This document shows positions 1-64,000 of a DNA stretch of 64,000 nucleotides, one piece after another. The translations under genes were made by a program, and so were the position numbers. The notes beneath the pieces are model-generated. The model was not told the DNA's origin. It made no database searches and was given only the letters and a program-made list of their open reading frames with translations. How positions within the stretch are numbered: position 1 is the stretch's first letter; each line of letters starts with the position of its first letter. This DNA is from Thomasclavelia spiroformis DSM 1552 (GTDB lineage: Bacteria > Bacillota_I > Bacilli_A > Erysipelotrichales > Coprobacillaceae), in NCBI RefSeq assembly GCF_025149465.1, contig NZ_CP102275.1, forward strand, positions 1,488,001 to 1,552,000. The letters run 5' to 3'.

Positions 1-442
1 GAGTAGTTTTAGAGTATCTCAATTTGTAATTATATTTATTTTGAATATATTCCATTAATGGCTCTGGTATTGGATATATCGGTCCAACTATATGAATATC
101 ATCTTGATTTATTTCAAGCATTTTATCATATAATATTTCTTTAATTTCATTATCATCATAATTATTATTTTCTATTTCAAACAATCCATCTATCGATAAG
201 TGTTTATCAATTCCAAAACCAATAACTCTTGTATCCTTACCACATCTAAAACACTTTTTAACTCCTTCAATAAGATATAATTCATCAATAATCACTATAT
301 TACCATACGGTTCTATCCAATGGATAAATTTATGATAATCCTTTTTATCTTTTACATACCATTTTTTTATTATAGGATTCCATCTTGCTCCTAAAGATTT
401 TGCATCATCTTTTTCATTATAGGGCACATTTAATATAAGCAT
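1..442 (-). CDS. DUF5710-domain protein, 3' end outside window
   Basis: Read on the minus strand from an ATG at 442 behind a GGGGGAAG ribosome binding site; no stop occurs before base 1, so the C-terminus is missing. The first 25 or so residues (MLILNVPYNEKDDAKSLGAR, then W-N-P-x5-W-Y-V) match the DUF5710 module, which occurs at the ends of primase, topoisomerase and mobile-element proteins and is thought to bind nucleic acid. A CFRCGK pair of cysteines follows near residue 70 and may be half of a zinc site. The rest is not recognised. The next gene upstream, 150 bases away, also carries a nucleic-acid-binding module. Function unknown. Confidence 0.7.
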   Translation of the reverse strand, partial: MLILNVPYNEKDDAKSLGARWNPIIKKWYVKDKKDYHKFIHWIEPYGNIVIIDELYLIEGVKKCFRCGKDTRVIGFGIDKHLSIDGLFEIENNNYDDNEIKEILYDKMLEINQDDIHIVGPIYPIPEPLMEYIQNKYNYKLRYSKTT

Positions 443-590
443 ATATCTTCCCCCTAACCTTTAAATTTATTTTTCTTATCATATTCTAATGTAATAATCT
501 TTGCAGTAGCAAAAGTAAATATTTATCAAGTAGATTATAATCAAATAAACCAAATGCCATGTAAATATATAATTCTTGTAAACAACATTT

Positions 591-1205
591 CTATTGCTGA
601 TAGTTTTTGATTTTGTCTGCATATTCTTTTATTAGTTCTTCTGTATAAACTTTTTCTTTTGTTGAATTACGAACTTCATTCCATAAAATTGAAGCAACTT
701 TCATTTTATTTGAATATATAGAATTTCTTTTATCAGCACAAAAATCTTTAAAAAATTTATTCCACTGACAAGATGAGTTATCATATCTTGCATATTCTTT
801 TTTACCATAATAAACATCAAGCATATCTTGTATCGTAAAATTTTTATCGTTATTCTTTTTTACCATTCTCCAAGTAGTAGCCATATTAGCATTAAATTTA
901 AAATTAGTTATATTTGTCAACTTTGAAAAATATTCTCTAAATTTTTGATTGAAACAAAAATCACATTCTAATAATTTAGAATCTAAACTTATAGAAGAAT
1001 CTTTAACTTTACTTGCTTTATATTTTTTATCTTTGATTATATTTCCATTAAAATATTGTTCAATATAATAATTAATATCTTGTTTTGTGCCATTACTAGC
1101 AACACCTAAACTTTTACATATCTTTTTTAATTCATCTCGATACCAATAATATTTTATAAATTCATTATATGATTCAATTTTATTAAAATCAGGTCGTTCA
1201 TTCAT
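591..1205 (-). CDS. SAP / DUF6434-type protein
   Basis: About 204 residues. The N-terminus (RPDFNKIESYNEFIKYYWYR, then a helix-extension-helix with LGVASNGTKQDI) looks like a SAP-type DNA-binding fold. The second half (FKFNANMATTWR, FTIQDMLDVYYG, YDNSSCQWNKFFKDFCAD) matches my memory of the DUF6434 domain found in small Firmicutes SAP proteins. The start is placed at 1205, because AAGGATG lies a normal distance upstream while the ATG at 1214 sits inside that motif. No catalytic motif is visible. DNA binding is inferred; the role is unknown. Confidence 0.65.
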   Translation of the reverse strand: MNERPDFNKIESYNEFIKYYWYRDELKKICKSLGVASNGTKQDINYYIEQYFNGNIIKDKKYKASKVKDSSISLDSKLLECDFCFNQKFREYFSKLTNITNFKFNANMATTWRMVKKNNDKNFTIQDMLDVYYGKKEYARYDNSSCQWNKFFKDFCADKRNSIYSNKMKVASILWNEVRNSTKEKVYTEELIKEYADKIKNYQQ

Positions 1206-1288
1206 TACTATCATCCTTATTAAAATTTTAATCTATATCTTTATTTTATTAAAAATAAAAATAATTTTATATTTTCATAACTATCAAT

Positions 1289-1849
1289 TTACCAAAGCTG
1301 ATTTTCTTTTAATTCGAAAATAATATCTGTATTTTCAAAATCTTTTCTATGCTGTTTACTTTTATGAGAAATAAACATTATCATAGTTACAAGATTTAAA
1401 TCATCACTACGAAATGGTTTGTTTGTTGTTCCACCTATAAAACAAGCGCCTGGAATTACTTGCCATCCCAGTCTTGTATAAAAAGAAACTTTTTCTTTAG
1501 TACAAGTAAAAATACTAATATCAGCTTGTTGTAAAATAATAAATTCTATCGCTTTTTTGATTATTTGAGATGCTAAACCTCTTTTTTGATAATGAGGATG
1601 GGTTACAACTTCACTCAATCCACATGCTAAATATTTCTCTTCTTTATGATATAAAATAGTTTTTCTTATTCCAACATGACAAATCGCAATATCATTTTCT
1701 ATCAAAATAAATGAAGTTAAATACGTGTTTAATCCTGATGGAAAAATATTGTTTTCTTTATCTTGAGGCCACGCAGTATTTTCTAGAGCAATAATTTTAT
1801 CTACAATTTTTTTATCATTATTTTCTTGTATGTACTGTATCAATTCCAT
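1289..1849 (-). CDS. GNAT family N-acetyltransferase
   Basis: 186 residues. The acetyl-CoA-binding motif of GNAT enzymes is clear near residues 80-100 (EVVTHPHYQKRGLASQII, matching V-x5-QxxGxA). An early ALENTAWPQ segment and the overall order resemble the AAC(2')/Eis-like branch, so aminoglycoside or another small amine is a possible substrate, but this cannot be told from the sequence. The start ATG at 1849 follows AAGAGGAAAAG. It stands alone between the SAP gene and the GH3 gene. Family assignment is strong; substrate is open. Confidence 0.8.
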   Translation of the reverse strand: MELIQYIQENNDKKIVDKIIALENTAWPQDKENNIFPSGLNTYLTSFILIENDIAICHVGIRKTILYHKEEKYLACGLSEVVTHPHYQKRGLASQIIKKAIEFIILQQADISIFTCTKEKVSFYTRLGWQVIPGACFIGGTTNKPFRSDDLNLVTMIMFISHKSKQHRKDFENTDIIFELKENQLW

Positions 1850-2047
1850 ATCTTTTCCTCTTTTAATATTTGTTATATTTATTGTAACACAATTTTATCA
1901 ATACCTATTATTTAAAATACTTCCCTATCTTAAAAAAAATCATGCATAATACACAGCTTATTATAACTTATAATATCTTCATTTTTTATATTCAGTATTA
2001 AAAAATTGATATTAGTTTAATCTACGAAGATCATATGTTTAACATAC

Positions 2048-2075
2048 TTAAAAAACGGGGAGCATTTTCCCCGTT
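2048..2075 (-). terminator. Intrinsic terminator of the GH3 gene
   Basis: Read on the minus strand, AACGGGGA pairs with TCCCCGTT around a 6-base loop and is followed by six T. It lies 24 bases after the GH3 stop codon. Confidence 0.85.
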
Positions 2076-2098
2076 ATAATTTAAAACTCCAGATTATT

Positions 2099-5000
2099 CT
2101 ATTTAATCATTTTCTTTTTTCTAAATACAATATATCCAGCCATACTTAATAATCCTAGTCCTGCAAATATTTCAGCTAAATTATTATCTCGAGTTTTTAC
2201 ACTTGTGGTATCACCATTATTTACTGGTGTACTTACTATGTTGTCTACTATTTGTAATCCTGCGATTGCTTTTGCAAGAACATCTTTTGTTGCATCTACT
2301 TCAACTTGTGATGCATTTGGATTATCTAATACTAATTTTGCTTCATTTAATGCATCTTTTAATACACTGTATGATGTTTTTGTATAATTAGCAACATTTA
2401 ACATTTCTGCTTGATTGATTAGTTCTTCTAATAAATCTTTATTTGGAATTAATCTTAAGTTTAAATATGCTTTTATTAATGCTTCATAAGCTGCATTTAC
2501 CCCAACTTGTGTTGCATCTAGATTATCTAATACTGTTTGAGCATTAGTCATTGGTTCAGCTAAATTATTCCATGATGCTTCTGTATATAATTTACTGTCT
2601 AATCCATTAACTTTATCAACCATTGCTTGTAATGCACTTTTATCTACTACACTCACCAAATTATCAAGTGCATCTTGTAATTTAGTTACTGCATTATCTA
2701 CCTCTTCTTGTGTTGCATTTTCATCATTATAAACTTCTTTTGCATAGTTTAATGCTTCTTGTAAAGTATTCCAAGAATCAGGTGTATAATTACTTTCTTG
2801 TTTAGTTTCAGCTTCTTCAATTAATTGTCCTAATCCTGTTTTATCAGGTTTTAATCTTAAGTTCAAGAATGCTGTTACTAATTCATTATATGCATTATTT
2901 ATTTCTTCTTGCATGGCATTTTCATTAGCTAATACATCTTTTGCTTCATTTAATTCTGTTTCAAAAACCGTCCATGTAGTTGGAATATAGTTACTTGAAT
3001 CTATTTCATCAACTTTATCAACAAATGCCTGTAATGCTGTTTTATCTCCTTTGTAAAATTCTAATTTTTGCATGATACTAGCAAGTCTGTCAAATGCATT
3101 ATTTACTTCAACTTGTAAAGCACTTGCATTATTATAAATATCATTAGCTTCATTTCTTGCCACAATGAATTCATTAACTACTACTGGTACAACATTTTCT
3201 AATTCCTCATCTGTAATTAAATTAGCCATATCAACTGCTATCTTTAATGCTGTTTTATCAACACTAACAGGTACTAATAATTCTAAAACTTTATCATATT
3301 GATTTTTTAGTTCTTGTGTATTTTCATCAACTTTTGCTTGCGCTAATTTATGAGTTAAATTAGCATTTTTAGCAACTTTTAAAACATCATTTAATGTTTC
3401 TAATTCATTTTTAGCACTTTGCCATGATTCTTCAGTATAATTATTTTTATTTAATGTCTCAACTTTATTGATTGCTTCTACTAAAGCAGTTTTATCAGGA
3501 TCTTTAGCTAATGCTTCATATTCAATACCATAACCTAGTTCATAAACAATTTCATCTGTTGAATATACTTTTGATCCTGGAACATATTTAGGTATATCAA
3601 CCGGTAACTTTCCAGAAGCTCCAAATGTACCTAAAACTACTTCAGTTCCAGCAGTAAGATTTGGACTAAATGCAGCAGTCGCTCCTACTGTTCCTCCTCC
3701 AAAAGATTCAGTTATATCCAAACCAAGACTAGTTGTTCCATATACAGCTAAAATTCCATCAGCATCAGGAAATGCTTGGACATCATAAGGATGATTTAAA
3801 GAAATTACAACTGTTTGTTTTCCTAAACTCTTACAATAATTAGTAAATAATTGTGGACATGCAACAAGATAACCATCTATTCCTGAGGCACTAGATATTT
3901 CTGAAGAATGTACTAATACATCACACCAATCTAATAAATCACGATTTGTTCCTTGGAAATTTGAACCATCTGAATTAATTGCACTGTTGACTTTATCATC
4001 TAATCCAGTCCAATTATAGTGTTGTAAAATTTTATAGTCTGCACCTTCTGGAATAATTCCAGCTTGTTTTGCTCTTTCCCACGCTAAAACAAATCGATTA
4101 TTATTTCTAGAATATGTAGTTGCAAATAATACTTTAGAATTACTAGTTAATTTCAATGGTAAAACATCATTTTCATTTTTAACAACAGTAACTCCTTTTG
4201 CTGAAATCAATCTTTCTGTTTCACGATTTTCAACTGACCCTACTACCTCTAAAGCTTTTGCTTTTTTATCTTGTAAACTCGTATTATCATTAACTAATTC
4301 CATGATATTACGATTATATTTTAATGTTAAAATTCTTTCAACAGACTTATCTAATTCCTCAATAGATAATTTTATTCCATTATAACCATCTTCTTTAGTA
4401 TAGGCATCAACAAATGCATCAATTAACGGAATTAGTTTAGTTTCCATATCAGCCCATGAAGATATATCATTAAATGGAATATCTAAAATATCAACTCCTG
4501 CTTTGACTGCTAGCAAATTACGTTCATTTACATCAAAATAATTAGCAACACCATTCATAGTCATTGAATCAGTTACAATCACACCATCAAATTTCAACTC
4601 ATCTCTTAAAAGATCAGTTAAAATTTCTCTTGATAAAGTAGCAGGTGGTAACATATATTCATCTTTTTTTGCTGAATAGATTTCTTCTTTTACTACATTT
4701 GGAAATTGAATATGTGCTGTCATAATCATATCAGTTCCTGCAGCAATTGCAGCTTTAAATGGTACTAATTCTGTTTGATATAACTCATCCTTAGTAGCAT
4801 CAATTGAAGGTAATCCTGTGTGTGAATCAGTTGCAACATTTCCATGCCCTGGAAAATGTTTAGCTGAAGTAGCTATGTTTTGACTTTGAACCCCTTCAAT
4901 ATAAGCTGTAGTAAATTTTGCTGCCAATTGTGGATCACTACTAAACGAACGCAACCCAATAACTGGATTATTAGGATTATTATTAACATCTGCATCAGGA

Positions 5001-5557
5001 GCAAAATTTGTATTTACACCTACTGAACTCAATTCACTACCAATAATTTTACCAGCCTTATAAGCATATTCAGGATCATTTGTAGCTCCTACAGCCATAT
5101 TCCCTGGCAAGGCAGTTCCTCCAGTTAATCGATAAACTATTCCCCCTTCTTGATCAGTTCCAATTATTAAAGGAATACTGTTCTTTCCTAAATTTTGATC
5201 CATTGCTGCTTTTTGTAATCCATCTGTTAATTCAACATTAATACTAGCATCAGATGCAAAATTTGCAGCAAATAAAATAACACTACCAATATCATATTTT
5301 CCAATAATTTCATAAATTTCATCATTAATATTTTGTACAGATGAAATTTTTGTACCATCTTTCATTGTCCACCCACTTCTAAATGAAAGCATGATTTTTT
5401 GACCTATCTTTTCTTCTAATGTCATTTTTGAAACTAATTCTTGAGCTTTTTGTTCATTAGTTAAAGCCACAGCATTAGAAATATTTATCCCAAATATAGT
5501 TGTAGCAATCATCACTAAAACTATCATCAAAGAAACAATTTTCTTCCCTAATTTCAT
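2099..5557 (-). CDS. Secreted GH3 beta-N-acetylhexosaminidase with FIVAR repeats
   Basis: About 1152 residues. A signal peptide (MKLGKKIVSLMIVLVMIATT) is followed by a GH3 catalytic domain. KHFPGHG, then D-S-H about ten residues later, is the NagZ-type phosphate-binding/acid-base loop, and TDSMTMNG carries the nucleophile Asp. A GH3 C-terminal domain follows, then about six tandem FIVAR-like repeats from roughly residue 700, each starting DKTAL or similar with a conserved NY-T-x-x-S-W. The C-terminus ends in a hydrophobic segment and RKKK, preceded by VKTRD rather than LPXTG. It probably acts on mucin or wall amino-sugars at the cell surface. The start is set at 5557, with AAAGGAGAGAAAG just upstream. 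Confidence 0.88.
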   Translation of the reverse strand: MKLGKKIVSLMIVLVMIATTIFGINISNAVALTNEQKAQELVSKMTLEEKIGQKIMLSFRSGWTMKDGTKISSVQNINDEIYEIIGKYDIGSVILFAANFASDASINVELTDGLQKAAMDQNLGKNSIPLIIGTDQEGGIVYRLTGGTALPGNMAVGATNDPEYAYKAGKIIGSELSSVGVNTNFAPDADVNNNPNNPVIGLRSFSSDPQLAAKFTTAYIEGVQSQNIATSAKHFPGHGNVATDSHTGLPSIDATKDELYQTELVPFKAAIAAGTDMIMTAHIQFPNVVKEEIYSAKKDEYMLPPATLSREILTDLLRDELKFDGVIVTDSMTMNGVANYFDVNERNLLAVKAGVDILDIPFNDISSWADMETKLIPLIDAFVDAYTKEDGYNGIKLSIEELDKSVERILTLKYNRNIMELVNDNTSLQDKKAKALEVVGSVENRETERLISAKGVTVVKNENDVLPLKLTSNSKVLFATTYSRNNNRFVLAWERAKQAGIIPEGADYKILQHYNWTGLDDKVNSAINSDGSNFQGTNRDLLDWCDVLVHSSEISSASGIDGYLVACPQLFTNYCKSLGKQTVVISLNHPYDVQAFPDADGILAVYGTTSLGLDITESFGGGTVGATAAFSPNLTAGTEVVLGTFGASGKLPVDIPKYVPGSKVYSTDEIVYELGYGIEYEALAKDPDKTALVEAINKVETLNKNNYTEESWQSAKNELETLNDVLKVAKNANLTHKLAQAKVDENTQELKNQYDKVLELLVPVSVDKTALKIAVDMANLITDEELENVVPVVVNEFIVARNEANDIYNNASALQVEVNNAFDRLASIMQKLEFYKGDKTALQAFVDKVDEIDSSNYIPTTWTVFETELNEAKDVLANENAMQEEINNAYNELVTAFLNLRLKPDKTGLGQLIEEAETKQESNYTPDSWNTLQEALNYAKEVYNDENATQEEVDNAVTKLQDALDNLVSVVDKSALQAMVDKVNGLDSKLYTEASWNNLAEPMTNAQTVLDNLDATQVGVNAAYEALIKAYLNLRLIPNKDLLEELINQAEMLNVANYTKTSYSVLKDALNEAKLVLDNPNASQVEVDATKDVLAKAIAGLQIVDNIVSTPVNNGDTTSVKTRDNNLAEIFAGLGLLSMAGYIVFRKKKMIK

Positions 5558-6240
5558 ATTCTTTCTCTCCTTTTTGTGTGCATATTCTTGCACTTAAAAT
5601 AATATATTGGTAAAGTTAAGATTTATCCTTTCGTACAAGCAATTTTGTCATATATAATAAAAATTTCAAAATCAAGTATTGTAGTTTAGAAGACACTCTT
5701 ATCTTTATACTATTATTTATATTAACATGCTTAAAAATATCTTATTTTAATATCATAAACTAAACAAATATGATAAATTATAAATATTAACCAGAATTTA
5801 TTAAAATACTATTAAATTACAAAACAAAAACTTACTTGATTATACACATTAAAAAATGCAAAATCTTTAAACTTCACCTATTTTATTAAATAAAAATTCC
5901 CCAATATAATAATTTATAACCTATTTTCTCAATCCCTCCATTTCTCAATTTCAATTTATCAGCATTAAAAATAAAACCTAAATAAAGTTGACGACACTAT
6001 AGTATCATTAACAATATTTAGGTCATGCCTGATTTAACAGTAACATCTCTTTCTATATAATTATTTTACCTATCAAAACAAAAACTGTCAATATAAACAA
6101 ACTAAAAAACACTCTAATTATCAACGTTTTTCAATTTATTTTAAAAATAAGTTATCATCTAAAATAAAATTATAATTTAGATCTATATTCTCGCTTAATA
6201 AAAAATAATAGCTTTATTTATGCCTTTTAACCATGTTCAC
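5558..6240. other. AT-rich intergenic region with no gene
   Basis: 680 bases between GH3 and ogt. No open frame with a ribosome binding site was found on either strand. The only structure seen is the 46-bp imperfect palindrome at 5977-6022, listed separately. Confidence 0.6.
5977..6022. repeat. 46-bp imperfect palindrome
   Basis: Runs from CCTAAATA to TATTTAGG with the centre ACTATAGT. Five positions per arm mismatch, and three of these form G-T wobbles when one or other strand folds. It is not followed by a T run in either direction, so it is not a normal terminator. An operator, or the remains of a small mobile repeat, are the likely readings. Confidence 0.6.
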
Positions 6241-6774
6241 TTATAAAGCAGTCCCTTTTGTAGGAATAATAAATTTAGTCATATCATTCTTTTCAAGTTC
6301 TAATAATTTTATCTTATTTTTAATCCCACCACCATAACCTGTCAAACTTCCATTACTTCCAACAACTCTATGACATGGAATAATAATACAAATAGGATTC
6401 CAACCAACTGCCCCTCCAACTGCCTGAGCAGACATTTTATTAAGACCTTTTATTTTTGCAATTTCTTTAGCAATATCATTATATGTAACTACTTTCCCAT
6501 ATGGAATTTTATTCATAATATCTATAACCATTTTTCTAAATGGTGTTAAATTTTCAATCTTATATTTTGGAATAAAATCAGGCTCTTTACCACTAAAATA
6601 AATATCTAACCAATTACTTGTTTCATTAAATATTGATAAATCCTTTTCCTCGAAATCTCCCTGATGTTTTAAATCATCTCTAGATTTTTCAAACCATAAT
6701 CCTGTCAAATATTCTCCATCACTTCGCATATAAATTATTCCCAGTGGTGAAATATATGTTTTTTTATAGTTCAT
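6241..6774 (-). CDS. ogt: Methylated-DNA--protein-cysteine methyltransferase
   Basis: 177 residues. It repairs O6-alkylguanine by transferring the alkyl group to its own cysteine. The active site IIPCHRVVGSNGSLTGYGGG is intact, with the PCHR cysteine near residue 137. The helix-turn-helix segment (PYGKVVTYNDIAKEI) precedes it. The N-terminal ribonuclease-like domain is short, as in Ogt-type enzymes that lack the Ada regulatory part. It is a single gene flanked by long AT-rich gaps. Start ATG at 6774 follows AAGGAGAAAT. Confidence 0.93.
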   Translation of the reverse strand: MNYKKTYISPLGIIYMRSDGEYLTGLWFEKSRDDLKHQGDFEEKDLSIFNETSNWLDIYFSGKEPDFIPKYKIENLTPFRKMVIDIMNKIPYGKVVTYNDIAKEIAKIKGLNKMSAQAVGGAVGWNPICIIIPCHRVVGSNGSLTGYGGGIKNKIKLLELEKNDMTKFIIPTKGTAL

Positions 6775-7009
6775 CTTGATTATTTCTCCTTCCTAGTTCA
6801 TTTATACTTAATTTTCAATCATTATCAATTAAAATTTTATTAAATATTAATAAAACTAAAATAATCTTACTTCCTCTTAGCCTAACATAAATTAATCATA
6901 TCATACTCATATATTAAAATCATCATCTTAAAATTAAATAAATTCGTAAAACTTTTATTTATATTAAACATTCCTAATAATATTTTTATTACTAAATAAT
7001 TCTATAATA

Positions 7010-7044
7010 ATAAAAAGTATGGATTTTACATCATTCCATACTTT
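7010..7044 (-). terminator. Terminator of the alaS-ireB-ruvX-DUF1292 operon
   Basis: On the minus strand AAAGTATGGA pairs with TCCATACTTT around an 11-base loop, followed by a T-rich tract. It lies just after the DUF1292 stop. Confidence 0.8.
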
Positions 7045-7051
7045 AAAATAA

Positions 7052-7441
7052 CTAATTATCTTTACAACATTCATGATCACCATTTTTTTTGCAACATTCG
7101 TGATCATCATCATGATGTCCTCCACAACATTCATGATCTTCATCATTTTCGTGGCAACATCCACCGTCTTTATGTCTACCACAGCATTCATGACCCTCTT
7201 CACTTTCAGCCATAAAACTTTGAAAAACTTCTTCAACCATTTCCCATTCTTCAGGAGTTTCAATTGGAAATAGCTTTCCTTCATCATCATAAATTGATGC
7301 ATACACATTTGGCTCTTCTAATGATGAATCATAATATAAAACATATTGTTTATTTAATTCATCATTATTAAAAGTGAATAACACTTCATATTCTAATTCA
7401 TTTCCTTGATCATCAATAACTTGGATTTTATTTGCTTCCAT
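7052..7441 (-). CDS. DUF1292 protein with Cys/His-rich tail
   Basis: 129 residues. The first 80 residues are a normal DUF1292 (YrzB-like) domain (VIDDQGNELEYEVLFTFNND, YYDSSL, WEMVEEVF). From about residue 84 the protein becomes a low-complexity tail with HECC four times and other CC and HH pairs, together with many Asp and Glu. Such a tail could bind zinc, copper or another soft metal; this is inference. It is last in the alaS operon, 13 bases after ruvX. The core domain has no known activity in other Firmicutes. Confidence 0.88.
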   Translation of the reverse strand: MEANKIQVIDDQGNELEYEVLFTFNNDELNKQYVLYYDSSLEEPNVYASIYDDEGKLFPIETPEEWEMVEEVFQSFMAESEEGHECCGRHKDGGCCHENDEDHECCGGHHDDDHECCKKNGDHECCKDN

Positions 7442-7453
7442 CTTTTTTCCTTT

Positions 7454-7873
7454 CTAATTAGCATCTAAATAACCTTGCAATATTGCAACAGCTGCCATTT
7501 TATCAATTACTTGTTTGCGTTTTTTTCTCGAAACATCAGCAAAAATCAATCGATCTTGTGCAACCTTTGTTGTCAAACGCTCATCAACCAACACGACATT
7601 TAATCCTGCAACTTTTTTTTCTAACATTTCCTTAAACATAATCGAAATTTGTGCTCTTTCACCTAAATCGCCATTCATATGTTTAGGCAAACCTAATACA
7701 ACTGTTTTAATTTGGTTTTTATTAATTATTTCAACAACATAATTTGCAGCTTGTTTATAATTACCATCATTAAAACGGTATGTTTCTAAGCCATGAGCAA
7801 GCATACCAAGTGCATCACTCATGGCAATACCACAAGTTCTTGAACCTAAATCTAGTCCTAATATTTTTTCCAT
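7454..7873 (-). CDS. ruvX: RuvX/YqgF-type Holliday junction resolvase homologue
   Basis: 139 residues with the RNase H-like signature near the start (ILGLDLGSRTCGIAMSD), VVLGLPKHMNGDLGERA in the middle and VVLVDERLTTKVAQDRL later; these carry the acidic residues expected in this family. In bacteria it is linked to 16S rRNA 5'-end maturation and to resolving Holliday junctions. It starts one base from the end of ireB, so the two are probably translationally coupled in the alaS operon. Confidence 0.93.
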   Translation of the reverse strand: MEKILGLDLGSRTCGIAMSDALGMLAHGLETYRFNDGNYKQAANYVVEIINKNQIKTVVLGLPKHMNGDLGERAQISIMFKEMLEKKVAGLNVVLVDERLTTKVAQDRLIFADVSRKKRKQVIDKMAAVAILQGYLDAN

Positions 7874-7874
7874 C

Positions 7875-8126
7875 CTATTTCTCCAAATATGATTTGACTA
7901 GCTCTTCAATAATTTCATCACGTTCAACTTGTTGAATTATGTTTCTAGCATTCTTATGACTAGAAATATATGCAGGATCATTAGAGATTAAATAACCTGC
8001 AATCTGATGTACTGCATTATACCCTCTTTCATTTAAAGCATCTATTACAGTTTGAAGATTACTACGAATCATTTCTCGACGCATATCTTCAGAACTAAAT
8101 ACTTTTGTCTTTGTTAAATCATGCAT
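7875..8126 (-). CDS. ireB: IreB-family regulatory phosphoprotein (DUF965)
   Basis: 83 residues, the usual length. The whole sequence is typical of the family: [37 protein letters not shown], and an [11 protein letters not shown] segment. In Enterococcus IreB is a target of the IreK Ser/Thr kinase and affects cephalosporin resistance. The conserved threonines near the N-terminus (LTKTKVF) match the known phosphorylation region. It lies between alaS and ruvX, as in most Firmicutes. Confidence 0.93.
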
Positions 8127-8186
8127 ATTATTCGACCTCCCTTAAGGCTTTGCCTATAAAACTATTTTACACCAAATAGTCTTAAA

Positions 8187-10796
8187 TTAAAAGAAGTTTT
8201 TAAGTTCATCTTTGATCGTATCTATCTTTTCATTAACTGGACAACCACCTTGTGCAAAATCAGGTTTTCCACCACCACGACCATCAACAATAGCATTTAT
8301 CTTTTTAACAACATCGCCAGCTTTAATTCCACTTGCAACATAGTCTTTACTTACACCAACAAAATATGAACATTTTTCTTCAAATTTAGATACTAAAATA
8401 ACGATTCCTGAATCAATTTTATCTCTAAGATCAAATGCTAATTGTTTTGCTTTATTACTTTCCATATCTTCTTCAACAAATAATACTTTTACACCATTAA
8501 TATCTTGAATATCATTCATTCTATTAGCTGCATTTAAAGCATTTAATTTTGAATTCAATGCTTCTACTTCTTTTTTAACAGCATTTAATTCTTCTGTTAA
8601 ACTCGTAACTTTATTAACTACTTCCTTACGATTTTTTAATTTTAAAATTGAACTAATTGTATCAACTGTTTCTTTTTCTAATACTAATGCTTCATAAGCT
8701 ATCTTACCAGTAACTGCTTCAATTCTTCTAATTCCACTACCAACACTTTCTTCAGTTTCAATTTTAAATAATCCGATATTTGAACTATTAGTTACATGAC
8801 ATCCACCACATAACTCTTTTGAATAATTACCTACAGAAACTACTCTTACAGTATCACCATATTTTTCATCAAATAAAGCCATTGCTCCACTAGCTAATGC
8901 TTCTTCTTTACTCATATTAGCAATTTCAACATCAATTCCTTTAAAGATAACATCATTAACTTTTTGTTCTACTGCTTTTAACTGTTCATTAGTGATTTTT
9001 TCAAAATGAGTAAAGTCAAATCTTAAACGATTATCATCAACATATGAACCAGCTTGATTAATATGACTTCCAATTACTTCTTTTAAAGCAGCTTGTAAAA
9101 TATGTGTTGCTGTATGATTTGCGGTAATTTTACCACGTTTTTCTTTATCGATTTCTAAAGTTAAAACATCACCAACTTTAATACTTCCGCTTTCAAGTTC
9201 TACAAAGTGTAAATGTTGTTGATTTGGTGCTTTTAATACATTTACAACCTTAGCTTTACATTCATCGTTATAAACAATTCCGGTATCAGCACATTGTCCA
9301 CCCATTTCAGCATAGAAAGTTGTTACATCAAAGACAATTTCACCATAATCATTTAATTGATCTGTTTTAACACCATCCTTAAATAATCCAATTACAACTC
9401 CTCTAATATTAGTAGGATCATATTCAAATGATGATGGTAAATCAAAAGCCATTAAATCTGGTTTTTGACTTGTCATTGATTCATTATCAACTCTTGCTCC
9501 ACGTGAACGCATTTGTTGCAATTTAAGTTCTTCTTTAAACCCTTCTTCATCAACTTTCAAATTAGATTCTTGAGCAATTTCTAATGTAAGTTCAAATGGG
9601 AAACCATAAGTATCATATAGTTTAAAAGCATCTTTACCACTAATAATTCCATCACTATTCTTTTTAATTAATCCACTTAATAACTTTTCTCCATTTGATA
9701 ATGTTTTATGAAAAGCCTCTTCTTCTTTTTTAACCAAATCACTAATATAACTAACTTTTTCAGGTAAGTAATCATAAAATTCTTTCATAATTTCACTTAC
9801 TACACCAACTAAATTATACATAAAAGCTTTTTCAATTCCGATTTGTTTACCATAACGAACCGCTCTTCTTAAAATTCTTCTTAATACATAACCACGTCCA
9901 GCATTATCAAATAATGCCCCATCAGCCAAGGCAAAAGTAACTGTACGGATATGATCAGCAATAACACGATATGCCATTTTATTTTCTTGATAACTTACAT
10001 TTGCAAGCTTTTCAGCTTCATGAATAATTGGTAAAAAGAAATCTGTATCGAAATTTGTTTCACCATCTTGAATAATACTAGTAATTCTTTCTAATCCCAT
10101 TCCAGTATCAATATTTTTTTGTGGCAATTCTTCATAATCATTACGATCGACACCTTCTTGAGAATTGTATTGTGAAAATACTAAATTCCAAATTTCGATA
10201 TAACGATCATTTTCTAATTCTTCATAAAATAACTTTAAACCCAATCCTTCGGGATCATATTTTTCACCACGATCATAGAAAATTTCTGAATCTGGTCCAC
10301 ATGGACCTTCTCCAATTTCCCAGAAATTACCTGGTGTTTTTAACATATGACTTGGCTCTACTCCAATTACATCAACCCAATAATTATAAGCTTCTTCATC
10401 ATGATCATGAACAGTAATATATAATTTATCTTTATCAAATGCAAACCATTTTTCATCTGTTAATAATTCCCAAGCAAAATCAATTGCTTCTTTTTTGAAA
10501 TAATCTCCAATTGAAAAGTTACCTAACATTTCAAAAAAAGTATGATGTCTAGCTGTCTTTCCAACGTTTTCAATATCATTTGTACGAATTGATTTTTGTG
10601 CATTAGTAATACGTGGATTTTCAGGTTTGATTGTTCCATCAAAATATTTTTTTAATGCTGCTACTCCAGCATTGATCCATAGTAAGGTTGGATCATCATT
10701 AGGAATTAATGAATGACTAGGTTCTACTTTATGTCCCTTACTTTCAAAAAAATCCAAAAACATTTTTCTTACTTGATTTCCAGTTAATTGCTTCAT
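8187..10796 (-). CDS. alaS: Alanine--tRNA ligase
   Basis: 869 residues, full length. The class II core begins NQVRKMFLDFFESKGH; HTFFEMLGNFSIGDYFK and GMGLERI are present. The editing domain carries HTATHIL and the CGGCHV zinc/editing motif. A C-terminal DHHA1 domain ends with GRGGGKPDFAQGG. It charges tRNA-Ala and clears mischarged Ser/Gly. A T-box leader controls it. First gene of the operon with ireB, ruvX and DUF1292. Start ATG follows AAAGGAGAT. Confidence 0.97.
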   Translation of the reverse strand: MKQLTGNQVRKMFLDFFESKGHKVEPSHSLIPNDDPTLLWINAGVAALKKYFDGTIKPENPRITNAQKSIRTNDIENVGKTARHHTFFEMLGNFSIGDYFKKEAIDFAWELLTDEKWFAFDKDKLYITVHDHDEEAYNYWVDVIGVEPSHMLKTPGNFWEIGEGPCGPDSEIFYDRGEKYDPEGLGLKLFYEELENDRYIEIWNLVFSQYNSQEGVDRNDYEELPQKNIDTGMGLERITSIIQDGETNFDTDFFLPIIHEAEKLANVSYQENKMAYRVIADHIRTVTFALADGALFDNAGRGYVLRRILRRAVRYGKQIGIEKAFMYNLVGVVSEIMKEFYDYLPEKVSYISDLVKKEEEAFHKTLSNGEKLLSGLIKKNSDGIISGKDAFKLYDTYGFPFELTLEIAQESNLKVDEEGFKEELKLQQMRSRGARVDNESMTSQKPDLMAFDLPSSFEYDPTNIRGVVIGLFKDGVKTDQLNDYGEIVFDVTTFYAEMGGQCADTGIVYNDECKAKVVNVLKAPNQQHLHFVELESGSIKVGDVLTLEIDKEKRGKITANHTATHILQAALKEVIGSHINQAGSYVDDNRLRFDFTHFEKITNEQLKAVEQKVNDVIFKGIDVEIANMSKEEALASGAMALFDEKYGDTVRVVSVGNYSKELCGGCHVTNSSNIGLFKIETEESVGSGIRRIEAVTGKIAYEALVLEKETVDTISSILKLKNRKEVVNKVTSLTEELNAVKKEVEALNSKLNALNAANRMNDIQDINGVKVLFVEEDMESNKAKQLAFDLRDKIDSGIVILVSKFEEKCSYFVGVSKDYVASGIKAGDVVKKINAIVDGRGGGKPDFAQGGCPVNEKIDTIKDELKNFF

Positions 10797-10818
10797 ATTT
10801 ATCTCCTTTATCCAATAT

Positions 10819-11030
10819 AAAAAGTCGCCCTATTACTAGGAACGACTTAAATCGCGGTACCATCCTAATTCATGAATACTCATGCCCTTTATTAGCTTAT
10901 AACGCAGCTTAAACGGTAATTTTTAATTACTCTCCAAAGTAGCTTTCCTATAAACATGATTAGTATTTTCACCAGCCATACTATCTCTAAAAAACATTTT
11001 TTATAGTACTTTTCTTTTTCAACGATTTAC
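10819..11030 (-). promoter_or_regulatory. T-box leader of alaS
   Basis: The minus strand has the T-box core TGGTACCGCG at 10853-10862 and then a terminator helix (AAGTCG, a 15-base middle, CGACTT, then T run) at 10819-10848. Upstream, GGCTGGTGAAAAT fits the conserved stem I block, and the sequence GGAAA-GCT-ACTTTGGAG puts the specifier GCT (Ala) at 10941-10943. Uncharged tRNA-Ala would stabilise the antiterminator and allow alaS transcription. The codon matches the downstream enzyme. Confidence 0.93.
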
Positions 11031-11033
11031 CAA

Positions 11034-11062
11034 ATTATAAACTATTCTTATTTATTTTTCAA
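11034..11062 (-). promoter_or_regulatory. Promoter of the alaS T-box leader
   Basis: TTGAAA (11057-11062) and TATAAT (11034-11039) with a 17-base spacer on the minus strand, directly before the leader. Confidence 0.8.
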
Positions 11063-11075
11063 GTTTGATTTAATT

Positions 11076-11103
11076 AAAAAGACAACATTCATTGTCTTTT
11101 TAA
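11076..11103. terminator. Bidirectional terminator
   Basis: AAAAAGACAA and TTGTCTTTTT pair around CATTCA. It ends the recD2/small-ORF transcript and separates it from the alaS promoter. Confidence 0.8.
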
Positions 11104-11118
11104 TTTCATATAATAATT

Positions 11119-11232
11119 TTACATTTTTGCCTTTAAATTATCCATCATATCTTCTATACAATCGCATTCACTAAATAAAATCATTAATGAAGCAACACTT
11201 AAACCAATTAACAATTTATTTCTAGATAACAT
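11119..11232 (-). CDS. 37-residue small membrane-type protein
   Basis: Short ORF between recD2 and its terminator, with a good GAGGTGAG ribosome binding site 4-5 bases before the ATG at 11232. The peptide starts MLSRNKLLIGLSVASLMILF, a positive start and one hydrophobic stretch, and ends in an acidic Cys-containing tail (SECDCIEDMMDNLKAKM). It could be a single-pass membrane peptide. No family was recognised. It was found by reading the gap directly. Confidence 0.5.
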   Translation of the reverse strand: MLSRNKLLIGLSVASLMILFSECDCIEDMMDNLKAKM

Positions 11233-11260
11233 AATCTCACCTCATTATAGTTTGTAAAGA

Positions 11261-13453
11261 TTATAAAAAATCATACACACTAATTTCAGGTTTATCTTCA
11301 AAACGTAATTTTAACGTAGTTTTTCGACGATTATCTTGATAATTATGCAAACCATGCATAAATGCTTTAGCATCTCCCAAAATAAATAAAGACTGTTTTG
11401 CTCGGGTTATAGCTGTATATAATAAATTTCTTCTTAACATTATATAATAATCACTTAACACTGGCATAATCACAATTTTAAACTCATTACCTTGAGATTT
11501 ATGAATTGACATACAGTAAGCAAGTGTGATTGTATTAAAATTTTGTGACGTATATTCAACAATATTTCCATCAAAATCAACAATCAAAGTATCTTGAAGA
11601 TATTCAAAATTATCTTTACGACAAATATCTATCAATATTCCAATATCACCATTAAAAACATTATCATCAACTCGATTTTTTAACTGTAATATTTTATCAC
11701 CAATTCGATACTCTATACGTCCAATTTTATAACTATCTACGCATTGATCTTTAGGATTAAATACATCCTGCAAAGCATCATTCAATGCATCAATTCCCGC
11801 AACGCCATGATACATTGGTGCTAAAACTTGAATATCACTTGTATCATAACCTTCTTCTAATGCTTTATTAACAATTGTTTTGACATTTTTTATTACATCA
11901 TAATTTAACATTGGAAAAAAGTTAATATCTTGATATTGACTAAATAAGTCAATATCATCAATTTCATTATTTATGATGTGATGAGCTAATTGAATTATTC
12001 CTGAATCTTTAGCTTGTCTAAAAATCTCATCTAATTCAATTGTTTTAACACCAGCTTCAATTAAATCCTTTAACACATTACCAGGAGCAACTGATGGTAA
12101 TTGATAATAATCGCCAATAAACAAAATTTTATCAATATTTCTTCCAGCATCAAATAGTTTACTTAAAAGTAAACAATCAACCATTGAAAACTCATCAATA
12201 ATCAATACATTTATATCTAATGGATTAGTTTTATTTATTGCAAAAGTATTAGTATGTAAATCCCATTTCAACAAACGATGAATCGTACAAGCTTCAATTC
12301 CTGTTAATTCAGTTAATCGCTTAGCAGCTCTACCAGTAGGAGCAACTAATCCAATTCGATCTTCTGGATATAGTGATGTATAAATTTTTAATAAAGCATG
12401 AACAATCGTTGATTTTCCTGTTCCAGGACCACCTGTTAAAATCATCACTGATGATTTTAAAAAATAAAATAATGCTTCTTTTTGCTTTTTAGCATAAGTA
12501 ATTCCTTGATTTTTTTCAAAATCTTGTAATAATTGATTAACTCTTGATACATCAATATTTTCATCATCATGATTAATTCTCATTTTTAAATAGTTTGAGA
12601 TATTTACTTCAGCTTCATACATTTCATGATAATAATAACGTTCATCTTCTTTAATGATTAAACCATTATCAATTAATTCATCTAAATATTCATAAAAAAC
12701 ATTTTCTTCAATACTATAAATAAGCTGTTTAAAAGTTTTAATTATTTCTTCAATTAAACAATATGTACTTCCTGTATTAAAACCATATTGTTTAATACTA
12801 TAAACGATTGCTGCTTTGATACGATGAGGATTATCTAAAGTCCCACCAGTTTTTAAAGCTAGTTCATCAGCTGTTTTAAATCCAATTCCATCAATATCTT
12901 CAATTAATTGATAAGGATTATTTTGTAGAACTTCTAATGTTTTTTCCTTATAAAATGCTTGAATCAAACCTAAATTTTTTAAACTAATACCATGCCCCAT
13001 AAAAAATTGCATAACTTCTTGATCATAATCACTATTTGTTAGAACTTCATATATCAAATCCCGTCTTTTTTCTGTCATTCCCATAACACAATCTAAGCTA
13101 TGTTTATCATTTTTAATCATCGTTAAGCAATCTTCACCTAAACTATCGACAATTTGTTTAGCTAACTTTTGACCAACTCCTTTAAATAACGGACTAGATA
13201 AATACTTGATGATTTCATCAGATTCTTTCGCTAAAATAATGCGATACTCACTAAGTTTAAATTGTTTTCCATATTTAGGATGAATTTCATAGTCACCAAC
13301 AAATAAATACTTATCATAATCATTAAAATTATTCATATAACCATTCATCGTAATTAGTTTATCTTCTTGTTCTACATCAATTAATGCCACTATATAATTA
13401 GAAGATTCGTTATAAAAACGAATCTCCCTAATATATCCTGTATATTCAATCAT
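11261..13453 (-). CDS. recD2: RecD2-type ATP-dependent helicase
   Basis: 730 residues. N-terminal OB-like and helix-hairpin-helix region (GIGFKTADELALKTG), then the SF1B core: Walker A GGPGTGKST near residue 342, VLIIDEFSM Walker B, GDYYQLPSV, and a late MSIHKSQGNEF / YTAITRAK motif. RecD2 is a 5'-3' DNA helicase used in repair outside RecBCD. Its start overlaps the mnmA stop by one base (TAATG), so translation is probably coupled. A 37-residue peptide follows. Confidence 0.95.
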   Translation of the reverse strand: MIEYTGYIREIRFYNESSNYIVALIDVEQEDKLITMNGYMNNFNDYDKYLFVGDYEIHPKYGKQFKLSEYRIILAKESDEIIKYLSSPLFKGVGQKLAKQIVDSLGEDCLTMIKNDKHSLDCVMGMTEKRRDLIYEVLTNSDYDQEVMQFFMGHGISLKNLGLIQAFYKEKTLEVLQNNPYQLIEDIDGIGFKTADELALKTGGTLDNPHRIKAAIVYSIKQYGFNTGSTYCLIEEIIKTFKQLIYSIEENVFYEYLDELIDNGLIIKEDERYYYHEMYEAEVNISNYLKMRINHDDENIDVSRVNQLLQDFEKNQGITYAKKQKEALFYFLKSSVMILTGGPGTGKSTIVHALLKIYTSLYPEDRIGLVAPTGRAAKRLTELTGIEACTIHRLLKWDLHTNTFAINKTNPLDINVLIIDEFSMVDCLLLSKLFDAGRNIDKILFIGDYYQLPSVAPGNVLKDLIEAGVKTIELDEIFRQAKDSGIIQLAHHIINNEIDDIDLFSQYQDINFFPMLNYDVIKNVKTIVNKALEEGYDTSDIQVLAPMYHGVAGIDALNDALQDVFNPKDQCVDSYKIGRIEYRIGDKILQLKNRVDDNVFNGDIGILIDICRKDNFEYLQDTLIVDFDGNIVEYTSQNFNTITLAYCMSIHKSQGNEFKIVIMPVLSDYYIMLRRNLLYTAITRAKQSLFILGDAKAFMHGLHNYQDNRRKTTLKLRFEDKPEISVYDFL

Positions 13454-14586
13454 TATAAATACTCAATCGGTTTACCATCTTTATAGACAGTTTCGATTGT
13501 TCCTCCTCCCAAACAAATATCACCATCATAAAATACCGCTGCTTGACCTGGAGTTACCGCTTTTACTGGTTTATCAAAAGTTAAATAAACTTTATCTTCA
13601 TCGATAAATTCTAATTTAATTGGATTATCTGCTTGACGATATCTAAATTTTGCATTACATGAAATTTTTTCAGTTGGTTTATTAGAAGCAATCCAATTTA
13701 CATCACTAATTAATGCTCCTGATGAATATAGCCAATCTTTTTGATCGCCTTGACAGACATATAAAACATTTTTATCATAATCTTTTCCTACCACAAACCA
13801 AGCCCCACCAGGTCCTCCAATTCCTAAGCCTTTACGTTGACCAATCGTATAATACATAATTCCTGAATGTTCACCAATAATATCACCAGTTTCAATATCA
13901 ACCATTTTGCCAGATTGAGCAGGAATATAATTTTGAAGAAATTCTTTAAAATCACGTTCACCGATAAAACAAATTCCTGTACTATCTTTTTTATCAGCTA
14001 CCGGTAATTGTAATTCATGAGCTAATCGACGAACTTCTTTTTTATCGATTTCACCTAATGGAAATAATGAATTTTGTAATTGTTGTTGATTTAACTGACA
14101 TAAAAAATATGTTTGGTCTTTATTATTATCGATTCCTTTTAACATTATTGAATCTTTATTTTCACTATGAACCACTCTTGCATAATGACCAGTTGCAATA
14201 TAATCAGCATTTAATGTTTTAGCATAATTTAAAAATGCTTTAAATTTAATATGTTTATTACAGAGAATATCTGGATTTGGCGTTCTTCCTTTACGATATT
14301 CATCTAAAAAGTATGTAAATACATTATCCCAATATTCTTTAATAAAATCTACTCTTTTAATTTCAATTCCTAAGCATTTTGCTACAGCTTTAGCATCATT
14401 ATAATCTTGTTCTTGAGGACAGATATCATTGTCATTAGTCGGATTACCTAATATATCATTATTAAGCTGGCTATCCCAATTTCGCATGAACACCCCAATA
14501 ACTTCATAACCTTGTTTTTTTAATAAATATGCAGCAACAGCTGAATCAACACCACCGCTTAAACCTAATACTACTCTTTTTGACAT
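13453..14586 (-). CDS. mnmA: tRNA-specific 2-thiouridylase MnmA
   Basis: About 377 residues. PP-loop SGGVDSAVAAYLL at the start; catalytic cysteines in NPDILCNKHIKF and GICFIGERDF; C-terminal domain with VTPGQAAVFYDGD. It makes the s2U34 of Lys, Glu and Gln tRNAs using sulfur from a desulfurase. The start is set at 14586 (MSKRVVLGLSGG) behind GAGGTGA rather than ten codons upstream. recD2 follows with a one-base overlap. Confidence 0.96.
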   Translation of the reverse strand: MSKRVVLGLSGGVDSAVAAYLLKKQGYEVIGVFMRNWDSQLNNDILGNPTNDNDICPQEQDYNDAKAVAKCLGIEIKRVDFIKEYWDNVFTYFLDEYRKGRTPNPDILCNKHIKFKAFLNYAKTLNADYIATGHYARVVHSENKDSIMLKGIDNNKDQTYFLCQLNQQQLQNSLFPLGEIDKKEVRRLAHELQLPVADKKDSTGICFIGERDFKEFLQNYIPAQSGKMVDIETGDIIGEHSGIMYYTIGQRKGLGIGGPGGAWFVVGKDYDKNVLYVCQGDQKDWLYSSGALISDVNWIASNKPTEKISCNAKFRYRQADNPIKLEFIDEDKVYLTFDKPVKAVTPGQAAVFYDGDICLGGGTIETVYKDGKPIEYL

Positions 14587-14621
14587 TCTCGTCACCTCAC
14601 TTGCATATAATAACATTTCTA

Positions 14622-14651
14622 TAAAAAAAAAGAAAGAAAATTAAATTCTTT
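14622..14651 (-). terminator. Terminator of the ROK kinase gene
   Basis: On the minus strand an A/T-rich hairpin (AAGAAAGAA / TTTTCTTTCTT) followed by nine T lies directly after the stop codon. Confidence 0.7.
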
Positions 14652-14652
14652 C

Positions 14653-15573
14653 TTACTTAAGTTTTGACATCGGTAACATTGCCGCCCCAATTGCTCCACT
14701 ATCTTCTAATTTTGTTAATAATAGAGGAATATGTCCTTTCATTCCAAGATGAATCAATTCATTAAATTGTTCAACTAAACGATCATAAAAATACTCACGA
14801 GATTTCATCACTCCACCACCAACAATAAAACAATGTGGATCAACAGTATGAGCAATATTTGCAAACATTGTTGCTAGCTGTAAAACACATTCATCAACAA
14901 TACTTTGAGCCTTTAAATCACCTTTACTAGCTAATTCAAAAACATCTCCAGCATGTTTAACTTTATCTTCACCTAATAATTCTTTACCTTTTCTAGTAAT
15001 CGCTGTTCCGCTAGCTTCACCTTCAACGGCCCCAGGATTTAAAGCACCAAATTTATAACCATTATTTTTTACAATAATATTTCCAATTTCACCAGCATGA
15101 CCACGTCCTCCAGATACTAATTTTCCATCAACAATAAACGCACCACCTACACCTGTTGAAATCGTTACATAATAGCAAGTTGGATAACCTTTTCCAGCTC
15201 CTAGCAAGGTTTCAGCTAAACCAGCAACATTTGCATCATTATCAATAAATACCGGAAGATTAAAATGCTCAGTTAATTTATCACAAATTGGATATTCTTT
15301 AAAACCAGGCAAATTAGTAGCCATGATCATATATCCTTTTTTAGTATCAACAGGTCCAGGTACCCCAATTCCAATTCCACTTACACCCTTTAAACCATTA
15401 CAAACTGTGGTATCTAAACTTTCTATTTGCTTAATGATTTTATTACAAACATAATCAGGCCCTTTATTACTTTCTGTGCTATCTTTTACTTCACTATGGA
15501 CAATACCTTTTTCATCAACTAATAAAGTTCGAACATTAGTTCCTCCTAAATCAATTCCAATATAATATTTCAT
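14653..15573 (-). CDS. ROK-family sugar kinase (glucokinase-like)
   Basis: 306 residues. ATP-binding GIDLGGTNVRTLLVD at the N-terminus, catalytic FIDNDANVAGLAE, and YVTISTGVGGA. It probably phosphorylates glucose or a related sugar. Odd point: the usual ROK zinc site (CGxxGCxE) is replaced by GALNPGAVEGEASG, with no cysteine, although the glutamate after it and the ASG-like end are kept. Such zinc-free ROK kinases are known, so activity is still likely. It has its own terminator. Confidence 0.88.
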   Translation of the reverse strand: MKYYIGIDLGGTNVRTLLVDEKGIVHSEVKDSTESNKGPDYVCNKIIKQIESLDTTVCNGLKGVSGIGIGVPGPVDTKKGYMIMATNLPGFKEYPICDKLTEHFNLPVFIDNDANVAGLAETLLGAGKGYPTCYYVTISTGVGGAFIVDGKLVSGGRGHAGEIGNIIVKNNGYKFGALNPGAVEGEASGTAITRKGKELLGEDKVKHAGDVFELASKGDLKAQSIVDECVLQLATMFANIAHTVDPHCFIVGGGVMKSREYFYDRLVEQFNELIHLGMKGHIPLLLTKLEDSGAIGAAMLPMSKLK

Positions 15574-15625
15574 ATCTTCCCTCCTGTATATATATTATAA
15601 TTATACACACTATATTAAAAGATAT

Positions 15626-16594
15626 CTATATTAATCTATTTTCAATTTTTTCAAATAGTTTAGGAACTGGGCAAACAATTTCTTTATCTTGTAAATAGGC
15701 TAAAATACCAAAACTTTTAACAAATCTAATTTTATAAGCATGTAATAATTGATGATTTAAACCAAATTCCTTTTTAACAAATTTATTCAATTCAAAATCA
15801 CCATACTTACGATCACCAATAATTGGATGATCAATACTACTAAGATGTACCCTAATTTGATGCATTCTACCAGTTACTAATGTAACTTCGACTTTACTAT
15901 AATCATTATTATATTTAACTGGTTTAACGATTGTTTCCATTGTTAAAGCTCCAGGATAATCTTTACTAACTAGTTTTACTTGAGCTTGATCATCAAGTTT
16001 AACTATATATCCTTTTAAGTTACGCTTTTGATTAACTTTTCCTTTACAAATAGTTAAATAACTTTTTTCAATACAATGTCTTTGCTTAATCATTTCATTT
16101 AATACTTGCAAAGCACCTAAGGTTTTTCCAAAAATTACAATCCCACTCGTATTGCGATCTAATCGATGGACTGGTCCTGGCATAAAAGTATTTTCACGGC
16201 TTAAATCTAATTCATTTTTATTAGCTAAATAACTCAATACTTGGTTTGTAAGTGTATTAACACTTTCATTTTTATCTTCATGAACTAATAGACCAGCTGG
16301 CTTATAAACAATCAAAACATGATTATCTTCATATAAAACTTTAAATGTCTTTTTTACATTATAAATGTCTTTTGTAGCTGTAAATTCCTTAAATTTATCT
16401 TCATATAAAAACATCTCTACAACATCATTATTCTTTAAAATATATTTTTCATTCACTTTTTTTCCATTTACTTTAATATCTTTTTTTCTAAACATCTTAT
16501 AAATAAAGTTAGTTGGTGCATTTACCAATAGTTTCTTTATATATTTATCAATTCTTTGATTAGCATCATTTTCTGTTATTTGTATTTTCTTCAT
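15626..16594 (-). CDS. RluA-family pseudouridine synthase
   Basis: 322 residues. N-terminal S4 RNA-binding domain (ANQRIDKYIKKLL, then KVNGKKVNEKYIL), then the RluA/C/D catalytic domain with GPVHRLDRNTSGIVIFG containing the catalytic Asp, and GRMHQIRVHL. It isomerises uridines in 23S rRNA or tRNA; the exact site cannot be told. The gene immediately downstream is the ROK kinase. Confidence 0.92.
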   Translation of the reverse strand: MKKIQITENDANQRIDKYIKKLLVNAPTNFIYKMFRKKDIKVNGKKVNEKYILKNNDVVEMFLYEDKFKEFTATKDIYNVKKTFKVLYEDNHVLIVYKPAGLLVHEDKNESVNTLTNQVLSYLANKNELDLSRENTFMPGPVHRLDRNTSGIVIFGKTLGALQVLNEMIKQRHCIEKSYLTICKGKVNQKRNLKGYIVKLDDQAQVKLVSKDYPGALTMETIVKPVKYNNDYSKVEVTLVTGRMHQIRVHLSSIDHPIIGDRKYGDFELNKFVKKEFGLNHQLLHAYKIRFVKSFGILAYLQDKEIVCPVPKLFEKIENRLI

Positions 16595-16658
16595 TTTATC
16601 ACCGCAGTTATTATATCAAATTTTATTTAAAACACCTAATCTTTTTAAAATGAAACCC

Positions 16659-16715
16659 TTTACATTTTTATCATCTGATGTTATAATGACATTGTCAAGT
16701 GAAGTTAGTTCACTT
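16659..16715 (+). promoter_or_regulatory. Strong promoter with inverted-repeat operator
   Basis: TTTACA (16659-16664), 17-base spacer, TATAAT (16682-16687) on the plus strand. AAGTGAA-gttag-TTCACTT (16697-16715) overlaps the expected transcription start and looks like a repressor site. The IS1182-type element begins about 40 bases further on, so the promoter now faces the element rather than a gene. Confidence 0.6.
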
Positions 16716-16837
16716 TAATACCCCCTATTTATCACCCTTATATAAAATCATTTAAAAAGGGGCTGTAACGAATAAGGATTTTTAATCTTTAGGCGTTACG
16801 CCTTTTTTTGCTTGATACAGTATATTTAGATAAAAAA

Positions 16838-16868
16838 CAAAGTTATCCATATTTAGATAACTTTTTTG
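16838..16868 (+). terminator. Hairpin terminator inside the IS1182 left end
   Basis: AAAGTTATC pairs with GATAACTTT around an AT-rich loop, followed by a T run. It would stop plus-strand readthrough from the promoter at 16659. Confidence 0.7.
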
Positions 16869-16915
16869 GTACTATAAAAACATCATGTGCTTTTTACATG
16901 TTTTTATTTAGCTTT

Positions 16916-18502
16916 TTAGGAAATTGATATTTCCTTCTTTTTCATCTTTTTATTGTGGTATTTGCGTATATTATAGGCAATCCCTATTAACAGCAGTTCT
17001 GTTTTTACATTTATGTTTCCTCTTCTTTTTAATCGGACATAATCCATATTCTGCTTTATTATTCCAAATGTCCCTTCTGACTGTATACTTCTTTGCTTTT
17101 TCATCTCTTTTCCTTCTTCGGTTCCAAGATTTTCATCTACTTTTTCCTGCATTTCATTTAAGGCATAATTTATCTGTATTTTTCTTTGCTCCTTTGCCTT
17201 TGTGCATTTTTCTTTTACTTTACAGTCATGACATTTACCACATTCGAATACTCTGCTGATTTGTAGATATTCACCTGCTGTGTTCCATCTTTCTTCTTTT
17301 TCAATATTAAATGAATGTCCCTGTGGGCAGACTTTAAATCCCTTTTCATCATATTCCCAGTTCATCTGATTATATATTTTCTTTTTAAATTCCTTTGTAT
17401 TCTTTTTTGCATAATAATTATACTTTAATCCCAGTTCCATCCCGTTTATGACATTAAAAAGCAAATTATCATAGCTTCCATATCCGGCATCGCCTATTGG
17501 CCATTTTGGATAACAGCCGTATCTTTCTTTATATTTTTTCATAAACGGTATATATGTTTTTGTATCAGCAGGATTTGAAAATATATCCATATGCATAATA
17601 TATTCATCACTTACACCTATTTGCAGGTTATATCCCGGTTTAAATATACCTGTATGATTATAATAGTCATACTTCATGTTCATCATGGTAGCATCATGAT
17701 CAGTCTTTGAATAACTGTTCCTGTCGCCACATATGTTCAATGATTCTTCATATCTCATTAATTTTATATAGATTTCAAGAAATTCATCATAATATTTCTG
17801 TAATAAGGAACGTCTTTTGCCTTTTCCGTATACTATTTCTATATTTTGTCTTATCATCAGTTCCATTAACTGTTCTGCAATCAGTCCTGTATCATCAGCA
17901 GAATATCTTGATTTTATATCATATTTAAAGTTAAGATCATCATTTAATCTTATGATCAGATCTGTCACTTTAAGAAATGCTTTTTCCTGATAGCCTAGAA
18001 TAGCTTTTTTCCAAACAAAACTGTTTTTCCTTGCATTGGCTTCTATCTTAGTTCCATCAATATAAAGTTTAGAAATATCAACATCATCTAATTCAATGAT
18101 TCTTTTAACAACATCATAAAAAATATCTTCGATAGACATCGATAATTTTTCTGATATAAATCTTTGAAAAGCCATGAAAGAAGGAGTTTCATCATTAGCC
18201 AGCCACATATATCGGATATCATATCTGCATAATTCTTCCATTTTTCTTAATTCATATTGACCGTTTATAAATGCAAACAATGTAACCTGTAACATCATAT
18301 TAGGGTCGTAGCCCCTGTTGCCTCTATGGGGGCAGTTAAAATACTTTGAAGTGTTAATTCCTTTCATAATTTCTACGAAAGATGTCACCGGATCATCTAC
18401 AGGAACAACTGTAAAAAAATCTAGTGGAAGTTTACATTGAAATGTATTATAATAAGAATTGTCAATCGGGTAATTAGATTCTATTATTTTTATATTTTGC
18501 AT
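16916..18502 (-). CDS. IS1182-family transposase
   Basis: 528 residues, full length. The N-terminal DUF772-like region (RGYDPNMMLQVTLFAFINGQ, YDIRYMWLAN) precedes a DDE domain with LYIDGTKIEANA, a central GDAGYGSYDN, and a late Cys-rich FECGKCHDCKVKEKCTKA followed by QRSIQSEGTFGIIKQNM carrying the Glu. No ribosome binding site is seen. A TATAAT (18509-18514) sits only six bases before the ATG, so the message may be leaderless. It appears intact. Confidence 0.93.
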   Translation of the reverse strand: MQNIKIIESNYPIDNSYYNTFQCKLPLDFFTVVPVDDPVTSFVEIMKGINTSKYFNCPHRGNRGYDPNMMLQVTLFAFINGQYELRKMEELCRYDIRYMWLANDETPSFMAFQRFISEKLSMSIEDIFYDVVKRIIELDDVDISKLYIDGTKIEANARKNSFVWKKAILGYQEKAFLKVTDLIIRLNDDLNFKYDIKSRYSADDTGLIAEQLMELMIRQNIEIVYGKGKRRSLLQKYYDEFLEIYIKLMRYEESLNICGDRNSYSKTDHDATMMNMKYDYYNHTGIFKPGYNLQIGVSDEYIMHMDIFSNPADTKTYIPFMKKYKERYGCYPKWPIGDAGYGSYDNLLFNVINGMELGLKYNYYAKKNTKEFKKKIYNQMNWEYDEKGFKVCPQGHSFNIEKEERWNTAGEYLQISRVFECGKCHDCKVKEKCTKAKEQRKIQINYALNEMQEKVDENLGTEEGKEMKKQRSIQSEGTFGIIKQNMDYVRLKRRGNINVKTELLLIGIAYNIRKYHNKKMKKKEISIS

Positions 18503-18515
18503 AATCTAATTATAC

Positions 18516-18561
18516 CAAAAATAGCACTTATACTCATCTGAGTTTAAGTGCTATTTTTTTA
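18516..18561. terminator. Hairpin terminator inside the IS1182 right end
   Basis: AATAGCACTTA pairs with TAAGTGCTATT through an extended stem, with A and T runs on the two sides. It lies just upstream of the transposase promoter. Confidence 0.75.
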
Positions 18562-18632
18562 TTTTTGGTCAAACACATTATTTTAATGCGTTACAGCCTC
18601 TTTTTTGTTATAATTTAAACGAGGTGAAATAG

Positions 18633-19166
18633 ATGGAAAAGAAACTTGATAGTCAATTAATCTATGATGGAAAAATAATTAAATTATATAAAGATAGTGT
18701 ACTTTGCGATAATGGCAATAAAGCTACTAGAGAAGTAGTTAGACATAATGGCGGTGTAGGAATACTAGCAATCGTTGATAACAAAATATTATTAGTAAAA
18801 CAATTTCGTTATCCAAATGCCATTACAACATTAGAAATTCCCGCTGGAAAACTAGAATTAAATGAAAACCCAAAAGAATGTGCACTTAGAGAACTAGAAG
18901 AAGAAACAGGATATAGCGCTAAAGATGCTATTAAAATCTCAAAGTTCTTACCTACTCCAGGTTATAGTGATGAATGGTTATATATTTATCAAACACAAGA
19001 TGTTTTTAAAGTAGAAAATCCTCGTGCTTGTGATGATGATGAAATGATTGAAGTTATTGCTTTAGATATTGATGAAGCATACAAACAAGTTGTTAGCGGA
19101 AAAATTTTTGATTCTAAAACAATAATTGCAATTATGCATGCATATATTAATAAAAGATCAACTTAA
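18633..19166 (+). CDS. Nudix hydrolase, ADP-ribose pyrophosphatase type
   Basis: 177 residues. A complete Nudix box runs from GKLELNENPKECALRELEEE into TGY, and P-T-P-G-Y follows about 16 residues later, as in ADP-ribose pyrophosphatases. It likely hydrolyses ADP-ribose or another nucleotide sugar. GAGGTG lies 6 bases before the ATG. A TATAAT at 18609-18614 is only four bases outside the IS1182 element, and no good -35 is visible inside it, so expression may have changed after the IS landed. Confidence 0.92.
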   Translation: MEKKLDSQLIYDGKIIKLYKDSVLCDNGNKATREVVRHNGGVGILAIVDNKILLVKQFRYPNAITTLEIPAGKLELNENPKECALRELEEETGYSAKDAIKISKFLPTPGYSDEWLYIYQTQDVFKVENPRACDDDEMIEVIALDIDEAYKQVVSGKIFDSKTIIAIMHAYINKRST

Positions 19167-19179
19167 GTTGATCTTTTTT
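19152..19179. terminator. Terminator after the Nudix gene
   Basis: AAAAGATCAACTT / AAGTTGATCTTTT is a perfect hairpin with T run, overlapping the stop codon. Confidence 0.85.
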
Positions 19180-19223
19180 AAACAAAATAAAAAGTTCTAT
19201 TTACATAGAACTAAATTTCTAAT

Positions 19224-19300
19224 TGGCGGTCTGGACGGGACTCGAACCCGCGACCTCCGCCGTGACAGGGCGGCATTCTAACCAACTGAACTACCAGACC
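19224..19300 (-). tRNA. tRNA-Asp (GTC)
   Basis: Minus-strand cloverleaf with acceptor GGTCTGG/CCAGACC, anticodon loop CCTGTCACG, T-arm GGTTCGAGTCC and encoded CCA. The anticodon is GTC. Confidence 0.96.
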
Positions 19301-19307
19301 AATTGAA

Positions 19308-19398
19308 TGGCGGAGACAGAGGGATTTGAACCCTCGCGCCAGTTTCCCGACCTACACCCTTAGCAGGGGCGCCTCTTCAGCCTCTTGAGTATGTCTCC
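19308..19398 (-). tRNA. tRNA-Ser (GCT)
   Basis: 91 bases, minus strand, with the long variable arm of a class II tRNA, anticodon GCT in CCTGCTAAG, acceptor GGAGACA and encoded CCA. It lies eight bases upstream of tRNA-Asp and is probably cotranscribed with it. Confidence 0.96.
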
Positions 19399-19418
19399 GT
19401 TTCCTCGACTGCCCATAT

Positions 19419-19447
19419 ATAATAACATGAATATTTTAATATTGCAA
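19419..19447 (-). promoter_or_regulatory. Promoter of the tRNA-Ser/tRNA-Asp unit
   Basis: TTGCAA (19442-19447) and TATTAT (19419-19424) separated by 17 bases on the minus strand, about 20 bases before tRNA-Ser. Confidence 0.6.
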
Positions 19448-19726
19448 TATATTTTTGATAAAAATATTGTTTTTCGTACTTTTAATTACTATATTTCCTA
19501 AATTTTCATTGTTATAATCAACATATTTTAATAATCATTTTTTTGTATTTTATTTCTTTTTTCATGAATAAACGCCATATTTTAGATAAAAAATATGCTT
19601 TATACAACAAAAATATTATTTAATTTTAGCTAATATATAAAACAAATAGACTTACAATAGCTATTCAACTAGCTATAAAAATATATACTACTCTTAAAAA
19701 ATTTTCTAATTACATAAAAAATCTAT
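19448..19726. other. AT-rich gap, no gene seen
   Basis: No frame with a ribosome binding site and no clear repeat. It may hold the worn left boundary of the integrative element that ends near tRNA-Lys, but no copy of the tRNA-Lys 3' end could be found here. Confidence 0.4.
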
Positions 19727-19963
19727 TTATAGATTTCTATGATCAACAAATAATTCAAGAATCACCAATCTCTCACTAGTGATGATAGTTATATGAAAAA
19801 TCAAAGCTATAAAAAAATAATCGTAAAATATGTTAAAAAAACTAATCAACAATACTGGAGAACCATGATTTTTTACATATTTCATCAGTTCACATCTTGC
19901 AAATCCATAAGGCAATAATTCACTGATTGTCATATACCTTTTTGGATACTCTTTTTTGACTCC
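19727..19963 (-). pseudogene. Decayed small helix-turn-helix/excisionase-like ORF
   Basis: The minus strand is open through KKEYPKRYMTISELLPYG then FARCELMKYVKNHGSP, a layout like small excisionase or phage helix-turn-helix proteins that begin YMTIxEL. It then runs into an AT-rich hydrophobic tail unlike such proteins. There is no convincing start codon with a ribosome binding site for the longer reading. Probably a remnant from the left part of the element; the family call is weak. Confidence 0.3.
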
Positions 19964-19981
19964 GATTTGATTTCCTCCTTT

Positions 19982-20030
19982 TTGATATATCTGTTCACCT
20001 CATGTTATAATACTTTTGAAAGTGAGGTGA
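19982..20030 (+). promoter_or_regulatory. Promoter flanked by an anti-SD/SD inverted repeat
   Basis: TTGATA (19982-19987), 18-base spacer, TATAAT (20006-20011). TTCACCTCA before the -10 is the exact complement of TGAGGTGAA, the ribosome binding site of the DUF4145 gene. A transcript starting here lacks the anti-SD arm; one reading through from upstream would carry it and fold over the site. Confidence 0.6.
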
Positions 20031-20039
20031 AAATTGTTT

Positions 20040-20684
20040 ATGCCTAAAAGCATTCATTGTCCTCTTTGCAATCATGATTTATTTGTTGACAAAGTTATTT
20101 CATTACATCGAGATGAAACTGTAGAAGAAAATGGATATTGTTACAAAATTTGTGATATTAACTATGATATCTTTCAATGTCCACGTTGCCATAAAGTCTT
20201 TATAAATGAATACAGTTCATATGATGGAGAGAATTACTCATTAGAAGCTACATACCCACTTAATCCCCTACCAACGTCATTTGATAAAAGAATAGAAGAA
20301 ATAAGTCCATATTTTATTAAGGTTTACAATCAAGCAATTATTGCTGAAGCACATCATTTAAATGAAATAACTGGATTAGCATTTAGAAAAGCTTTTGAAA
20401 TTCTTGTTAAAGATTACGCAATTTTTCTTAACCCAACTATCGAAAATACAGAAATACTTCAAATGCCTCTTTCAAATGTTATAACTAAATTTTTTAAAGA
20501 TAGTATGTTCCAACCCGTCTTTCAAAAAATTACATGGTTAGGCAATGATCACTCTCATACGTTTAATAAGCACGAGAACTACGATGTACAAGACTTGAAA
20601 AGATTTATTAGATCGTGTGTATCTATGATTATTGCTCAACTAGATATTGATGAATTAAACAACATTGAATCAAAAAACAATTAA
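20040..20684 (+). CDS. DUF4145 protein with N-terminal zinc ribbon
   Basis: About 214 residues. It begins with a CPLC...CPRC zinc-ribbon pair (residues 6-9 and 47-50 or so). The second half (AEAHHLNEITGLAFRKAFEI, KDYAIFLNP, ITWLGNDHSH, DLKRFIRSC) is a DUF4145 domain, found in several restriction and defence-linked proteins as well as alone. Function unknown. Two starts are possible: TTG at 20034, four bases after GAGGTG, or ATG at 20040. It may belong to the adjacent mobile element. Confidence 0.75.
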   Translation: MPKSIHCPLCNHDLFVDKVISLHRDETVEENGYCYKICDINYDIFQCPRCHKVFINEYSSYDGENYSLEATYPLNPLPTSFDKRIEEISPYFIKVYNQAIIAEAHHLNEITGLAFRKAFEILVKDYAIFLNPTIENTEILQMPLSNVITKFFKDSMFQPVFQKITWLGNDHSHTFNKHENYDVQDLKRFIRSCVSMIIAQLDIDELNNIESKNN

Positions 20685-20850
20685 TTTTGTTCTTTTTCTT
20701 TTAAATACTTTTCTAAATCATTCATGGATTCCAAATATTCTATATGACTTCCAATAAACTTCGTTAAAGCCATTAATCATACAATATCTTTTTCATTTTT
20801 TAAAAATTCGACTACCTCTTTCTTTTCTACATACTTTTCTCCTTTCCAAT
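20681..20850 (-). pseudogene. Decayed small ORF
   Basis: The minus strand reads VEKKEVVEFLKNEKDIV, an in-frame TGA, then MALTKFIGSHIEYLESMNDL and a lysine/glutamate-rich end. A GGAAAGGAG ribosome binding site precedes an ATG in another frame that hits TAG at once. This fits a small gene with one frameshift and one nonsense change. Family not recognised. Confidence 0.4.
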
Positions 20851-20950
20851 TTAAACGCTAATTACTTGGTTTTGTTCATCATTTTTTCAAATCACATAAT
20901 TTGTTATGATTTAATCGGTCGATGAATATAGTTAAATATATTCCATATTT
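20851..20950. other. Gap between remnants
   Basis: No reading frame or clear structure was seen between the two decayed minus-strand ORFs. Confidence 0.4.
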
Positions 20951-21179
20951 ACAGTACAGTAAATGCAAAAAAATTGAATTCTTGTAAACTTTATTTTATC
21001 AAAAGGAATGTTTACATGTTTAGCAAATTTTAATGCTTCATCACCATAAAATTTTGTCTCACCCTTTTTTTATTAATATATGCATTTTTATGCATTTTCA
21101 CCTATATTAAGATATTGTGCCATCTTTTTTGAGAAATTTTTGCTAGACGTCTAGCCTGCTCTACTGTATAGTCTTCCAT
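20951..21179 (-). pseudogene. Broken Cro-like helix-turn-helix regulator
   Basis: A GGAGG site and ATG at 21179 begin MEDYTVEQARRLAKISQK. The frame must then shift at a six-A run to give MAQYLNIGENA, again at a perfect 10-bp tandem repeat of TATGCATTTT (plus strand, near 21080-21100), and once more at a seven-A run, to read NKKKGETKFYGDEALKF and AKHVNIPFDKIKFTRIQFF. The rebuilt protein is a typical short phage-type HTH regulator. It is divergent from the repressor gene at 21279. Confidence 0.75.
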
Positions 21180-21278
21180 TTATACCTCCTTTTTCGTACC
21201 GTATTTATGGTGCATATTTTTTATTTCTTGTTGTAATATAGCATTTTTTGTATAATAATTTTAAAAAAAGGTGATATA

Positions 21279-21739
21279 ATGACAAAAATTGATATGATGC
21301 TTTATAAAGAAATAGGAAGAATTTTAAAACGAGAACGATTAAACAAAGAAACGAGTTTAGATCAACTTGTTGAAAGTATTAATAACATTAAAACGAAAAG
21401 CACATTAAAAAGATATGAAGATGGTAAATCACGTATTGATATGGATGTTTTACCTATTATATGCAAATTATATGCAAAGCATTAAATATCAATTATGTTG
21501 ATGTAATAAAAGAGGCTGAAAATGAAGTTAGTTTTCATAATTCAAATAACTCGTCTTTTGGTGATTATGAGAAAAATATTTCTTATTTAAAAAATAAACC
21601 AGAGTTATTGGAGCTTTATGGAGATATAGTTGCTAATGATCAATTAGTTTTATTATTTGACAAAGCAAAAAAACTAAGTCCTGAGGACTTAGAACAAGTA
21701 TTAAAAATCATCGACACATTCAACAAAGAAACGAGATGA
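21279..21739 (+). pseudogene. XRE-type repressor broken by an 11-bp tandem duplication
   Basis: Frame 1 (21279-21485) carries a helix-turn-helix (GRILKRERLNKETSLDQLVE, STLKRYEDGKSRI). It stops just after two adjacent copies of ATTATATGCAA at 21456-21477. Removing one copy joins LPIICK to ALNINYVDVIKEAENE in the second frame and restores a repressor of about 149 residues ending LEQVLKIIDTFNKETR. It is the cI-like partner of the ImmA-type gene that follows. Ribosome binding site AAAAAGGTG. Confidence 0.85.
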
Positions 21740-21743
21740 TTAT

Positions 21744-22016
21744 ATGGAATTTGAGGACTTTTTAAGATTCTATGATATTAATCTTAATTATGTCGATATA
21801 CCCTCTTCGGTTAGAGGTTTTGCATATTACAATGGCTATTCTTATTTAGTCATAATAAATAAAAAATACAGTAAAGAACAAAATATAAAAACAACTATTC
21901 ATGAATTGATTCACATATTTAAAAACCATTTTTCCTATTTAAAAGAAGATGAATATATATGTGAAAATGAAGTTGGAAAAATTGTTAATGATTTATATGA
22001 AATTATAGGAACATAA
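21744..22016 (+). CDS. ImmA/IrrE-type metallopeptidase
   Basis: 90 residues, short for the family. The zinc site HELIHIFKNH is present near residue 53, and an ENEVGKIVNDL segment follows with a probable third ligand. In ICEBs1 and many prophages the ImmA peptidase cleaves the adjacent repressor to start excision. It begins five bases after the repressor reading frame. Since the repressor is frameshifted, its normal substrate may be missing. The N-terminal part is reduced. Confidence 0.8.
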   Translation: MEFEDFLRFYDINLNYVDIPSSVRGFAYYNGYSYLVIINKKYSKEQNIKTTIHELIHIFKNHFSYLKEDEYICENEVGKIVNDLYEIIGT

Positions 22017-22040
22017 ATTTAAAATAGAGAGGATTAAATT

Positions 22041-22643
22041 ATGGGATTTAAGGATAAATTTAGCAGTATTTTAGATGAAACATTAGAGGTTTCTAAAAAA
22101 ATTGGAAAAGCAACTTTGGAAGCCACCAAAGAAACCTTAGAAAACAAATTAGATGATATAGAACAAAATAGAATTGAGAAAAAAGAGGCAAAAATTGAAG
22201 AAAAAGCAATAAAAAAATTATTTAGTCTAGATAAAAAAATCGGTGATTTGCAAATTGATACAACAAATAAGTTATTTAAAGTTAAAAATGTTTCTTGTAA
22301 TAAAATCTTTAACTTTAGTGATATTATAGATTTTGAATTATTGGAAGATGATATCAGCATTGCTAGTGGAGGACTTGGACGTGCATTAGTTGGGGGAGTG
22401 GCATTAGGTGGTACAGGAGCAGTTGTAGGCGCAGTAACCGGAAAAAAGACTACTAAAAGAAAAATTACTAAATTAATTGTTAAAATAACTATGAATGACT
22501 TTGATTTTCCTTGCATTATGATTATTTTAATTAATAAACCTATAAAAAATACAAGCAAAGACTACCAAAAAGCATTTAATGAGGCTCATCAAATAATCTC
22601 TATTCTTAATGTTATGATAAATAATCAAGATAGTGAAAAATAA
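22041..22643 (+). CDS. Unknown cargo protein with glycine-zipper region
   Basis: 200 residues. A charged helical N-terminus (residues 1-70, Lys/Glu rich, no signal peptide) precedes a beta-rich middle (VKNVSCNKIFNFSDIIDFEL) and a glycine-rich stretch (ASGGLGRALVGGVALGGTGA, then VVGAVTGKK). This resembles phage- and element-borne proteins often found with repressor/ImmA pairs, but no activity is known to me. AGAGAGGA gives a ribosome binding site. Part of the three-gene cargo block before the integrase. Confidence 0.75.
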   Translation: MGFKDKFSSILDETLEVSKKIGKATLEATKETLENKLDDIEQNRIEKKEAKIEEKAIKKLFSLDKKIGDLQIDTTNKLFKVKNVSCNKIFNFSDIIDFELLEDDISIASGGLGRALVGGVALGGTGAVVGAVTGKKTTKRKITKLIVKITMNDFDFPCIMIILINKPIKNTSKDYQKAFNEAHQIISILNVMINNQDSEK

Positions 22644-22662
22644 TGTGTTAATGGAAAATAAT

Positions 22663-22808
22663 TCGATATAGAATGTCAATATACATCAGAATTAAATACT
22701 TCAAATATAAGCGGGATGAATTTAGAACAAATAGGAGATAAGATAAAAACTTCTCCAAAAATATGGGGATTTAACATTAAAAGTTTAAAAACAACTAACA
22801 TAAAATAA
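22663..22808 (+). pseudogene. C-terminal gene remnant
   Basis: The frame after a TAA reads FDIECQYTSELNTSNISG then MNLEQIGDKIKTSPKIWGF and ends with TAA. It looks like the last 48 residues of a lost protein. No start signal and no family recognised. Confidence 0.3.
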
Positions 22809-22857
22809 ATTTTAATTAGGTAAACACACTTTATGGTGTGTAGTGAGGAGGAAGAAA

Positions 22858-23739
22858 GTGGGATTTTTCAATTTTTTTAAATCCAAAGAAAACAAAAAGA
22901 AATATTTAGTTAGCGATATTATATTATTATGGTATTTTGAAAAAGCACGTAATATTAATGAGCAGTTCCCTATGTATTTCACAACTAAATATCAAATAGA
23001 TGTAAAAGCGGAAATAAAAAAATTAATTTTAACTAAAGCAATTGAATTAGCTAATACTAAACAACAGCTAAATATGTTAAATGTTTCTGAACTAAAAAAA
23101 ATATGTAAAACTGAAAATATACCTACTACTGGAAAAAAAGCTATTTTAATAGATAAGCTTTTAACAATCCCAAATATAAATGAATACATTAACAATACAG
23201 CATATATAATAAGTAATTTAGGAAAAGAAACTTTAGAAAATAATTATGACTTTGTAAAATACCATAAAAACTCTTTTGAATTGTCCCCAACTGACTTTGC
23301 AAATAAATTGCAGAAATTAGGAACATATGAACAAGTTTATATTAACGAATTTTATAACAATGAAGATAGATATGCAAACAAAGAAAACTGGGGGCTATAT
23401 AGAAATAATAAATTATATCAAGCTCAATTTTACCATTTACAAGATGATTACGAAAAAGAGATGCTTTATTACATAGAAGTATTTTACTGTGACATGAGTG
23501 GTTATTGCAATAATTATAGAGAGAGTTTTCATGAACTAATGCTTGCTCCAGGTATTATTAAATATTTTAGTAGTAATAAGTTGTATTTTAAAAAATCAAT
23601 GATTGATAAATGTATAATAGATTGCAAAGTTCCCAAACATTATTTCAGTAAAAATGGATTTTCTGCACTAATGTCTTATTTATTAGATAATGAAAAAATT
23701 GAGCACAAGTATTTGTCTGAATACAGAAAAATTAAATAA
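22858..23739 (+). CDS. SAP-domain protein, mobile-element cargo
   Basis: About 293 residues. A SAP-like segment, NVSELKKICKTENIPTTGKK then AILIDKLL, sits near residues 85-112. The rest is Tyr/Asn/Lys-rich and resembles other Firmicutes phage-island SAP proteins with a MGFFNFFKSK start. The start is the GTG at 22858, six bases after GGAGG; the GTG at 22843 contains that site and is unlikely. Second gene of the cargo block. DNA binding is inferred only. Confidence 0.7.
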   Translation: MGFFNFFKSKENKKKYLVSDIILLWYFEKARNINEQFPMYFTTKYQIDVKAEIKKLILTKAIELANTKQQLNMLNVSELKKICKTENIPTTGKKAILIDKLLTIPNINEYINNTAYIISNLGKETLENNYDFVKYHKNSFELSPTDFANKLQKLGTYEQVYINEFYNNEDRYANKENWGLYRNNKLYQAQFYHLQDDYEKEMLYYIEVFYCDMSGYCNNYRESFHELMLAPGIIKYFSSNKLYFKKSMIDKCIIDCKVPKHYFSKNGFSALMSYLLDNEKIEHKYLSEYRKIK

Positions 23740-23785
23740 ATGATAACATACACATAATATTTATTAAATTGTTAGGAGAAAAGAT

Positions 23786-24553
23786 ATGGTTAACAAAAAT
23801 AATGGTGGTTTTGAAAAATCAAAGCAATTGAAAAAGGAAACCAATAAAGAATTTGTATCATTAGAAAAAATGATAAAAACAATTCAAGAAGAAACAAATA
23901 AATATAATCAATTAAATTCATCATTTTCTAAAAGTTTAGAACCATTGCAAGAAGCATTTACAACAAGTGAAATAAATTTTGATGGATTAGTTGCTGCTCT
24001 TAACCCTCTTTTGGAGACTATGGAATCATTAAATAAAAAATTTAAACGTTTAGATTACACATCTGTAATAAATACACTAAATCAAAATATTCAAATTTTA
24101 TCAAGTTCAATAAATGCTATAGAACAAAATCAATTAAATAAAAGTTTTATTGATTTAAAAAATTTTGATTGTTCATTAATGCAAAACAGTGAAACTTCCA
24201 TTGCTGAGATGTATGCAACAATAAATGATGAAAACTATGATGAACCAATAGTTGATTATAAGGAATTTAATCTCATATTAAAAACTATTTCATTTATAAA
24301 CGATCCTGTAAAAAGTGTTGAATTTTTGAATAAAGCATTATTTATCGCTGATAACTGTATTGATTACAACATTAAAATTTTAATTTTTAAAAAAATTTTT
24401 GATGAAATAACTTCACTAATTGCTGAAGGATTTGTCACATCTGCTATTTTTTTAATTTCTTTTATATTAACAATACTCTTAAGAGATACTATTATTTATA
24501 AACAGTATTTAGAAATAAAAGAAAGTGTAAAAAAATATAAAGATGATAACTAG
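23786..24553 (+). CDS. Coiled-coil protein with C-terminal membrane segment
   Basis: 255 residues. Residues 1-125 are Lys/Glu/Gln/Asn rich with heptad-like spacing, so a coiled coil is likely. A hydrophobic segment near residues 215-235 (TSAIFLISFILTILLR) is followed by a charged tail. There is no signal peptide. AGGAG lies 8 bases before the start. It is last in the cargo block and its layout (long helix, single membrane anchor) would fit an exclusion or abortive-infection protein, but nothing shows this directly. Confidence 0.7.
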   Translation: MVNKNNGGFEKSKQLKKETNKEFVSLEKMIKTIQEETNKYNQLNSSFSKSLEPLQEAFTTSEINFDGLVAALNPLLETMESLNKKFKRLDYTSVINTLNQNIQILSSSINAIEQNQLNKSFIDLKNFDCSLMQNSETSIAEMYATINDENYDEPIVDYKEFNLILKTISFINDPVKSVEFLNKALFIADNCIDYNIKILIFKKIFDEITSLIAEGFVTSAIFLISFILTILLRDTIIYKQYLEIKESVKKYKDDN

Positions 24554-24626
24554 TTAATGCTTATTGAGCATACAAAAGACAAAAAACAAACATTGATAAT
24601 TTTCTTATTCTAATACTAAAATAAAA

Positions 24627-24707
24627 AACTCCACTGCTACCAACAGTGAAGTTCAAATGAAGTACTACCAATACTTCATAATCAAAAAGACCTACCAAAG
24701 TCCTTTT
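24627..24707. repeat. Three successive hairpins with the same CTACCAA loop
   Basis: Hairpin 1: AACTCCACTG, loop CTACCAA, CAGTGAAGTT (24627-24653). Hairpin 2: ATGAAGTA, loop CTACCAA, TACTTCAT (24657-24679). Hairpin 3: AAAAAGAC, loop CTACCAAA, GTCCTTTT (24684-24707). The stems differ in sequence but all pair, while the loop is kept. It lies in the 220-base gap between the cargo genes and the integrase. Confidence 0.85.
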
Positions 24708-24731
24708 ACGTACTCAATTTTACCACAAGAG

Positions 24732-24770
24732 CACGTCTAAGGCAAATAACAATTGAAAGGACGTGTTTTT
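24732..24770 (+). promoter_or_regulatory. Hairpin spanning the integrase ribosome binding site
   Basis: CACGTC (24732-24737) can pair with GACGTG (24760-24765), followed by five T. The AAAGGA ribosome binding site overlaps the loop and 3' arm. It could act as an attenuator or hold back translation of the integrase. Confidence 0.45.
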
Positions 24771-24773
24771 ATT

Positions 24774-25916
24774 ATGGGAAAATACAAACAAAGAAAAGAC
24801 GGGAGATACGCAACATCAGTAACTTTAGGTGGTAAAAGATATCAAGTATGTGCAAAAACAATTAAAGAAGTTGATAAAAAACTTTTTCAAATAAAATCAA
24901 AATATGAACAAGGTTTAATATTAAGAAGTACAGAAGCTCTTTTTAAAGATTATAAATGGGAATGGTTCAATACAAAAGAACCACTGATCAGCGCTAAATC
25001 GGCACAAAGTTACAAATCAATCTTAAATAATCATTTTGTAGAAATAGATTATAAAAAAATTACTGATATAAAGAAAACTGATATTCAAAGATTAATCAAC
25101 ATACTTATTGATAAACCTAATACAGCAAATAAAGTATATATGACGCTGAATCAAATTTTAGAAAATGCTGTTGATGATGATATCATAAATAAAAATCCAT
25201 GTCGACGTATAGTGAAACCAAAAATTGAAACTAAAAAACAAAAAAGAATTTTAACAGATGAAGAATTCTATTTAACTGAAGTTGCTGAGTTTACCGATCG
25301 TGAAAAAATGTTCGTAATTATGAGTAAGTACTGTGGTCTCAGGCCAGAAGAAACAAGAGCACTAACAAAAGATGATTTTATTATAAATAATAATACTGGA
25401 TACGTTATTATAAATAAAACAGTTGTATATACTTTTAATCAGCCCATTTTTCAAGCATTTACTAAAAATAATAGCAGTATTCGTGAAGTACCTCTATTCG
25501 CTAATATTTTGCCGTTTGTCAGCTATTATCTTTCTAGTATACAAACATCTAAACTTTTCACAAACATCAATGGTGACGACAATTATATGACAAATCAAAG
25601 CTATAAATGGATGATTAAAAAAATAATTGATAAAATTAAGTTAAAAGCAATAGAACTTAATATTGATTTTAATCCTACTGGCTTTACTCCATATGTCTTT
25701 AGACATACGTATGCTACCCTTTTATATTACTCAGGTGTAAGACTTAAAGATGCTGAATACTACATGGGCCACAGTGATAGTAAAATGCTATCACAAGTAT
25801 ACATTCATCTTGATAAAAAACAGCTAAGAGAAAATGATATTATTGAAAATTTTGTTCAAAATAAATTAAAAAATAACCGTGAAGATATGTTAAAACGACT
25901 ACTCAACAATGAGTAG
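24774..25916 (+). CDS. int: Tyrosine recombinase (phage/ICE integrase)
   Basis: About 380 residues. N-terminal AP2-like arm-binding domain (MGKYKQRKDGRYATSVTLGG), SAM-like core-binding domain, then the catalytic domain with Arg in CGLRPEETRAL, HxxR in YVFRHTYATLLYYSG, and the late GH...Y in YMGHSDSKMLSQVYIHLD. All catalytic residues are present. The start is set at ATG 24774; the upstream TTG lies in the ribosome binding site. It is next to tRNA-Lys, a common attachment target. Confidence 0.93.
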   Translation: MGKYKQRKDGRYATSVTLGGKRYQVCAKTIKEVDKKLFQIKSKYEQGLILRSTEALFKDYKWEWFNTKEPLISAKSAQSYKSILNNHFVEIDYKKITDIKKTDIQRLINILIDKPNTANKVYMTLNQILENAVDDDIINKNPCRRIVKPKIETKKQKRILTDEEFYLTEVAEFTDREKMFVIMSKYCGLRPEETRALTKDDFIINNNTGYVIINKTVVYTFNQPIFQAFTKNNSSIREVPLFANILPFVSYYLSSIQTSKLFTNINGDDNYMTNQSYKWMIKKIIDKIKLKAIELNIDFNPTGFTPYVFRHTYATLLYYSGVRLKDAEYYMGHSDSKMLSQVYIHLDKKQLRENDIIENFVQNKLKNNREDMLKRLLNNE

Positions 25917-25924
25917 TTTTTTTT
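25898..25924 (+). terminator. Terminator of the integrase gene
   Basis: ACTACTC and GAGTAGT pair around AACAAT and are followed by eight T; overlaps the stop codon. Confidence 0.85.
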
Positions 25925-25942
25925 GACTACCATTTGACTACT
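25924..25942. repeat. Direct repeat TTGACTAC, possible integrase arm site
   Basis: TTGACTAC occurs twice, two to three bases apart, directly after the integrase terminator. Similar repeats flank attP in Firmicutes phages and bind the integrase N-terminal domain. Assignment by position and pattern only. Confidence 0.45.
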
Positions 25943-26007
25943 ATTAATATAATTTAATCCAACTAAATTCCAGTAAATCCAAACAAGAATAATATCAATT
26001 TAAAGCA

Positions 26008-26051
26008 ATAAAAAAAGCCTAAACGCTAGCAAAACCTAGTGTTTAAGCTAT
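26008..26051 (-). terminator. Terminator of tRNA-Lys
   Basis: On the minus strand AGCTTAAACACTAG pairs with CTAGCGTTTAGGCT (one mismatch, one wobble), followed by a T run. Confidence 0.85.
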
Positions 26052-26060
26052 ATTTTCAAT

Positions 26061-26136
26061 TGGTCTCCCCTCACGGTCTCGAACCGTGGACCCTCTGATT
26101 AAGAGTCAGATGCTCTACCAACTGAGCTAAGGAGAG
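26061..26136 (-). tRNA. tRNA-Lys (CTT)
   Basis: Acceptor CTCTCCT/AGGGGAG, anticodon CTT in GACTCTTAATC, T-arm GGTTCGAGACC, encoded CCA. Its 3' end faces the integrase. Confidence 0.96.
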
Positions 26137-26239
26137 ATGACATGTATTATAATACACCCATTTTTAGATAAAATCAAGCGGTTTTTAATGATAAAACACA
26201 AAAATTATGCTATAATCAAAAAGCAGTGGGGTGGTTAAT

Positions 26240-27763
26240 ATGTTTTATAAACAAAGTATTGATGATATAAAGCTTGTAATTTTATCATTAGATGGTGGCT
26301 TGTTAGATCTAAATCGATTAAGATTTAATTATTTAAAAAAAATATGTAAATCACATGATATTACAATAACAAAAGAAGAATTTGAAAAATCATTAGGTAA
26401 TATGGAAACAATGTATATTAATTTACCTATTGCTAATGATATTGTTCCTGATGATTTAAATAAATTAATTGAACATGATTTATATGAATACGCTAAACTA
26501 AAACCTAATTCATTAATAAAAGAAGGAACAGAAGATTTATTACAGTTCTTTAAACAAAAAAATATAAAAATAGCGGTAATTTCAACCCATAAAATAAAAC
26601 GAGCTATCCAATATCTTCAACTAACAAGATTATATAATCATATTGATTTTGTAATCGGTGGAGATAATAATAACCTACCATTACCTGATCCATCTGTACT
26701 AACAATTACTTTGGAACAATTAAGTGTTGCTTCAAATAATGCCCTAGTAATTGCCAACTACCCTAACCTACTTTATGCAGCAAATCGTAAATTCATGAAT
26801 GTAATATACTTAAACGATCTTTGCCCAGCAACTAATTCAATTATTTCTAGTGCCTTTAAAATTGCTAAAAACAACTTAGATGTTATTAATATTATGCTTT
26901 TTGCTAGATATGATACAATGGAAATGTATTCTCCATTACTAGGAATGTCTAGTGATATGCCATTACCTGCTCTTAAGCAAACATATAAACGATTACTTAA
27001 AGAATATGAAAATGACGAGCAATTAATTGATTTAGTTAATAATACTTATCAATATTTTTTAAATGAGATATTAAAAAAGGATTCATCAACAATATCTTCA
27101 ATTTTTGAAGAAGAAAATAAAGATACAAAAAAAACAGATAAATCTGTTGATACTAACAAAACTATAGATGAAACAGTATCAGGTGAATCAAATTCTAAAG
27201 AATTAGTGGATCATTTTGAATTTAATGATATACCAGAAAAAACAATTCATAAAAAACCAACTATCAAAGATGACCCTGAACACATTAATGAATTAATGGA
27301 TATCATAAACGGTCATTCAAATCAACCGATAGAAACAGAAAATGAAATCAATGAAGTAAAAACAACAAAACAAGAGAAAAAATCTTTTGATAGTTTTTTA
27401 CATTTTCTTTATACACTAGCCGTCGTAGCACTTGTTTCTTTTATTGGATTATTAGTATTTGTCGCATTTCAAGATTTTATTAATGGTCCTAGTGTTATTG
27501 CTAGCATAATTAAAAAAATCATTGATATTTATGTTAATATCGTTTTATCTATATATACTTTTATTTTTAATGGATTACATCATATTATTAGTTTTATTCC
27601 TGATTATAATCATTTAATTATGGGTAATGATTTTTTATCATCACTTGCAATTAAATTAATTTTATTTATCATTTTTAATCTAATTATTGTATATGTGTTT
27701 AAATTTGGACTTTCTTTATTAAATGAAGTGGAGGATGAAGATGAACTTACGGAAGAAAATTAA
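26240..27763 (+). CDS. Membrane protein with a degenerate HAD-like domain
   Basis: About 507 residues. Residues 10-220 follow a HAD fold (LVILSLDGGLLDLN, KIAVISTHK, HIDFVIGGDNNNLPLPDP). The nucleophile motif, normally DxDGT, is SLDGG, and the late acidic motif is NYPNLLYAANR, so phosphatase activity is unlikely. A charged linker (280-395) leads to a hydrophobic segment near 400, a second near 435 and one near 480. The start ATG at 26240 follows GGGGTGG. It overlaps the PAP2 gene by 23 bases. Role unknown. Confidence 0.7.
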   Translation: MFYKQSIDDIKLVILSLDGGLLDLNRLRFNYLKKICKSHDITITKEEFEKSLGNMETMYINLPIANDIVPDDLNKLIEHDLYEYAKLKPNSLIKEGTEDLLQFFKQKNIKIAVISTHKIKRAIQYLQLTRLYNHIDFVIGGDNNNLPLPDPSVLTITLEQLSVASNNALVIANYPNLLYAANRKFMNVIYLNDLCPATNSIISSAFKIAKNNLDVINIMLFARYDTMEMYSPLLGMSSDMPLPALKQTYKRLLKEYENDEQLIDLVNNTYQYFLNEILKKDSSTISSIFEEENKDTKKTDKSVDTNKTIDETVSGESNSKELVDHFEFNDIPEKTIHKKPTIKDDPEHINELMDIINGHSNQPIETENEINEVKTTKQEKKSFDSFLHFLYTLAVVALVSFIGLLVFVAFQDFINGPSVIASIIKKIIDIYVNIVLSIYTFIFNGLHHIISFIPDYNHLIMGNDFLSSLAIKLILFIIFNLIIVYVFKFGLSLLNEVEDEDELTEEN

Positions 27764-28259
27764 AGAAGTCGATATCAAATGTTCTTATATTTTCCCAAAA
27801 TACTACCATCACAAACTATTTAGTAATTTTATGAAGATAATAACCGGTGTTGGTGATTTTGGCATGATTTGGTTAGTTTTAATCTTATCTTTAAGCCTTC
27901 ATACTAAAACACAACTATTATCACAAAAAATGCTTACTGCACTGCTCTTAGCTACAATTATTGGTCAAGTAACGATTAAATCATTAGTAAAAAGAAAACG
28001 GCCATGTCATACTTTTCATGATGTAAATATGCTTGTTGCTATTCCTAGCGACTATTCTTTTCCTTCAGGACACACAGCTTCTAGTTTTGCCTGTGCAACA
28101 GTAATATGCTTTTTCTATCCTAAGGTCGGTGCATTTTACATATTATTTTCTTTTTTAATGGCTTTTTCAAGATTGTATTTATTTGTACATTACTTAAGTG
28201 ACATAATTTTTGGTATGATTTTAGGTATTGGAGTCGGTATTATTACCATGATGTTATAA
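27741..28259 (+). CDS. PAP2-family membrane phosphatase
   Basis: About 172 residues with five to six membrane segments. The three PAP2 motifs are intact: KSLVKRKRP, PSGH and SRLYLFVHYLSD. It probably dephosphorylates phosphatidylglycerophosphate, undecaprenyl pyrophosphate or a related lipid. The start ATG at 27741 lies six bases after GGAGG, inside the end of the upstream gene, so translation is likely coupled. Confidence 0.92.
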   Translation: MNLRKKIKEVDIKCSYIFPKYYHHKLFSNFMKIITGVGDFGMIWLVLILSLSLHTKTQLLSQKMLTALLLATIIGQVTIKSLVKRKRPCHTFHDVNMLVAIPSDYSFPSGHTASSFACATVICFFYPKVGAFYILFSFLMAFSRLYLFVHYLSDIIFGMILGIGVGIITMML

Positions 28260-28287
28260 AAAAACGTGTTTTTTCAACACGCTTTTT
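28257..28287. terminator. Bidirectional terminator
   Basis: ACGTGTT and AACACGc pair, with A and T runs on each side; shared by the convergent PAP2 and CPBP genes. Confidence 0.85.
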
Positions 28288-29022
28288 TTATAACATAATA
28301 TAAATTAAAATCATTGCAATTAGATTTTTAATACTGTGCAAAAAAATCGGTATAACGATGTTTTGCCTTCTTTCATATGCAAATGAAAAACCAAAACCAG
28401 CCATCATATATGGGATAAGTTTGATCCATTCGCTCATATCACCACTTAAAATATAACTATATACATGTAAAAAACCAAATAAAAACGCAGAAATCAAATG
28501 GGCCCAAAGCATACTTCTTTGACGCAACGAATTAAAGATCAGACCTCTAAAAAGCAATTCTTCAACTATAGGCGCTAAAATCACAGCATTAAATGCCATT
28601 AACCCTGCATTATATGAAACCAAAGAAACAACTAACGTTTGATTTGATGCTTCTTGTAAGCTTGCTGGTAAAAATAAATTTACAATCATTTCACCAATAA
28701 AACTAAATACATATACAGCACCAATTCCAATCGTTAATGTCCAAATAATATTTTCTAATAAATTCTCTTTAAATGCTTTTAAATTTTCCCTAATAAAATC
28801 TTTAAATACAATCAATAAAAAGATTGCGGTAGACAATGTAATCAATACATTATAATAAACATTAATATTTTCAACCGAAACATTATTATTAACATATGAA
28901 GTATATAATGTAATCAAAAACTTAAATATAATTGGCGCAAAATACAAATACCACGGAAAAATGAGAATTGTTCCAATTGCTTTTTGACGTCCATTTAATT
29001 TTATTTTTGTCATTAAATTCAA
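28288..29022 (-). CDS. CPBP-family intramembrane metalloprotease
   Basis: 244 residues with about seven membrane segments. The glutamate motif EELLFRGLIFNSLRQR, FGFLHVYSY and HSIKN match the Abi/CPBP (Rce1-like) active site. Targets are unknown. GGGGTG lies 5-6 bases before a TTG at 29022, while the ATG at 29013 is too far, so the TTG start is preferred. It follows the DUF975 gene by 12 bases. Confidence 0.88.
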   Translation of the reverse strand: MNLMTKIKLNGRQKAIGTILIFPWYLYFAPIIFKFLITLYTSYVNNNVSVENINVYYNVLITLSTAIFLLIVFKDFIRENLKAFKENLLENIIWTLTIGIGAVYVFSFIGEMIVNLFLPASLQEASNQTLVVSLVSYNAGLMAFNAVILAPIVEELLFRGLIFNSLRQRSMLWAHLISAFLFGFLHVYSYILSGDMSEWIKLIPYMMAGFGFSFAYERRQNIVIPIFLHSIKNLIAMILIYIML

Positions 29023-29034
29023 TCTAACACCCCA

Positions 29035-29886
29035 TTAAATAAGATTTTTATCTTCTAAATCAATTTCTTCAAATAAAACAGCAGTGCATGTTTGTAATTC
29101 AACTGCATACAAATAAGCAGAAGCAATTGCTACCAATAAATCAACAATTATAGGAATAGGTAAAATTGTCTGTACAAATACTGCAATTATATAAATTAAA
29201 ATAATCCATCCTAAATAAGAAAGATTTAAAATAAATAATGTCTTTTTATAACCCTTCATCATTCTTGCTGATTCACTCATTGCTTTAATTCCAGTAATTT
29301 TATATTTTTCTAAAATATATGGTGTTAACGCAAAAATCAAACTATAAATTAATGATGCGATTGCAATAATCAATGATCCAAGTACAACAATTAAACCTAG
29401 TGAAGTTACAGTATTACTAAAGGTTGGATCATTTATTATTCCATTAAAATCACTTGCATACATTCCTTCTGCTAATAATAAATTAGAAAACTCATTAAAT
29501 ATATCAACATCTACTGTTAACTTTGTAATCAATAACATAATTAAACCAATAAATAAAACAATTACAAAGAAAAATACATATTGGATAAAATAAGTAAAAA
29601 ATAATTGTTTAAATCTTTTAAATCCAGTAAGACCAACATTTTCAATATCAATTTCATCACCGCGTTCATTTACTACCATCAAAGACGCAACAATATTACC
29701 ATGAGAAAACGGCAACATGATAATTGATATAATTAATGATGCAAAAGGAATCATTGCTCTGCTAAATGATGCTCCAGCATAATCAACTAAAGTTGTAATA
29801 ATACTAATAAAAATAAAAACATAAAATATATTTTTTTGATTTGCTAAAACGCTCCTTGCTTTCATTTTAATATCACGTATGTTCAT
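29035..29886 (-). CDS. DUF975-type integral membrane protein
   Basis: About 283 residues, with six or so hydrophobic segments. It starts MNIRDIKMKARSVLANQKN, the usual DUF975 opening, and contains ESARMMKGYKKTLFILNLSY. Function unknown in this family. Start at 29886, with GGAGG just upstream. A promoter TTTACT-17-TATAAT (29908-29936) lies inside the longer possible frame, so the upstream start is excluded. Confidence 0.85.
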   Translation of the reverse strand: MNIRDIKMKARSVLANQKNIFYVFIFISIITTLVDYAGASFSRAMIPFASLIISIIMLPFSHGNIVASLMVVNERGDEIDIENVGLTGFKRFKQLFFTYFIQYVFFFVIVLFIGLIMLLITKLTVDVDIFNEFSNLLLAEGMYASDFNGIINDPTFSNTVTSLGLIVVLGSLIIAIASLIYSLIFALTPYILEKYKITGIKAMSESARMMKGYKKTLFILNLSYLGWIILIYIIAVFVQTILPIPIIVDLLVAIASAYLYAVELQTCTAVLFEEIDLEDKNLI

Positions 29887-29907
29887 TCCAATTACCTCCA
29901 TGAGCGT

Positions 29908-29936
29908 ATTATACAAAAATACACCATAAAAGTAAA
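29908..29936 (-). promoter_or_regulatory. Promoter of the DUF975-CPBP pair
   Basis: TTTACT (29931-29936), 17-base spacer, TATAAT (29908-29913) on the minus strand. Confidence 0.65.
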
Positions 29937-29937
29937 T

Positions 29938-30273
29938 TTATTTAATATCTAAACTAGTTTTAATTGCCTCATTAATTTGTTGCATTACCTTATTATCAAT
30001 AAACCCAACCTTTTCTCTGATTCGCTGTTTATCGATAGTTCTAATTTGTTCCAATAAAATAACACTCTTTTTTTCTAAACAATTATTTTCAACCATTACA
30101 TGTGTTGGTAATGGATTTTTAGTTAGTTTCGATGAAATTGGTGCAACAATGATTGTTGTTGAATAACGATTCCCTTTATTATTTTGAAGAACTACTACAG
30201 GACGATAACCACCCTGCTCGCTTCCCACTACTGGTGATAAATCTGCATAATAAATTTCCCCTCTATGTATCAT
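29938..30273 (-). CDS. mazF: MazF/NdoA-type mRNA interferase
   Basis: 111 residues. IHRGEIYYADLSPVVGSEQGG, RPVVVLQN, TTIIVAPISSK and LLEQIRTIDKQR match the EndoA/MazF fold and its active-site Arg and Thr. It would cut mRNA at a short motif. No antitoxin gene lies next to it: the neighbours are rnc (behind a terminator) and DUF975. An AATGCA...TGCATT inverted repeat lies about 20-40 bases upstream and may be an operator. Confidence 0.92.
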   Translation of the reverse strand: MIHRGEIYYADLSPVVGSEQGGYRPVVVLQNNKGNRYSTTIIVAPISSKLTKNPLPTHVMVENNCLEKKSVILLEQIRTIDKQRIREKVGFIDNKVMQQINEAIKTSLDIK

Positions 30274-30323
30274 ACTTTCAACCCCTTTAATGCACTATAT
30301 GAATGCATTTGGGTTTTATTACA

Positions 30324-30349
30324 TAAAAATAAAAACAGGTTTAAAAACC
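30324..30349 (-). terminator. Terminator of rnc
   Basis: On the minus strand CAGGTTT pairs with AAACCTG and is followed by TTTTTATTTTT, directly after the rnc stop. Confidence 0.85.
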
Positions 30350-30351
30350 TG

Positions 30352-31032
30352 CTATTTTGCTAATTTATTTAAAGCATCTTTAGCCGCTTGCTGTTCAGCT
30401 CTTTTTTTACTTGAACCAATACCTGTACCTAAAATCATATCATCCATTCTAACTGCCATTTCAAAAACAGGATTATTAGATGGGCCAGTCGCTGAAAGTA
30501 ATTCATAAGTAACCGTTTTACGTTGATCTGCTTGAATTAATTCTTGTAACTTGGTTTTAAAATCCGTAATATCATCATAATTAACATCATTAACATGACG
30601 ATAAATCGTTTTTTTAAGCATCATATCAACATATTCCATTCCACAATCATGACAGATTGCTCCCATAAAAGCTTCAAATATGTCCGCTAAAACACTATCA
30701 CGATCACGACCACCATTATTAATTTCCCCAGCCCCTAAATAAATATAAGTTCCTAAATCCAATTCTCGAGCAAATCGTGCTAACGACTCTTCTCTAACTA
30801 ATTTAGATCTCAATTTTGTTAATCTTCCTTCAGGCATAGTAGGATATAAATCAAATAAATATCTTGAAACATGGTATTGTAAAACAGCATCCCCTAAAAA
30901 CTCTAATCTTTCATAATCATGATTTTTTAGTTTATTTTCATTAGCATACGAAGTATGTGTAAATGCTTGTTTAAAAATTTCTATATCATGATATGGTATT
31001 TCCATAGCCTGTAAAAATTTTTCTAATTCCAC
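30352..31032 (-). CDS. rnc: Ribonuclease III
   Basis: 226 residues. The signature ERLEFLGDAVLQYHVSR and a later ADIFEAFMGAI give the catalytic acidic residues; a double-stranded RNA-binding domain follows (TKLQELIQADQ, GIGSSKKRAEQQAAKDAL). It processes rRNA and structured mRNA. It begins one base after plsX ends, in the order recG-plsX-rnc. acpP, often placed between plsX and rnc, is absent here. Confidence 0.97.
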   Translation of the reverse strand: MELEKFLQAMEIPYHDIEIFKQAFTHTSYANENKLKNHDYERLEFLGDAVLQYHVSRYLFDLYPTMPEGRLTKLRSKLVREESLARFARELDLGTYIYLGAGEINNGGRDRDSVLADIFEAFMGAICHDCGMEYVDMMLKKTIYRHVNDVNYDDITDFKTKLQELIQADQRKTVTYELLSATGPSNNPVFEMAVRMDDMILGTGIGSSKKRAEQQAAKDALNKLAK

Positions 31033-31033
31033 T

Positions 31034-32008
31034 TTATTTCAATCCTTCTTTCATTTTTCTAACCACATCACTTGATACCATTTCAAATGCTAAATGCATT
31101 GCATTTTCAAAAGCAATTGCATCACTAGCACCATGAGCTTTAATCACCGGTTTATCAAAACCAACCATTAAGGCTCCTCCAGCAGCTTTAGTATCAAATT
31201 TTTTCATTAACTGCTTTAAAGCTGGTTTTGCCATTAAAGCACCAATTTTAGTACGCGATGAAGACATAAAACCGTCCTTTAAACTTTTTACTAATACACT
31301 AGCAACACCTTCAATCGTTTTTAAAGCAATATTTCCACTAAAACCATCAGTAACGATAACATCAACATCACCATTTAAGATTTCTTTACCTTCAATATTA
31401 CCAACAAAATTAATTTCTTGCATATTTTCAAGTAATTTATAAGTTTTCTGATGAATTTCGTCACCTTTATGATGCTCACTTCCAATATTCAATAAAGCTA
31501 CTTTAGGATTAGTAATTTTGCGAACATTTTTAGCATAAATATTTCCCATAATTGCAAATGATTTCAATTGTTCAGGGGTATTTTCACTATTAGCACCAAC
31601 ATCAAGCATCAAAACACCTTTATCATTATACGTTGGTAAAGTAGCCATTAAACAAGATTTTTCAACACCTTCTAAACGTTTAAAAAAAAGCATTGCACTT
31701 GCATAATAAGCTCCCGTATTACCACAAGATAAAACTGCATCTACCTCACCTTTTTTTGCTAACATGATTGTTTTTACCATACTCGATTCTTTTTTTCGAC
31801 GAATCGCTAAGATATTTTCTGTCATTTCTAATACTTCTCGAGCATCAATCAAAGTAACTTGTGAATAATTTTTTAACGCTTCTAATTCTTCAATTTTACC
31901 TACTACATATAATTCATCATCTTTATTTTTTTCAAGAAATGACAAGCAAGCATCAACAACTATCTTACTTCCCAAATCACCACTCATTGCATCGATTCCT
32001 AATTTCAT
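31034..32008 (-). CDS. plsX: Phosphate acyltransferase PlsX
   Basis: About 324 residues. KLGIDAMSGDLGSKIVVDAC at the start (usual DAMGGD is DAMSGD), VLSCGNTGAYYASAM and VDVIVTDGFSGNIALK follow family pattern. It makes acyl-phosphate from acyl-ACP for phospholipid synthesis. The start is set at 32008, with GAGGTGA upstream; the longer GTG start lies within that site. The fapR regulator often found before plsX is missing. Confidence 0.94.
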   Translation of the reverse strand: MKLGIDAMSGDLGSKIVVDACLSFLEKNKDDELYVVGKIEELEALKNYSQVTLIDAREVLEMTENILAIRRKKESSMVKTIMLAKKGEVDAVLSCGNTGAYYASAMLFFKRLEGVEKSCLMATLPTYNDKGVLMLDVGANSENTPEQLKSFAIMGNIYAKNVRKITNPKVALLNIGSEHHKGDEIHQKTYKLLENMQEINFVGNIEGKEILNGDVDVIVTDGFSGNIALKTIEGVASVLVKSLKDGFMSSSRTKIGALMAKPALKQLMKKFDTKAAGGALMVGFDKPVIKAHGASDAIAFENAMHLAFEMVSSDVVRKMKEGLK

Positions 32009-32022
32009 ATCTTTCACCTCAT

Positions 32023-34035
32023 CTAATCAATATATTTATTATTATCAACTAACTGTTCTTCTATTTCTTTTATCAATTTTAAATAAACTGGATCATTAGA
32101 TTCACTCTTTAATAATTCTAAAGCATCTTTTCTCGATACTTCTAAAATATTAACATCTTTAAAAACATCTCCAATCATAAAATTTGGTAACCCACTTTGT
32201 TGGTCCCCTAAGATATCTCCTGGTCCTCTTAATTTCAAATCATAAAAAGAAACTTCGAAACCATCATAACAATTTTTCAAAAATTCTAATCGTTCAAGTG
32301 CTTCTTTACTTTTTGAATTTGTCAACAAAAAGCAATATCCCTGCTTATCACCACGACCAACTCGACCTCTTAACTGGTGAAGCTGACTTAAGCCAAAACG
32401 TTCAGCATTATAAATAACCATCCAATTAGCATTTTCAACATCTACCCCAACTTCAATTACTGTCGTTGAAACTAAAATTTGAATCTGATTGTCTTTAAAG
32501 TCATCCATAATCTTATTTTTTGTTTCATCATCCATTTTACCATGAAGCAATCCAACTTCATAATGTCCACTAAAATAACTTTTCATTCCTGCATAAATAC
32601 TTGTTGCAGCTTTACTATCAATCGCTTCACTTTCTTCAACTAATGGACAAACCACATAACATTGGCCACCACTTGCTAAATAGGTTTTTAATTTATTTAA
32701 GATTGGCTTCATGCTGTGTGATCTAACTACATCACTAATTATTGGTTTTCTACCTTTAGGCATTGTTTTAATTGTTGAAACATCCATATCCCCATATAAA
32801 GATATTGCTAATGTTCTAGGGATTGGCGTTGCTGACATAATCATGAAATCAACTTGTTGTCCTTTTTCCTTTAATGCTTTACGTTGGTTTACTCCAAAGC
32901 GATGTTGTTCATCAGTAATTACCAAACCTAATTTATAATAATTTACCTTTTCTTGAAATAAAGCATGGGTTCCAATTACAATATTGATTTTACCATCATT
33001 TAATTGTTGATAAATTATTTGTTTTTCTTTATTTGATAAATGCCCTGTAAGTAGTGTTAAATTAATATTAGTATCTTTAAATAATTTTTGCAACAAAGTA
33101 AAATGTTGTGTAGCTAAAATTTCAGTGGGTGCCATTAATGCTCCTTGAAAACCTGCTAAATAATTAGCATATAAACCAATTGCTCCAACTACAGTTTTAC
33201 CGCTACCTACATCTCCTTGAACAAAGCGATACATTGTAGTATCGCTTTTTAAATCTTCCAAAATTTCATTTACTGCTTGTTTTTGATCAGTCGTTAAAGC
33301 AAAAGGAAGTTCATTTATAAATTTATTAATAATTTGTTGATCAAATTGTTTTTTTATTCCTAAATTCTTTTTACGTGATAATTTAATATATTGCATCGTT
33401 AATTGAAACTTTAAAAATTCTTCATATTTTAAATAACGCATTGCTTCTTGAATATCACGATTACTATTTGGAAAATGAATTAAATTTAATGCTAATTCTT
33501 TATGAATTAAATGATGTTTGATCATATAAGCAATTGGCACTTCATCTTGAATATGATCTTGATAAAACGCCAAGGCCTTTTTTACATAATTTTGAAATGA
33601 CTTTTGAGTCAATCCATCTTTTAAAGAATATACCGGTGTAATCCCAGAAACTTCTTCTAATTTTTTTAGCCTGATATCACTAGCTGTAATATTACCTTTA
33701 CTATATTTACCAATAATAGTTAGAATCATTCCTTTAACCATATTTTTCTTTAAAAAATGACGATTAAATATCGTCACTTGATAAATTTCATGATTATATA
33801 AAATTGGAAAAATCATTCTTGACATTCGACCATTATAAAATACCTTAGGTTCATCTACAAGAGTTGCTTCAATTGTAATTTTTTCATTATTAATCAATGC
33901 TGTTGCTTCGATACTATCATAACGATAAGGAAAATGAAGTACTAAATCTTTAAGACAATATATATTCATCTTATTTAATACCTCAATTCTTTTATCACTT
34001 ATTCTTATTTGCTTTAATGGAATTTGTTTTGACAT
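32023..34035 (-). CDS. recG: ATP-dependent DNA helicase RecG
   Basis: 670 residues. N-terminal wedge/OB domain, then SF2 motifs: VQGDVGSGKTVVGAI (Walker A), ITDEQHRFGVNQR (DEQH), MSATPIPRTLAI, and late QLRGRVGRGDKQGYC. A C-terminal RecG segment contains LKLRGPGDILGDQQSG. It remodels stalled forks and branched DNA. First of recG-plsX-rnc. Confidence 0.97.
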   Translation of the reverse strand: MSKQIPLKQIRISDKRIEVLNKMNIYCLKDLVLHFPYRYDSIEATALINNEKITIEATLVDEPKVFYNGRMSRMIFPILYNHEIYQVTIFNRHFLKKNMVKGMILTIIGKYSKGNITASDIRLKKLEEVSGITPVYSLKDGLTQKSFQNYVKKALAFYQDHIQDEVPIAYMIKHHLIHKELALNLIHFPNSNRDIQEAMRYLKYEEFLKFQLTMQYIKLSRKKNLGIKKQFDQQIINKFINELPFALTTDQKQAVNEILEDLKSDTTMYRFVQGDVGSGKTVVGAIGLYANYLAGFQGALMAPTEILATQHFTLLQKLFKDTNINLTLLTGHLSNKEKQIIYQQLNDGKINIVIGTHALFQEKVNYYKLGLVITDEQHRFGVNQRKALKEKGQQVDFMIMSATPIPRTLAISLYGDMDVSTIKTMPKGRKPIISDVVRSHSMKPILNKLKTYLASGGQCYVVCPLVEESEAIDSKAATSIYAGMKSYFSGHYEVGLLHGKMDDETKNKIMDDFKDNQIQILVSTTVIEVGVDVENANWMVIYNAERFGLSQLHQLRGRVGRGDKQGYCFLLTNSKSKEALERLEFLKNCYDGFEVSFYDLKLRGPGDILGDQQSGLPNFMIGDVFKDVNILEVSRKDALELLKSESNDPVYLKLIKEIEEQLVDNNKYID

Positions 34036-34127
34036 AACATCACCAAAGATATTGTATATTATTTATCAAAAAATATCTACCAATTTTAACTCTTGAATCA
34101 TAATACTTACTTATCTTCATATAATAT

Positions 34128-34165
34128 AAAAAGCTGTATAAAGCAAAATTTGCTTTATTACAGCC
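34128..34165 (-). terminator. Terminator of the PTS IIB gene
   Basis: On the minus strand GGCTGTAATAAAGC pairs with GCTTTATACAGCT and is followed by a T run; it overlaps the stop codon. Confidence 0.85.
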
Positions 34166-34472
34166 TAGTATTTTCAATTAATTCAACTGCATTATTTAAA
34201 ACAGCTTTTCCATCCATTCTAGTAAAATCATCACAATCAATTATACTGACAGGAATTATATCATTTACTACAGATTTAACTTTTTTATATTCAAATTCAT
34301 TTTGTGGTGCAATTAAAATACAATCAGCATCAAAACAAGATGTATCAAGTGCATGTTGCCCAACAGTCCAAACAATTGCATCAATATTTTGACTAGCTGC
34401 TTCTTTTTTCATTGAATTCACTAATTTACTTGTTGTTAAACCTGATCTACAGCAAAGTAAAATCTTATACAT
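34158..34472 (-). CDS. Orphan PTS IIB-type protein (lactose/cellobiose family)
   Basis: 104 residues. ILLCCRSGLTTSKLVNSM carries the phosphocysteine loop typical of lactose/cellobiose IIB. No IIA or IIC gene lies near. It may be a regulatory or stray component that works with remote PTS genes. It is a single gene between the sensor kinase and recG. Confidence 0.85.
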   Translation of the reverse strand: MYKILLCCRSGLTTSKLVNSMKKEAASQNIDAIVWTVGQHALDTSCFDADCILIAPQNEFEYKKVKSVVNDIIPVSIIDCDDFTRMDGKAVLNNAVELIENTRL

Positions 34473-34552
34473 AACATACCTCCATTTGAATAATCATGGA
34501 ACGATTCTACCACAACGAAATAAAAAATACTACTTTTTTTTAATATTCAAAA

Positions 34553-36655
34553 TTATTTTTTAAAAGTGATAATAACCTTGAATAAATCACCGTCAATTTC
34601 AATTTCAAACTTACCATTTTGGATTTCTGTAAAGCTTTTAGCAATCGCTAAACCTAAACCACTGCCAGCTTCATGTCGTGATTTATCACCTCGTACAAAT
34701 CGTTCAACAATTTCTTCAGCTGAAAAGTTCATTTGGGTAGCTGAAATGTTTTTAAATTCAATAAGCACTTCATCGTCAGTTTCTTTTATTTCTAAATATA
34801 CCCGACTGTTAGCCATTGCATATTTAGAAATGTTTGTAAATAAGTTTTCAAAGATACGATATGTTTTATCTCCATCTAAGTTTAATTTTATTTCATTATT
34901 AGCATAGTTTTTAATCGTTGTTAAATTTTTAGATTCTAGCACTTCTTTATTTTCAGTATATGTTTGTTCTAATAAAGCTACAATATTTAAATTAATCAAA
35001 TTTAATTTTATATTACCACTATTAGCCTTGCTTACTTCAAACAAGTCTTCAATTAATGAAGTCAAACGATTAACATATTGATTTAAACTACTAATATATT
35101 CTTGTCTTGTGTTAGGGGATAATGTATCGTCTTGTAGTAAAACAATATAGTTTTTAATACATGTTAATGGTGTTTTTAAATCATGTGAAACATTGCTAAT
35201 AAGTTCATTTTTCATATTTTGTGATTTTGTTTCTTCTTCTACTGCTTTTTTAAAACCAACTTTAATATTATTAAATTCATCTTTTAAGCTATTAAAGATT
35301 CCTAAATCACTATCAATGTCTACTTGAAAATTATCTTGTCCTAATTGATGTGTGGCATCTAATAACTGATTATAATCATTTTGAATCTTCAAAATTTTAT
35401 CTTTTAACCAGAAAAATACTACAAATGTATAAATCACTACTAAAATAATTCCAATATTCCAAAACATCAGCATTACCATAATTGCCAAAGAATTAAGTAA
35501 TACATATTTCATGATTGTTTTATTAATTGGTGATGATAAATCTATTTCCGAAATAAGATCAAGTTTACTTTTTAAATATCTTAAACATGTTCCAACTAAA
35601 GTATCTTCTTTTAAATAACGCCAAAATCCACATACAAAAATATATTTAATCATAAATAAGGCTATCGCAATTATTAATAACGTAAAAAATAACATTAAAT
35701 AATTTAAAATCACAACTACAAAAAGACCATTTATAAAATCAAACTTATTAATAAAAGAAATCAAACTCCCATTAATTGTATTTCCCATCAAAACCATGCA
35801 ACCTGAAACAAGTAATACTATCCCAAAAAATAACCAAATTCCATTAAATTCTGCCTTCCATTTTTTTATTGTTTTAAAAGGATTAACCTCACTAACAATT
35901 CTAATTGGATAACAGAAAATAAATATCGCCAATAAAACAGCACATGTACTTAATGCAATAGCAGAAAAACCATTATATATTTCCCATGAATTAATATAGC
36001 TAGAAATATATCCATAACCTTCTACTTTTTCTGGAATAATATAAGTTATTTCTAAATTCGTCGGACGATTAATTTCAAGACTGTCTATCGGTATTTGATA
36101 ACCATCAATATCTATTATAGTTTGATCATATGTTTCAATTAAATTACTATAATACAATAAATTAGTTAATGTTTTTGAATGTGCAAATGTTTCATTGTTG
36201 ATATCCCCTTCCATTTGCCAATTGCCATTTGCATCACATGTCATTTTACCATAGAAATTATATTTTGATTTATCATCATTATCAGAAATTTTATCAGTAT
36301 TATTAGTCACACTTATATTAGTTTCACTATTTTTTATTAAATAAACAAAATATGAATCATTTTGAAAATTATATTTCATATCACTAATTAAATCTGATAC
36401 TCTTTTATTTATCCCTTGTTTTATTTCTTCTGGTAATTCCTGTTTATATGATAAAATTTCGTAGTTTGGATCTACTTCTTTTATCATTGCTAAAGTAAAA
36501 TATTGGAATTCTTCATTAAAAAATTCTGCAATATCCCAACTATCTTTAAAAGTAATATTCTCTTTAACATTATCAAATAAAGATATGACAGTTGTTGAAA
36601 GCATTAATAAAAAAGCTACAAAAATAACACCAAATATTCTTTTTGTTTTATTCAT
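34553..36655 (-). CDS. Sensor histidine kinase
   Basis: About 700 residues. One N-terminal membrane segment, an extracellular domain (residues 30-210), then several more membrane helices (about 220-420). The HisKA box is ISNVSHDLKTPLTCIKNYIV near residue 490, and an N/G1/G2-bearing ATPase domain ends SGLGLAIAKSFTE. The architecture is like VanS/PhoR-type kinases with multi-pass membrane sensors. Start at 36655, four bases after the regulator's stop. Signal unknown. Confidence 0.92.
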   Translation of the reverse strand: MNKTKRIFGVIFVAFLLMLSTTVISLFDNVKENITFKDSWDIAEFFNEEFQYFTLAMIKEVDPNYEILSYKQELPEEIKQGINKRVSDLISDMKYNFQNDSYFVYLIKNSETNISVTNNTDKISDNDDKSKYNFYGKMTCDANGNWQMEGDINNETFAHSKTLTNLLYYSNLIETYDQTIIDIDGYQIPIDSLEINRPTNLEITYIIPEKVEGYGYISSYINSWEIYNGFSAIALSTCAVLLAIFIFCYPIRIVSEVNPFKTIKKWKAEFNGIWLFFGIVLLVSGCMVLMGNTINGSLISFINKFDFINGLFVVVILNYLMLFFTLLIIAIALFMIKYIFVCGFWRYLKEDTLVGTCLRYLKSKLDLISEIDLSSPINKTIMKYVLLNSLAIMVMLMFWNIGIILVVIYTFVVFFWLKDKILKIQNDYNQLLDATHQLGQDNFQVDIDSDLGIFNSLKDEFNNIKVGFKKAVEEETKSQNMKNELISNVSHDLKTPLTCIKNYIVLLQDDTLSPNTRQEYISSLNQYVNRLTSLIEDLFEVSKANSGNIKLNLINLNIVALLEQTYTENKEVLESKNLTTIKNYANNEIKLNLDGDKTYRIFENLFTNISKYAMANSRVYLEIKETDDEVLIEFKNISATQMNFSAEEIVERFVRGDKSRHEAGSGLGLAIAKSFTEIQNGKFEIEIDGDLFKVIITFKK

Positions 36656-36659
36656 TATT

Positions 36660-37367
36660 CTACACCTTTTCAATCTTATAACCAATTCCCCAAACAACCT
36701 TTAAATATTCCGGCTTTTTAGGATTAATTTCAATTTTTTCTCTAAGTTTTCTAATATGCACCATAATTGTCTCGGTATTAATTGCTTCTTCTTTCCAAAC
36801 AGCTTGGTATATTTCTTCAGCTGAATATACTCTTCCTGGATAACTCATTAATAATTCTAAAATTTGAAACTCTTTTGCTGTTAAACGTACAGTTTTATTA
36901 TTGGCGCTTACTTCTTTTGTATATTTATCTAGTTCTAAGCCACCCACAACTAATTTATGCTGAGCATTATCATTTGTTGTCATATTTTTTAATTTAATGA
37001 TTTGTTCGTAGCGTCGAATATTAGTATTAACTCGGGCAACTAATTCCATTGGTTCAAATGGTTTAGTAACATAATCATCACCACCAATATTTAACCCTGT
37101 TATTTTATCAATATCTTCTGATTTTGCACTTAAAAATATAATTGGAAAATCATATTTCTGTCTTAGTTTCATTGTCATCGTAATTCCATCCATAACTGGC
37201 ATCATAATATCTACTATGGCTAAATGAATTTCATGTTTTGATACTACTTCCAAGCCCTCTTGTCCATTCGTAGCAGTATATACTTTATATCCCTGATTTT
37301 TTAAAAAGACACTTACAGTATCTCTAATTCCCATCTCATCTTCAACAATCAATATTGTATGTTCCAT
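36660..37367 (-). CDS. OmpR/VanR-type response regulator
   Basis: 235 residues. Receiver with acidic pocket DE, phosphoacceptor in AIVDIMMPVMDGI, FLSAKSE and DDYVTKPFEP; winged helix C-terminus (TAKEFQILELLMSYPGRVYS, TIMVHIRKLREKIE). It is the partner of the adjacent kinase and is transcribed first. Start ATG follows AAAGGGGGAT. Confidence 0.95.
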   Translation of the reverse strand: MEHTILIVEDEMGIRDTVSVFLKNQGYKVYTATNGQEGLEVVSKHEIHLAIVDIMMPVMDGITMTMKLRQKYDFPIIFLSAKSEDIDKITGLNIGGDDYVTKPFEPMELVARVNTNIRRYEQIIKLKNMTTNDNAQHKLVVGGLELDKYTKEVSANNKTVRLTAKEFQILELLMSYPGRVYSAEEIYQAVWKEEAINTETIMVHIRKLREKIEINPKKPEYLKVVWGIGYKIEKV

Positions 37368-37454
37368 TTTTATCCCCCTTTTATATTCATTATAATATCA
37401 AAAAATAAAAGAACTATATTTAAAATTCTTAAAAAAATCTTAATTCTATTTTTA

Positions 37455-37500
37455 TCAAAAAAGCTTTATTAATAAACATTAGTCTATAACAAAGCTCTTT
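37455..37500 (-). terminator. Terminator after the membrane protein gene
   Basis: On the minus strand AGCTTT pairs with AAAGCT over a long AT loop, followed by six T. Confidence 0.55.
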
Positions 37501-37503
37501 TAA

Positions 37504-37887
37504 TTATTTTTCAATCATTTCAACTGCTTTTTTTGTCGCATGACAAACCGTTAAAGCTGAAAAAAACGTATATGCATATATATAATCTTTAAAAACAAAT
37601 ACTCTAACCATCCCAATAAAGGCAATCAATAAAAAGATAATTAAATACATATATGGTAAATACATCATGATTGATAACGATTTATTTACCAAGTCACTTA
37701 ATACATTCTTTCTATCTAATATTTTATAAACTCCCCACATTCCATAACTAACTAATGCCCAAATTATCGAACCAATCAAAATACTAAAAAGCACATCTAT
37801 AGATTTTGAATATGGCAAACACCAGATAAAGCCAATAACCATGACTAATAAATAAATTGTATCTAAAATCAATGCTTCTTTACTCAT
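37504..37887 (-). CDS. Four-helix membrane protein, unknown
   Basis: About 127 residues with four hydrophobic segments (TIYLLVMVIGFIW, VLFSILIGSIIWALVSY, YLPYMYLIIFLLIAFIGM, and a weaker one near 105). GGAGGGGG precedes the ATG at 37887. No family recognised. It stands between the regulator pair and the transaldolase operon, with terminators on both sides. Confidence 0.65.
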   Translation of the reverse strand: MSKEALILDTIYLLVMVIGFIWCLPYSKSIDVLFSILIGSIIWALVSYGMWGVYKILDRKNVLSDLVNKSLSIMMYLPYMYLIIFLLIAFIGMVRVFVFKDYIYAYTFFSALTVCHATKKAVEMIEK

Positions 37888-37977
37888 ATTATCCCCCTCC
37901 AATCTTCCAACTCATATTTTACACCATAATCTTGTATATTTAAAGCTAAAAGTAAGTATCACATTATTTCCTATATA

Positions 37978-38003
37978 TAAAAAACGCACATAAGTGCGTT
38001 TTT
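37978..38003. terminator. Terminator of the glycyl-radical operon
   Basis: AAAAACGCAC and GTGCGTTTTT pair around ATAA. It overlaps the end of the transaldolase gene. Confidence 0.9.
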
Positions 38004-38688
38004 AATCTTTTAAATCACAGATTCCTATATTATCACCATACATTGAATACCAGTCTTGATTAAAATCATTTACTGCTTTTTCAATATTTGGATTTGCAAA
38101 TATCTGTTTCAACACTTCTACTGGTACTGTTACTGCCTGGGCTCCATTATTTAAGGCATCTTTTACTTGTTGTACCCCTTTAAATGATGCTGCTACTATT
38201 TTACTTTCATATCCATCCATAATGATTCGATTTGATAATTCATTGATTAATTCAAAGGGATCTGCTCCTAAGTTTCCAATTCGATTTACATATGGGGCAA
38301 TATAGTCTGCTTTGGCTTCTAAAGCCATATATGCCTGCATTAAATCATATACTGCTGTTGCTGTAACATTGATTCCTTCTTCTTTTAAAAGCTTGATGGC
38401 TTTGATTCCTTCATATGATACCGGTACTTTGATATATACTTTGTCATCTATTTCTTTTAAGATACGATGAGCTTCTTTAATAATTGTATCACAGTCTTTT
38501 GAAATTACTTGAATGTGCAAGCTTCTTTCTTGACCGATGATTTTTCTGATTTCTTTCATATGTTTAAAGAAATTTTGAGGATTTGTTTTTTTAACGATTG
38601 AAGGATTGCTTGTTACTCCAACAATTGGTAAGTATTCAACTGCTTCTTTGATTTCTTCTAAATTTACTGTATCGATTATAAATTCCAT
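38002..38688 (-). CDS. fsa: Transaldolase / fructose-6-phosphate aldolase
   Basis: 228 residues, FSA-type length. IIDTVNLEEI, GVTSNPSIVKK, and KVYIKVPVSYEG with the Schiff-base Lys; GADPFELINELSN and VAASFKGVQQV follow. It splits or joins a C3 unit and an aldehyde sugar. E. coli has the same pairing of FSA with pflD-like genes. Third gene after the glycyl radical enzyme and activase. Confidence 0.93.
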   Translation of the reverse strand: MEFIIDTVNLEEIKEAVEYLPIVGVTSNPSIVKKTNPQNFFKHMKEIRKIIGQERSLHIQVISKDCDTIIKEAHRILKEIDDKVYIKVPVSYEGIKAIKLLKEEGINVTATAVYDLMQAYMALEAKADYIAPYVNRIGNLGADPFELINELSNRIIMDGYESKIVAASFKGVQQVKDALNNGAQAVTVPVEVLKQIFANPNIEKAVNDFNQDWYSMYGDNIGICDLKD

Positions 38689-38702
38689 TGTATTTTCTCC
38701 TT

Positions 38703-39620
38703 TTATTCTATAATTAAATTTTTTAAACCTGCTTGTTTTACAATTTGATAAAAACGTTGCATTTGTTTTTGATCAAACATTTTATACTGTTTATCTATTC
38801 CATATTCTAAACCAACTAATTCATATTTTGATGATGCTAAGGGATTATAATTTAATAATTCATATTTTACTTCAGGGTAAAGATTAACTAGAAAATTAGT
38901 AATTTTAGTAATATTTTCATCTGTTGCCGTTATTGTAGGAATTAATGGGGTTCTAATAATAACTTTATCTCTATGTTCACTTTCTAAAATATATTGGATA
39001 TTTTCTTTAATTATCTTAGAAGAAACATTAGTATATTTTTCATGTTCTTTTTCATCAAAAATTTTTAAATCAATATATATTAAATCTAAATACAGTAAAA
39101 CTTTTTTAATTAAGTCTAGTGAAGCATACATTGTTGTTTCAATAGCTGTATGTAAGCCTTCTTCCTTACACCTTTTTAGTATTTCAACTAAAAATTGTCC
39201 TTGCATTAACGGCTCACCACCAGAAAAAGTTACACCCCCATCATCTCTAAAAAACACTTCATCTTCTTTTATTTTTTCAAGCAAAGTTTCAATATCGTAT
39301 ACTTCACTATCATAACGAATCGCTCCACTTGGACAAGCCATTACTAGATTATCAAAATCTCCTTGAAATTCATGATTAAAATATGGTCGATTATTTTTGT
39401 ATGTCATTTGTTTTTCACTTGCAAACTGTTTACATCGTTGACAATGAATACAACTATTTTTGAAATAAAGTAATCTTCTTTTTGTAAATAATCCTTCTGG
39501 ATTTTGACACCATTTACAACGCAATGGACATCCTTTAAAAAAGACTGTCGTTCTAAGTCCAAAACCATCATGAACTGCAAATCTTTTAATATCAAATACT
39601 AGCGCTTTAGATATTTCCAT
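38703..39620 (-). CDS. Glycyl-radical enzyme activating protein
   Basis: About 305 residues. It is a radical SAM protein: CPLRCKWCQNPEG is the CxxxCxxC site; TFSGGEPLMQ follows. An inserted ferredoxin-like part has CIHCQRC and a later ACPSGA, so at most one extra cluster rather than two full ones. The start at 39620 (MEISKALVFDIKRFAVHDG) fits the family; it overlaps the enzyme gene by 14 bases. It generates the glycyl radical on the preceding enzyme. Confidence 0.92.
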   Translation of the reverse strand: MEISKALVFDIKRFAVHDGFGLRTTVFFKGCPLRCKWCQNPEGLFTKRRLLYFKNSCIHCQRCKQFASEKQMTYKNNRPYFNHEFQGDFDNLVMACPSGAIRYDSEVYDIETLLEKIKEDEVFFRDDGGVTFSGGEPLMQGQFLVEILKRCKEEGLHTAIETTMYASLDLIKKVLLYLDLIYIDLKIFDEKEHEKYTNVSSKIIKENIQYILESEHRDKVIIRTPLIPTITATDENITKITNFLVNLYPEVKYELLNYNPLASSKYELVGLEYGIDKQYKMFDQKQMQRFYQIVKQAGLKNLIIE

Positions 39621-41961
39621 AAGTTGTTCTTTCAATAATTTCATCTTGTAATTTACCAGCTAATTCAACAAAGTAGGCAGTATAGCCAGCAACTCTGATG
39701 GTTAATGATTTATGTTTTTCAGGATGGATTTTGGCATCAAGTAAATCTTCACGTCTGACGACATTGAATTGAATATGTGGTACTTCTAAATCAACAAAAG
39801 CTCTTAAGAAATTTTCAAATTTATTCATTCCTGTTTCCGTTTCAAAAAACTCTGGTAAAAATTTCATATTCAATAAACCACCATTTGTTGTAAAAGAATT
39901 ATCCATTCGTGACACTGATTTTAAAACAGCCGTTGGTCCATTCATATCACGACCATATACTGGTGACATACCACCATCTGCAAGTGGAGTCAAAGCATTT
40001 CTACCATCTGGAGAAGCTCCTACATTTTCTCCCATAGGAACATGGGCACTTACAGTATACATACCTGTATGATATGGGCCCCCTCGATAATTTGTATAAT
40101 CTTTCATTCGTTCTCTAAAATAACCAGCCCATTTTGCCCCTAATTCATCTACCCACTTAATATCATTACCATATTTTGGTACTTTATTTAATAACATTGT
40201 TTGAATGATTTCATGACCTTTAAAATCATTTTGTAATGAAACTAGTAACTCATGTTTACTAATCATTTTTTCATCATATACTAATTTTTTGATTGCTGCT
40301 AAAGAATCCGCTAAATTAGCAACTTGAATCATTTGAATTCCTGATAAATTATACTTTGCACCACCTTTAGTTACATCTAATCCCTTTTCTAAACAATCAT
40401 CAATAACAGTAGATAAAAATGCTGTTGGCAAACAATCTTGATGAGCTTTTTCAACAATTTTTTCCGCTTCCATCATTTGATCAATAAAATAATCAATTTG
40501 TTTTTTAAAAGCCTCTTCTAAATCATTAAAAGTATCATAGGTTTCCAGACTTCCTAAATTCAATCCAATTTGTTTACTTGTTAATAAACACTTCCCATTA
40601 TTTAAAGTCAATTCTAAAGCTTTATTTAGGTTAAACATAGCCGCATCTGACCATCCTAAATTATTACCATGAGTGGTTAATTCAACACATCCAACAATCG
40701 CATAATTTCTAGCATCTTCTTTTTCAATATTTAAGTCGTTAATCATTGTTTTGATAATTGCTTCATCATTAAAGAATTGTGGCATTCCACTTCCTTTTGC
40801 CACAACTTTAATTGCTGCTTGCATTAATTCATGAGATGAGTTTTTATTTAATCTAACTGATAAATTAGGCTGCGGTAACCCTAAATGTTCTTGAGCTTTT
40901 AAAATTAATAGTGATAAATCATTATAAGTATCATTGCCATCTTTATCTTCTCCACCAATTGCAATATTGAAGCCAATTGGAAAACCAGCAAAATATTTAG
41001 CACTGTGTTGGTTTCTTAAATAAACAATTTGATTGAATTTTAGCCATAAACATTCAAGAATCTCTAAAGCCTCTTGTTTATTAAGTTTACCTGCTTCAAT
41101 ATCTTTTTGATAATAAGGATACGTATATTGATCCATTCTACCTGGTGAAAATGAAGAGGCATTAGATTCCATATGTAGAATTACAAACAAAAACCATAAT
41201 GACTGAATTGCTTCATGAAATGTCTCAGGTGGTCTTTTAGCAAGATTTAAACAAATATTTGCTACATTTTCTAACGATTTTTTATATTCATCTTCAACTT
41301 CATCTAACATCTTCATAATATAATCATGATATCTTATCATAAAATGACAAGCACCTTGTAAAACCAAAATCGTACATTCATAAAACTCTTTTTGATTTTT
41401 ATTGCAAGTTTTTAATTTTTCCTTAGCTTTTTCCATCAATCCTTGCGGTCCTAATTTTAACCATAATGCAGAATCTGGACAAATATGACCTTGTGCATGA
41501 TCTTTTTGATTAATTTTTACAACTTTAGCCATTGCCTCAATTTCTTTACCGTAATTATTTTTAATTACATCTTCCATTGATTTTGCATTCCAATATGGAT
41601 AAATATTTTCTTTAAATTCTTTAATATCCTCTTCTCTAACTAAAAACTTATCTTGATCTCTAGTTGGTAATGTTTCAAATTCTTTATTTATCCATGAACA
41701 GCCACTTTCAGGAAAAATAACACCATAACGTACACCTTTAGTTCGATTTCCAACTATCAATTCCTCTTTTTCAACACTTATTTCTAAGTTTTCTAATGCA
41801 GCTTTTAGTGATAGTGCCCTTTTTTTAGGAATTGATAAATTCTCATTTTCTTGGTAGATACGAGTAATGATTCTAGCTTGTTCGATAGAAGCATATCGTG
41901 GTTCATTTAACATTTTTTCTTTTAATATAGAAATTCTTTGGGTTTGCGCTAAATTATCCAT
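39607..41961 (-). CDS. Glycyl radical enzyme (dehydratase/PFL-like)
   Basis: 784 residues. The radical site is RVAGYTAYFVELAGKLQ near the C-terminus. The thiyl Cys lies in YAIVGCVELTTHG; a single GCVE, not the CC of pyruvate formate-lyase, points to the dehydratase/decarboxylase branch (glycerol, propanediol, PflD-like). The substrate cannot be told. First of the operon with activase and transaldolase. Promoter TTGAAA-16-TATAAT lies upstream. AAAGGAG precedes the start. Confidence 0.93.
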   Translation of the reverse strand: MDNLAQTQRISILKEKMLNEPRYASIEQARIITRIYQENENLSIPKKRALSLKAALENLEISVEKEELIVGNRTKGVRYGVIFPESGCSWINKEFETLPTRDQDKFLVREEDIKEFKENIYPYWNAKSMEDVIKNNYGKEIEAMAKVVKINQKDHAQGHICPDSALWLKLGPQGLMEKAKEKLKTCNKNQKEFYECTILVLQGACHFMIRYHDYIMKMLDEVEDEYKKSLENVANICLNLAKRPPETFHEAIQSLWFLFVILHMESNASSFSPGRMDQYTYPYYQKDIEAGKLNKQEALEILECLWLKFNQIVYLRNQHSAKYFAGFPIGFNIAIGGEDKDGNDTYNDLSLLILKAQEHLGLPQPNLSVRLNKNSSHELMQAAIKVVAKGSGMPQFFNDEAIIKTMINDLNIEKEDARNYAIVGCVELTTHGNNLGWSDAAMFNLNKALELTLNNGKCLLTSKQIGLNLGSLETYDTFNDLEEAFKKQIDYFIDQMMEAEKIVEKAHQDCLPTAFLSTVIDDCLEKGLDVTKGGAKYNLSGIQMIQVANLADSLAAIKKLVYDEKMISKHELLVSLQNDFKGHEIIQTMLLNKVPKYGNDIKWVDELGAKWAGYFRERMKDYTNYRGGPYHTGMYTVSAHVPMGENVGASPDGRNALTPLADGGMSPVYGRDMNGPTAVLKSVSRMDNSFTTNGGLLNMKFLPEFFETETGMNKFENFLRAFVDLEVPHIQFNVVRREDLLDAKIHPEKHKSLTIRVAGYTAYFVELAGKLQDEIIERTTYGNI

Positions 41962-42002
41962 TTTTATTCTCCTTTTATTGTTTTGTCTTGTTTATACTTT
42001 AA

Positions 42003-42030
42003 TTATACATTATTTATAATTAATTTCAAT
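42003..42030 (-). promoter_or_regulatory. Promoter of the glycyl-radical operon
   Basis: TTGAAA (42025-42030), 16-base spacer, TATAAT (42003-42008) on the minus strand. Confidence 0.7.
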
Positions 42031-42052
42031 AAAATACAATAATAAATAATAA

Positions 42053-42080
42053 AAAAAGAAATCATTTTAAATGATTTCTA
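42053..42080 (-). terminator. Terminator of the DeoR-type gene
   Basis: GAAATCATTT and AATGATTTC pair, followed by seven T; overlaps the gene's stop. Confidence 0.85.
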
Positions 42081-42828
42081 ATCCATATCTTACAATCCTT
42101 TCTTTCAGGTTATCTTGAATTTCATCTTCAAAGATAAACCCTGTAAAATCTGCAATATGTCCAAATACATAATTTCCATCTTGCCTTAATTTTACCTTTT
42201 CAGCAACAATATAACTTTTTTTACTAGAATTAATAACTTCTTTTTTTGTTAAACCATCATCAACATCATAAGTAGTAACCTTCCCATCATAAACATCTAT
42301 TCCTACTACTCCTAAAAACGATATATCAAATTTATAATGTTTAATTTGTTCAATCGTTATCGAACCTAAAAAACCATCCCTAGCTCGATTAAAACTACCT
42401 CCTAAAAAAACAAGCCGTGTAGAGGATTCATTAGTAAATAGTTTCATAATATCAATCATATTAGTTATTAAAGTAATATTTAAGTTTTTTTGATAAATTA
42501 ATTTAGCGATTTCTAAATTAATTGTTGAAATTCCTAAAAATACCATTGTTCCTGGTTCAATTAGTTCAACCGCTTTTTTAGCAATGATTCTTTTTTCTGG
42601 AGAGTGTATTTTTAAACGTTCGTTTACATTAATTGTATGTAAATTTTCACGTACTTGAATTGCTCCACCATGAATTCTTTTTAATAGCCCAGCTTTTTCT
42701 AATGTGGTTAAATCTTTTCGAATACAATCTTCAGTAACATTAAAAGCCTGACTTAATTCCTTAACAATTACTTGCCCTTCTAAGTTGAGTTTTGCAAGTA
42801 TTTGATTGTGGCGTTCTTGTTGTAGCAT
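42067..42828 (-). CDS. DeoR-family transcription regulator
   Basis: About 253 residues. DeoR helix-turn-helix at the N-terminus (ERHNQILAKL, VKELSQAFNVTEDCIRKDL, LLKRIHGGA) and a DeoRC sugar-phosphate sensor (VFLGISTINLEI, FLGVVGID). Start at 42828, after AAGGGTGG. It sits before the glycyl-radical/transaldolase genes and is likely to control them in response to a sugar phosphate, by position. Confidence 0.9.
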   Translation of the reverse strand: MLQQERHNQILAKLNLEGQVIVKELSQAFNVTEDCIRKDLTTLEKAGLLKRIHGGAIQVRENLHTINVNERLKIHSPEKRIIAKKAVELIEPGTMVFLGISTINLEIAKLIYQKNLNITLITNMIDIMKLFTNESSTRLVFLGGSFNRARDGFLGSITIEQIKHYKFDISFLGVVGIDVYDGKVTTYDVDDGLTKKEVINSSKKSYIVAEKVKLRQDGNYVFGHIADFTGFIFEDEIQDNLKERIVRYGLEII

Positions 42829-42844
42829 AATTTCCACCCTTTCT

Positions 42845-43426
42845 TTATTTTATAAATGTTACAACATTACCAGTTCTTTTAGTTATTGTTCGATTTAATT
42901 TTTCAACATAGCCAACACTTAATGAACCACAAACTATTTCATCATCTAATAACCCTAATGTTTTTAAGTACTCATTAATTCTGGGATTTTCATCTAACCA
43001 GCGTAATTGATTGATCCAGCAGCTTCCAAGTTCTAATTCATTTGCCTCTAACATCATATTTTCAAGTGCACAAGAACAATCAGCCATAGCATTTCCATAA
43101 CCTTTTTTATTAGCCACGATAATAAATAACGGTGCATTATAATGAAATACATAATTGCCTTTTTTAGCATTATTAATCGAATTTATTATTGATTGATACA
43201 TTCCATCAACAATTTCCATTTTACTAAATTCTTCTTGCACAAGATTTTTTAATTTCATTAAAACTTCTTTATTAGTAATAACAATAAAATGACATGTTTG
43301 ATTATTATTACCACTTGGTGCATATCTTCCCGCTTCAATAATCTTTTCAATTTTTTTATCTTCAACAATTTGATCACTAAATTTACGATGACTTCTTCTT
43401 GTTTTAATACATTCCAATATTTCCAT
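42845..43426 (-). CDS. Nitroreductase-family flavoprotein
   Basis: 193 residues. CIKTRRSHRKFSDQIVEDKK and RYAPSGNNNQTCHFIVI are typical FMN-binding features; MADCSCALENMMLEANELEL and GSCWI follow. It reduces quinones, nitro compounds or similar with NAD(P)H. The next gene, deoR-type, starts 16 bases later. Confidence 0.92.
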   Translation of the reverse strand: MEILECIKTRRSHRKFSDQIVEDKKIEKIIEAGRYAPSGNNNQTCHFIVITNKEVLMKLKNLVQEEFSKMEIVDGMYQSIINSINNAKKGNYVFHYNAPLFIIVANKKGYGNAMADCSCALENMMLEANELELGSCWINQLRWLDENPRINEYLKTLGLLDDEIVCGSLSVGYVEKLNRTITKRTGNVVTFIK

Positions 43427-43443
43427 AACTATCTCCTTTTTAA

Positions 43444-43833
43444 TTACATATCTAATAATGAAGTACCATACGAATTATCGATTGCACATAACCATTTACC
43501 ATTTATTTTACGATAAACATACGTTGCTTTTCTTTCCATTGCATACTCAGATGTTTCTTTATTACTTGCATCCAACAACGTTTTTGATAACACCAAAATA
43601 GTATCTGACGTTTCAAGCATTATCATCTTTCCTTGAGTAGGCACAACACTATTTTTAAAATATGCTGCAATCTTTATAAATGCCTCTTTGATTGCCTTTT
43701 TACCTTGTACTTCTAATCCCGGTTTAACAACTAAAATAGCATCATCCATATAAAATTCCATTAAATCATCAAAACGTTCTTCTTTAATCGCTAAATCTGC
43801 TTGATTAATTAAATCTAAAACTGTTTCATTCAT
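43444..43833 (-). CDS. SnoaL/NTF2-like protein
   Basis: About 129 residues. A cone-shaped NTF2 fold is suggested by [45 protein letters not shown], and a final [19 protein letters not shown]. Members are enzymes or scaffolds of mixed roles. Start at 43833, behind AAAGGAG. It is cotranscribed with the nitroreductase. Confidence 0.8.
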
Positions 43834-43846
43834 ATTAAACTCTCCT

Positions 43847-44182
43847 TTATTTAATTTTATATTTTCCAAAAGCTTTTTCTTCATCAAGATGTACATCTTT
43901 AAAAAAGATAATTAACCATACAATAAATGCAATGATAGCAAAAAACTGCGAAATAAAATTAGCCAATATTGCCCCAACAGCAAAAATCAATCCCCAAATT
44001 AAAAAAGCATTTCTTTGATCTTTACTCATCTTTTTTTGATCATACATTTCTCTTTGGTCTTTAGACATACTGTTAAATCCACTAATTAAAATCGCTGCTT
44101 TATCTTTTAATATTGTAAAAATTAATGCAAAGATTAAAAAAAGCAAACAACAACATATACATACAATAAAACCGATATTCAT
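43847..44182 (-). CDS. DUF3784-like membrane protein
   Basis: About 111 residues. Three hydrophobic segments; [20 protein letters not shown] between the first two is the DUF3784 hallmark. Function unknown. GTGAGG lies just upstream and forms the ribosome binding site, so the start is ATG 44182. Confidence 0.8.
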
Positions 44183-44700
44183 TTTCTGCCTCACTTATAA
44201 ATTATACATAACCTAATTATATTAAATATAGTGTCTATTTTAAAGTATTTAAACCTGATAAAAATAACTCTTTTTTATCTATATTTATTGAATTTGTATC
44301 ATATCACTTTTGTCTAAATTATTTAACAAGCCGCAAAATTTAGATAATTATCACCTACTATTAAGTCATTTTTAATTGCATTAGTAATATAATTTACAAC
44401 TTATCTAAAACATAAAAACAAAAAATATAATGAAAATATTTTCCTTATTAATTTTCTCCTCCATCAACCAGAAGCAATTATAGCTAATTAACCATAAATA
44501 ATTTTGATATAAAATCTTTATTATCGTCAATTATTGTTGATTTTAATAAAAAAGACATCATTAAGGTAATAAGATGTGCGGGAGGAAATTTATATGACTG
44601 AACTTAATTTTCAAGAAATCATGAATTTTTATCCAACTAATAATGAATGAATATTTAAATCATAAAAAAGAAAACAAAGGTTAGAAAGATAATCAAAATT
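44183..44700. other. AT-rich gap
   Basis: Mostly without features. Near 44580-44648 a good GGGAGG precedes an ATG and a 17-residue ORF (MTELNFQEIMNFYPTNNE), which may be the start of a lost gene. A weak TCTAAATT...AATTTAGA inverted repeat lies near 44310-44345. Confidence 0.4.
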
Positions 44701-44722
44701 ACAAGTGAATTAATCAATTCAT

Positions 44723-44763
44723 TGTTTTTCACACATTATTTTGTTATAATATGATGTGTGAAA
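44723..44763 (+). promoter_or_regulatory. abiE promoter with flanking operator arms
   Basis: TTTCACACAT (44727-44736) and ATGTGTGAAA (44754-44763) form an inverted repeat around a TATAAT (44745-44750). A TTGTTT overlaps the left arm at the -35. AbiEi antitoxins of other loci bind such repeats to repress their own promoter. Confidence 0.7.
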
Positions 44764-44776
44764 GTTGGTGATATTT

Positions 44777-45370
44777 ATGACGGGTTTTAATAAAATGGAA
44801 AATTTGATAAGTAAATCTACAAGTGGAATCATTAGTACACAAGAAATTTTTGCTGAAAACATTTCAAGAGAAATACTAAATAAATTTATAGAAAATGGTG
44901 AATTAACAAAATTTGGTCGTGGTCTATATACAATTAATAGTGCTTGGGAAGATGATTTTTTTTCACTACAACAAAAATATAGAAAAGGCATCTACTCCCA
45001 TGATACTGCACTATATTTATTAGGATATTCTGATCGTACACCTAGTTTTTATACGATGACATTTCCTAAAGGCTATAATGCTCCTTCAATTAAACAAGAA
45101 AATATCAAAATGATCCGGGTCATTCCTGAAAACTATGACTTAGGTATTATCGAAATTCAATCGCCTAGCAACAACCCTATTTGCATTTATAATCTAGAAA
45201 GAACTCTATGCGATATTCTAAGAGGTAAAGGTAGCGATATCCAAATTATAAATGCTGCAATGAAAAAATATGCTAATTCTAAAAACAAAAATATCAACCT
45301 ACTTATGCAATATGCAAAACAATTAAAGGTAAAAGACAAAGTAATGCGTTATATGGAGGTGTTACTATAA
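44777..45370 (+). CDS. abiEi: AbiEi-type antitoxin / repressor
   Basis: About 197 residues. A winged helix N-terminus (STSGIISTQEIFAENISREI then LTKFGRGLYTI) and an AbiEi C-terminal domain (GIYSHDTALYLLGYSDRTP, IYNLERTLCDILR). In type IV systems it represses the operon and counters the AbiEii nucleotidyltransferase. Start ATG 44777 is preferred over the TTG at 44765. The operator flanks its promoter. Confidence 0.92.
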   Translation: MTGFNKMENLISKSTSGIISTQEIFAENISREILNKFIENGELTKFGRGLYTINSAWEDDFFSLQQKYRKGIYSHDTALYLLGYSDRTPSFYTMTFPKGYNAPSIKQENIKMIRVIPENYDLGIIEIQSPSNNPICIYNLERTLCDILRGKGSDIQIINAAMKKYANSKNKNINLLMQYAKQLKVKDKVMRYMEVLL

Positions 45371-45384
45371 TCACAAAAAATGCA

Positions 45385-46224
45385 ATGCAATTTAAAGCTG
45401 TCATAAAGAAAATGGCAAAAGAAAAGAATATTTCTCCACAACTTGTAATGCAAAATTACATGTTAGAAAGATTATTAGAAAGAATTTCATTATCTAATTA
45501 CCATAATAATTTCATTTTCAAAGGTGGTTTTCTTATTTCTTCAATTGTAGGATTAAGTTCAAGAGCAACAATGGATTTAGATACAACTATTAAAGGATTC
45601 ACCTTAACTCATAATTCAATAACAGCTATATTCAAAGAAATATGTGACATTGAAATTGATGATGATATTACATTTGAATTTATCAATGTAACAGATATTA
45701 GAAAAACAGATGATTACCCTGGAATAAGAGTCTCATTAAAAGCCTATTATGCACCCATTAGTGTTTCATTAACAGTAGATGTAACAACTGGTGATATAAT
45801 TACACCTAAAGAAATCAAATACCATCACAATTCTATGTTTGATGACAAAGTTATTTGTATATTAGCTTATAACTTAGAAACTATTCTTGCTGAAAAAATC
45901 GAAACTGTTCTTTCAAGAAGTATCGCCAATACTCGTCCTAGAGATTATTATGATATTTATATTTTGTACTCACTTCATAACGAAAATATAAATGAAGAAA
46001 CATTAAAAGAAGCTTTAGAAAAAACCACAATCAAAAGAGGAAGTACATATATATTATCTGATTATGAAAATATTTTAGAGACTATAGAGAATGATAAAAG
46101 ACTTCGAGATATATGGAACAAATACTCAACAGATTATAAGTACGCAAAAGATATTTCATTTAAAATGACTTGTGATGCAATATCTACACTATTAACAAAA
46201 ATGTATAGTAAGGTTACTGTATAA
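45385..46224 (+). CDS. abiEii: AbiEii-type nucleotidyltransferase toxin
   Basis: At least 279 residues. FIFKGGFLISSIVGLSSRAT and MDLD form the NTP-transferase motif; SLTVDVTTGD follows, then ETILAEKIETVLSR and NTRPRDYYDIYIL. Related toxins add nucleotides to tRNA and give phage abortive infection. Homology continues upstream of the ATG (IITKNA), and a strong GGAGGTG site points to codon 45367-45369, which is ATA. So the true start may be a poor ATA or the downstream ATG at 45385. Confidence 0.9.
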   Translation: MQFKAVIKKMAKEKNISPQLVMQNYMLERLLERISLSNYHNNFIFKGGFLISSIVGLSSRATMDLDTTIKGFTLTHNSITAIFKEICDIEIDDDITFEFINVTDIRKTDDYPGIRVSLKAYYAPISVSLTVDVTTGDIITPKEIKYHHNSMFDDKVICILAYNLETILAEKIETVLSRSIANTRPRDYYDIYILYSLHNENINEETLKEALEKTTIKRGSTYILSDYENILETIENDKRLRDIWNKYSTDYKYAKDISFKMTCDAISTLLTKMYSKVTV

Positions 46225-46625
46225 AAAATTCAATTAAAATATAATGCTATATAGAAATAAAGTACTTAAAATAGAATTATTTTTCACGGCAATCAATTTG
46301 TCTTTCGAAATCTTCATGATGAGTTAGTTAAGTTAGTATCTTCATATGGAACAGACATTTATAGAGATAATAGTTTGAATGCTAAATGAAAAACAAAGAT
46401 TCTTCGCAAATTATACTCTAAAATATTTCAATTATAAATTAAAAATGTATTAAAGGCTTATTTTATAAAAAGACTTGAAGTCTTGGTATCGCTGCTTTAA
46501 AATTTTCAATTAATCCAAATTTATCAAAAATATTAATTAATTTATAATTACAATAAAATTTTATATTACTTTCATAATTTTATCCATAGAGCCTCTTTTA
46601 AACTTGTAATATAATTTAACATTTA
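46225..46625. other. Gap with a gene remnant
   Basis: From about 46275 to 46389 the plus strand is open (FHGNQFVFRNLHDELVKLVS, then SYGTDIYRDNSLNAK, stop) but without a start signal. It looks like a leftover of an unknown gene. The rest is AT-rich with no feature. Confidence 0.35.
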
Positions 46626-46628
46626 TGA

Positions 46629-46694
46629 TAAAAAAGCCTGATTATAAGTGATTATATGTAAATTTATATAATTACTTATCTTCAGGCTTTTTAT
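46629..46694. terminator. Long bidirectional terminator
   Basis: AAAAAGCCTGA pairs with TCAGGCTTTTT, extended by an AT-rich stem. It closes the CPBP gene at 46711. Confidence 0.85.
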
Positions 46695-46710
46695 TAAATA
46701 ATATTATTTT

Positions 46711-47583
46711 TTATTTAAATTTAATCATTGAAACAATCATCAGTAACATAAAAATTAAAAATACGATACCCCATACATTCTTAAAAAAATCAGATATACG
46801 ATAATTTAATTGTAAATTAGGACGTTTTTTAAATTCTTTAATTAATAAAATTAATCCAATTAATGCAACAACTAATATAAACGCAGACATTATATATTGC
46901 CAAACTTCATTATTATATTCACTTATTTGAGCAATAAAATTATTTAACATATGAATAATAATAGCTGGAATAAGCGAATCACTTTTAAAAGTTACCAAAC
47001 ATAATACTAGCGAAATAAAGAAAGCTCCTATTGCTTGAGGAATATTACCATGCCCTAATGCAAATAATAATGAAACAATTATCGCTCCATACCACCAGCC
47101 ATAATTTTGCAACTTTTTAAAAATCAAACCGCGATATAATAACTCTTCCATTATTGGTCCAATTAAAACAACAAAAATAAAAATTACGAAATTATCAATT
47201 GTTGTGTATTTAGCAGTAAAGTCTGGTGTTTCAAAAATTACAACATTTTCTAATGCACTCATCATTAACGAAACCAGAATACTCATTAAAAAAGAAATTC
47301 CTAAACCTAATAAAATATATTTAATGAGATCTTTTTTTTCAAAACTTTCATTGATTCGCCAATTTATTTTAATATCCCACTTTTTTTGATATCTTTTAAC
47401 AAAATATAAAGTTGTAGTTGCTATTGAAACAATACTACTTAAATAATCTACTAAAATTACATTTAAATTCAATGCTTTAAAAATTGCTTCTGCAACTACA
47501 TATAACAATGATGTTACTACTAAGTAAAATAGTAACATCCGACAAATTTTACTTCCATTACTCTGTAATTCATTTTCTCCCAT
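46711..47583 (-). CDS. CPBP-family intramembrane metalloprotease
   Basis: 290 residues, eight or so membrane helices. EELLYRGLIFKKLQNYG, FALGHGNIPQAI and HMLNNFI carry the Glu, His and Asn/His residues of the Abi family. A second copy of the family in this window (the other is at 28288). Substrate unknown. Ribosome binding site GGAGGTAT lies upstream. Confidence 0.9.
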   Translation of the reverse strand: MGENELQSNGSKICRMLLFYLVVTSLLYVVAEAIFKALNLNVILVDYLSSIVSIATTTLYFVKRYQKKWDIKINWRINESFEKKDLIKYILLGLGISFLMSILVSLMMSALENVVIFETPDFTAKYTTIDNFVIFIFVVLIGPIMEELLYRGLIFKKLQNYGWWYGAIIVSLLFALGHGNIPQAIGAFFISLVLCLVTFKSDSLIPAIIIHMLNNFIAQISEYNNEVWQYIMSAFILVVALIGLILLIKEFKKRPNLQLNYRISDFFKNVWGIVFLIFMLLMIVSMIKFK

Positions 47584-47692
47584 ATAATACCTCCATCTTT
47601 ATAACTATGTAATTATTATATCATATAATTATAAAGAAAATTTAAATTCTTTATTAAAGAAATAAAAAATATATTTATTGTACTAATAATGT

Positions 47693-48202
47693 TTATTCTA
47701 GTGTAATATGTCTTTTTTTATTTTCATTAGGATGGATATTTTTTCTTCTTTTTCCTGTCATATCTAGAACTTTTAATCTCAATACAGTTGTTGCTTTCAT
47801 CATATTTGTATTGAATTTAAATTCTTCTGAATGGTAATGTCTCATAATAATTTTTAACGCTTCTAATTTATCCTCATCGTCTACAAATTCAATTTTACCA
47901 TGACCAATTACACTTGCATATCCCATTGTACAAGACATTCTTTCTTCATAAAGAATAATATTATGTTCACAATCCATTTCAAAAGTGACATTATTATTTT
48001 GTAAAATTAGATCTAATTTTTTTCCCTTTTTAGCACAATGAAAATATAAATATAATTGTTCATCCCTGATATCTACACCAAAATTTAGTGGTACAATATA
48101 AGGAAATTCCTTATCAAATAAAGCTAAGCGACAAGTATCACATTTATTTATAATATTCATAATTTCATCAAAATCTGTTATTTCTCTATCTTTCCTTCTC
48201 AT
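47693..48202 (-). CDS. Pyridoxamine 5'-phosphate oxidase-family protein (NimA-like)
   Basis: 169 residues. MRRKDREITDFDEIMNII, then CRLALFDKEFPYIVPLNFG and LYFHCAKKGKKLDLI are typical of the flavin-binding split barrel related to NimA. It may reduce nitroimidazoles or bind haem or FMN. Single gene; GAGG-type ribosome binding site upstream. Confidence 0.9.
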   Translation of the reverse strand: MRRKDREITDFDEIMNIINKCDTCRLALFDKEFPYIVPLNFGVDIRDEQLYLYFHCAKKGKKLDLILQNNNVTFEMDCEHNIILYEERMSCTMGYASVIGHGKIEFVDDEDKLEALKIIMRHYHSEEFKFNTNMMKATTVLRLKVLDMTGKRRKNIHPNENKKRHITLE

Positions 48203-48838
48203 TTTTTACTCCTCTATAACCAAAATACATTATTTAAAAGTCCATATTTATTATAAATATTATATCATATATCTTTATAATTCACTTATATTAAAAACAT
48301 TCCTTCTTAAAAAAACACAATTTCTGTCACATAGCATAAGGGAATAAACGATTCTTTCTTAATTCCTATTTATTAGGTTAACCTCATTTCCTTTTACATA
48401 TTCATTTTTTGTAAGAATCAATATAATAAAAAAGATTACCATTAAAATTACTTTTACAAAAAATGACAACATTGTTATAAAAATTCAAATAAGATTATCC
48501 TAATTATTACAAATAAGTGGTTACACTTTGTATCAATTAGGATGATCTTTTTTAATATAATTTTCCTTAATAAATAAACAAATTAAATGAATACTGCAAT
48601 ATTCAAAATAAATATTTAAATCTGGTTCTAATGTTAAGTAAATATATAAAGAAAAAAATTTAAGAGAAGTTGTAAATGATGTTGGCATTAATGAAATCAC
48701 TATCAGAAAAGGGATAATCAAGTATAATAATCTTGAGACACTTAAAAATTATGAGTCTAAGTTAACTATTTATATTAACGAATTTTTTGTAAAAAAAGAA
48801 TCAGTTTATAAACTGATTCCATCTTACTTTGAATTTTG
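48203..48838. other. Gap with structured repeat and gene remnant
   Basis: Contains a 63-base stem-loop (48491-48553) described separately and a decayed plus-strand frame from about 48634 (NLREVVNDVGINEITIRKGI) ending at the IS21 boundary. A short hairpin GAATCAGTTT/AAACTGATTC lies at 48799-48820. No intact gene. Confidence 0.5.
48491..48553. repeat. 63-base extended stem-loop
   Basis: AAGATTATCCTAATT pairs with AATTAGGATGATCTT (one wobble); inside, TACA/TGTA and AAGTG/CACTT form further helix segments. A T run follows on the plus strand. Confidence 0.65.
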
Positions 48839-49025
48839 TGATTATTTGCAATGAACTGCACCATCAATAGCATAAAGTGCACCACCAATTTCAACAACTA
48901 CACCACTGAGATGATATTATTGAATATACACAACTGCACCACCTTTTATATTATAGGTGGTCTTTTTTATATTATTATAATGTTAGAGACTTTGTCTCTA
49001 ATATTATATGAAAGGAGCTTTTATT

Positions 49026-50327
49026 ATGGCTGTAAAATTCAATTTGAGACTATGTTTACAATTGATTGATCGAGGCATATCCCTCAATACGATATCCAAA
49101 CAATATCATATTAGTAAACATACCTCATCCAAAACAAAACATAGAATGGAGGTGCTTCAATTTGATGTCAGTACTATTGATCAGTACTCAGATGATGAGC
49201 TGGGTAAATTATTTTTCCCTGAAATGTACGAATCTGAAAACATTTATTTAGCAGTGGATTATGACTATGTTCATAAAGAATTGTCTAAGCCTGGTGTTAA
49301 CTTAAAACTATTATGGAAAGAATATTGCTTGAGTGCTAAGGATGGTAAATATCCAGTAAGTTACTCAAAATATTGTAGAGGTTATGCTCAACATGTCGAA
49401 AGACACAACTATACCAACCACATTGAACACAAACCCGGGATTCGTACAGAAATTGATTGGTCCGGGCCTACAATGCATTACATGGTTCCTTCTACTGGTG
49501 AATTGGTTAAAGTTTATCTGTTTGTCGCAACTTTACCATTTTCTCAATATTCTTATGTGGAACCTACCAAGGATATGAAAATGAATACATGGATTAACTG
49601 TAATAAACATATGTTTGAATACTTCGGTGGTTCAACAGTTAGAATTGTATGTGACAATCTTAAAACAGGTGTTGTCAGTCATCCTAAAGAAGGAGAAATC
49701 ATTCTCACAGATATGTATTCTGATTTTGGAAATCATTATATGACAGCTATTATGCCTGCACAAGTCAGAAAACCTAAGCAGAAAGCGAGTGTCGAAGGTA
49801 CCGTTGGCAAAATAGCTACAACCATTATTGCATCATTAAGAAATGTAGAGTTTCATTCATTCGAAGAACTTTATCAAGCAGTAAGAGAAAAGCTTGATGA
49901 GTTTAATACTACTCCATTCCAGAAAAGAGATGGAAGCAGAAAAGAAATATTTGAAGCTGTTGAAAAGCAGGCACTTAAACCACTTCCTGAAATACCTTTT
50001 GAAGTATGTCATTGGTTTTATTCCAGAAAAGTACAAGTCAATTGCCATATCACCTATCAAAAAAACTGGTATTCAGTTCCTTATGAATATGTAGGCAAAT
50101 CCGTTGATCTAAAAGTGTCAGAAACAACATTGACTATTTATTATCAAAACAAGCGAATCAACATCCACAAGCTGTTTCCTGCCTATATAAAGAATAAATA
50201 TTCTACCTATGAACAGGATATGCCTGAATCAGTGAAAGTAAGTGAGTGGGATGATGTGCGTATAAAAAAATGGGCGAGCAAAATCGGACCCTTAAAGTGT
50301 ACCCTATGTCAAGGACAATTAAATTAA
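49026..50327 (+). pseudogene. istA: IstA transposase, 5' part
   Basis: About 430 residues of an IS21 transposase. LRLCLQLIDRGISLNTISKQ is the helix-turn-helix; RTEIDWSGPTMHYMV carries the first Asp of the DDE core, VRIVCDNLKTGV the second, and KQKASVEGTVGKIATTI the Glu. It reads into the IS3 end after KKWASKIGP and stops. The rest of istA lies at 52360-52653. Start at 49026 after AAAGGAG. Confidence 0.9.
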
Positions 50328-50362
50328 AAGGTATATTTTTAATGTTGAAAATTTAATATGAT

Positions 50363-50414
50363 TGTGTCAGGAGGAATGACACAGTTTTAACCCACTGGTC
50401 AAAATCAGTGGGTT
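50363..50414. repeat. Two hairpins inside the IS3 left end
   Basis: TGTGTCA-GGAGGAA-TGACACA (50363-50383) shows a ribosome-binding-like GGAGGAA in the loop. AACCCACTG...CAGTGGGTT (50389-50414) follows. They lie between the element end and the passenger gene. Confidence 0.7.
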
Positions 50415-50431
50415 TGTGTTTAGTTAAAGTT

Positions 50432-50902
50432 ATGAAAATTGATAAAGCTATTAAATCTAAAGATTCTATTGAATTTATCGTTGAAGATAACGGATATAGA
50501 ATACATGGTATTCTTAATAAGGGGCATTATTTTAACTGGATCGCTTTTCCTGAATTTAATGTCTGCTGTGAACTTGCATCATTCGATGATGTGTTTTGGA
50601 ATGAAGAAGCTTTAAGTTTAATATTTAAATCACCTAATCAGATCACATCTGTTTTGAATGTTATTGAACATTTAAAATCAATGTTTAATGATGATTCAAC
50701 ATATTTTGATGGTCATCACTTTGTTTCAACTAGAGAATATATATTTTGGCTTGAAACTGAATGTGAAAGCCTTTCAAGACAGCTGCTGGAATTTGAATTA
50801 CATCTGGAAAATAATGATGTCGACAAATGGCTTGAATATGCAAGATTGAATTATTATAAATACATGCGCGAACAGTACGGTAAAGATGCTTTTCTTGACT
50901 GA
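50432..50902 (+). CDS. Passenger gene of the IS3-type element, unknown
   Basis: About 156 residues from the ATG at 50432. Acidic and aromatic, no membrane segment, no recognised domain. FNWIAFPEFNVCCEL, DDSTYFDGHHFVSTREYIFW and a final YYKYMREQYGKDAF stand out. It is convergent with orfB, 10 bases apart, inside the IS ends. The only weak spot is the start, which lacks a clear ribosome binding site. It might have a role in transposition control or be true cargo. Confidence 0.6.
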   Translation: MKIDKAIKSKDSIEFIVEDNGYRIHGILNKGHYFNWIAFPEFNVCCELASFDDVFWNEEALSLIFKSPNQITSVLNVIEHLKSMFNDDSTYFDGHHFVSTREYIFWLETECESLSRQLLEFELHLENNDVDKWLEYARLNYYKYMREQYGKDAFLD

Positions 50903-50912
50903 AAAGCATCTT

Positions 50913-51839
50913 TTATACATTTATAGGATATTTATCTGTTAGCCAATACTGATAATACTCGTTCGGCGATAACTTCGCCAGATCCCACTGATATCTTTCA
51001 TTATTATAATAATCTATATAATCATCGATAATTTCAACTAATTTTTCAAATGTCCCGCAGTCTTTTAGGTTGATTTCGTCTTTCATATGACCAAAGAATG
51101 ATTCCTGTGGTGCATTATCCCAGCAGTTCCCTCTTCTTGACATTGACTGTCTCAGTTTTTTATCTTTCAATAATTCTCGAAATGCAATGCTTGTATAATG
51201 GCAACCCTGATCGCTATTGATAATTGTTTTATTGGTTTTTAACGAACTTCCATGATTTTCCATAAGCAGATTAACTGTTTTTAAAACAAAATCAACCTCT
51301 AGTGATTTGCTCACTACATACGACAGTATCTCATTTGTAAAACAGTCCTTCATTACTGACATATATGCTTTTTTTCTTTCTTTTCCATAAAAAAGGTAAG
51401 TTATATCTGTCAATATAATTAGTCTTGGCTTCTGTATAAAATTACGATCAACCAAATTGGCAGCTATATTGCTGGTCTGCATAGATTTTGCCATTCTTCT
51501 GTATGGATTGGCTTTCCTTATACTGCATTTTAAATTGAATTTTTTCATTAGTCTTCGTATTTTCTTGATATTCATTCTCACACCGGTGTGAAGCAGTCTC
51601 ATATGTATAGATCTTGCACCTTTATCAAATCCACGATATCTATATGCTTCTAAAATAAGTTCAAAATCATTTCGATCTTTTTCTTCTTTGGCTTCTCTTT
51701 TGTCTTTATTTTTTCTCCAGCTATAAAAACCGCTTCTTGATACATCTGCAACTTTACACAGCTTTGATATATTAAGCAGATTATTATCACGCGAAATCAT
51801 TTCTTCTATTATTTTATATTTTTCTTTTGCTGTTTCCAC
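50913..51839 (-). CDS. IS3-family transposase OrfB (DDE integrase)
   Basis: 308 residues in its own frame. HTH_21-like helix (GFYSWRKNKDKRE), then the rve DDE core: LTDITYL, NSDQGCHYTS and SRRGNCWDNAPQESFFGHMK give the D, D and E. It is open upstream of its own GTG in the -1 frame relative to orfA, back to an A8 run, so it is probably made as an OrfAB fusion by frameshifting. Intact. Confidence 0.93.
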   Translation of the reverse strand: METAKEKYKIIEEMISRDNNLLNISKLCKVADVSRSGFYSWRKNKDKREAKEEKDRNDFELILEAYRYRGFDKGARSIHMRLLHTGVRMNIKKIRRLMKKFNLKCSIRKANPYRRMAKSMQTSNIAANLVDRNFIQKPRLIILTDITYLFYGKERKKAYMSVMKDCFTNEILSYVVSKSLEVDFVLKTVNLLMENHGSSLKTNKTIINSDQGCHYTSIAFRELLKDKKLRQSMSRRGNCWDNAPQESFFGHMKDEINLKDCGTFEKLVEIIDDYIDYYNNERYQWDLAKLSPNEYYQYWLTDKYPINV

Positions 51840-52240
51840 AATGCTTTCTTTTCCACAGATCTTATTTTTTTTAAAAACTCAATTTCCTGTTTCTGATAGG
51901 CAACCTTATATTCAAGGTAAGCTATTCTTTCTTCATATGTTAAATTTTTTGTTTTAGGTCTTCCGTTGTTTTTTCTCCGTGTATCTTCAAAAGATTCAAG
52001 TCTATCCGCTTCCATTTTTATTCTTTGAACGATGTTGCTTAGACGACTGTTACCAAGAATTTTTGGATCAATACCAAAAGATTGAACTATAGCAGAGGGA
52101 AGTTCACCTTGGGAATATCTTTTCCAAAATTCTTCTTTAAATTTTATTGAATATTTTATGCTTTTATTTGTTATTTTTTCTATATAAGGATTATCTTTTA
52201 ATAAAGCAACCTGCTCATCTGAAAAATAATTAACACCCAT
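51809..52240 (-). CDS. IS3-family OrfA (helix-turn-helix)
   Basis: About 143 residues. FKEEFWKRYSQGELPSAIVQ and SFGIDPKILGNSRL form the helix-turn-helix; a leucine-zipper-like coiled coil follows (YEERIAYLEYKVAYQKQEIE). Start at 52240 after AAAGGAG. A run of eight A (51865-51872) near the end is a likely slippery site for making OrfAB. Confidence 0.9.
   Translation of the reverse strand: MGVNYFSDEQVALLKDNPYIEKITNKSIKYSIKFKEEFWKRYSQGELPSAIVQSFGIDPKILGNSRLSNIVQRIKMEADRLESFEDTRRKNNGRPKTKNLTYEERIAYLEYKVAYQKQEIEFLKKIRSVEKKALWKQQKKNIK
51865..51872 (-). promoter_or_regulatory. Probable programmed frameshift site in orfAB
   Basis: Eight consecutive A in the minus strand, where a shift to -1 joins orfA to the open orfB frame. 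Confidence 0.6.
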
Positions 52241-52285
52241 GAAATTATCATCTCCTTTATTAATCATTATAGGCAAAAGAAAAGA

Positions 52286-52355
52286 CCCTGTAAAACAGAG
52301 TCACCAATAATTATACAGTTATATCCTTTTTATTTTGGTGTCCGTTTTACAGGGT
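52286..52355. repeat. Inverted repeat at the IS3 right end
   Basis: CCTGTAAAAC...CACC pairs with GGTG...GTTTTACAGG across the leader of orfA. It may hold back transcription entering from outside. Confidence 0.6.
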
Positions 52356-52359
52356 ACAG

Positions 52360-52653
52360 TTTACCTACACAAGAAAGGTTGTAGAGATTATATTTGAAAG
52401 ATGTAAAGTTAAGGAACAGGGTTATAACCCTGCAATGAGTGTATTACATCTAAGTGATAAATATTCAAATGAAAGACTTGAATTATCCTGCCAGATAGCT
52501 TTAAGTAAATATCCATCACCTAGATATAAACATCTTAATGCCATTCTATCTAACAATCAAGATAAACTAGGAAAACAAGGAAATGCATCTGAAGAAAGAA
52601 AAACGACAGGACACCTGAGAGGTGCAGAGTTCTACGGAGGCAAATCAAAATGA
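52360..52653 (+). pseudogene. istA: IstA transposase, 3' part
   Basis: The istA frame resumes after the IS3 end as TYTRKVVEIIFERCKVKEQG, then YNPAMSVLHLSDKYSNERLE and SPRYKHLNAIL, as in IS21 IstA C-termini. The stop overlaps the istB start (ATGA). Confidence 0.88.
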
Positions 52654-53381
52654 TAGATAATGAAACTGTAAGAAAAGCATCAGAAATTGGGATTATAGAT
52701 GTTGTAGATGCCATTAAATTGATTGAAACAAATCCTGCTTATATTACTTTGACATTTGATGAAAAAATAAATATGGTCATCGACTTTGTTTATCAGCAAA
52801 GATATAACGAAACGGTAAGAAGATTAAAGAAATCGGCTAAATTACGCTATGTAGATGCAGATCTAAGAGATATTCACTATACTGACAATCGAAGCATTAC
52901 ACATCAGCTGATTAGCTCACTGGCTACATGTAATTATATTACATTAAAAACCAACATCATTATTCATGGACCATGTGGTACAGGGAAAACATGGCTCTCA
53001 TGTGCATTAGCAAATGAAGCGGCAAAACAAAAATATAAAATATTTTACATTAGAATGCCTGAGCTATTAGAAAAGTATAATGAACTGAGGAATATGGGTA
53101 AAAGTCTATCACAAGTAGTTAAGAAATACGCAAAATACGATCTGCTTGTATTAGATGAATGGTTAATGTATGAAATGACTGATAAAGAAAAACAGTTTAT
53201 ATCTGAGCTTATGGAGATAAGACATGATAAATGTTCAACAATTTTCTGCAGTCAGTATCCATCAGGAGACTGGTATGATAAATTGCATAAATCGACATTA
53301 ACAGAGGCATTGCTTGATAGAATCATTCATAATAGAATAGATGTGTATATGGGTAATGAAAACTTTAGAATCAAAAAATAA
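52650..53381 (+). CDS. istB: IstB ATPase helper of IS21
   Basis: 243 residues. AAA+ P-loop IIHGPCGTGKTWLSCALAN near residue 110, LLVLDEWLM Walker B, and a late LTEALLDRIIHNR. IstB assembles on DNA and activates IstA. Intact, although istA is broken, so the element is probably dead unless IstA is supplied from elsewhere. Confidence 0.94.
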   Translation: MIDNETVRKASEIGIIDVVDAIKLIETNPAYITLTFDEKINMVIDFVYQQRYNETVRRLKKSAKLRYVDADLRDIHYTDNRSITHQLISSLATCNYITLKTNIIIHGPCGTGKTWLSCALANEAAKQKYKIFYIRMPELLEKYNELRNMGKSLSQVVKKYAKYDLLVLDEWLMYEMTDKEKQFISELMEIRHDKCSTIFCSQYPSGDWYDKLHKSTLTEALLDRIIHNRIDVYMGNENFRIKK

Positions 53382-53508
53382 TTTTTTAAAAAGGTCAATC
53401 ATGTTTGGACATGATTGACTATAATTGTGTATAAATATAAGTAGTGCACTTTATGCGATTGAGGTGGTGCAGATGTCTGCGACTACCAGTGCTTTTACAT
53501 GCGAATAA

Positions 53509-53935
53509 TCATTTTGTATTTGATTTTAAAAATCTATAATCTGAAATAATAATCATTTCATCACCAATCATATATCCAAAATGTCGAATATTTTTATCAT
53601 TTACCTTTTTAATAACATTATTCATCATTTGAACAACTTCACTAACAGAATATCCTTGACTACCATTCATCTTATCTTCTTCCACTGACAGAAGTTCTTC
53701 TCGAAGTTTCAACATTTTTCTCTGCGATAAAATGTTTCAATATCCATATCTATTAGATTTCCATTTCCTTTTTCTGTAAAGAAAACAAGTTCTTTTATTT
53801 TTTATACATTTTTAAAATTTCATTATAATTTTGACGAATTGTTGCAGATGCTCTAGTACGTTCCTATATCAATATTATGCATAGAATCAATATAAACATC
53901 AATTTTACATTCTAGATTTATCATATAAAAATATA
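53509..53935 (-). pseudogene. Decayed Phd/YefM-type antitoxin
   Basis: The last part is open (MLKLREELLSVEEDKMNGSQ, GYSVSEVVQMMNNVIKKV), and upstream pieces in other frames read ASATIRQNYNEILKMYKK and LVFFTEKGNGNLIDMDIETF. Together they rebuild a Phd-type antitoxin with at least two frameshifts and a stop. The C-terminal tail (YMIGDEMIIISDYRFLK) is unlike the family. No intact toxin is next to it. Confidence 0.6.
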
Positions 53936-53940
53936 TTTTT

Positions 53941-54246
53941 TTAAAATAACTGTTTAACATAATCCTGCAGATGATGCAGTACTCGTACAATCAAAATAAC
54001 ATCTTTAGTAATTTGATAAAATAAAATATAGTTTTCATATCTTAAAAAACGAAAACCACTGTCAATATTGTTTTCTAAATACCACACTGGTCCAAGTTGA
54101 GGATATTCCTTAAGTTCATTAATTTTATTGAGAATTCCTTTTACTGTTCTTTTGGCTGCAACTAGATTATTTAAATCATCGTGGATATAATCAAAAATAT
54201 TATCTAAATCTTTTCTTGATTTTGGTGAATAGAGAATTTTAGTCAT
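53941..54246 (-). CDS. RelE/ParE-family toxin
   Basis: About 101 residues. ILYSPKSRKDLDNIFDYIHD, LKEYPQLGP, FRFLRYENYILFYQI and VRVLHHLQD fit the RelE/ParE fold. It starts at 54246 inside the end of the antitoxin gene (ATGACTAA overlap). The target (mRNA or gyrase) is not decided; spacing resembles ParE. Confidence 0.92.
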   Translation of the reverse strand: MTKILYSPKSRKDLDNIFDYIHDDLNNLVAAKRTVKGILNKINELKEYPQLGPVWYLENNIDSGFRFLRYENYILFYQITKDVILIVRVLHHLQDYVKQLF

Positions 54247-54529
54247 TGTTAAATCTCTTTTCAAAATGTTTTAGCATTTCATCTTCATCGATCCAGCCCT
54301 CTTCATTGGCAGAAACGACACTTTCATTTAACATACTCATAAGCTCAACTTCAGCAACAAGTTTATCATACTTCTTCGCTTTTTCATACATTTCTTCCTG
54401 TTCATTAATATCCATAATCGTATAACAACCATGACCATTTTTTGTCAGATAGACAGGTGAACCAACAGATACTTTTTCTAGCACTTGATTATAATTTCTT
54501 AAATCTGAAATAGGTTTAATAATTGGCAT
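54239..54529 (-). CDS. Phd/YefM-family antitoxin
   Basis: About 96 residues. MPIIKPISDLRNYNQVLEKV, then SPVYLTKNGHGCYTIMDI is the typical N-terminal fold; the charged C-terminus would bind the toxin. Start at 54529 behind AAGGAG. It is the first gene of the pair and likely represses it. Confidence 0.93.
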   Translation of the reverse strand: MPIIKPISDLRNYNQVLEKVSVGSPVYLTKNGHGCYTIMDINEQEEMYEKAKKYDKLVAEVELMSMLNESVVSANEEGWIDEDEMLKHFEKRFNND

Positions 54530-54599
54530 AACAACCACTCCTTACACCATTATTATATACAAATATTAAGAATTATTCAACGTAATATTTTTAGAAAAA

Positions 54600-54760
54600 T
54601 TATACTAACAATTGTTATTTAATCCTCTTTTTGTATTCTTCGATAGCTTTATCCAATTTCTCTTTGCTGTTCACTTGCTACTTCTAAAATATATGATTTG
54701 ATTCTTGTTTTAGATAAATATTTTCTAGTACTAGCATCCAAATAATAAAATATAAATAGA
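54600..54760 (-). pseudogene. Short decayed ORF
   Basis: Two frames read ASTRKYLSKTRIKSYILEVA then KLDKAIEEYKKRIK and join with one frameshift. A 50-residue fragment; family not recognised, but such Lys-rich C-termini occur in antitoxin-like proteins. Confidence 0.3.
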
Positions 54761-54791
54761 AAAATTAAACAAGCAATTCAACTTTAAATGT

Positions 54792-54823
54792 ATAAAGAAA
54801 AAATGAAGCTGTCTCATTGACAA
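54792..54823 (-). terminator. Terminator of yloU-fakA
   Basis: On the minus strand GAAGTTGTC pairs with GACAGCTTC, followed by a T run, some 20 bases after the stop codon. Confidence 0.85.
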
Positions 54824-54844
54824 CTTCATCAACAATATTTTTAA

Positions 54845-56506
54845 TTATTCGACACCTACAATAAATGAATATACTGGTTGTTTTCCATTAACAATTTCAA
54901 GTTCTACATCAAAATTATCTTCCACGAAACTTTCAATTTCTTCAACATCCTCATCATTTACATCTTCACCATAAATAAGTGTTACTAACTCAGCATCTTC
55001 ATCAATTAAATTTTCTAATACAACTTTTAATGCTGAAAGTTTATTACTAACACATGCAACAATATTTTTTTCAACTAAAGCCATATAATCATTTGCTTTA
55101 ATTTCAACACCATCAATATTAGTATCCTTAATTGCAAATGTTACTTGTCCTGTTTTTACATTACCAACTGCTTCATTCATTTCAGCAACATTATCATCTA
55201 ATGTAGCATCAGGATTAAACATAATACATGCTGATAATCCTTGAGGAATAGTTTTAGTTGGAATTACAATAACATTTACCTCATCTTCTAAAATTGTTGC
55301 TGTTTGTTGGGCAGTCATAATAATATTTGAATTATTAGGTAAAATAATTACATTTTTCGCATTTACATCCCTTACAGCCTGAACCATATCTTCTGTCGAA
55401 GGATTCATTGTTTGTCCACCACTAACAACATAATCGCAGTGTAATTCTAAAAATGCATCTTTCAATCCATCACCAGCGCATACAGAAATAACTGCTGTTT
55501 CTTTTGGTTCACTTTTAGATTTAGTACCTTTATCATCCACTCCAACAATTGAACCACCATTATTTTGGATTGTATCTGCTTGCTCTTGCATATTTTCAAT
55601 TTTTAATTTAACAAATTCACCAAATCTTTGTGCAATATTTAAAGCATTCCCAGGTTTTAAAGTATGAACATGAACTTTTACAATTTCTTCATCCTGCACT
55701 ACAACAATACTTTCTCCAGGAATTCTTGCTAATTCTTTTTTTAACTGATCTTCTTTAAATTTATCAACTAACGATGGCTCTAAACGAAGGATAAATTCTG
55801 TACAATATCCATAACCCTCTTCACCATTTTCAATTTCACTAATAGCTTCCATAGATGCCACAGAAGACTTAATTTCAACATAATCAACCTTTTCACCAGC
55901 AATTGCAGCCATAAAACCAGTAAGCACTAATAACAAACCTGCTCCACCACTATCTACAACTCCAACTTCTTTTAACACTGGTAATAATTCTGGTGTTCGT
56001 TCAAGTGAATTTTCTGCTTTCTTTACAAAATAAGAAAACATGTCTTCAATATTCATATCAGCTTTTGTATATTTAACTACTGCTTCACTAGCTTCTCTAA
56101 TTACAGTTAAAATAGTTCCTTCAACTGGACGCATTACTGCTTTATAAGCAACCTTAGCACCATTTTCTAAAGCTTGTGCAAAAAGTAGGGCATCAGCTTC
56201 TTCATGACCTTGTAAGGTCATTGAAATACCTCTAAAAATCTGTGATAGAATAACTCCAGAATTTCCTCGTGCTCCCATTAAAAGTCCTTTAGAAAGTTTT
56301 TTAGAAATTTCACCAATATTATTAGAATCTAAATTTTCAACTTCTTTAGCACCAGCTAAAAAAGTTAATGACATATTTGTCCCTGTATCACCATCTGGCA
56401 CTGGAAAAACATTCAATGCATCAATTTCAGGATAATTATTATGCAAAGTATTTGCTCCACATAATACCATTTCCTTAAATAATTTACCCGTTATAACTTT
56501 CATCAT
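54845..56506 (-). CDS. fakA: Fatty acid kinase catalytic subunit FakA (DAK2/YloV)
   Basis: 553 residues. DhaL-type ATP-binding N-terminus (NVFPVPDGDTGTNMSLTF, GARGNSGVILSQIFRG) and a middle/C-terminal DegV-linked part (VVSGGQTMNPSTEDMVQAV). With a FakB carrier it phosphorylates exogenous fatty acids for the PlsX/PlsY route. The partner fakB is not in this window. Downstream of yloU. Confidence 0.94.
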   Translation of the reverse strand: MMKVITGKLFKEMVLCGANTLHNNYPEIDALNVFPVPDGDTGTNMSLTFLAGAKEVENLDSNNIGEISKKLSKGLLMGARGNSGVILSQIFRGISMTLQGHEEADALLFAQALENGAKVAYKAVMRPVEGTILTVIREASEAVVKYTKADMNIEDMFSYFVKKAENSLERTPELLPVLKEVGVVDSGGAGLLLVLTGFMAAIAGEKVDYVEIKSSVASMEAISEIENGEEGYGYCTEFILRLEPSLVDKFKEDQLKKELARIPGESIVVVQDEEIVKVHVHTLKPGNALNIAQRFGEFVKLKIENMQEQADTIQNNGGSIVGVDDKGTKSKSEPKETAVISVCAGDGLKDAFLELHCDYVVSGGQTMNPSTEDMVQAVRDVNAKNVIILPNNSNIIMTAQQTATILEDEVNVIVIPTKTIPQGLSACIMFNPDATLDDNVAEMNEAVGNVKTGQVTFAIKDTNIDGVEIKANDYMALVEKNIVACVSNKLSALKVVLENLIDEDAELVTLIYGEDVNDEDVEEIESFVEDNFDVELEIVNGKQPVYSFIVGVE

Positions 56507-56515
56507 CTTTCTCCT

Positions 56516-56872
56516 CTACTCTATTCCTTGTACACCTTGAACATAGACATTTACAGCTTCTACATTAACGTCTAAAGTAGATTCAACTACATATTTAACT
56601 TTCTTTTGTACTTCATGTAAAATCTCAGTCATTTTAATTCCATATCCTAACAATACATATAAATCTAAAATAAGCCCAGTTTCACCATTACGAGCAACTA
56701 TTCCTTTAGAATAATTTTCTTTACGTAACAAATCATAATAACCATCTTTTAACCTTTTTTTACTTGCCATTCCTACTACACCATAACACTCTGTTGCAGC
56801 ACCACCAGCAATTGTAGCTACGACATCTAATGAAATATTAATCGTACCCATATTATTATTCTTTTCAATCAT
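56516..56872 (-). CDS. yloU: Asp23/Gls24-family protein YloU
   Basis: 118 residues. TINISLDVVATIAGGAATEC then YGVVGMASKK is typical; LDLYVLLGYGIKMTEI and VEAVNVYVQGVQGI end it. A surface- or envelope-stress-linked family often placed before fakA. AGGAGG lies before the start. Confidence 0.93.
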   Translation of the reverse strand: MIEKNNNMGTINISLDVVATIAGGAATECYGVVGMASKKRLKDGYYDLLRKENYSKGIVARNGETGLILDLYVLLGYGIKMTEILHEVQKKVKYVVESTLDVNVEAVNVYVQGVQGIE

Positions 56873-57017
56873 TTATATACCTCCTTGTATATAATATATT
56901 TTTACCTGTCATTAAATAATTATATCTTAAAAAGAATATCTTTACAATTATTACCACTTGATTTTATTCAAATCTTCATCATATTTCAAGAAAAAGTTAT
57001 CTTTTTAGAAAAAAAGA

Positions 57018-57046
57018 TTGATTTTAACCAAAAACAATGCTAGAAT
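57018..57046 (+). promoter_or_regulatory. Promoter of rpmB
   Basis: TTGATT (57018-57023), 17-base spacer, TAGAAT (57041-57046). Confidence 0.65.
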
Positions 57047-57090
57047 ATCACAGTACGTTAAAACACTGCTAATGAAGAGGAGGAGAACCA

Positions 57091-57276
57091 ATGTCAAGAA
57101 AATGTCAAATTAGTGGAAAAGGACCTATGTCTGGAAACACACGTTCTCATGCATTAAACTCAAGTAGAAGAAAATGGAATGTTAATTTACAAAAAGCTAC
57201 TATTTTAGTAGATGGTAAACCTACAACTGTAAAAATTTCTGCTAGAGAATTAAGAACTTTGAGAAAATCTGCTTAA
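57091..57276 (+). CDS. rpmB: Ribosomal protein bL28
   Basis: 61 residues. [20 protein letters not shown], then [10 protein letters not shown] and a Thr/Lys-rich C-terminus are typical. Only one cysteine, so it is the zinc-free type. Strong AGGAGGAG site. It is divergent from yloU-fakA, the common Firmicutes order. Confidence 0.96.
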
Positions 57277-57283
57277 AAATATA

Positions 57284-57307
57284 AATAGTATTTCGATACT
57301 ATTTTTA
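57284..57307 (+). terminator. Terminator of rpmB
   Basis: AATAGTAT-TTCG-ATACTATT followed by T run. Confidence 0.85.
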
Positions 57308-57327
57308 TTTTACTTAAATTAATATTA

Positions 57328-57353
57328 AAAAAGAGCGTTAGCTCTTTTTTTTA
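57328..57353. terminator. Terminator of the YesN-type gene
   Basis: AAAAAGAGC-GTTA-GCTCTTTTT; active in both directions. Confidence 0.85.
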
Positions 57354-57360
57354 TTTACTA

Positions 57361-58862
57361 TTAATCAAATTTAGCTTTATATTCTTTAGGAGTTAATCCG
57401 GTTACCTTTTTAAACACTTTAGAAAAATAATTATGACTGCCAAATCCTAAACTAGATGCAATTTCTTTAATTTGATAATTTTCTTTTAATAATTCCTTAG
57501 CTTTTTCAATTCGACATTCGGTAACTAAATCTGTAAAATTCTTAGATGTATAACTACTTAACAAATTACTAATATATCCTGGGGTTACTTCTAAATATGC
57601 TGCAACATTATTTAAAGTAATTGCTTTATTATAATTAATTGAAATATAATTTAATGCTTTTTTAACTAAAACATTAGAAGTTTTAGTATCAATATTTTTA
57701 ATCGTTTTAATTAAAATATCAATTAAATCATTAATTCTATCTAATAACTCATGATACGGATCATCCACATCTAATTTAATTACATAAGCCTTATCACACA
57801 TACTTATTTTAAAGCCAAATTCTTGATTAAATAAATTTATTAAAATTTCATTAAAATTCCAAATTAACTTGAGTAATGCTTCTTTATCAAGATATAAAAT
57901 TTCTAAATAAAATAAATTAATTTTTCTTTTAATTCCCAAAGTATTCATACTTAAAAAATCATTAATTAAACCAGAACACAATTTTTCAAGATCATAATTA
58001 AGCTTCATTCGATTACTATAATTATTTTTTTGTAATTCTATTGTACCACCAATATTTTCAATTGCACTAGCATATGAATTATAAAATTCATCAAACCCTT
58101 CACAAATAGTACCAACACCCATTTGTTTCAAATCATTAAAATATTTTTTAATCAATGATTCAAATATCAAAATATCTTGTTTCGATAAACCAGCTAAACT
58201 AAATACAAATAATACATGCACTTCATAATAACTATCCATCATACAACAACATCCTAAATCTTCAATTTCTATGATAAACTGATGGATTTTATATGGTTCA
58301 AAGCTATCATCTTGAAAAACTAAACAAAACCTGATTTTGGGGCAATATTAAGTAATGAAAAATATTTTTCAATTTCACTAGATTTAGAATTTTGAACAAT
58401 ACTATGAATACAATCACTTTCAACAATTGGCTTTATTTCCTCAATCTTCATTACCAAACGTGTTGTTTGGTTTTTTTGACTTTCTCTACTATCAATCTTA
58501 TTAATTACTTGATATATAGCATTAAACATCTTTTCATTAGACACCGGTTTTAAAATAAAATCTTCAACCCCTAATTTAATTGCCTCTTTAGCATATTCAA
58601 AATAATTATATGATGTTAAAACTAAACTTACGATATCTTTATTTATCTTTTTTGCACTTGCAATCGTTTCTAAGCCATTTATCCCTGGTAAATTAATATC
58701 ACATATTAAAATATGGATTTCAATTTTTTTTAATATTTCTAGAGCCTCTAATCCATTTGTAGCACTATAGACAATTAATGTCTCAAAAAAATGTTCTTTT
58801 AACAAATCGACTAGTGCTTTGCGTTCTATTTCTTCATCTTCAACAATTAATATTTTATACAT
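57361..58862 (-). pseudogene. YesN-type response regulator split by a one-base frameshift
   Basis: The receiver frame (58320-58862) has ILIVEDEEIERKALVDLLKE, the phosphoacceptor in ILICDINLPGINGLE and FILKPVSNEKM; it ends early after IAPKSGFV. The next frame continues LVFQDDSFEPYKIHQFIIEI and runs to an AraC-type helix-turn-helix (ALNYISINYNKAITLNNVAA, IKEIASSLGFGSHNYFSKVF). Adding one T at a four-T run (58326-58329) would give a single 500-residue protein. The start overlaps the kinase stop. Confidence 0.88.
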
Positions 58863-60315
58863 ATCCCTTACCTACCCTAATTTCAATAATAACTTCAAAT
58901 CCACATTCAGGATAACTATTAAATGAAATACTAGCATTTTTACCATAAAACATTTTAATTCTTTGAATGACATTATATAATCCTAAATTACTTTTTTCAT
59001 TATCTGTTTGAAAATCATTCAAAACACTCTTTTCTAATACATCCGTTTCTAATCCAACCCCATTATCACTTACACTAATTACAACACTTTCATCAATCTT
59101 TTGAATATTAACAACAACTTCACCATCTTCAATAACATTTTTCAATCCATGTTTAACAGCATTTTCAATTAATGGTTGAATTAATAAGCCAGGTACTTGA
59201 ATATTAGGTAAACCATCTTCTACATTTAAAATAAAATTAATTCTTTGATGAAAACGTTTTTCTTGAATATAAATATAATTTTCAACAGACTCTATTTCAC
59301 TATATAAATCACTCGTTTTATTTGCTTTATCTAAAGCATAACGTAATAACATTGCTGTTTTATCAACCATAGCTCCTGTATCTGTTGCATTTTCACGATA
59401 AGCTGTCTTATAAATCATATTTAAAGTATTAAATAAAAAATGTGGGTTTATTTGATTCTGGAGCATTTTTAATTCACTTAAAGCTAATAATTCATCTTTT
59501 TTCAAATTTTCATTTTCTTTTTCTAATAATTGATGCTTTAATGCTGCTTTTTCTTTTTCATTTTCGATATTTTTTTGTACGTGCTGTGCCATATCATCTA
59601 AAGCTATACATAAATTTTCCATTTCTATTGAAGTATTAGAAATATCTGATAAATCATATTCACCACGTTTTATCGATTTTATGTTATTTAGAATTTGATA
59701 TAATGGCTTTGTAAATGATTTTATTGTAATAATTGAAAATAAAATCAGCCAAACTATTCCTAAAATCATTATCATTGCTAACATTATAAATAACTTCTTT
59801 TCATAATCATGAATTTCTTCTTGTTGATTTTTTATATCATCAGTTAAATATTCATAATATGTAATACTTGTTTTTTCTAATAAAGAATATTGCTTTAAAA
59901 ATTCATTATATTTACTTTGATAATCAGTTGGACTTGCATTTTTAGTATCTGTTGCAGCATTTTGATAACTTTTAACCATATTATTAAGTAAATCAATTCG
60001 CCATCTATATTCTTCATCGATTCCATCTTTTACACTGTTTAATTTATCTCGAGCTCTTTTTATCGATTGTTTATATTTTTCAATATCATCAACATTTTCA
60101 GTATATAAATAACTTTTAAAACTAAAATTAGCTTTTTCAATATAATCATAAAACCCACTAATATCACTGTATAGTTGAATGGCATTGTTATATTTTTTGG
60201 AAGCATTACTACTCAACATGAAATAGAGACCAATAAAAACGGCAATTACTACAATTAAACAAATATCTATTTGAATAATACTTCTTTTAAAACTGATCTT
60301 TGATTTATTTTTCAT
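58855..60315 (-). CDS. YesM/LytS-like sensor histidine kinase
   Basis: 486 residues. Two membrane segments flank a helical extracellular region (residues 35-175), a HAMP domain follows, then the His_kinase box LQNQINPHFLFNTLNMIYKT and an ATPase end (SVSDNGVGLE, SNLGLYNVIQRI). It overlaps the lipoprotein gene by four bases and the regulator by a few. It probably senses a sugar through the lipoprotein. Confidence 0.93.
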   Translation of the reverse strand: MKNKSKISFKRSIIQIDICLIVVIAVFIGLYFMLSSNASKKYNNAIQLYSDISGFYDYIEKANFSFKSYLYTENVDDIEKYKQSIKRARDKLNSVKDGIDEEYRWRIDLLNNMVKSYQNAATDTKNASPTDYQSKYNEFLKQYSLLEKTSITYYEYLTDDIKNQQEEIHDYEKKLFIMLAMIMILGIVWLILFSIITIKSFTKPLYQILNNIKSIKRGEYDLSDISNTSIEMENLCIALDDMAQHVQKNIENEKEKAALKHQLLEKENENLKKDELLALSELKMLQNQINPHFLFNTLNMIYKTAYRENATDTGAMVDKTAMLLRYALDKANKTSDLYSEIESVENYIYIQEKRFHQRINFILNVEDGLPNIQVPGLLIQPLIENAVKHGLKNVIEDGEVVVNIQKIDESVVISVSDNGVGLETDVLEKSVLNDFQTDNEKSNLGLYNVIQRIKMFYGKNASISFNSYPECGFEVIIEIRVGKGYV

Positions 60316-61256
60316 TTCAATTCCTCTTGATAATTAGATACATTTTCATTAGTCACTAAAATTAGTTTAACACTATTAACTGTCTGTGTTAGCTCTTTTC
60401 CATTCACAAGATAATCATATAACCAATTTGTTGCTTCATACCCATAATTATAAAACGATGTAACAACACTTCCATCAATTTGACCATCTTTAATTAGCTC
60501 GATTGTTTCTGGCATATCGTCAACTCCATATATAAGCATTGAATCTCTGACATTCAATTGATTAGCTACTTCATTACAAGAAACTGCCGATTCACCTGCA
60601 AAGTTAATAGCAACATTAATCTTTGTTGTTGACAGTATATTATGCCACTCTTTTTTAGCACGGATAGAATCCGATTTAGATTCACTAACTACTTTTATTT
60701 CATATCCCCCTGGATGCGTTTTAAATACATTTTCTATTTCTTTGATTTGATCTGTTGCAATATCAAAATTTTTTTCAGCAACTTGAATACCAATTTCTAA
60801 AAATGTATCTTTACCCAAATGTTTTTCAATATCATTTAAAAATAATTTAGCTTGTTCATTAAAATTTTTTCCCAAATATGCAAATCTCTCACTTTCTTCA
60901 ACATCAGAATCAACCAACATGATAGGTATTCCCTTTTCTTTAGCCTTATTGATTAACCAACTATTAATTACTCCTTGAGTAATTATCGCATCTGCTTTTT
61001 GAGAAATTGCTGTTTCAATTACTTCTTCCATTTTTTGCGTATCAATTGCAATCGGTCCAATCCAATCTCCATGTATTTTCTTTTCCTTACAAGCATCATC
61101 AAAACCCTCTTTTGCCTTTAACCATACCTCATGTTCTTTTAATGGTGTTGCAAAAACAAAATATAGCCTTTCATCATAAGAGCTCTTTTTAGTAGGATCA
61201 CCATTACATCCCATTAATATTAATGTAATTATTAATATCCATACTATTTTTTTCAT
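60312..61256 (-). CDS. Periplasmic sugar-binding-type lipoprotein
   Basis: 314 residues. Lipoprotein signal MKKIVWILIITLILMGCN; then a type I binding fold (YFVFATPLKEHEVWLKAKEG, ADAIITQGVINSW, YGVDDMPETIELIKDGQIDG). No ABC transporter genes are near, so it is likely a sensor partner, as XylFII is for LytS-YesN in Clostridium. AAGGGGTG precedes the start. Confidence 0.92.
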   Translation of the reverse strand: MKKIVWILIITLILMGCNGDPTKKSSYDERLYFVFATPLKEHEVWLKAKEGFDDACKEKKIHGDWIGPIAIDTQKMEEVIETAISQKADAIITQGVINSWLINKAKEKGIPIMLVDSDVEESERFAYLGKNFNEQAKLFLNDIEKHLGKDTFLEIGIQVAEKNFDIATDQIKEIENVFKTHPGGYEIKVVSESKSDSIRAKKEWHNILSTTKINVAINFAGESAVSCNEVANQLNVRDSMLIYGVDDMPETIELIKDGQIDGSVVTSFYNYGYEATNWLYDYLVNGKELTQTVNSVKLILVTNENVSNYQEELK

Positions 61257-61412
61257 AACGCTTTCACCCCTTATTCCTATTTATTATACAATATTTATTC
61301 AAAAAAATCATAACCACGCCTAAAAGACGTGGTATGCACCCGCCCTGTAAGGGCATGCTGTTGCGCTAGTCATTCGACCACTGAACGCCTTGACAGCCGC
61401 AACGTCATTTAC

Positions 61413-61925
61413 TCACTGACCCTCAAAGGGTCTTTTACTTTTTTTCTTTTTCTTGTACCCTTCCACTGGTTCTCCTGTGAACGGGTCAATAAATTCTTCC
61501 ATACTCATTTGATCACTCAACTTATTTTCCGCTAACTGATTTTGAATATATTCTCTCTCTGTCTTCTCGTTCTTTCCTACTGTATCTACAAAATAGCCTC
61601 TTGCCCAAAATTTTCGATTTCCATATTTATATTTCATACTTGCATGACGATCAAATATCATAAGCGTTGACTTGCTTTTCAGGTATCCCATAAACTCCGC
61701 CACAGAATACTTTGGTGGTATTTCTAATAGAAGATGAATATGATCAGGACATAACTCTCCTTCTATCAGCTCTACTCCCGGTTTTCTTTCAATTAAGGTC
61801 TTTATAATTAATCTTATATCATGTCTTAATTTATTGTATATTACCATCCTTCTAAATTTTGGTACTATTACAATATGATATTTACATCTATATGATGCAT
61901 GTGATAAACTTTTTGTGTCTTTCAT
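61413..61925 (-). CDS. tnpA: IS200/IS605 TnpA transposase (Y1 HUH)
   Basis: 170 residues. HUH motif in CPDHIHLLLEIPPK and a catalytic Tyr in TEREYIQNQ; KCKYHIV-type start (RCKYHIVIVPKFRRMVI). It is a single-strand transposase. A GAGGAGG ribosome binding site is masked in longer transcripts (see the leader repeat). The C-terminal GEPVEGYKKKKKSKRPFEG tail is basic. Intact. Confidence 0.95.
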   Translation of the reverse strand: MKDTKSLSHASYRCKYHIVIVPKFRRMVIYNKLRHDIRLIIKTLIERKPGVELIEGELCPDHIHLLLEIPPKYSVAEFMGYLKSKSTLMIFDRHASMKYKYGNRKFWARGYFVDTVGKNEKTEREYIQNQLAENKLSDQMSMEEFIDPFTGEPVEGYKKKKKSKRPFEGQ

Positions 61926-61927
61926 AG

Positions 61928-61993
61928 ACTAACCTCCTCGTTATTTTATTTGCAGCTGCCAGGCTACAATTATTATATCACGAGGAGGTTTTT
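61928..61993 (-). promoter_or_regulatory. Anti-SD/SD inverted repeat around the tnpA promoter
   Basis: On the minus strand AACCTCCTCGT (upstream) is the exact complement of ACGAGGAGGTT, the tnpA ribosome binding site. A TATAAT lies in between, so only readthrough RNA contains both arms. Confidence 0.75.
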
Positions 61994-62053
61994 TACCCAG
62001 ACGCTAAAGCTTTATTGTTACCACGCGCATAGCACGTGGTTTTTGTTTCACAA

Positions 62054-62094
62054 TAAAAAAAGATCCAGATTTTTACAAAAATCTAGATCTATAA
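62054..62094 (-). terminator. Terminator of dnaJ
   Basis: On the minus strand AGATCTAGATTTTT pairs with AAAAATCTGGATCT, followed by seven T. Confidence 0.88.
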
Positions 62095-62096
62095 TG

Positions 62097-63221
62097 CTAT
62101 TTTTTAAACTTACGTTTAAATATATCAAATGGTGATTCTTTTTTCTTAGATAATTTAGAAAGTTTAGTATACAATTCTCGTTCTTCCATTGATAACTTAG
62201 TTGGGATTTTAACCTCAATTCTAACCATTTCATCACCATAAGTAGAACCTCTTAAGTCCTTGACACCTTTTCCTTTTAATCGTAAAATTGCACCCGATTG
62301 AGTCCCTGCAGGAATCTTAACAGTAACATCACCATGGACAGTTGGTACATCAACTTCACAACCTAAAGTTGCATCAACATTGGAAACCGGAACCGTAATA
62401 TGAATATTTCTACCTTCACGTTGGAAATGTTCATGTGGTTTTACTTGAATTTCCACATATAAATCCCCATTAGGTCCGCCATTGCTACCGCGACCACCTT
62501 TACCAGATACTCGCAAACGTTGATTAGAATTAATACCAGCAGGAATATCTAATTCAACAGTAACTGTTTTTGTTTCGTAGCCTTTACCATGACAATGTGG
62601 ACATTTATTACGCACTACCTTACCTGTTCCATTACAATCTGGGCATGTAGTTTCACTTACAAATGTTCCAAATGGAGAACGCTGCTGTTGTTGTATTGTT
62701 CCACGACCACCACAGCGAGAACATGTTTGAACATCATTAGGATTTTTAGCCCCTGTTCCATTACAATGGCTACATGGTGCATCATAAGTTACCTTGATAT
62801 CTTTTTTAACACCATGAACAGCTTCCATAAATTCGATGTTCAAGCCCATCAAATGATCATCACCACGTCTTGGACCATTATTTCTTTGACGGCTTCTACC
62901 TCCACCACCAAAGAATGAACCAAATATATCACCTAAATCAACATCTTCAAAACCAAAGCCACCAAATCCTCCAGCTCCACCATTTCCAGCACCTTGTTCA
63001 AATGCAGCATGCCCAAAACGATCATATGTGGCTTTTTTATTTGGATCTGATAAAACTTCATAAGCTTCTTGAACTTCTTTAAATTTTTCTTCAGCCCCAG
63101 GCTCTTTATTAATATCAGGATGATATTGTTTTGCTTTTTTACGATAAGCTCTTTTTATTTCATCAGGTGAAGCTTGTTTCGACACCCCTAAAACTTCATA
63201 GTAATCTCTTTTATCAGCCAT
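62097..63221 (-). CDS. dnaJ: Chaperone protein DnaJ
   Basis: 374 residues. J domain with HPD in [11 protein letters not shown], Gly/Phe region, four CxxCxGxG zinc repeats ([37 protein letters not shown]), and the C-terminal substrate domain. Works with DnaK and GrpE. Downstream of dnaK, behind a hairpin. Start follows GAGGGTGG. Confidence 0.97.
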
Positions 63222-63245
63222 CTTTCCACCCTCTTTACATTATAT

Positions 63246-63271
63246 AAAACCAAGGCAAAGCCTTGGCTTTA
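63246..63271 (-). terminator. Hairpin between dnaK and dnaJ
   Basis: On the minus strand AAGCCAAGG pairs with CCTTGG around a short loop, then TTTTAT. It may lower dnaJ expression relative to dnaK. Confidence 0.75.
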
Positions 63272-63276
63272 ATAAA

Positions 63277-64000
63277 TTAGTTCTTTTCTTCAAAATCTGC
63301 ATCAACAACATTGTCATCTTGAGCTGTATTTGTGCTATTAGCATTTGTATTTGCACCTTGTTGTTGATATGCATATGAAGCCATTTGTTGTGCCATTTGT
63401 TCTAATTCACTCATTTTAGCTTCTAATGTAGCCATATCATTATTATCTAAAGCTGTTTTTAATTCATCTCTTAATTTTTGTGCAGATTCTTTTTGTGTTG
63501 CATCAATTTTATCACCTTGTTCTGCTAATGCTTTATCAATTTCATTGATCATTTGTTCAGCTTTATTTCTTGTTTCGATATCTTTTCGTTTCTTTTCATC
63601 TTCAGCTTTATTAGCTTCAGCTTCTTTAACCATTCTATCGATTTCTTCATCACTTAATCCAGTTGAGTTTTGGATAACAATAGATTGTTCTTTTTGAGTT
63701 TTTAAATCTTTAGCCTTAACATTTACGATACCGTTTACGTCAATGCTGAAAGTTACTTCAATTTGTGGCACACCGCGTGGTGCTGGTTCAATACCATCTA
63801 ATTTAAATAAACCTAATTGTTTATTATCTTTAGCCATTGATCTTTCACCTTGTAATACATTGATATCTACAGCAGGTTGATTATCAGCAGCAGTTGAGAA
63901 TATTTGTGATTTAGTAGTTGGAATTGTAGTATTTCTTTCAATTAATACTGTCATAACTCCACCCATTGTTTCAATACCTAATGATAATGGTGTAACATCT
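63277..64000 (-). CDS. dnaK: Chaperone DnaK, C-terminal part
   Basis: About 240 residues, continuing beyond base 64000. [19 protein letters not shown], then [12 protein letters not shown] and the substrate-binding domain ([44 protein letters not shown]), and a C-terminal lid ending [14 protein letters not shown]-dependent folding with DnaJ and GrpE. Confidence 0.97.

Follow-up and report, generated by a model that had tools for sequence, protein, structure and literature searches.

Three hairpins before an integrase gene

What role could three consecutive hairpins with one and the same loop play just in front of an integrase gene? They are found in Thomasclavelia spiroformis DSM 1552, within the stretch of 64,000 nucleotides analyzed here (the window), between a cargo gene and a tyrosine integrase gene. 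The preliminary description, made from the letters of the DNA, had considered a structured RNA, an attachment or recombination-control region, or a small RNA of the mobile element. Judging from the sequence, the locus contains a genuine and conserved RNA gene, which lies on the minus strand and is predicted to be expressed. Its product is probably a cis-encoded antisense RNA, which would touch the integrase mRNA by means of identical kissing loops and keep integrase levels low during lysogeny. The features of the locus are as follows.

23786..24553, plus strand: cargo gene, co-directional and upstream, with its stop ~70 bases before the sRNA 3' end
24593..24622, plus strand: candidate promoter TTGATA-18-TAAAAT for the integrase strand, immediately preceding the hairpins, without conservation among relatives
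24617..24626, minus strand: terminator U-run (promoter/terminator scan)
24618..24710, minus strand: putative antisense small RNA (sRNA), ~92 nt (promoter/terminator scan; inferred 5' end at 24709-24711, 3' end within the U-run)
24627-24653, minus strand: hairpin 1, AACUUCACUG / UUGGUAG / CAGUGGAGUU, 10-nt arms, loop at 24637-24643; it is the stem of the intrinsic terminator
24657-24679, minus strand: hairpin 2, AUGAAGUA / UUGGUAG / UACUUCAU, 8-bp arms, loop at 24665-24671
24684-24707, minus strand: hairpin 3, the 5' hairpin, AAAAGGAC / UUUGGUAG / GUCUUUUU, 8-nt arms, loop variable among relatives
24717..24745, minus strand: sRNA promoter TTGCCT-17-TAAAAT with an extended -10 (TG), from the scan, present in every relative
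24731..24766, plus strand: hairpin GCACGUCU...GGACGUGU with a UUUU tail, directly ahead of the integrase start, terminator-like, covering part of the ribosome site
24756..24761, plus strand: integrase ribosome-binding site AAAGGA, which can pair with 24700-24707 (GUCCUUUU) within the sRNA-covered part
24774..25916, plus strand: tyrosine integrase gene, 380 aa, the proposed target (PF00589, E value of 2.7e-14; phrog_1)
26061..26136, minus strand: tRNA-Lys, presumed attachment gene at the integrase end of the element

The attachment-site search found no second copy of the tRNA-Lys 3' end.

On the minus strand, the hairpins follow each other at 24653-24627, 24679-24657 and 24707-24684, in agreement with the positions first described, and the CTACCAA loops of the plus strand are the mirror of UUGGUAG (the loop of hairpin 3 reads CTACCAAA on the plus strand, 24692-24699). 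The minus-strand fold reached -34.3 kcal/mol, compared to -18.2 (standard deviation of 2.9) for dinucleotide shuffles, with none of 200 shuffles as good; the resulting z of -5.5, and of -4.0 for the plus-strand fold of the hairpin region, indicates that the hairpins are not due to chance. The arms that had been described as pairing well were found, but stems 1 and 3 have one C.A mismatch each when read on the plus strand, in place of the G.U pair of the minus strand. Folded singly, the three hairpins gave -14.6, -8.2 and -7.7 kcal/mol on the minus strand versus -7.8, -6.7 and -1.8 on the plus strand, and the last hairpin of the minus strand was the only terminator-like site found by the scan in a stretch of 400 bases. 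Since the G.U pairs, the promoter and the terminator are all on the minus strand, the RNA runs from right to left, and the plus strand, on which the hairpins had first been read, had to be abandoned: an RNA from that strand is ruled out by its mismatches and the absent terminator tail. The strand of the RNA, its structure, promoter and terminator, as well as its family and its link to integrases (see below), are established computationally.

A family of RNAs with covarying stems

A pattern search for two CTACCAA loops at the spacing of the window showed that other genomes of the family have this arrangement too, and a scan of IMG/VR detected it in 11 prophage contigs. The IMG/VR pattern matches L046, L047 and L052 were discarded as chance occurrences inside genes. 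A covariance-model search, as the preliminary description had suggested, was run with hairpins 2 and 1 (model R1). It matched the window at 24682-24618 on the minus strand with 87.4 bits and revealed relatives in 26 of the 295 genomes of the order, while under strict filters the samples from the class (395) and the phylum (392) gave no match outside the window's own order. Among 35 distinct matches, all 16 modelled pairs showed double compensatory changes, a number somewhat inflated by the fitting of this alignment to R1, with 97.1% of the cells paired and a covariation score of 0.781 (0.271 when shuffled and ~0.1 when slid). An independent MAFFT alignment of a hand-picked set (A1) gave the same picture, with double changes in 11 of 16 pairs and 97.5% paired. 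The match L079 (E value of 0.01), as well as L069, L073 and L074, where only the terminator hairpin is clear, were omitted from the counts. The double compensatory changes in the stems and the relatives found bear out the original idea of a structured RNA whose loops are conserved while its stems vary. The antisense partner that had been suggested as a reader of the loops also came close, as the RNA itself is antisense to the integrase leader. AT-rich DNA is rich in weak hairpins, and a chance origin or a set of ordinary duplicated terminators might be invoked on that ground; the fold z of -5.5, the model E value of about 1e-14 and a family with covariation contradict this explanation and leave it a negligible probability.

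The sRNA promoter is good in every relative (mean score of 12.1 versus 7.5 in the integrase-strand spacer), and its extended -10 is found in nearly all of them. An RNA start and length were inferred for all members. The 5' hairpin differs among relatives in its loop and even in its length, so the third identical loop is a peculiarity of the window copy; the single loop reported for all three hairpins holds in the window, whereas among relatives only hairpins 1 and 2 share the conserved loop. An extra hairpin with the conserved loop is present in the relatives L027, L042 and L051. Rfam 15 contained no family for the locus even at E values up to 10, chance matches aside, DNA similarity searches of phage and plasmid collections gave only short chance matches to the locus, and no paper on a tandem identical-loop family was found in the open-access literature searched. 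Three CTACCAA-loop hairpins are also present in L036 (4930-5080, minus strand), before a phage gene of 120 aa that is not an obvious integrase; they lack a distinct terminator tail, and the loops may serve another purpose here.

Association with unrelated integrases

The genes downstream from the RNA were scanned (n = 31), and 24 of them matched Phage_integrase and 2 were serine recombinases, while the other five comprised a lipoprotein gene (L080), short integrase-like reading frames (L056 and L062) and two more. One relative has a downstream protein with 69% identity to the window integrase; for the rest, the identity is only between 14 and 23%, and the module is therefore common to unrelated integrases. 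Copies without an intact integrase behind them are L080 (lipoprotein), L067 and L071. The sequence context of the relatives thus supports the earlier suggestion of a small RNA of the mobile element before integrases, and on the sequence side of the test that the preliminary description had set itself, second genomes with tandem hairpins before an integrase were found. Its other suggestion, an attachment or recombination-control site, does not agree with the same module, complete with promoter and terminator, standing before unrelated tyrosine and serine recombinases. More generally, an element acting at the DNA level, either as binding sites for integrase or excisionase or as single-strand hairpins in recombination, would suit the place beside the integrase gene and the near-perfect dyads; it is very improbable given the strand-specific G.U changes, the promoter and terminator on one strand, the double compensatory stem changes, the presence before tyrosine and serine enzymes alike and the distance of ~1.3 kb from the presumed attachment tRNA.

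In many copies, the distance from loop 2 to the ATG is nearly fixed at ~100 nt, and a co-directional stop codon upstream often lies at most about 30 nt from the sRNA 3' end. The spacer between the sRNA start and the integrase start contains no consistent integrase-strand promoter in the relatives. Because the upstream stop is so close and the spacer lacks a consistent promoter, the integrase mRNA should read through the mirror hairpins; the integrase is thus probably translated from an mRNA that crosses them, although the window has its own candidate promoter at 24593-24622.

The upstream cargo varies widely among copies. In L043, L050, L058 and L080 this slot holds varied genes that resemble, by eye only, defence or moron genes (TIR-like, Abi-like, adenine-methylase-like), and PADLOC gave only weak, partial matches for the cargo genes of the window. 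The copy in L080 (G030:C2:97179-97243) is a well-conserved RNA with promoter, located after a TIR-like gene and before the lipoprotein gene. An integrase search of the genome contigs found only two close relatives of the window integrase. The closest, in L005 (86% identical), is not accompanied by such a tandem of hairpins with the conserved loop; the corresponding place (L005:5650-6000) has a different hairpin, which ends in a T-rich tail and is perhaps another antisense RNA.

Identical loops within one RNA

Both loops read UUGGUAG in 21 of 34 copies. Among the other 13, the loops are equal within one RNA as UUGCCAG (three copies), UUACCAG (two), CUGGUAA, UUGCAG or UUGGCG (three), and the remaining three copies have hairpin 1 and hairpin 2 loops that are one pyrimidine transition apart. 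UUGGUAG also occurs in tRNA D-loops; mimicry of these was rejected, as relatives use UUGCCAG, UUACCAG and UUGGCG. The 7-nt loops of hairpins 1 and 2 were identical in 27 of 30 pairs, compared to 53% by permutation, a count biased by the locus-finding script, which demanded near-equal loops for most rows (the covariance search made no such demand). In the variant copies, 6.67 of 7 loop positions matched, compared to 5.26 by permutation (p = 2e-4), and three loci missed by the script and added by hand (L059, L072 and L083) have loops that are equal or nearly so. The two loops therefore change jointly while the stems differ.

Sense and antisense RNA are made from the same DNA, so a change in one loop of a cis pair compensates itself. 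Equal loops would thus suggest a need for each loop to match a second partner as well, such as the mirror loop of the other hairpin or some further RNA, and since the cis pair alone needs no equal loops, a further partner beyond the cis leader is possible. These joint changes would also suit a trans-acting small RNA, in which both loops would recognize one shared target encoded at another place (an mRNA of the host or of a phage, e.g., of a competing prophage), while its position would only mark the site at which prophages collect accessory genes; the copy before a lipoprotein gene and the widely varying upstream cargo point in the same direction. We consider such an RNA unlikely, as most copies immediately precede a recombinase gene, these recombinases are of several unrelated kinds (serine recombinases among them), and the ~100 nt that separate loop 2 from the ATG are nearly constant in many copies.

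In a more speculative and rather unlikely reading, the loops might be interchangeable specificity tags, by which prophages with the same loop would cross-repress their integrases (an RNA-based incompatibility, or superinfection control), with joint loop changes marking compatibility groups as in ColE1-type plasmids. Four genomes with two RNA copies, too few to judge, had equal loops in two cases and different loops in two. Control of the integrase helps to decide whether a prophage stays or leaves. A widespread module shared by unrelated integrases, with loops that change in step, would, if true, amount to plasmid-style antisense control in prophages with the loop as specificity code, and RNA cross-talk among co-resident prophages could be tested directly.

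The integrase leader and a possible mechanism

From sequence we infer expression, kissing and repression as follows. A cis-encoded antisense RNA of ~92 nt, composed of the 5' hairpin, a UUGGUAG hairpin and the terminator hairpin with its UUGGUAG loop, would be made from its own promoter. It would face the 5' leader that precedes the integrase part of an mRNA reading in, probably, from the cargo or lysogeny genes. This leader would carry the mirror hairpins with CUACCAA loops, and the two RNAs would meet by 7-nt loop-loop kissing, as RNA I does with RNA II of ColE1; it is the close resemblance to RNA I that suggests kissing. Pairing would lower integrase output in the integrated state, via cleavage of the duplex or via a leader form with a hidden ribosome site or stopped transcription.

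The ribosome-site or attenuation step, modelled by folding, is the least certain part of this mechanism. Immediately past the sRNA start, many leaders have a hairpin that covers the ribosome site, and in divergent leaders the pairing segments change jointly, by eye, as UACCU/AGGUA in L061, UACCC/GGGUA in L062 and L082, GCUC/GAGC in L072 and L060, and CUCCU/AGGAG in L063. With the sRNA-covered part masked, 28 of 30 leaders hid the ribosome site better than spacer shuffles did (p = 2.6e-7), although many leaders are closely related and these statistics are not independent. Masking closed the site in 9 of the 30 leaders, made no change in 14 and opened it in 7. The window leader is among those unchanged (0.51 and 0.51 with and without masking), and in three Streptococcus pyogenes leaders, masking opened the site in two, clearly in one, and hardly mattered in the third. 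Given this split and the lack of a switch in the S. pyogenes leaders, the switch step is weak and agrees with equilibrium folding only in part; a simple model with the ribosome site concealed by the bound sRNA found only partial support in the masking. Repression may also proceed via duplex cleavage or co-transcriptional folding.

The opposite effect, an activating antisense RNA, would bind the element that otherwise covers the ribosome site (GUCCUUUU in the window) and free it, so that integrase would be made only with the RNA. Indeed, GAAAGGAC of the ribosome site is a possible pairing partner for this segment (24700-24707), which lies within the sRNA-covered part, and masking opens the site somewhat in the 7 leaders mentioned and clearly in one of the S. 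pyogenes leaders. Activation is nevertheless improbable: 9 of the 30 leaders go the opposite way and 14 are unchanged, and full antisense duplexes are usually cleaved by RNase III.

Comparison with known antisense RNAs

In antisense-controlled plasmids such as pT181 and pIP501, binding of the antisense RNA decides whether the leader is open or has a terminator or a hidden ribosome site. Compared with these attenuators, the window RNA would have an integrase as its target, and the switch is borne out by folding only in part (9 of 30 leaders). The statement in the preliminary description that no described element matches was too strong, as integrase-antisense RNAs have been described in S. pyogenes prophages and in ICEBs1. 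By its position, as judged from the sequence, the predicted RNA belongs with them, its gene lying opposite the integrase leader; this kind of RNA is already known, while the tandem identical-loop family, with its build like that of ColE1 RNA I, is new with respect to Rfam 15 and the open-access literature searched. The family would help to interpret, in terms of structure, the integrase-antisense RNAs of Gram-positive elements, which are still poorly understood.

In S. pyogenes, RNA-seq revealed antisense RNAs (SP119_SR034, SR071, SR086 and SR106) before the integrases of four prophages, and these were proposed to silence the integrase in lysogeny (PMC6431027). They share position and direction with the window RNA, as well as the order of a 5' hairpin followed by a terminator hairpin, but have two hairpins and lack the tandem identical 7-nt loops, and their loci score E values above 3 with R1. 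Spy779816 (RF02589) gave no match at gathering score in the window or in seven family loci searched whole, whereas the locus of phage Javan487 was matched. The place in Javan487 corresponds to Spy779816, and judging from position, RF02589 would be one of the four SP119 RNAs. The S169 RNA of ICEBs1 in Bacillus subtilis, compared with the window RNA by position, is antisense to int of an integrative element (PMC12288471).

In ColE1, kissing takes place between the three stem-loops of RNA I and the mirror-image structure of RNA II (PMC8683028). RNA I is an antisense RNA of ~100 nt with three stem-loops, near-identical UUGGUA loops and the last stem-loop as terminator, a build that the window RNA shares. 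R1 matched RNA I with 34.8 bits (E value of 1.3e-4), aligning stem-loops II and III to hairpins 2 and 1, terminator included; the RNA I locus used as control (L087) was confirmed by RF00106, which had no match in the window at gathering score or even at E values up to 10. RNA I acts on a replication primer, whereas the window RNA lies opposite an integrase leader in a chromosomal element, and the likeness is probably convergent.

Type III toxin-antitoxin systems have near-identical direct repeats (ToxI) and ToxN on the same strand, in contrast to the window, with its diverged stems, opposite strand, integrase and no toxin. The loci L035 (4838-5524) and L037 (5322-6008), from genomes G030 and G035, have three 37-nt CTACCAA repeats, a terminator-like hairpin and a ToxN gene (PF13958, E value of 3.9e-34 for L037); these are type III toxin-antitoxin systems unrelated to the window RNA.

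Elsewhere in the window, at 19773-19853 and 19947-19970, a remnant that matches the 3' portion of the integrase gene at 73% identity is found beside tRNA-Ser, together with a similar end motif; this is probably a decayed older element. A T-box leader is present at 10835-11031 on the minus strand (RF00230, 123 bits).
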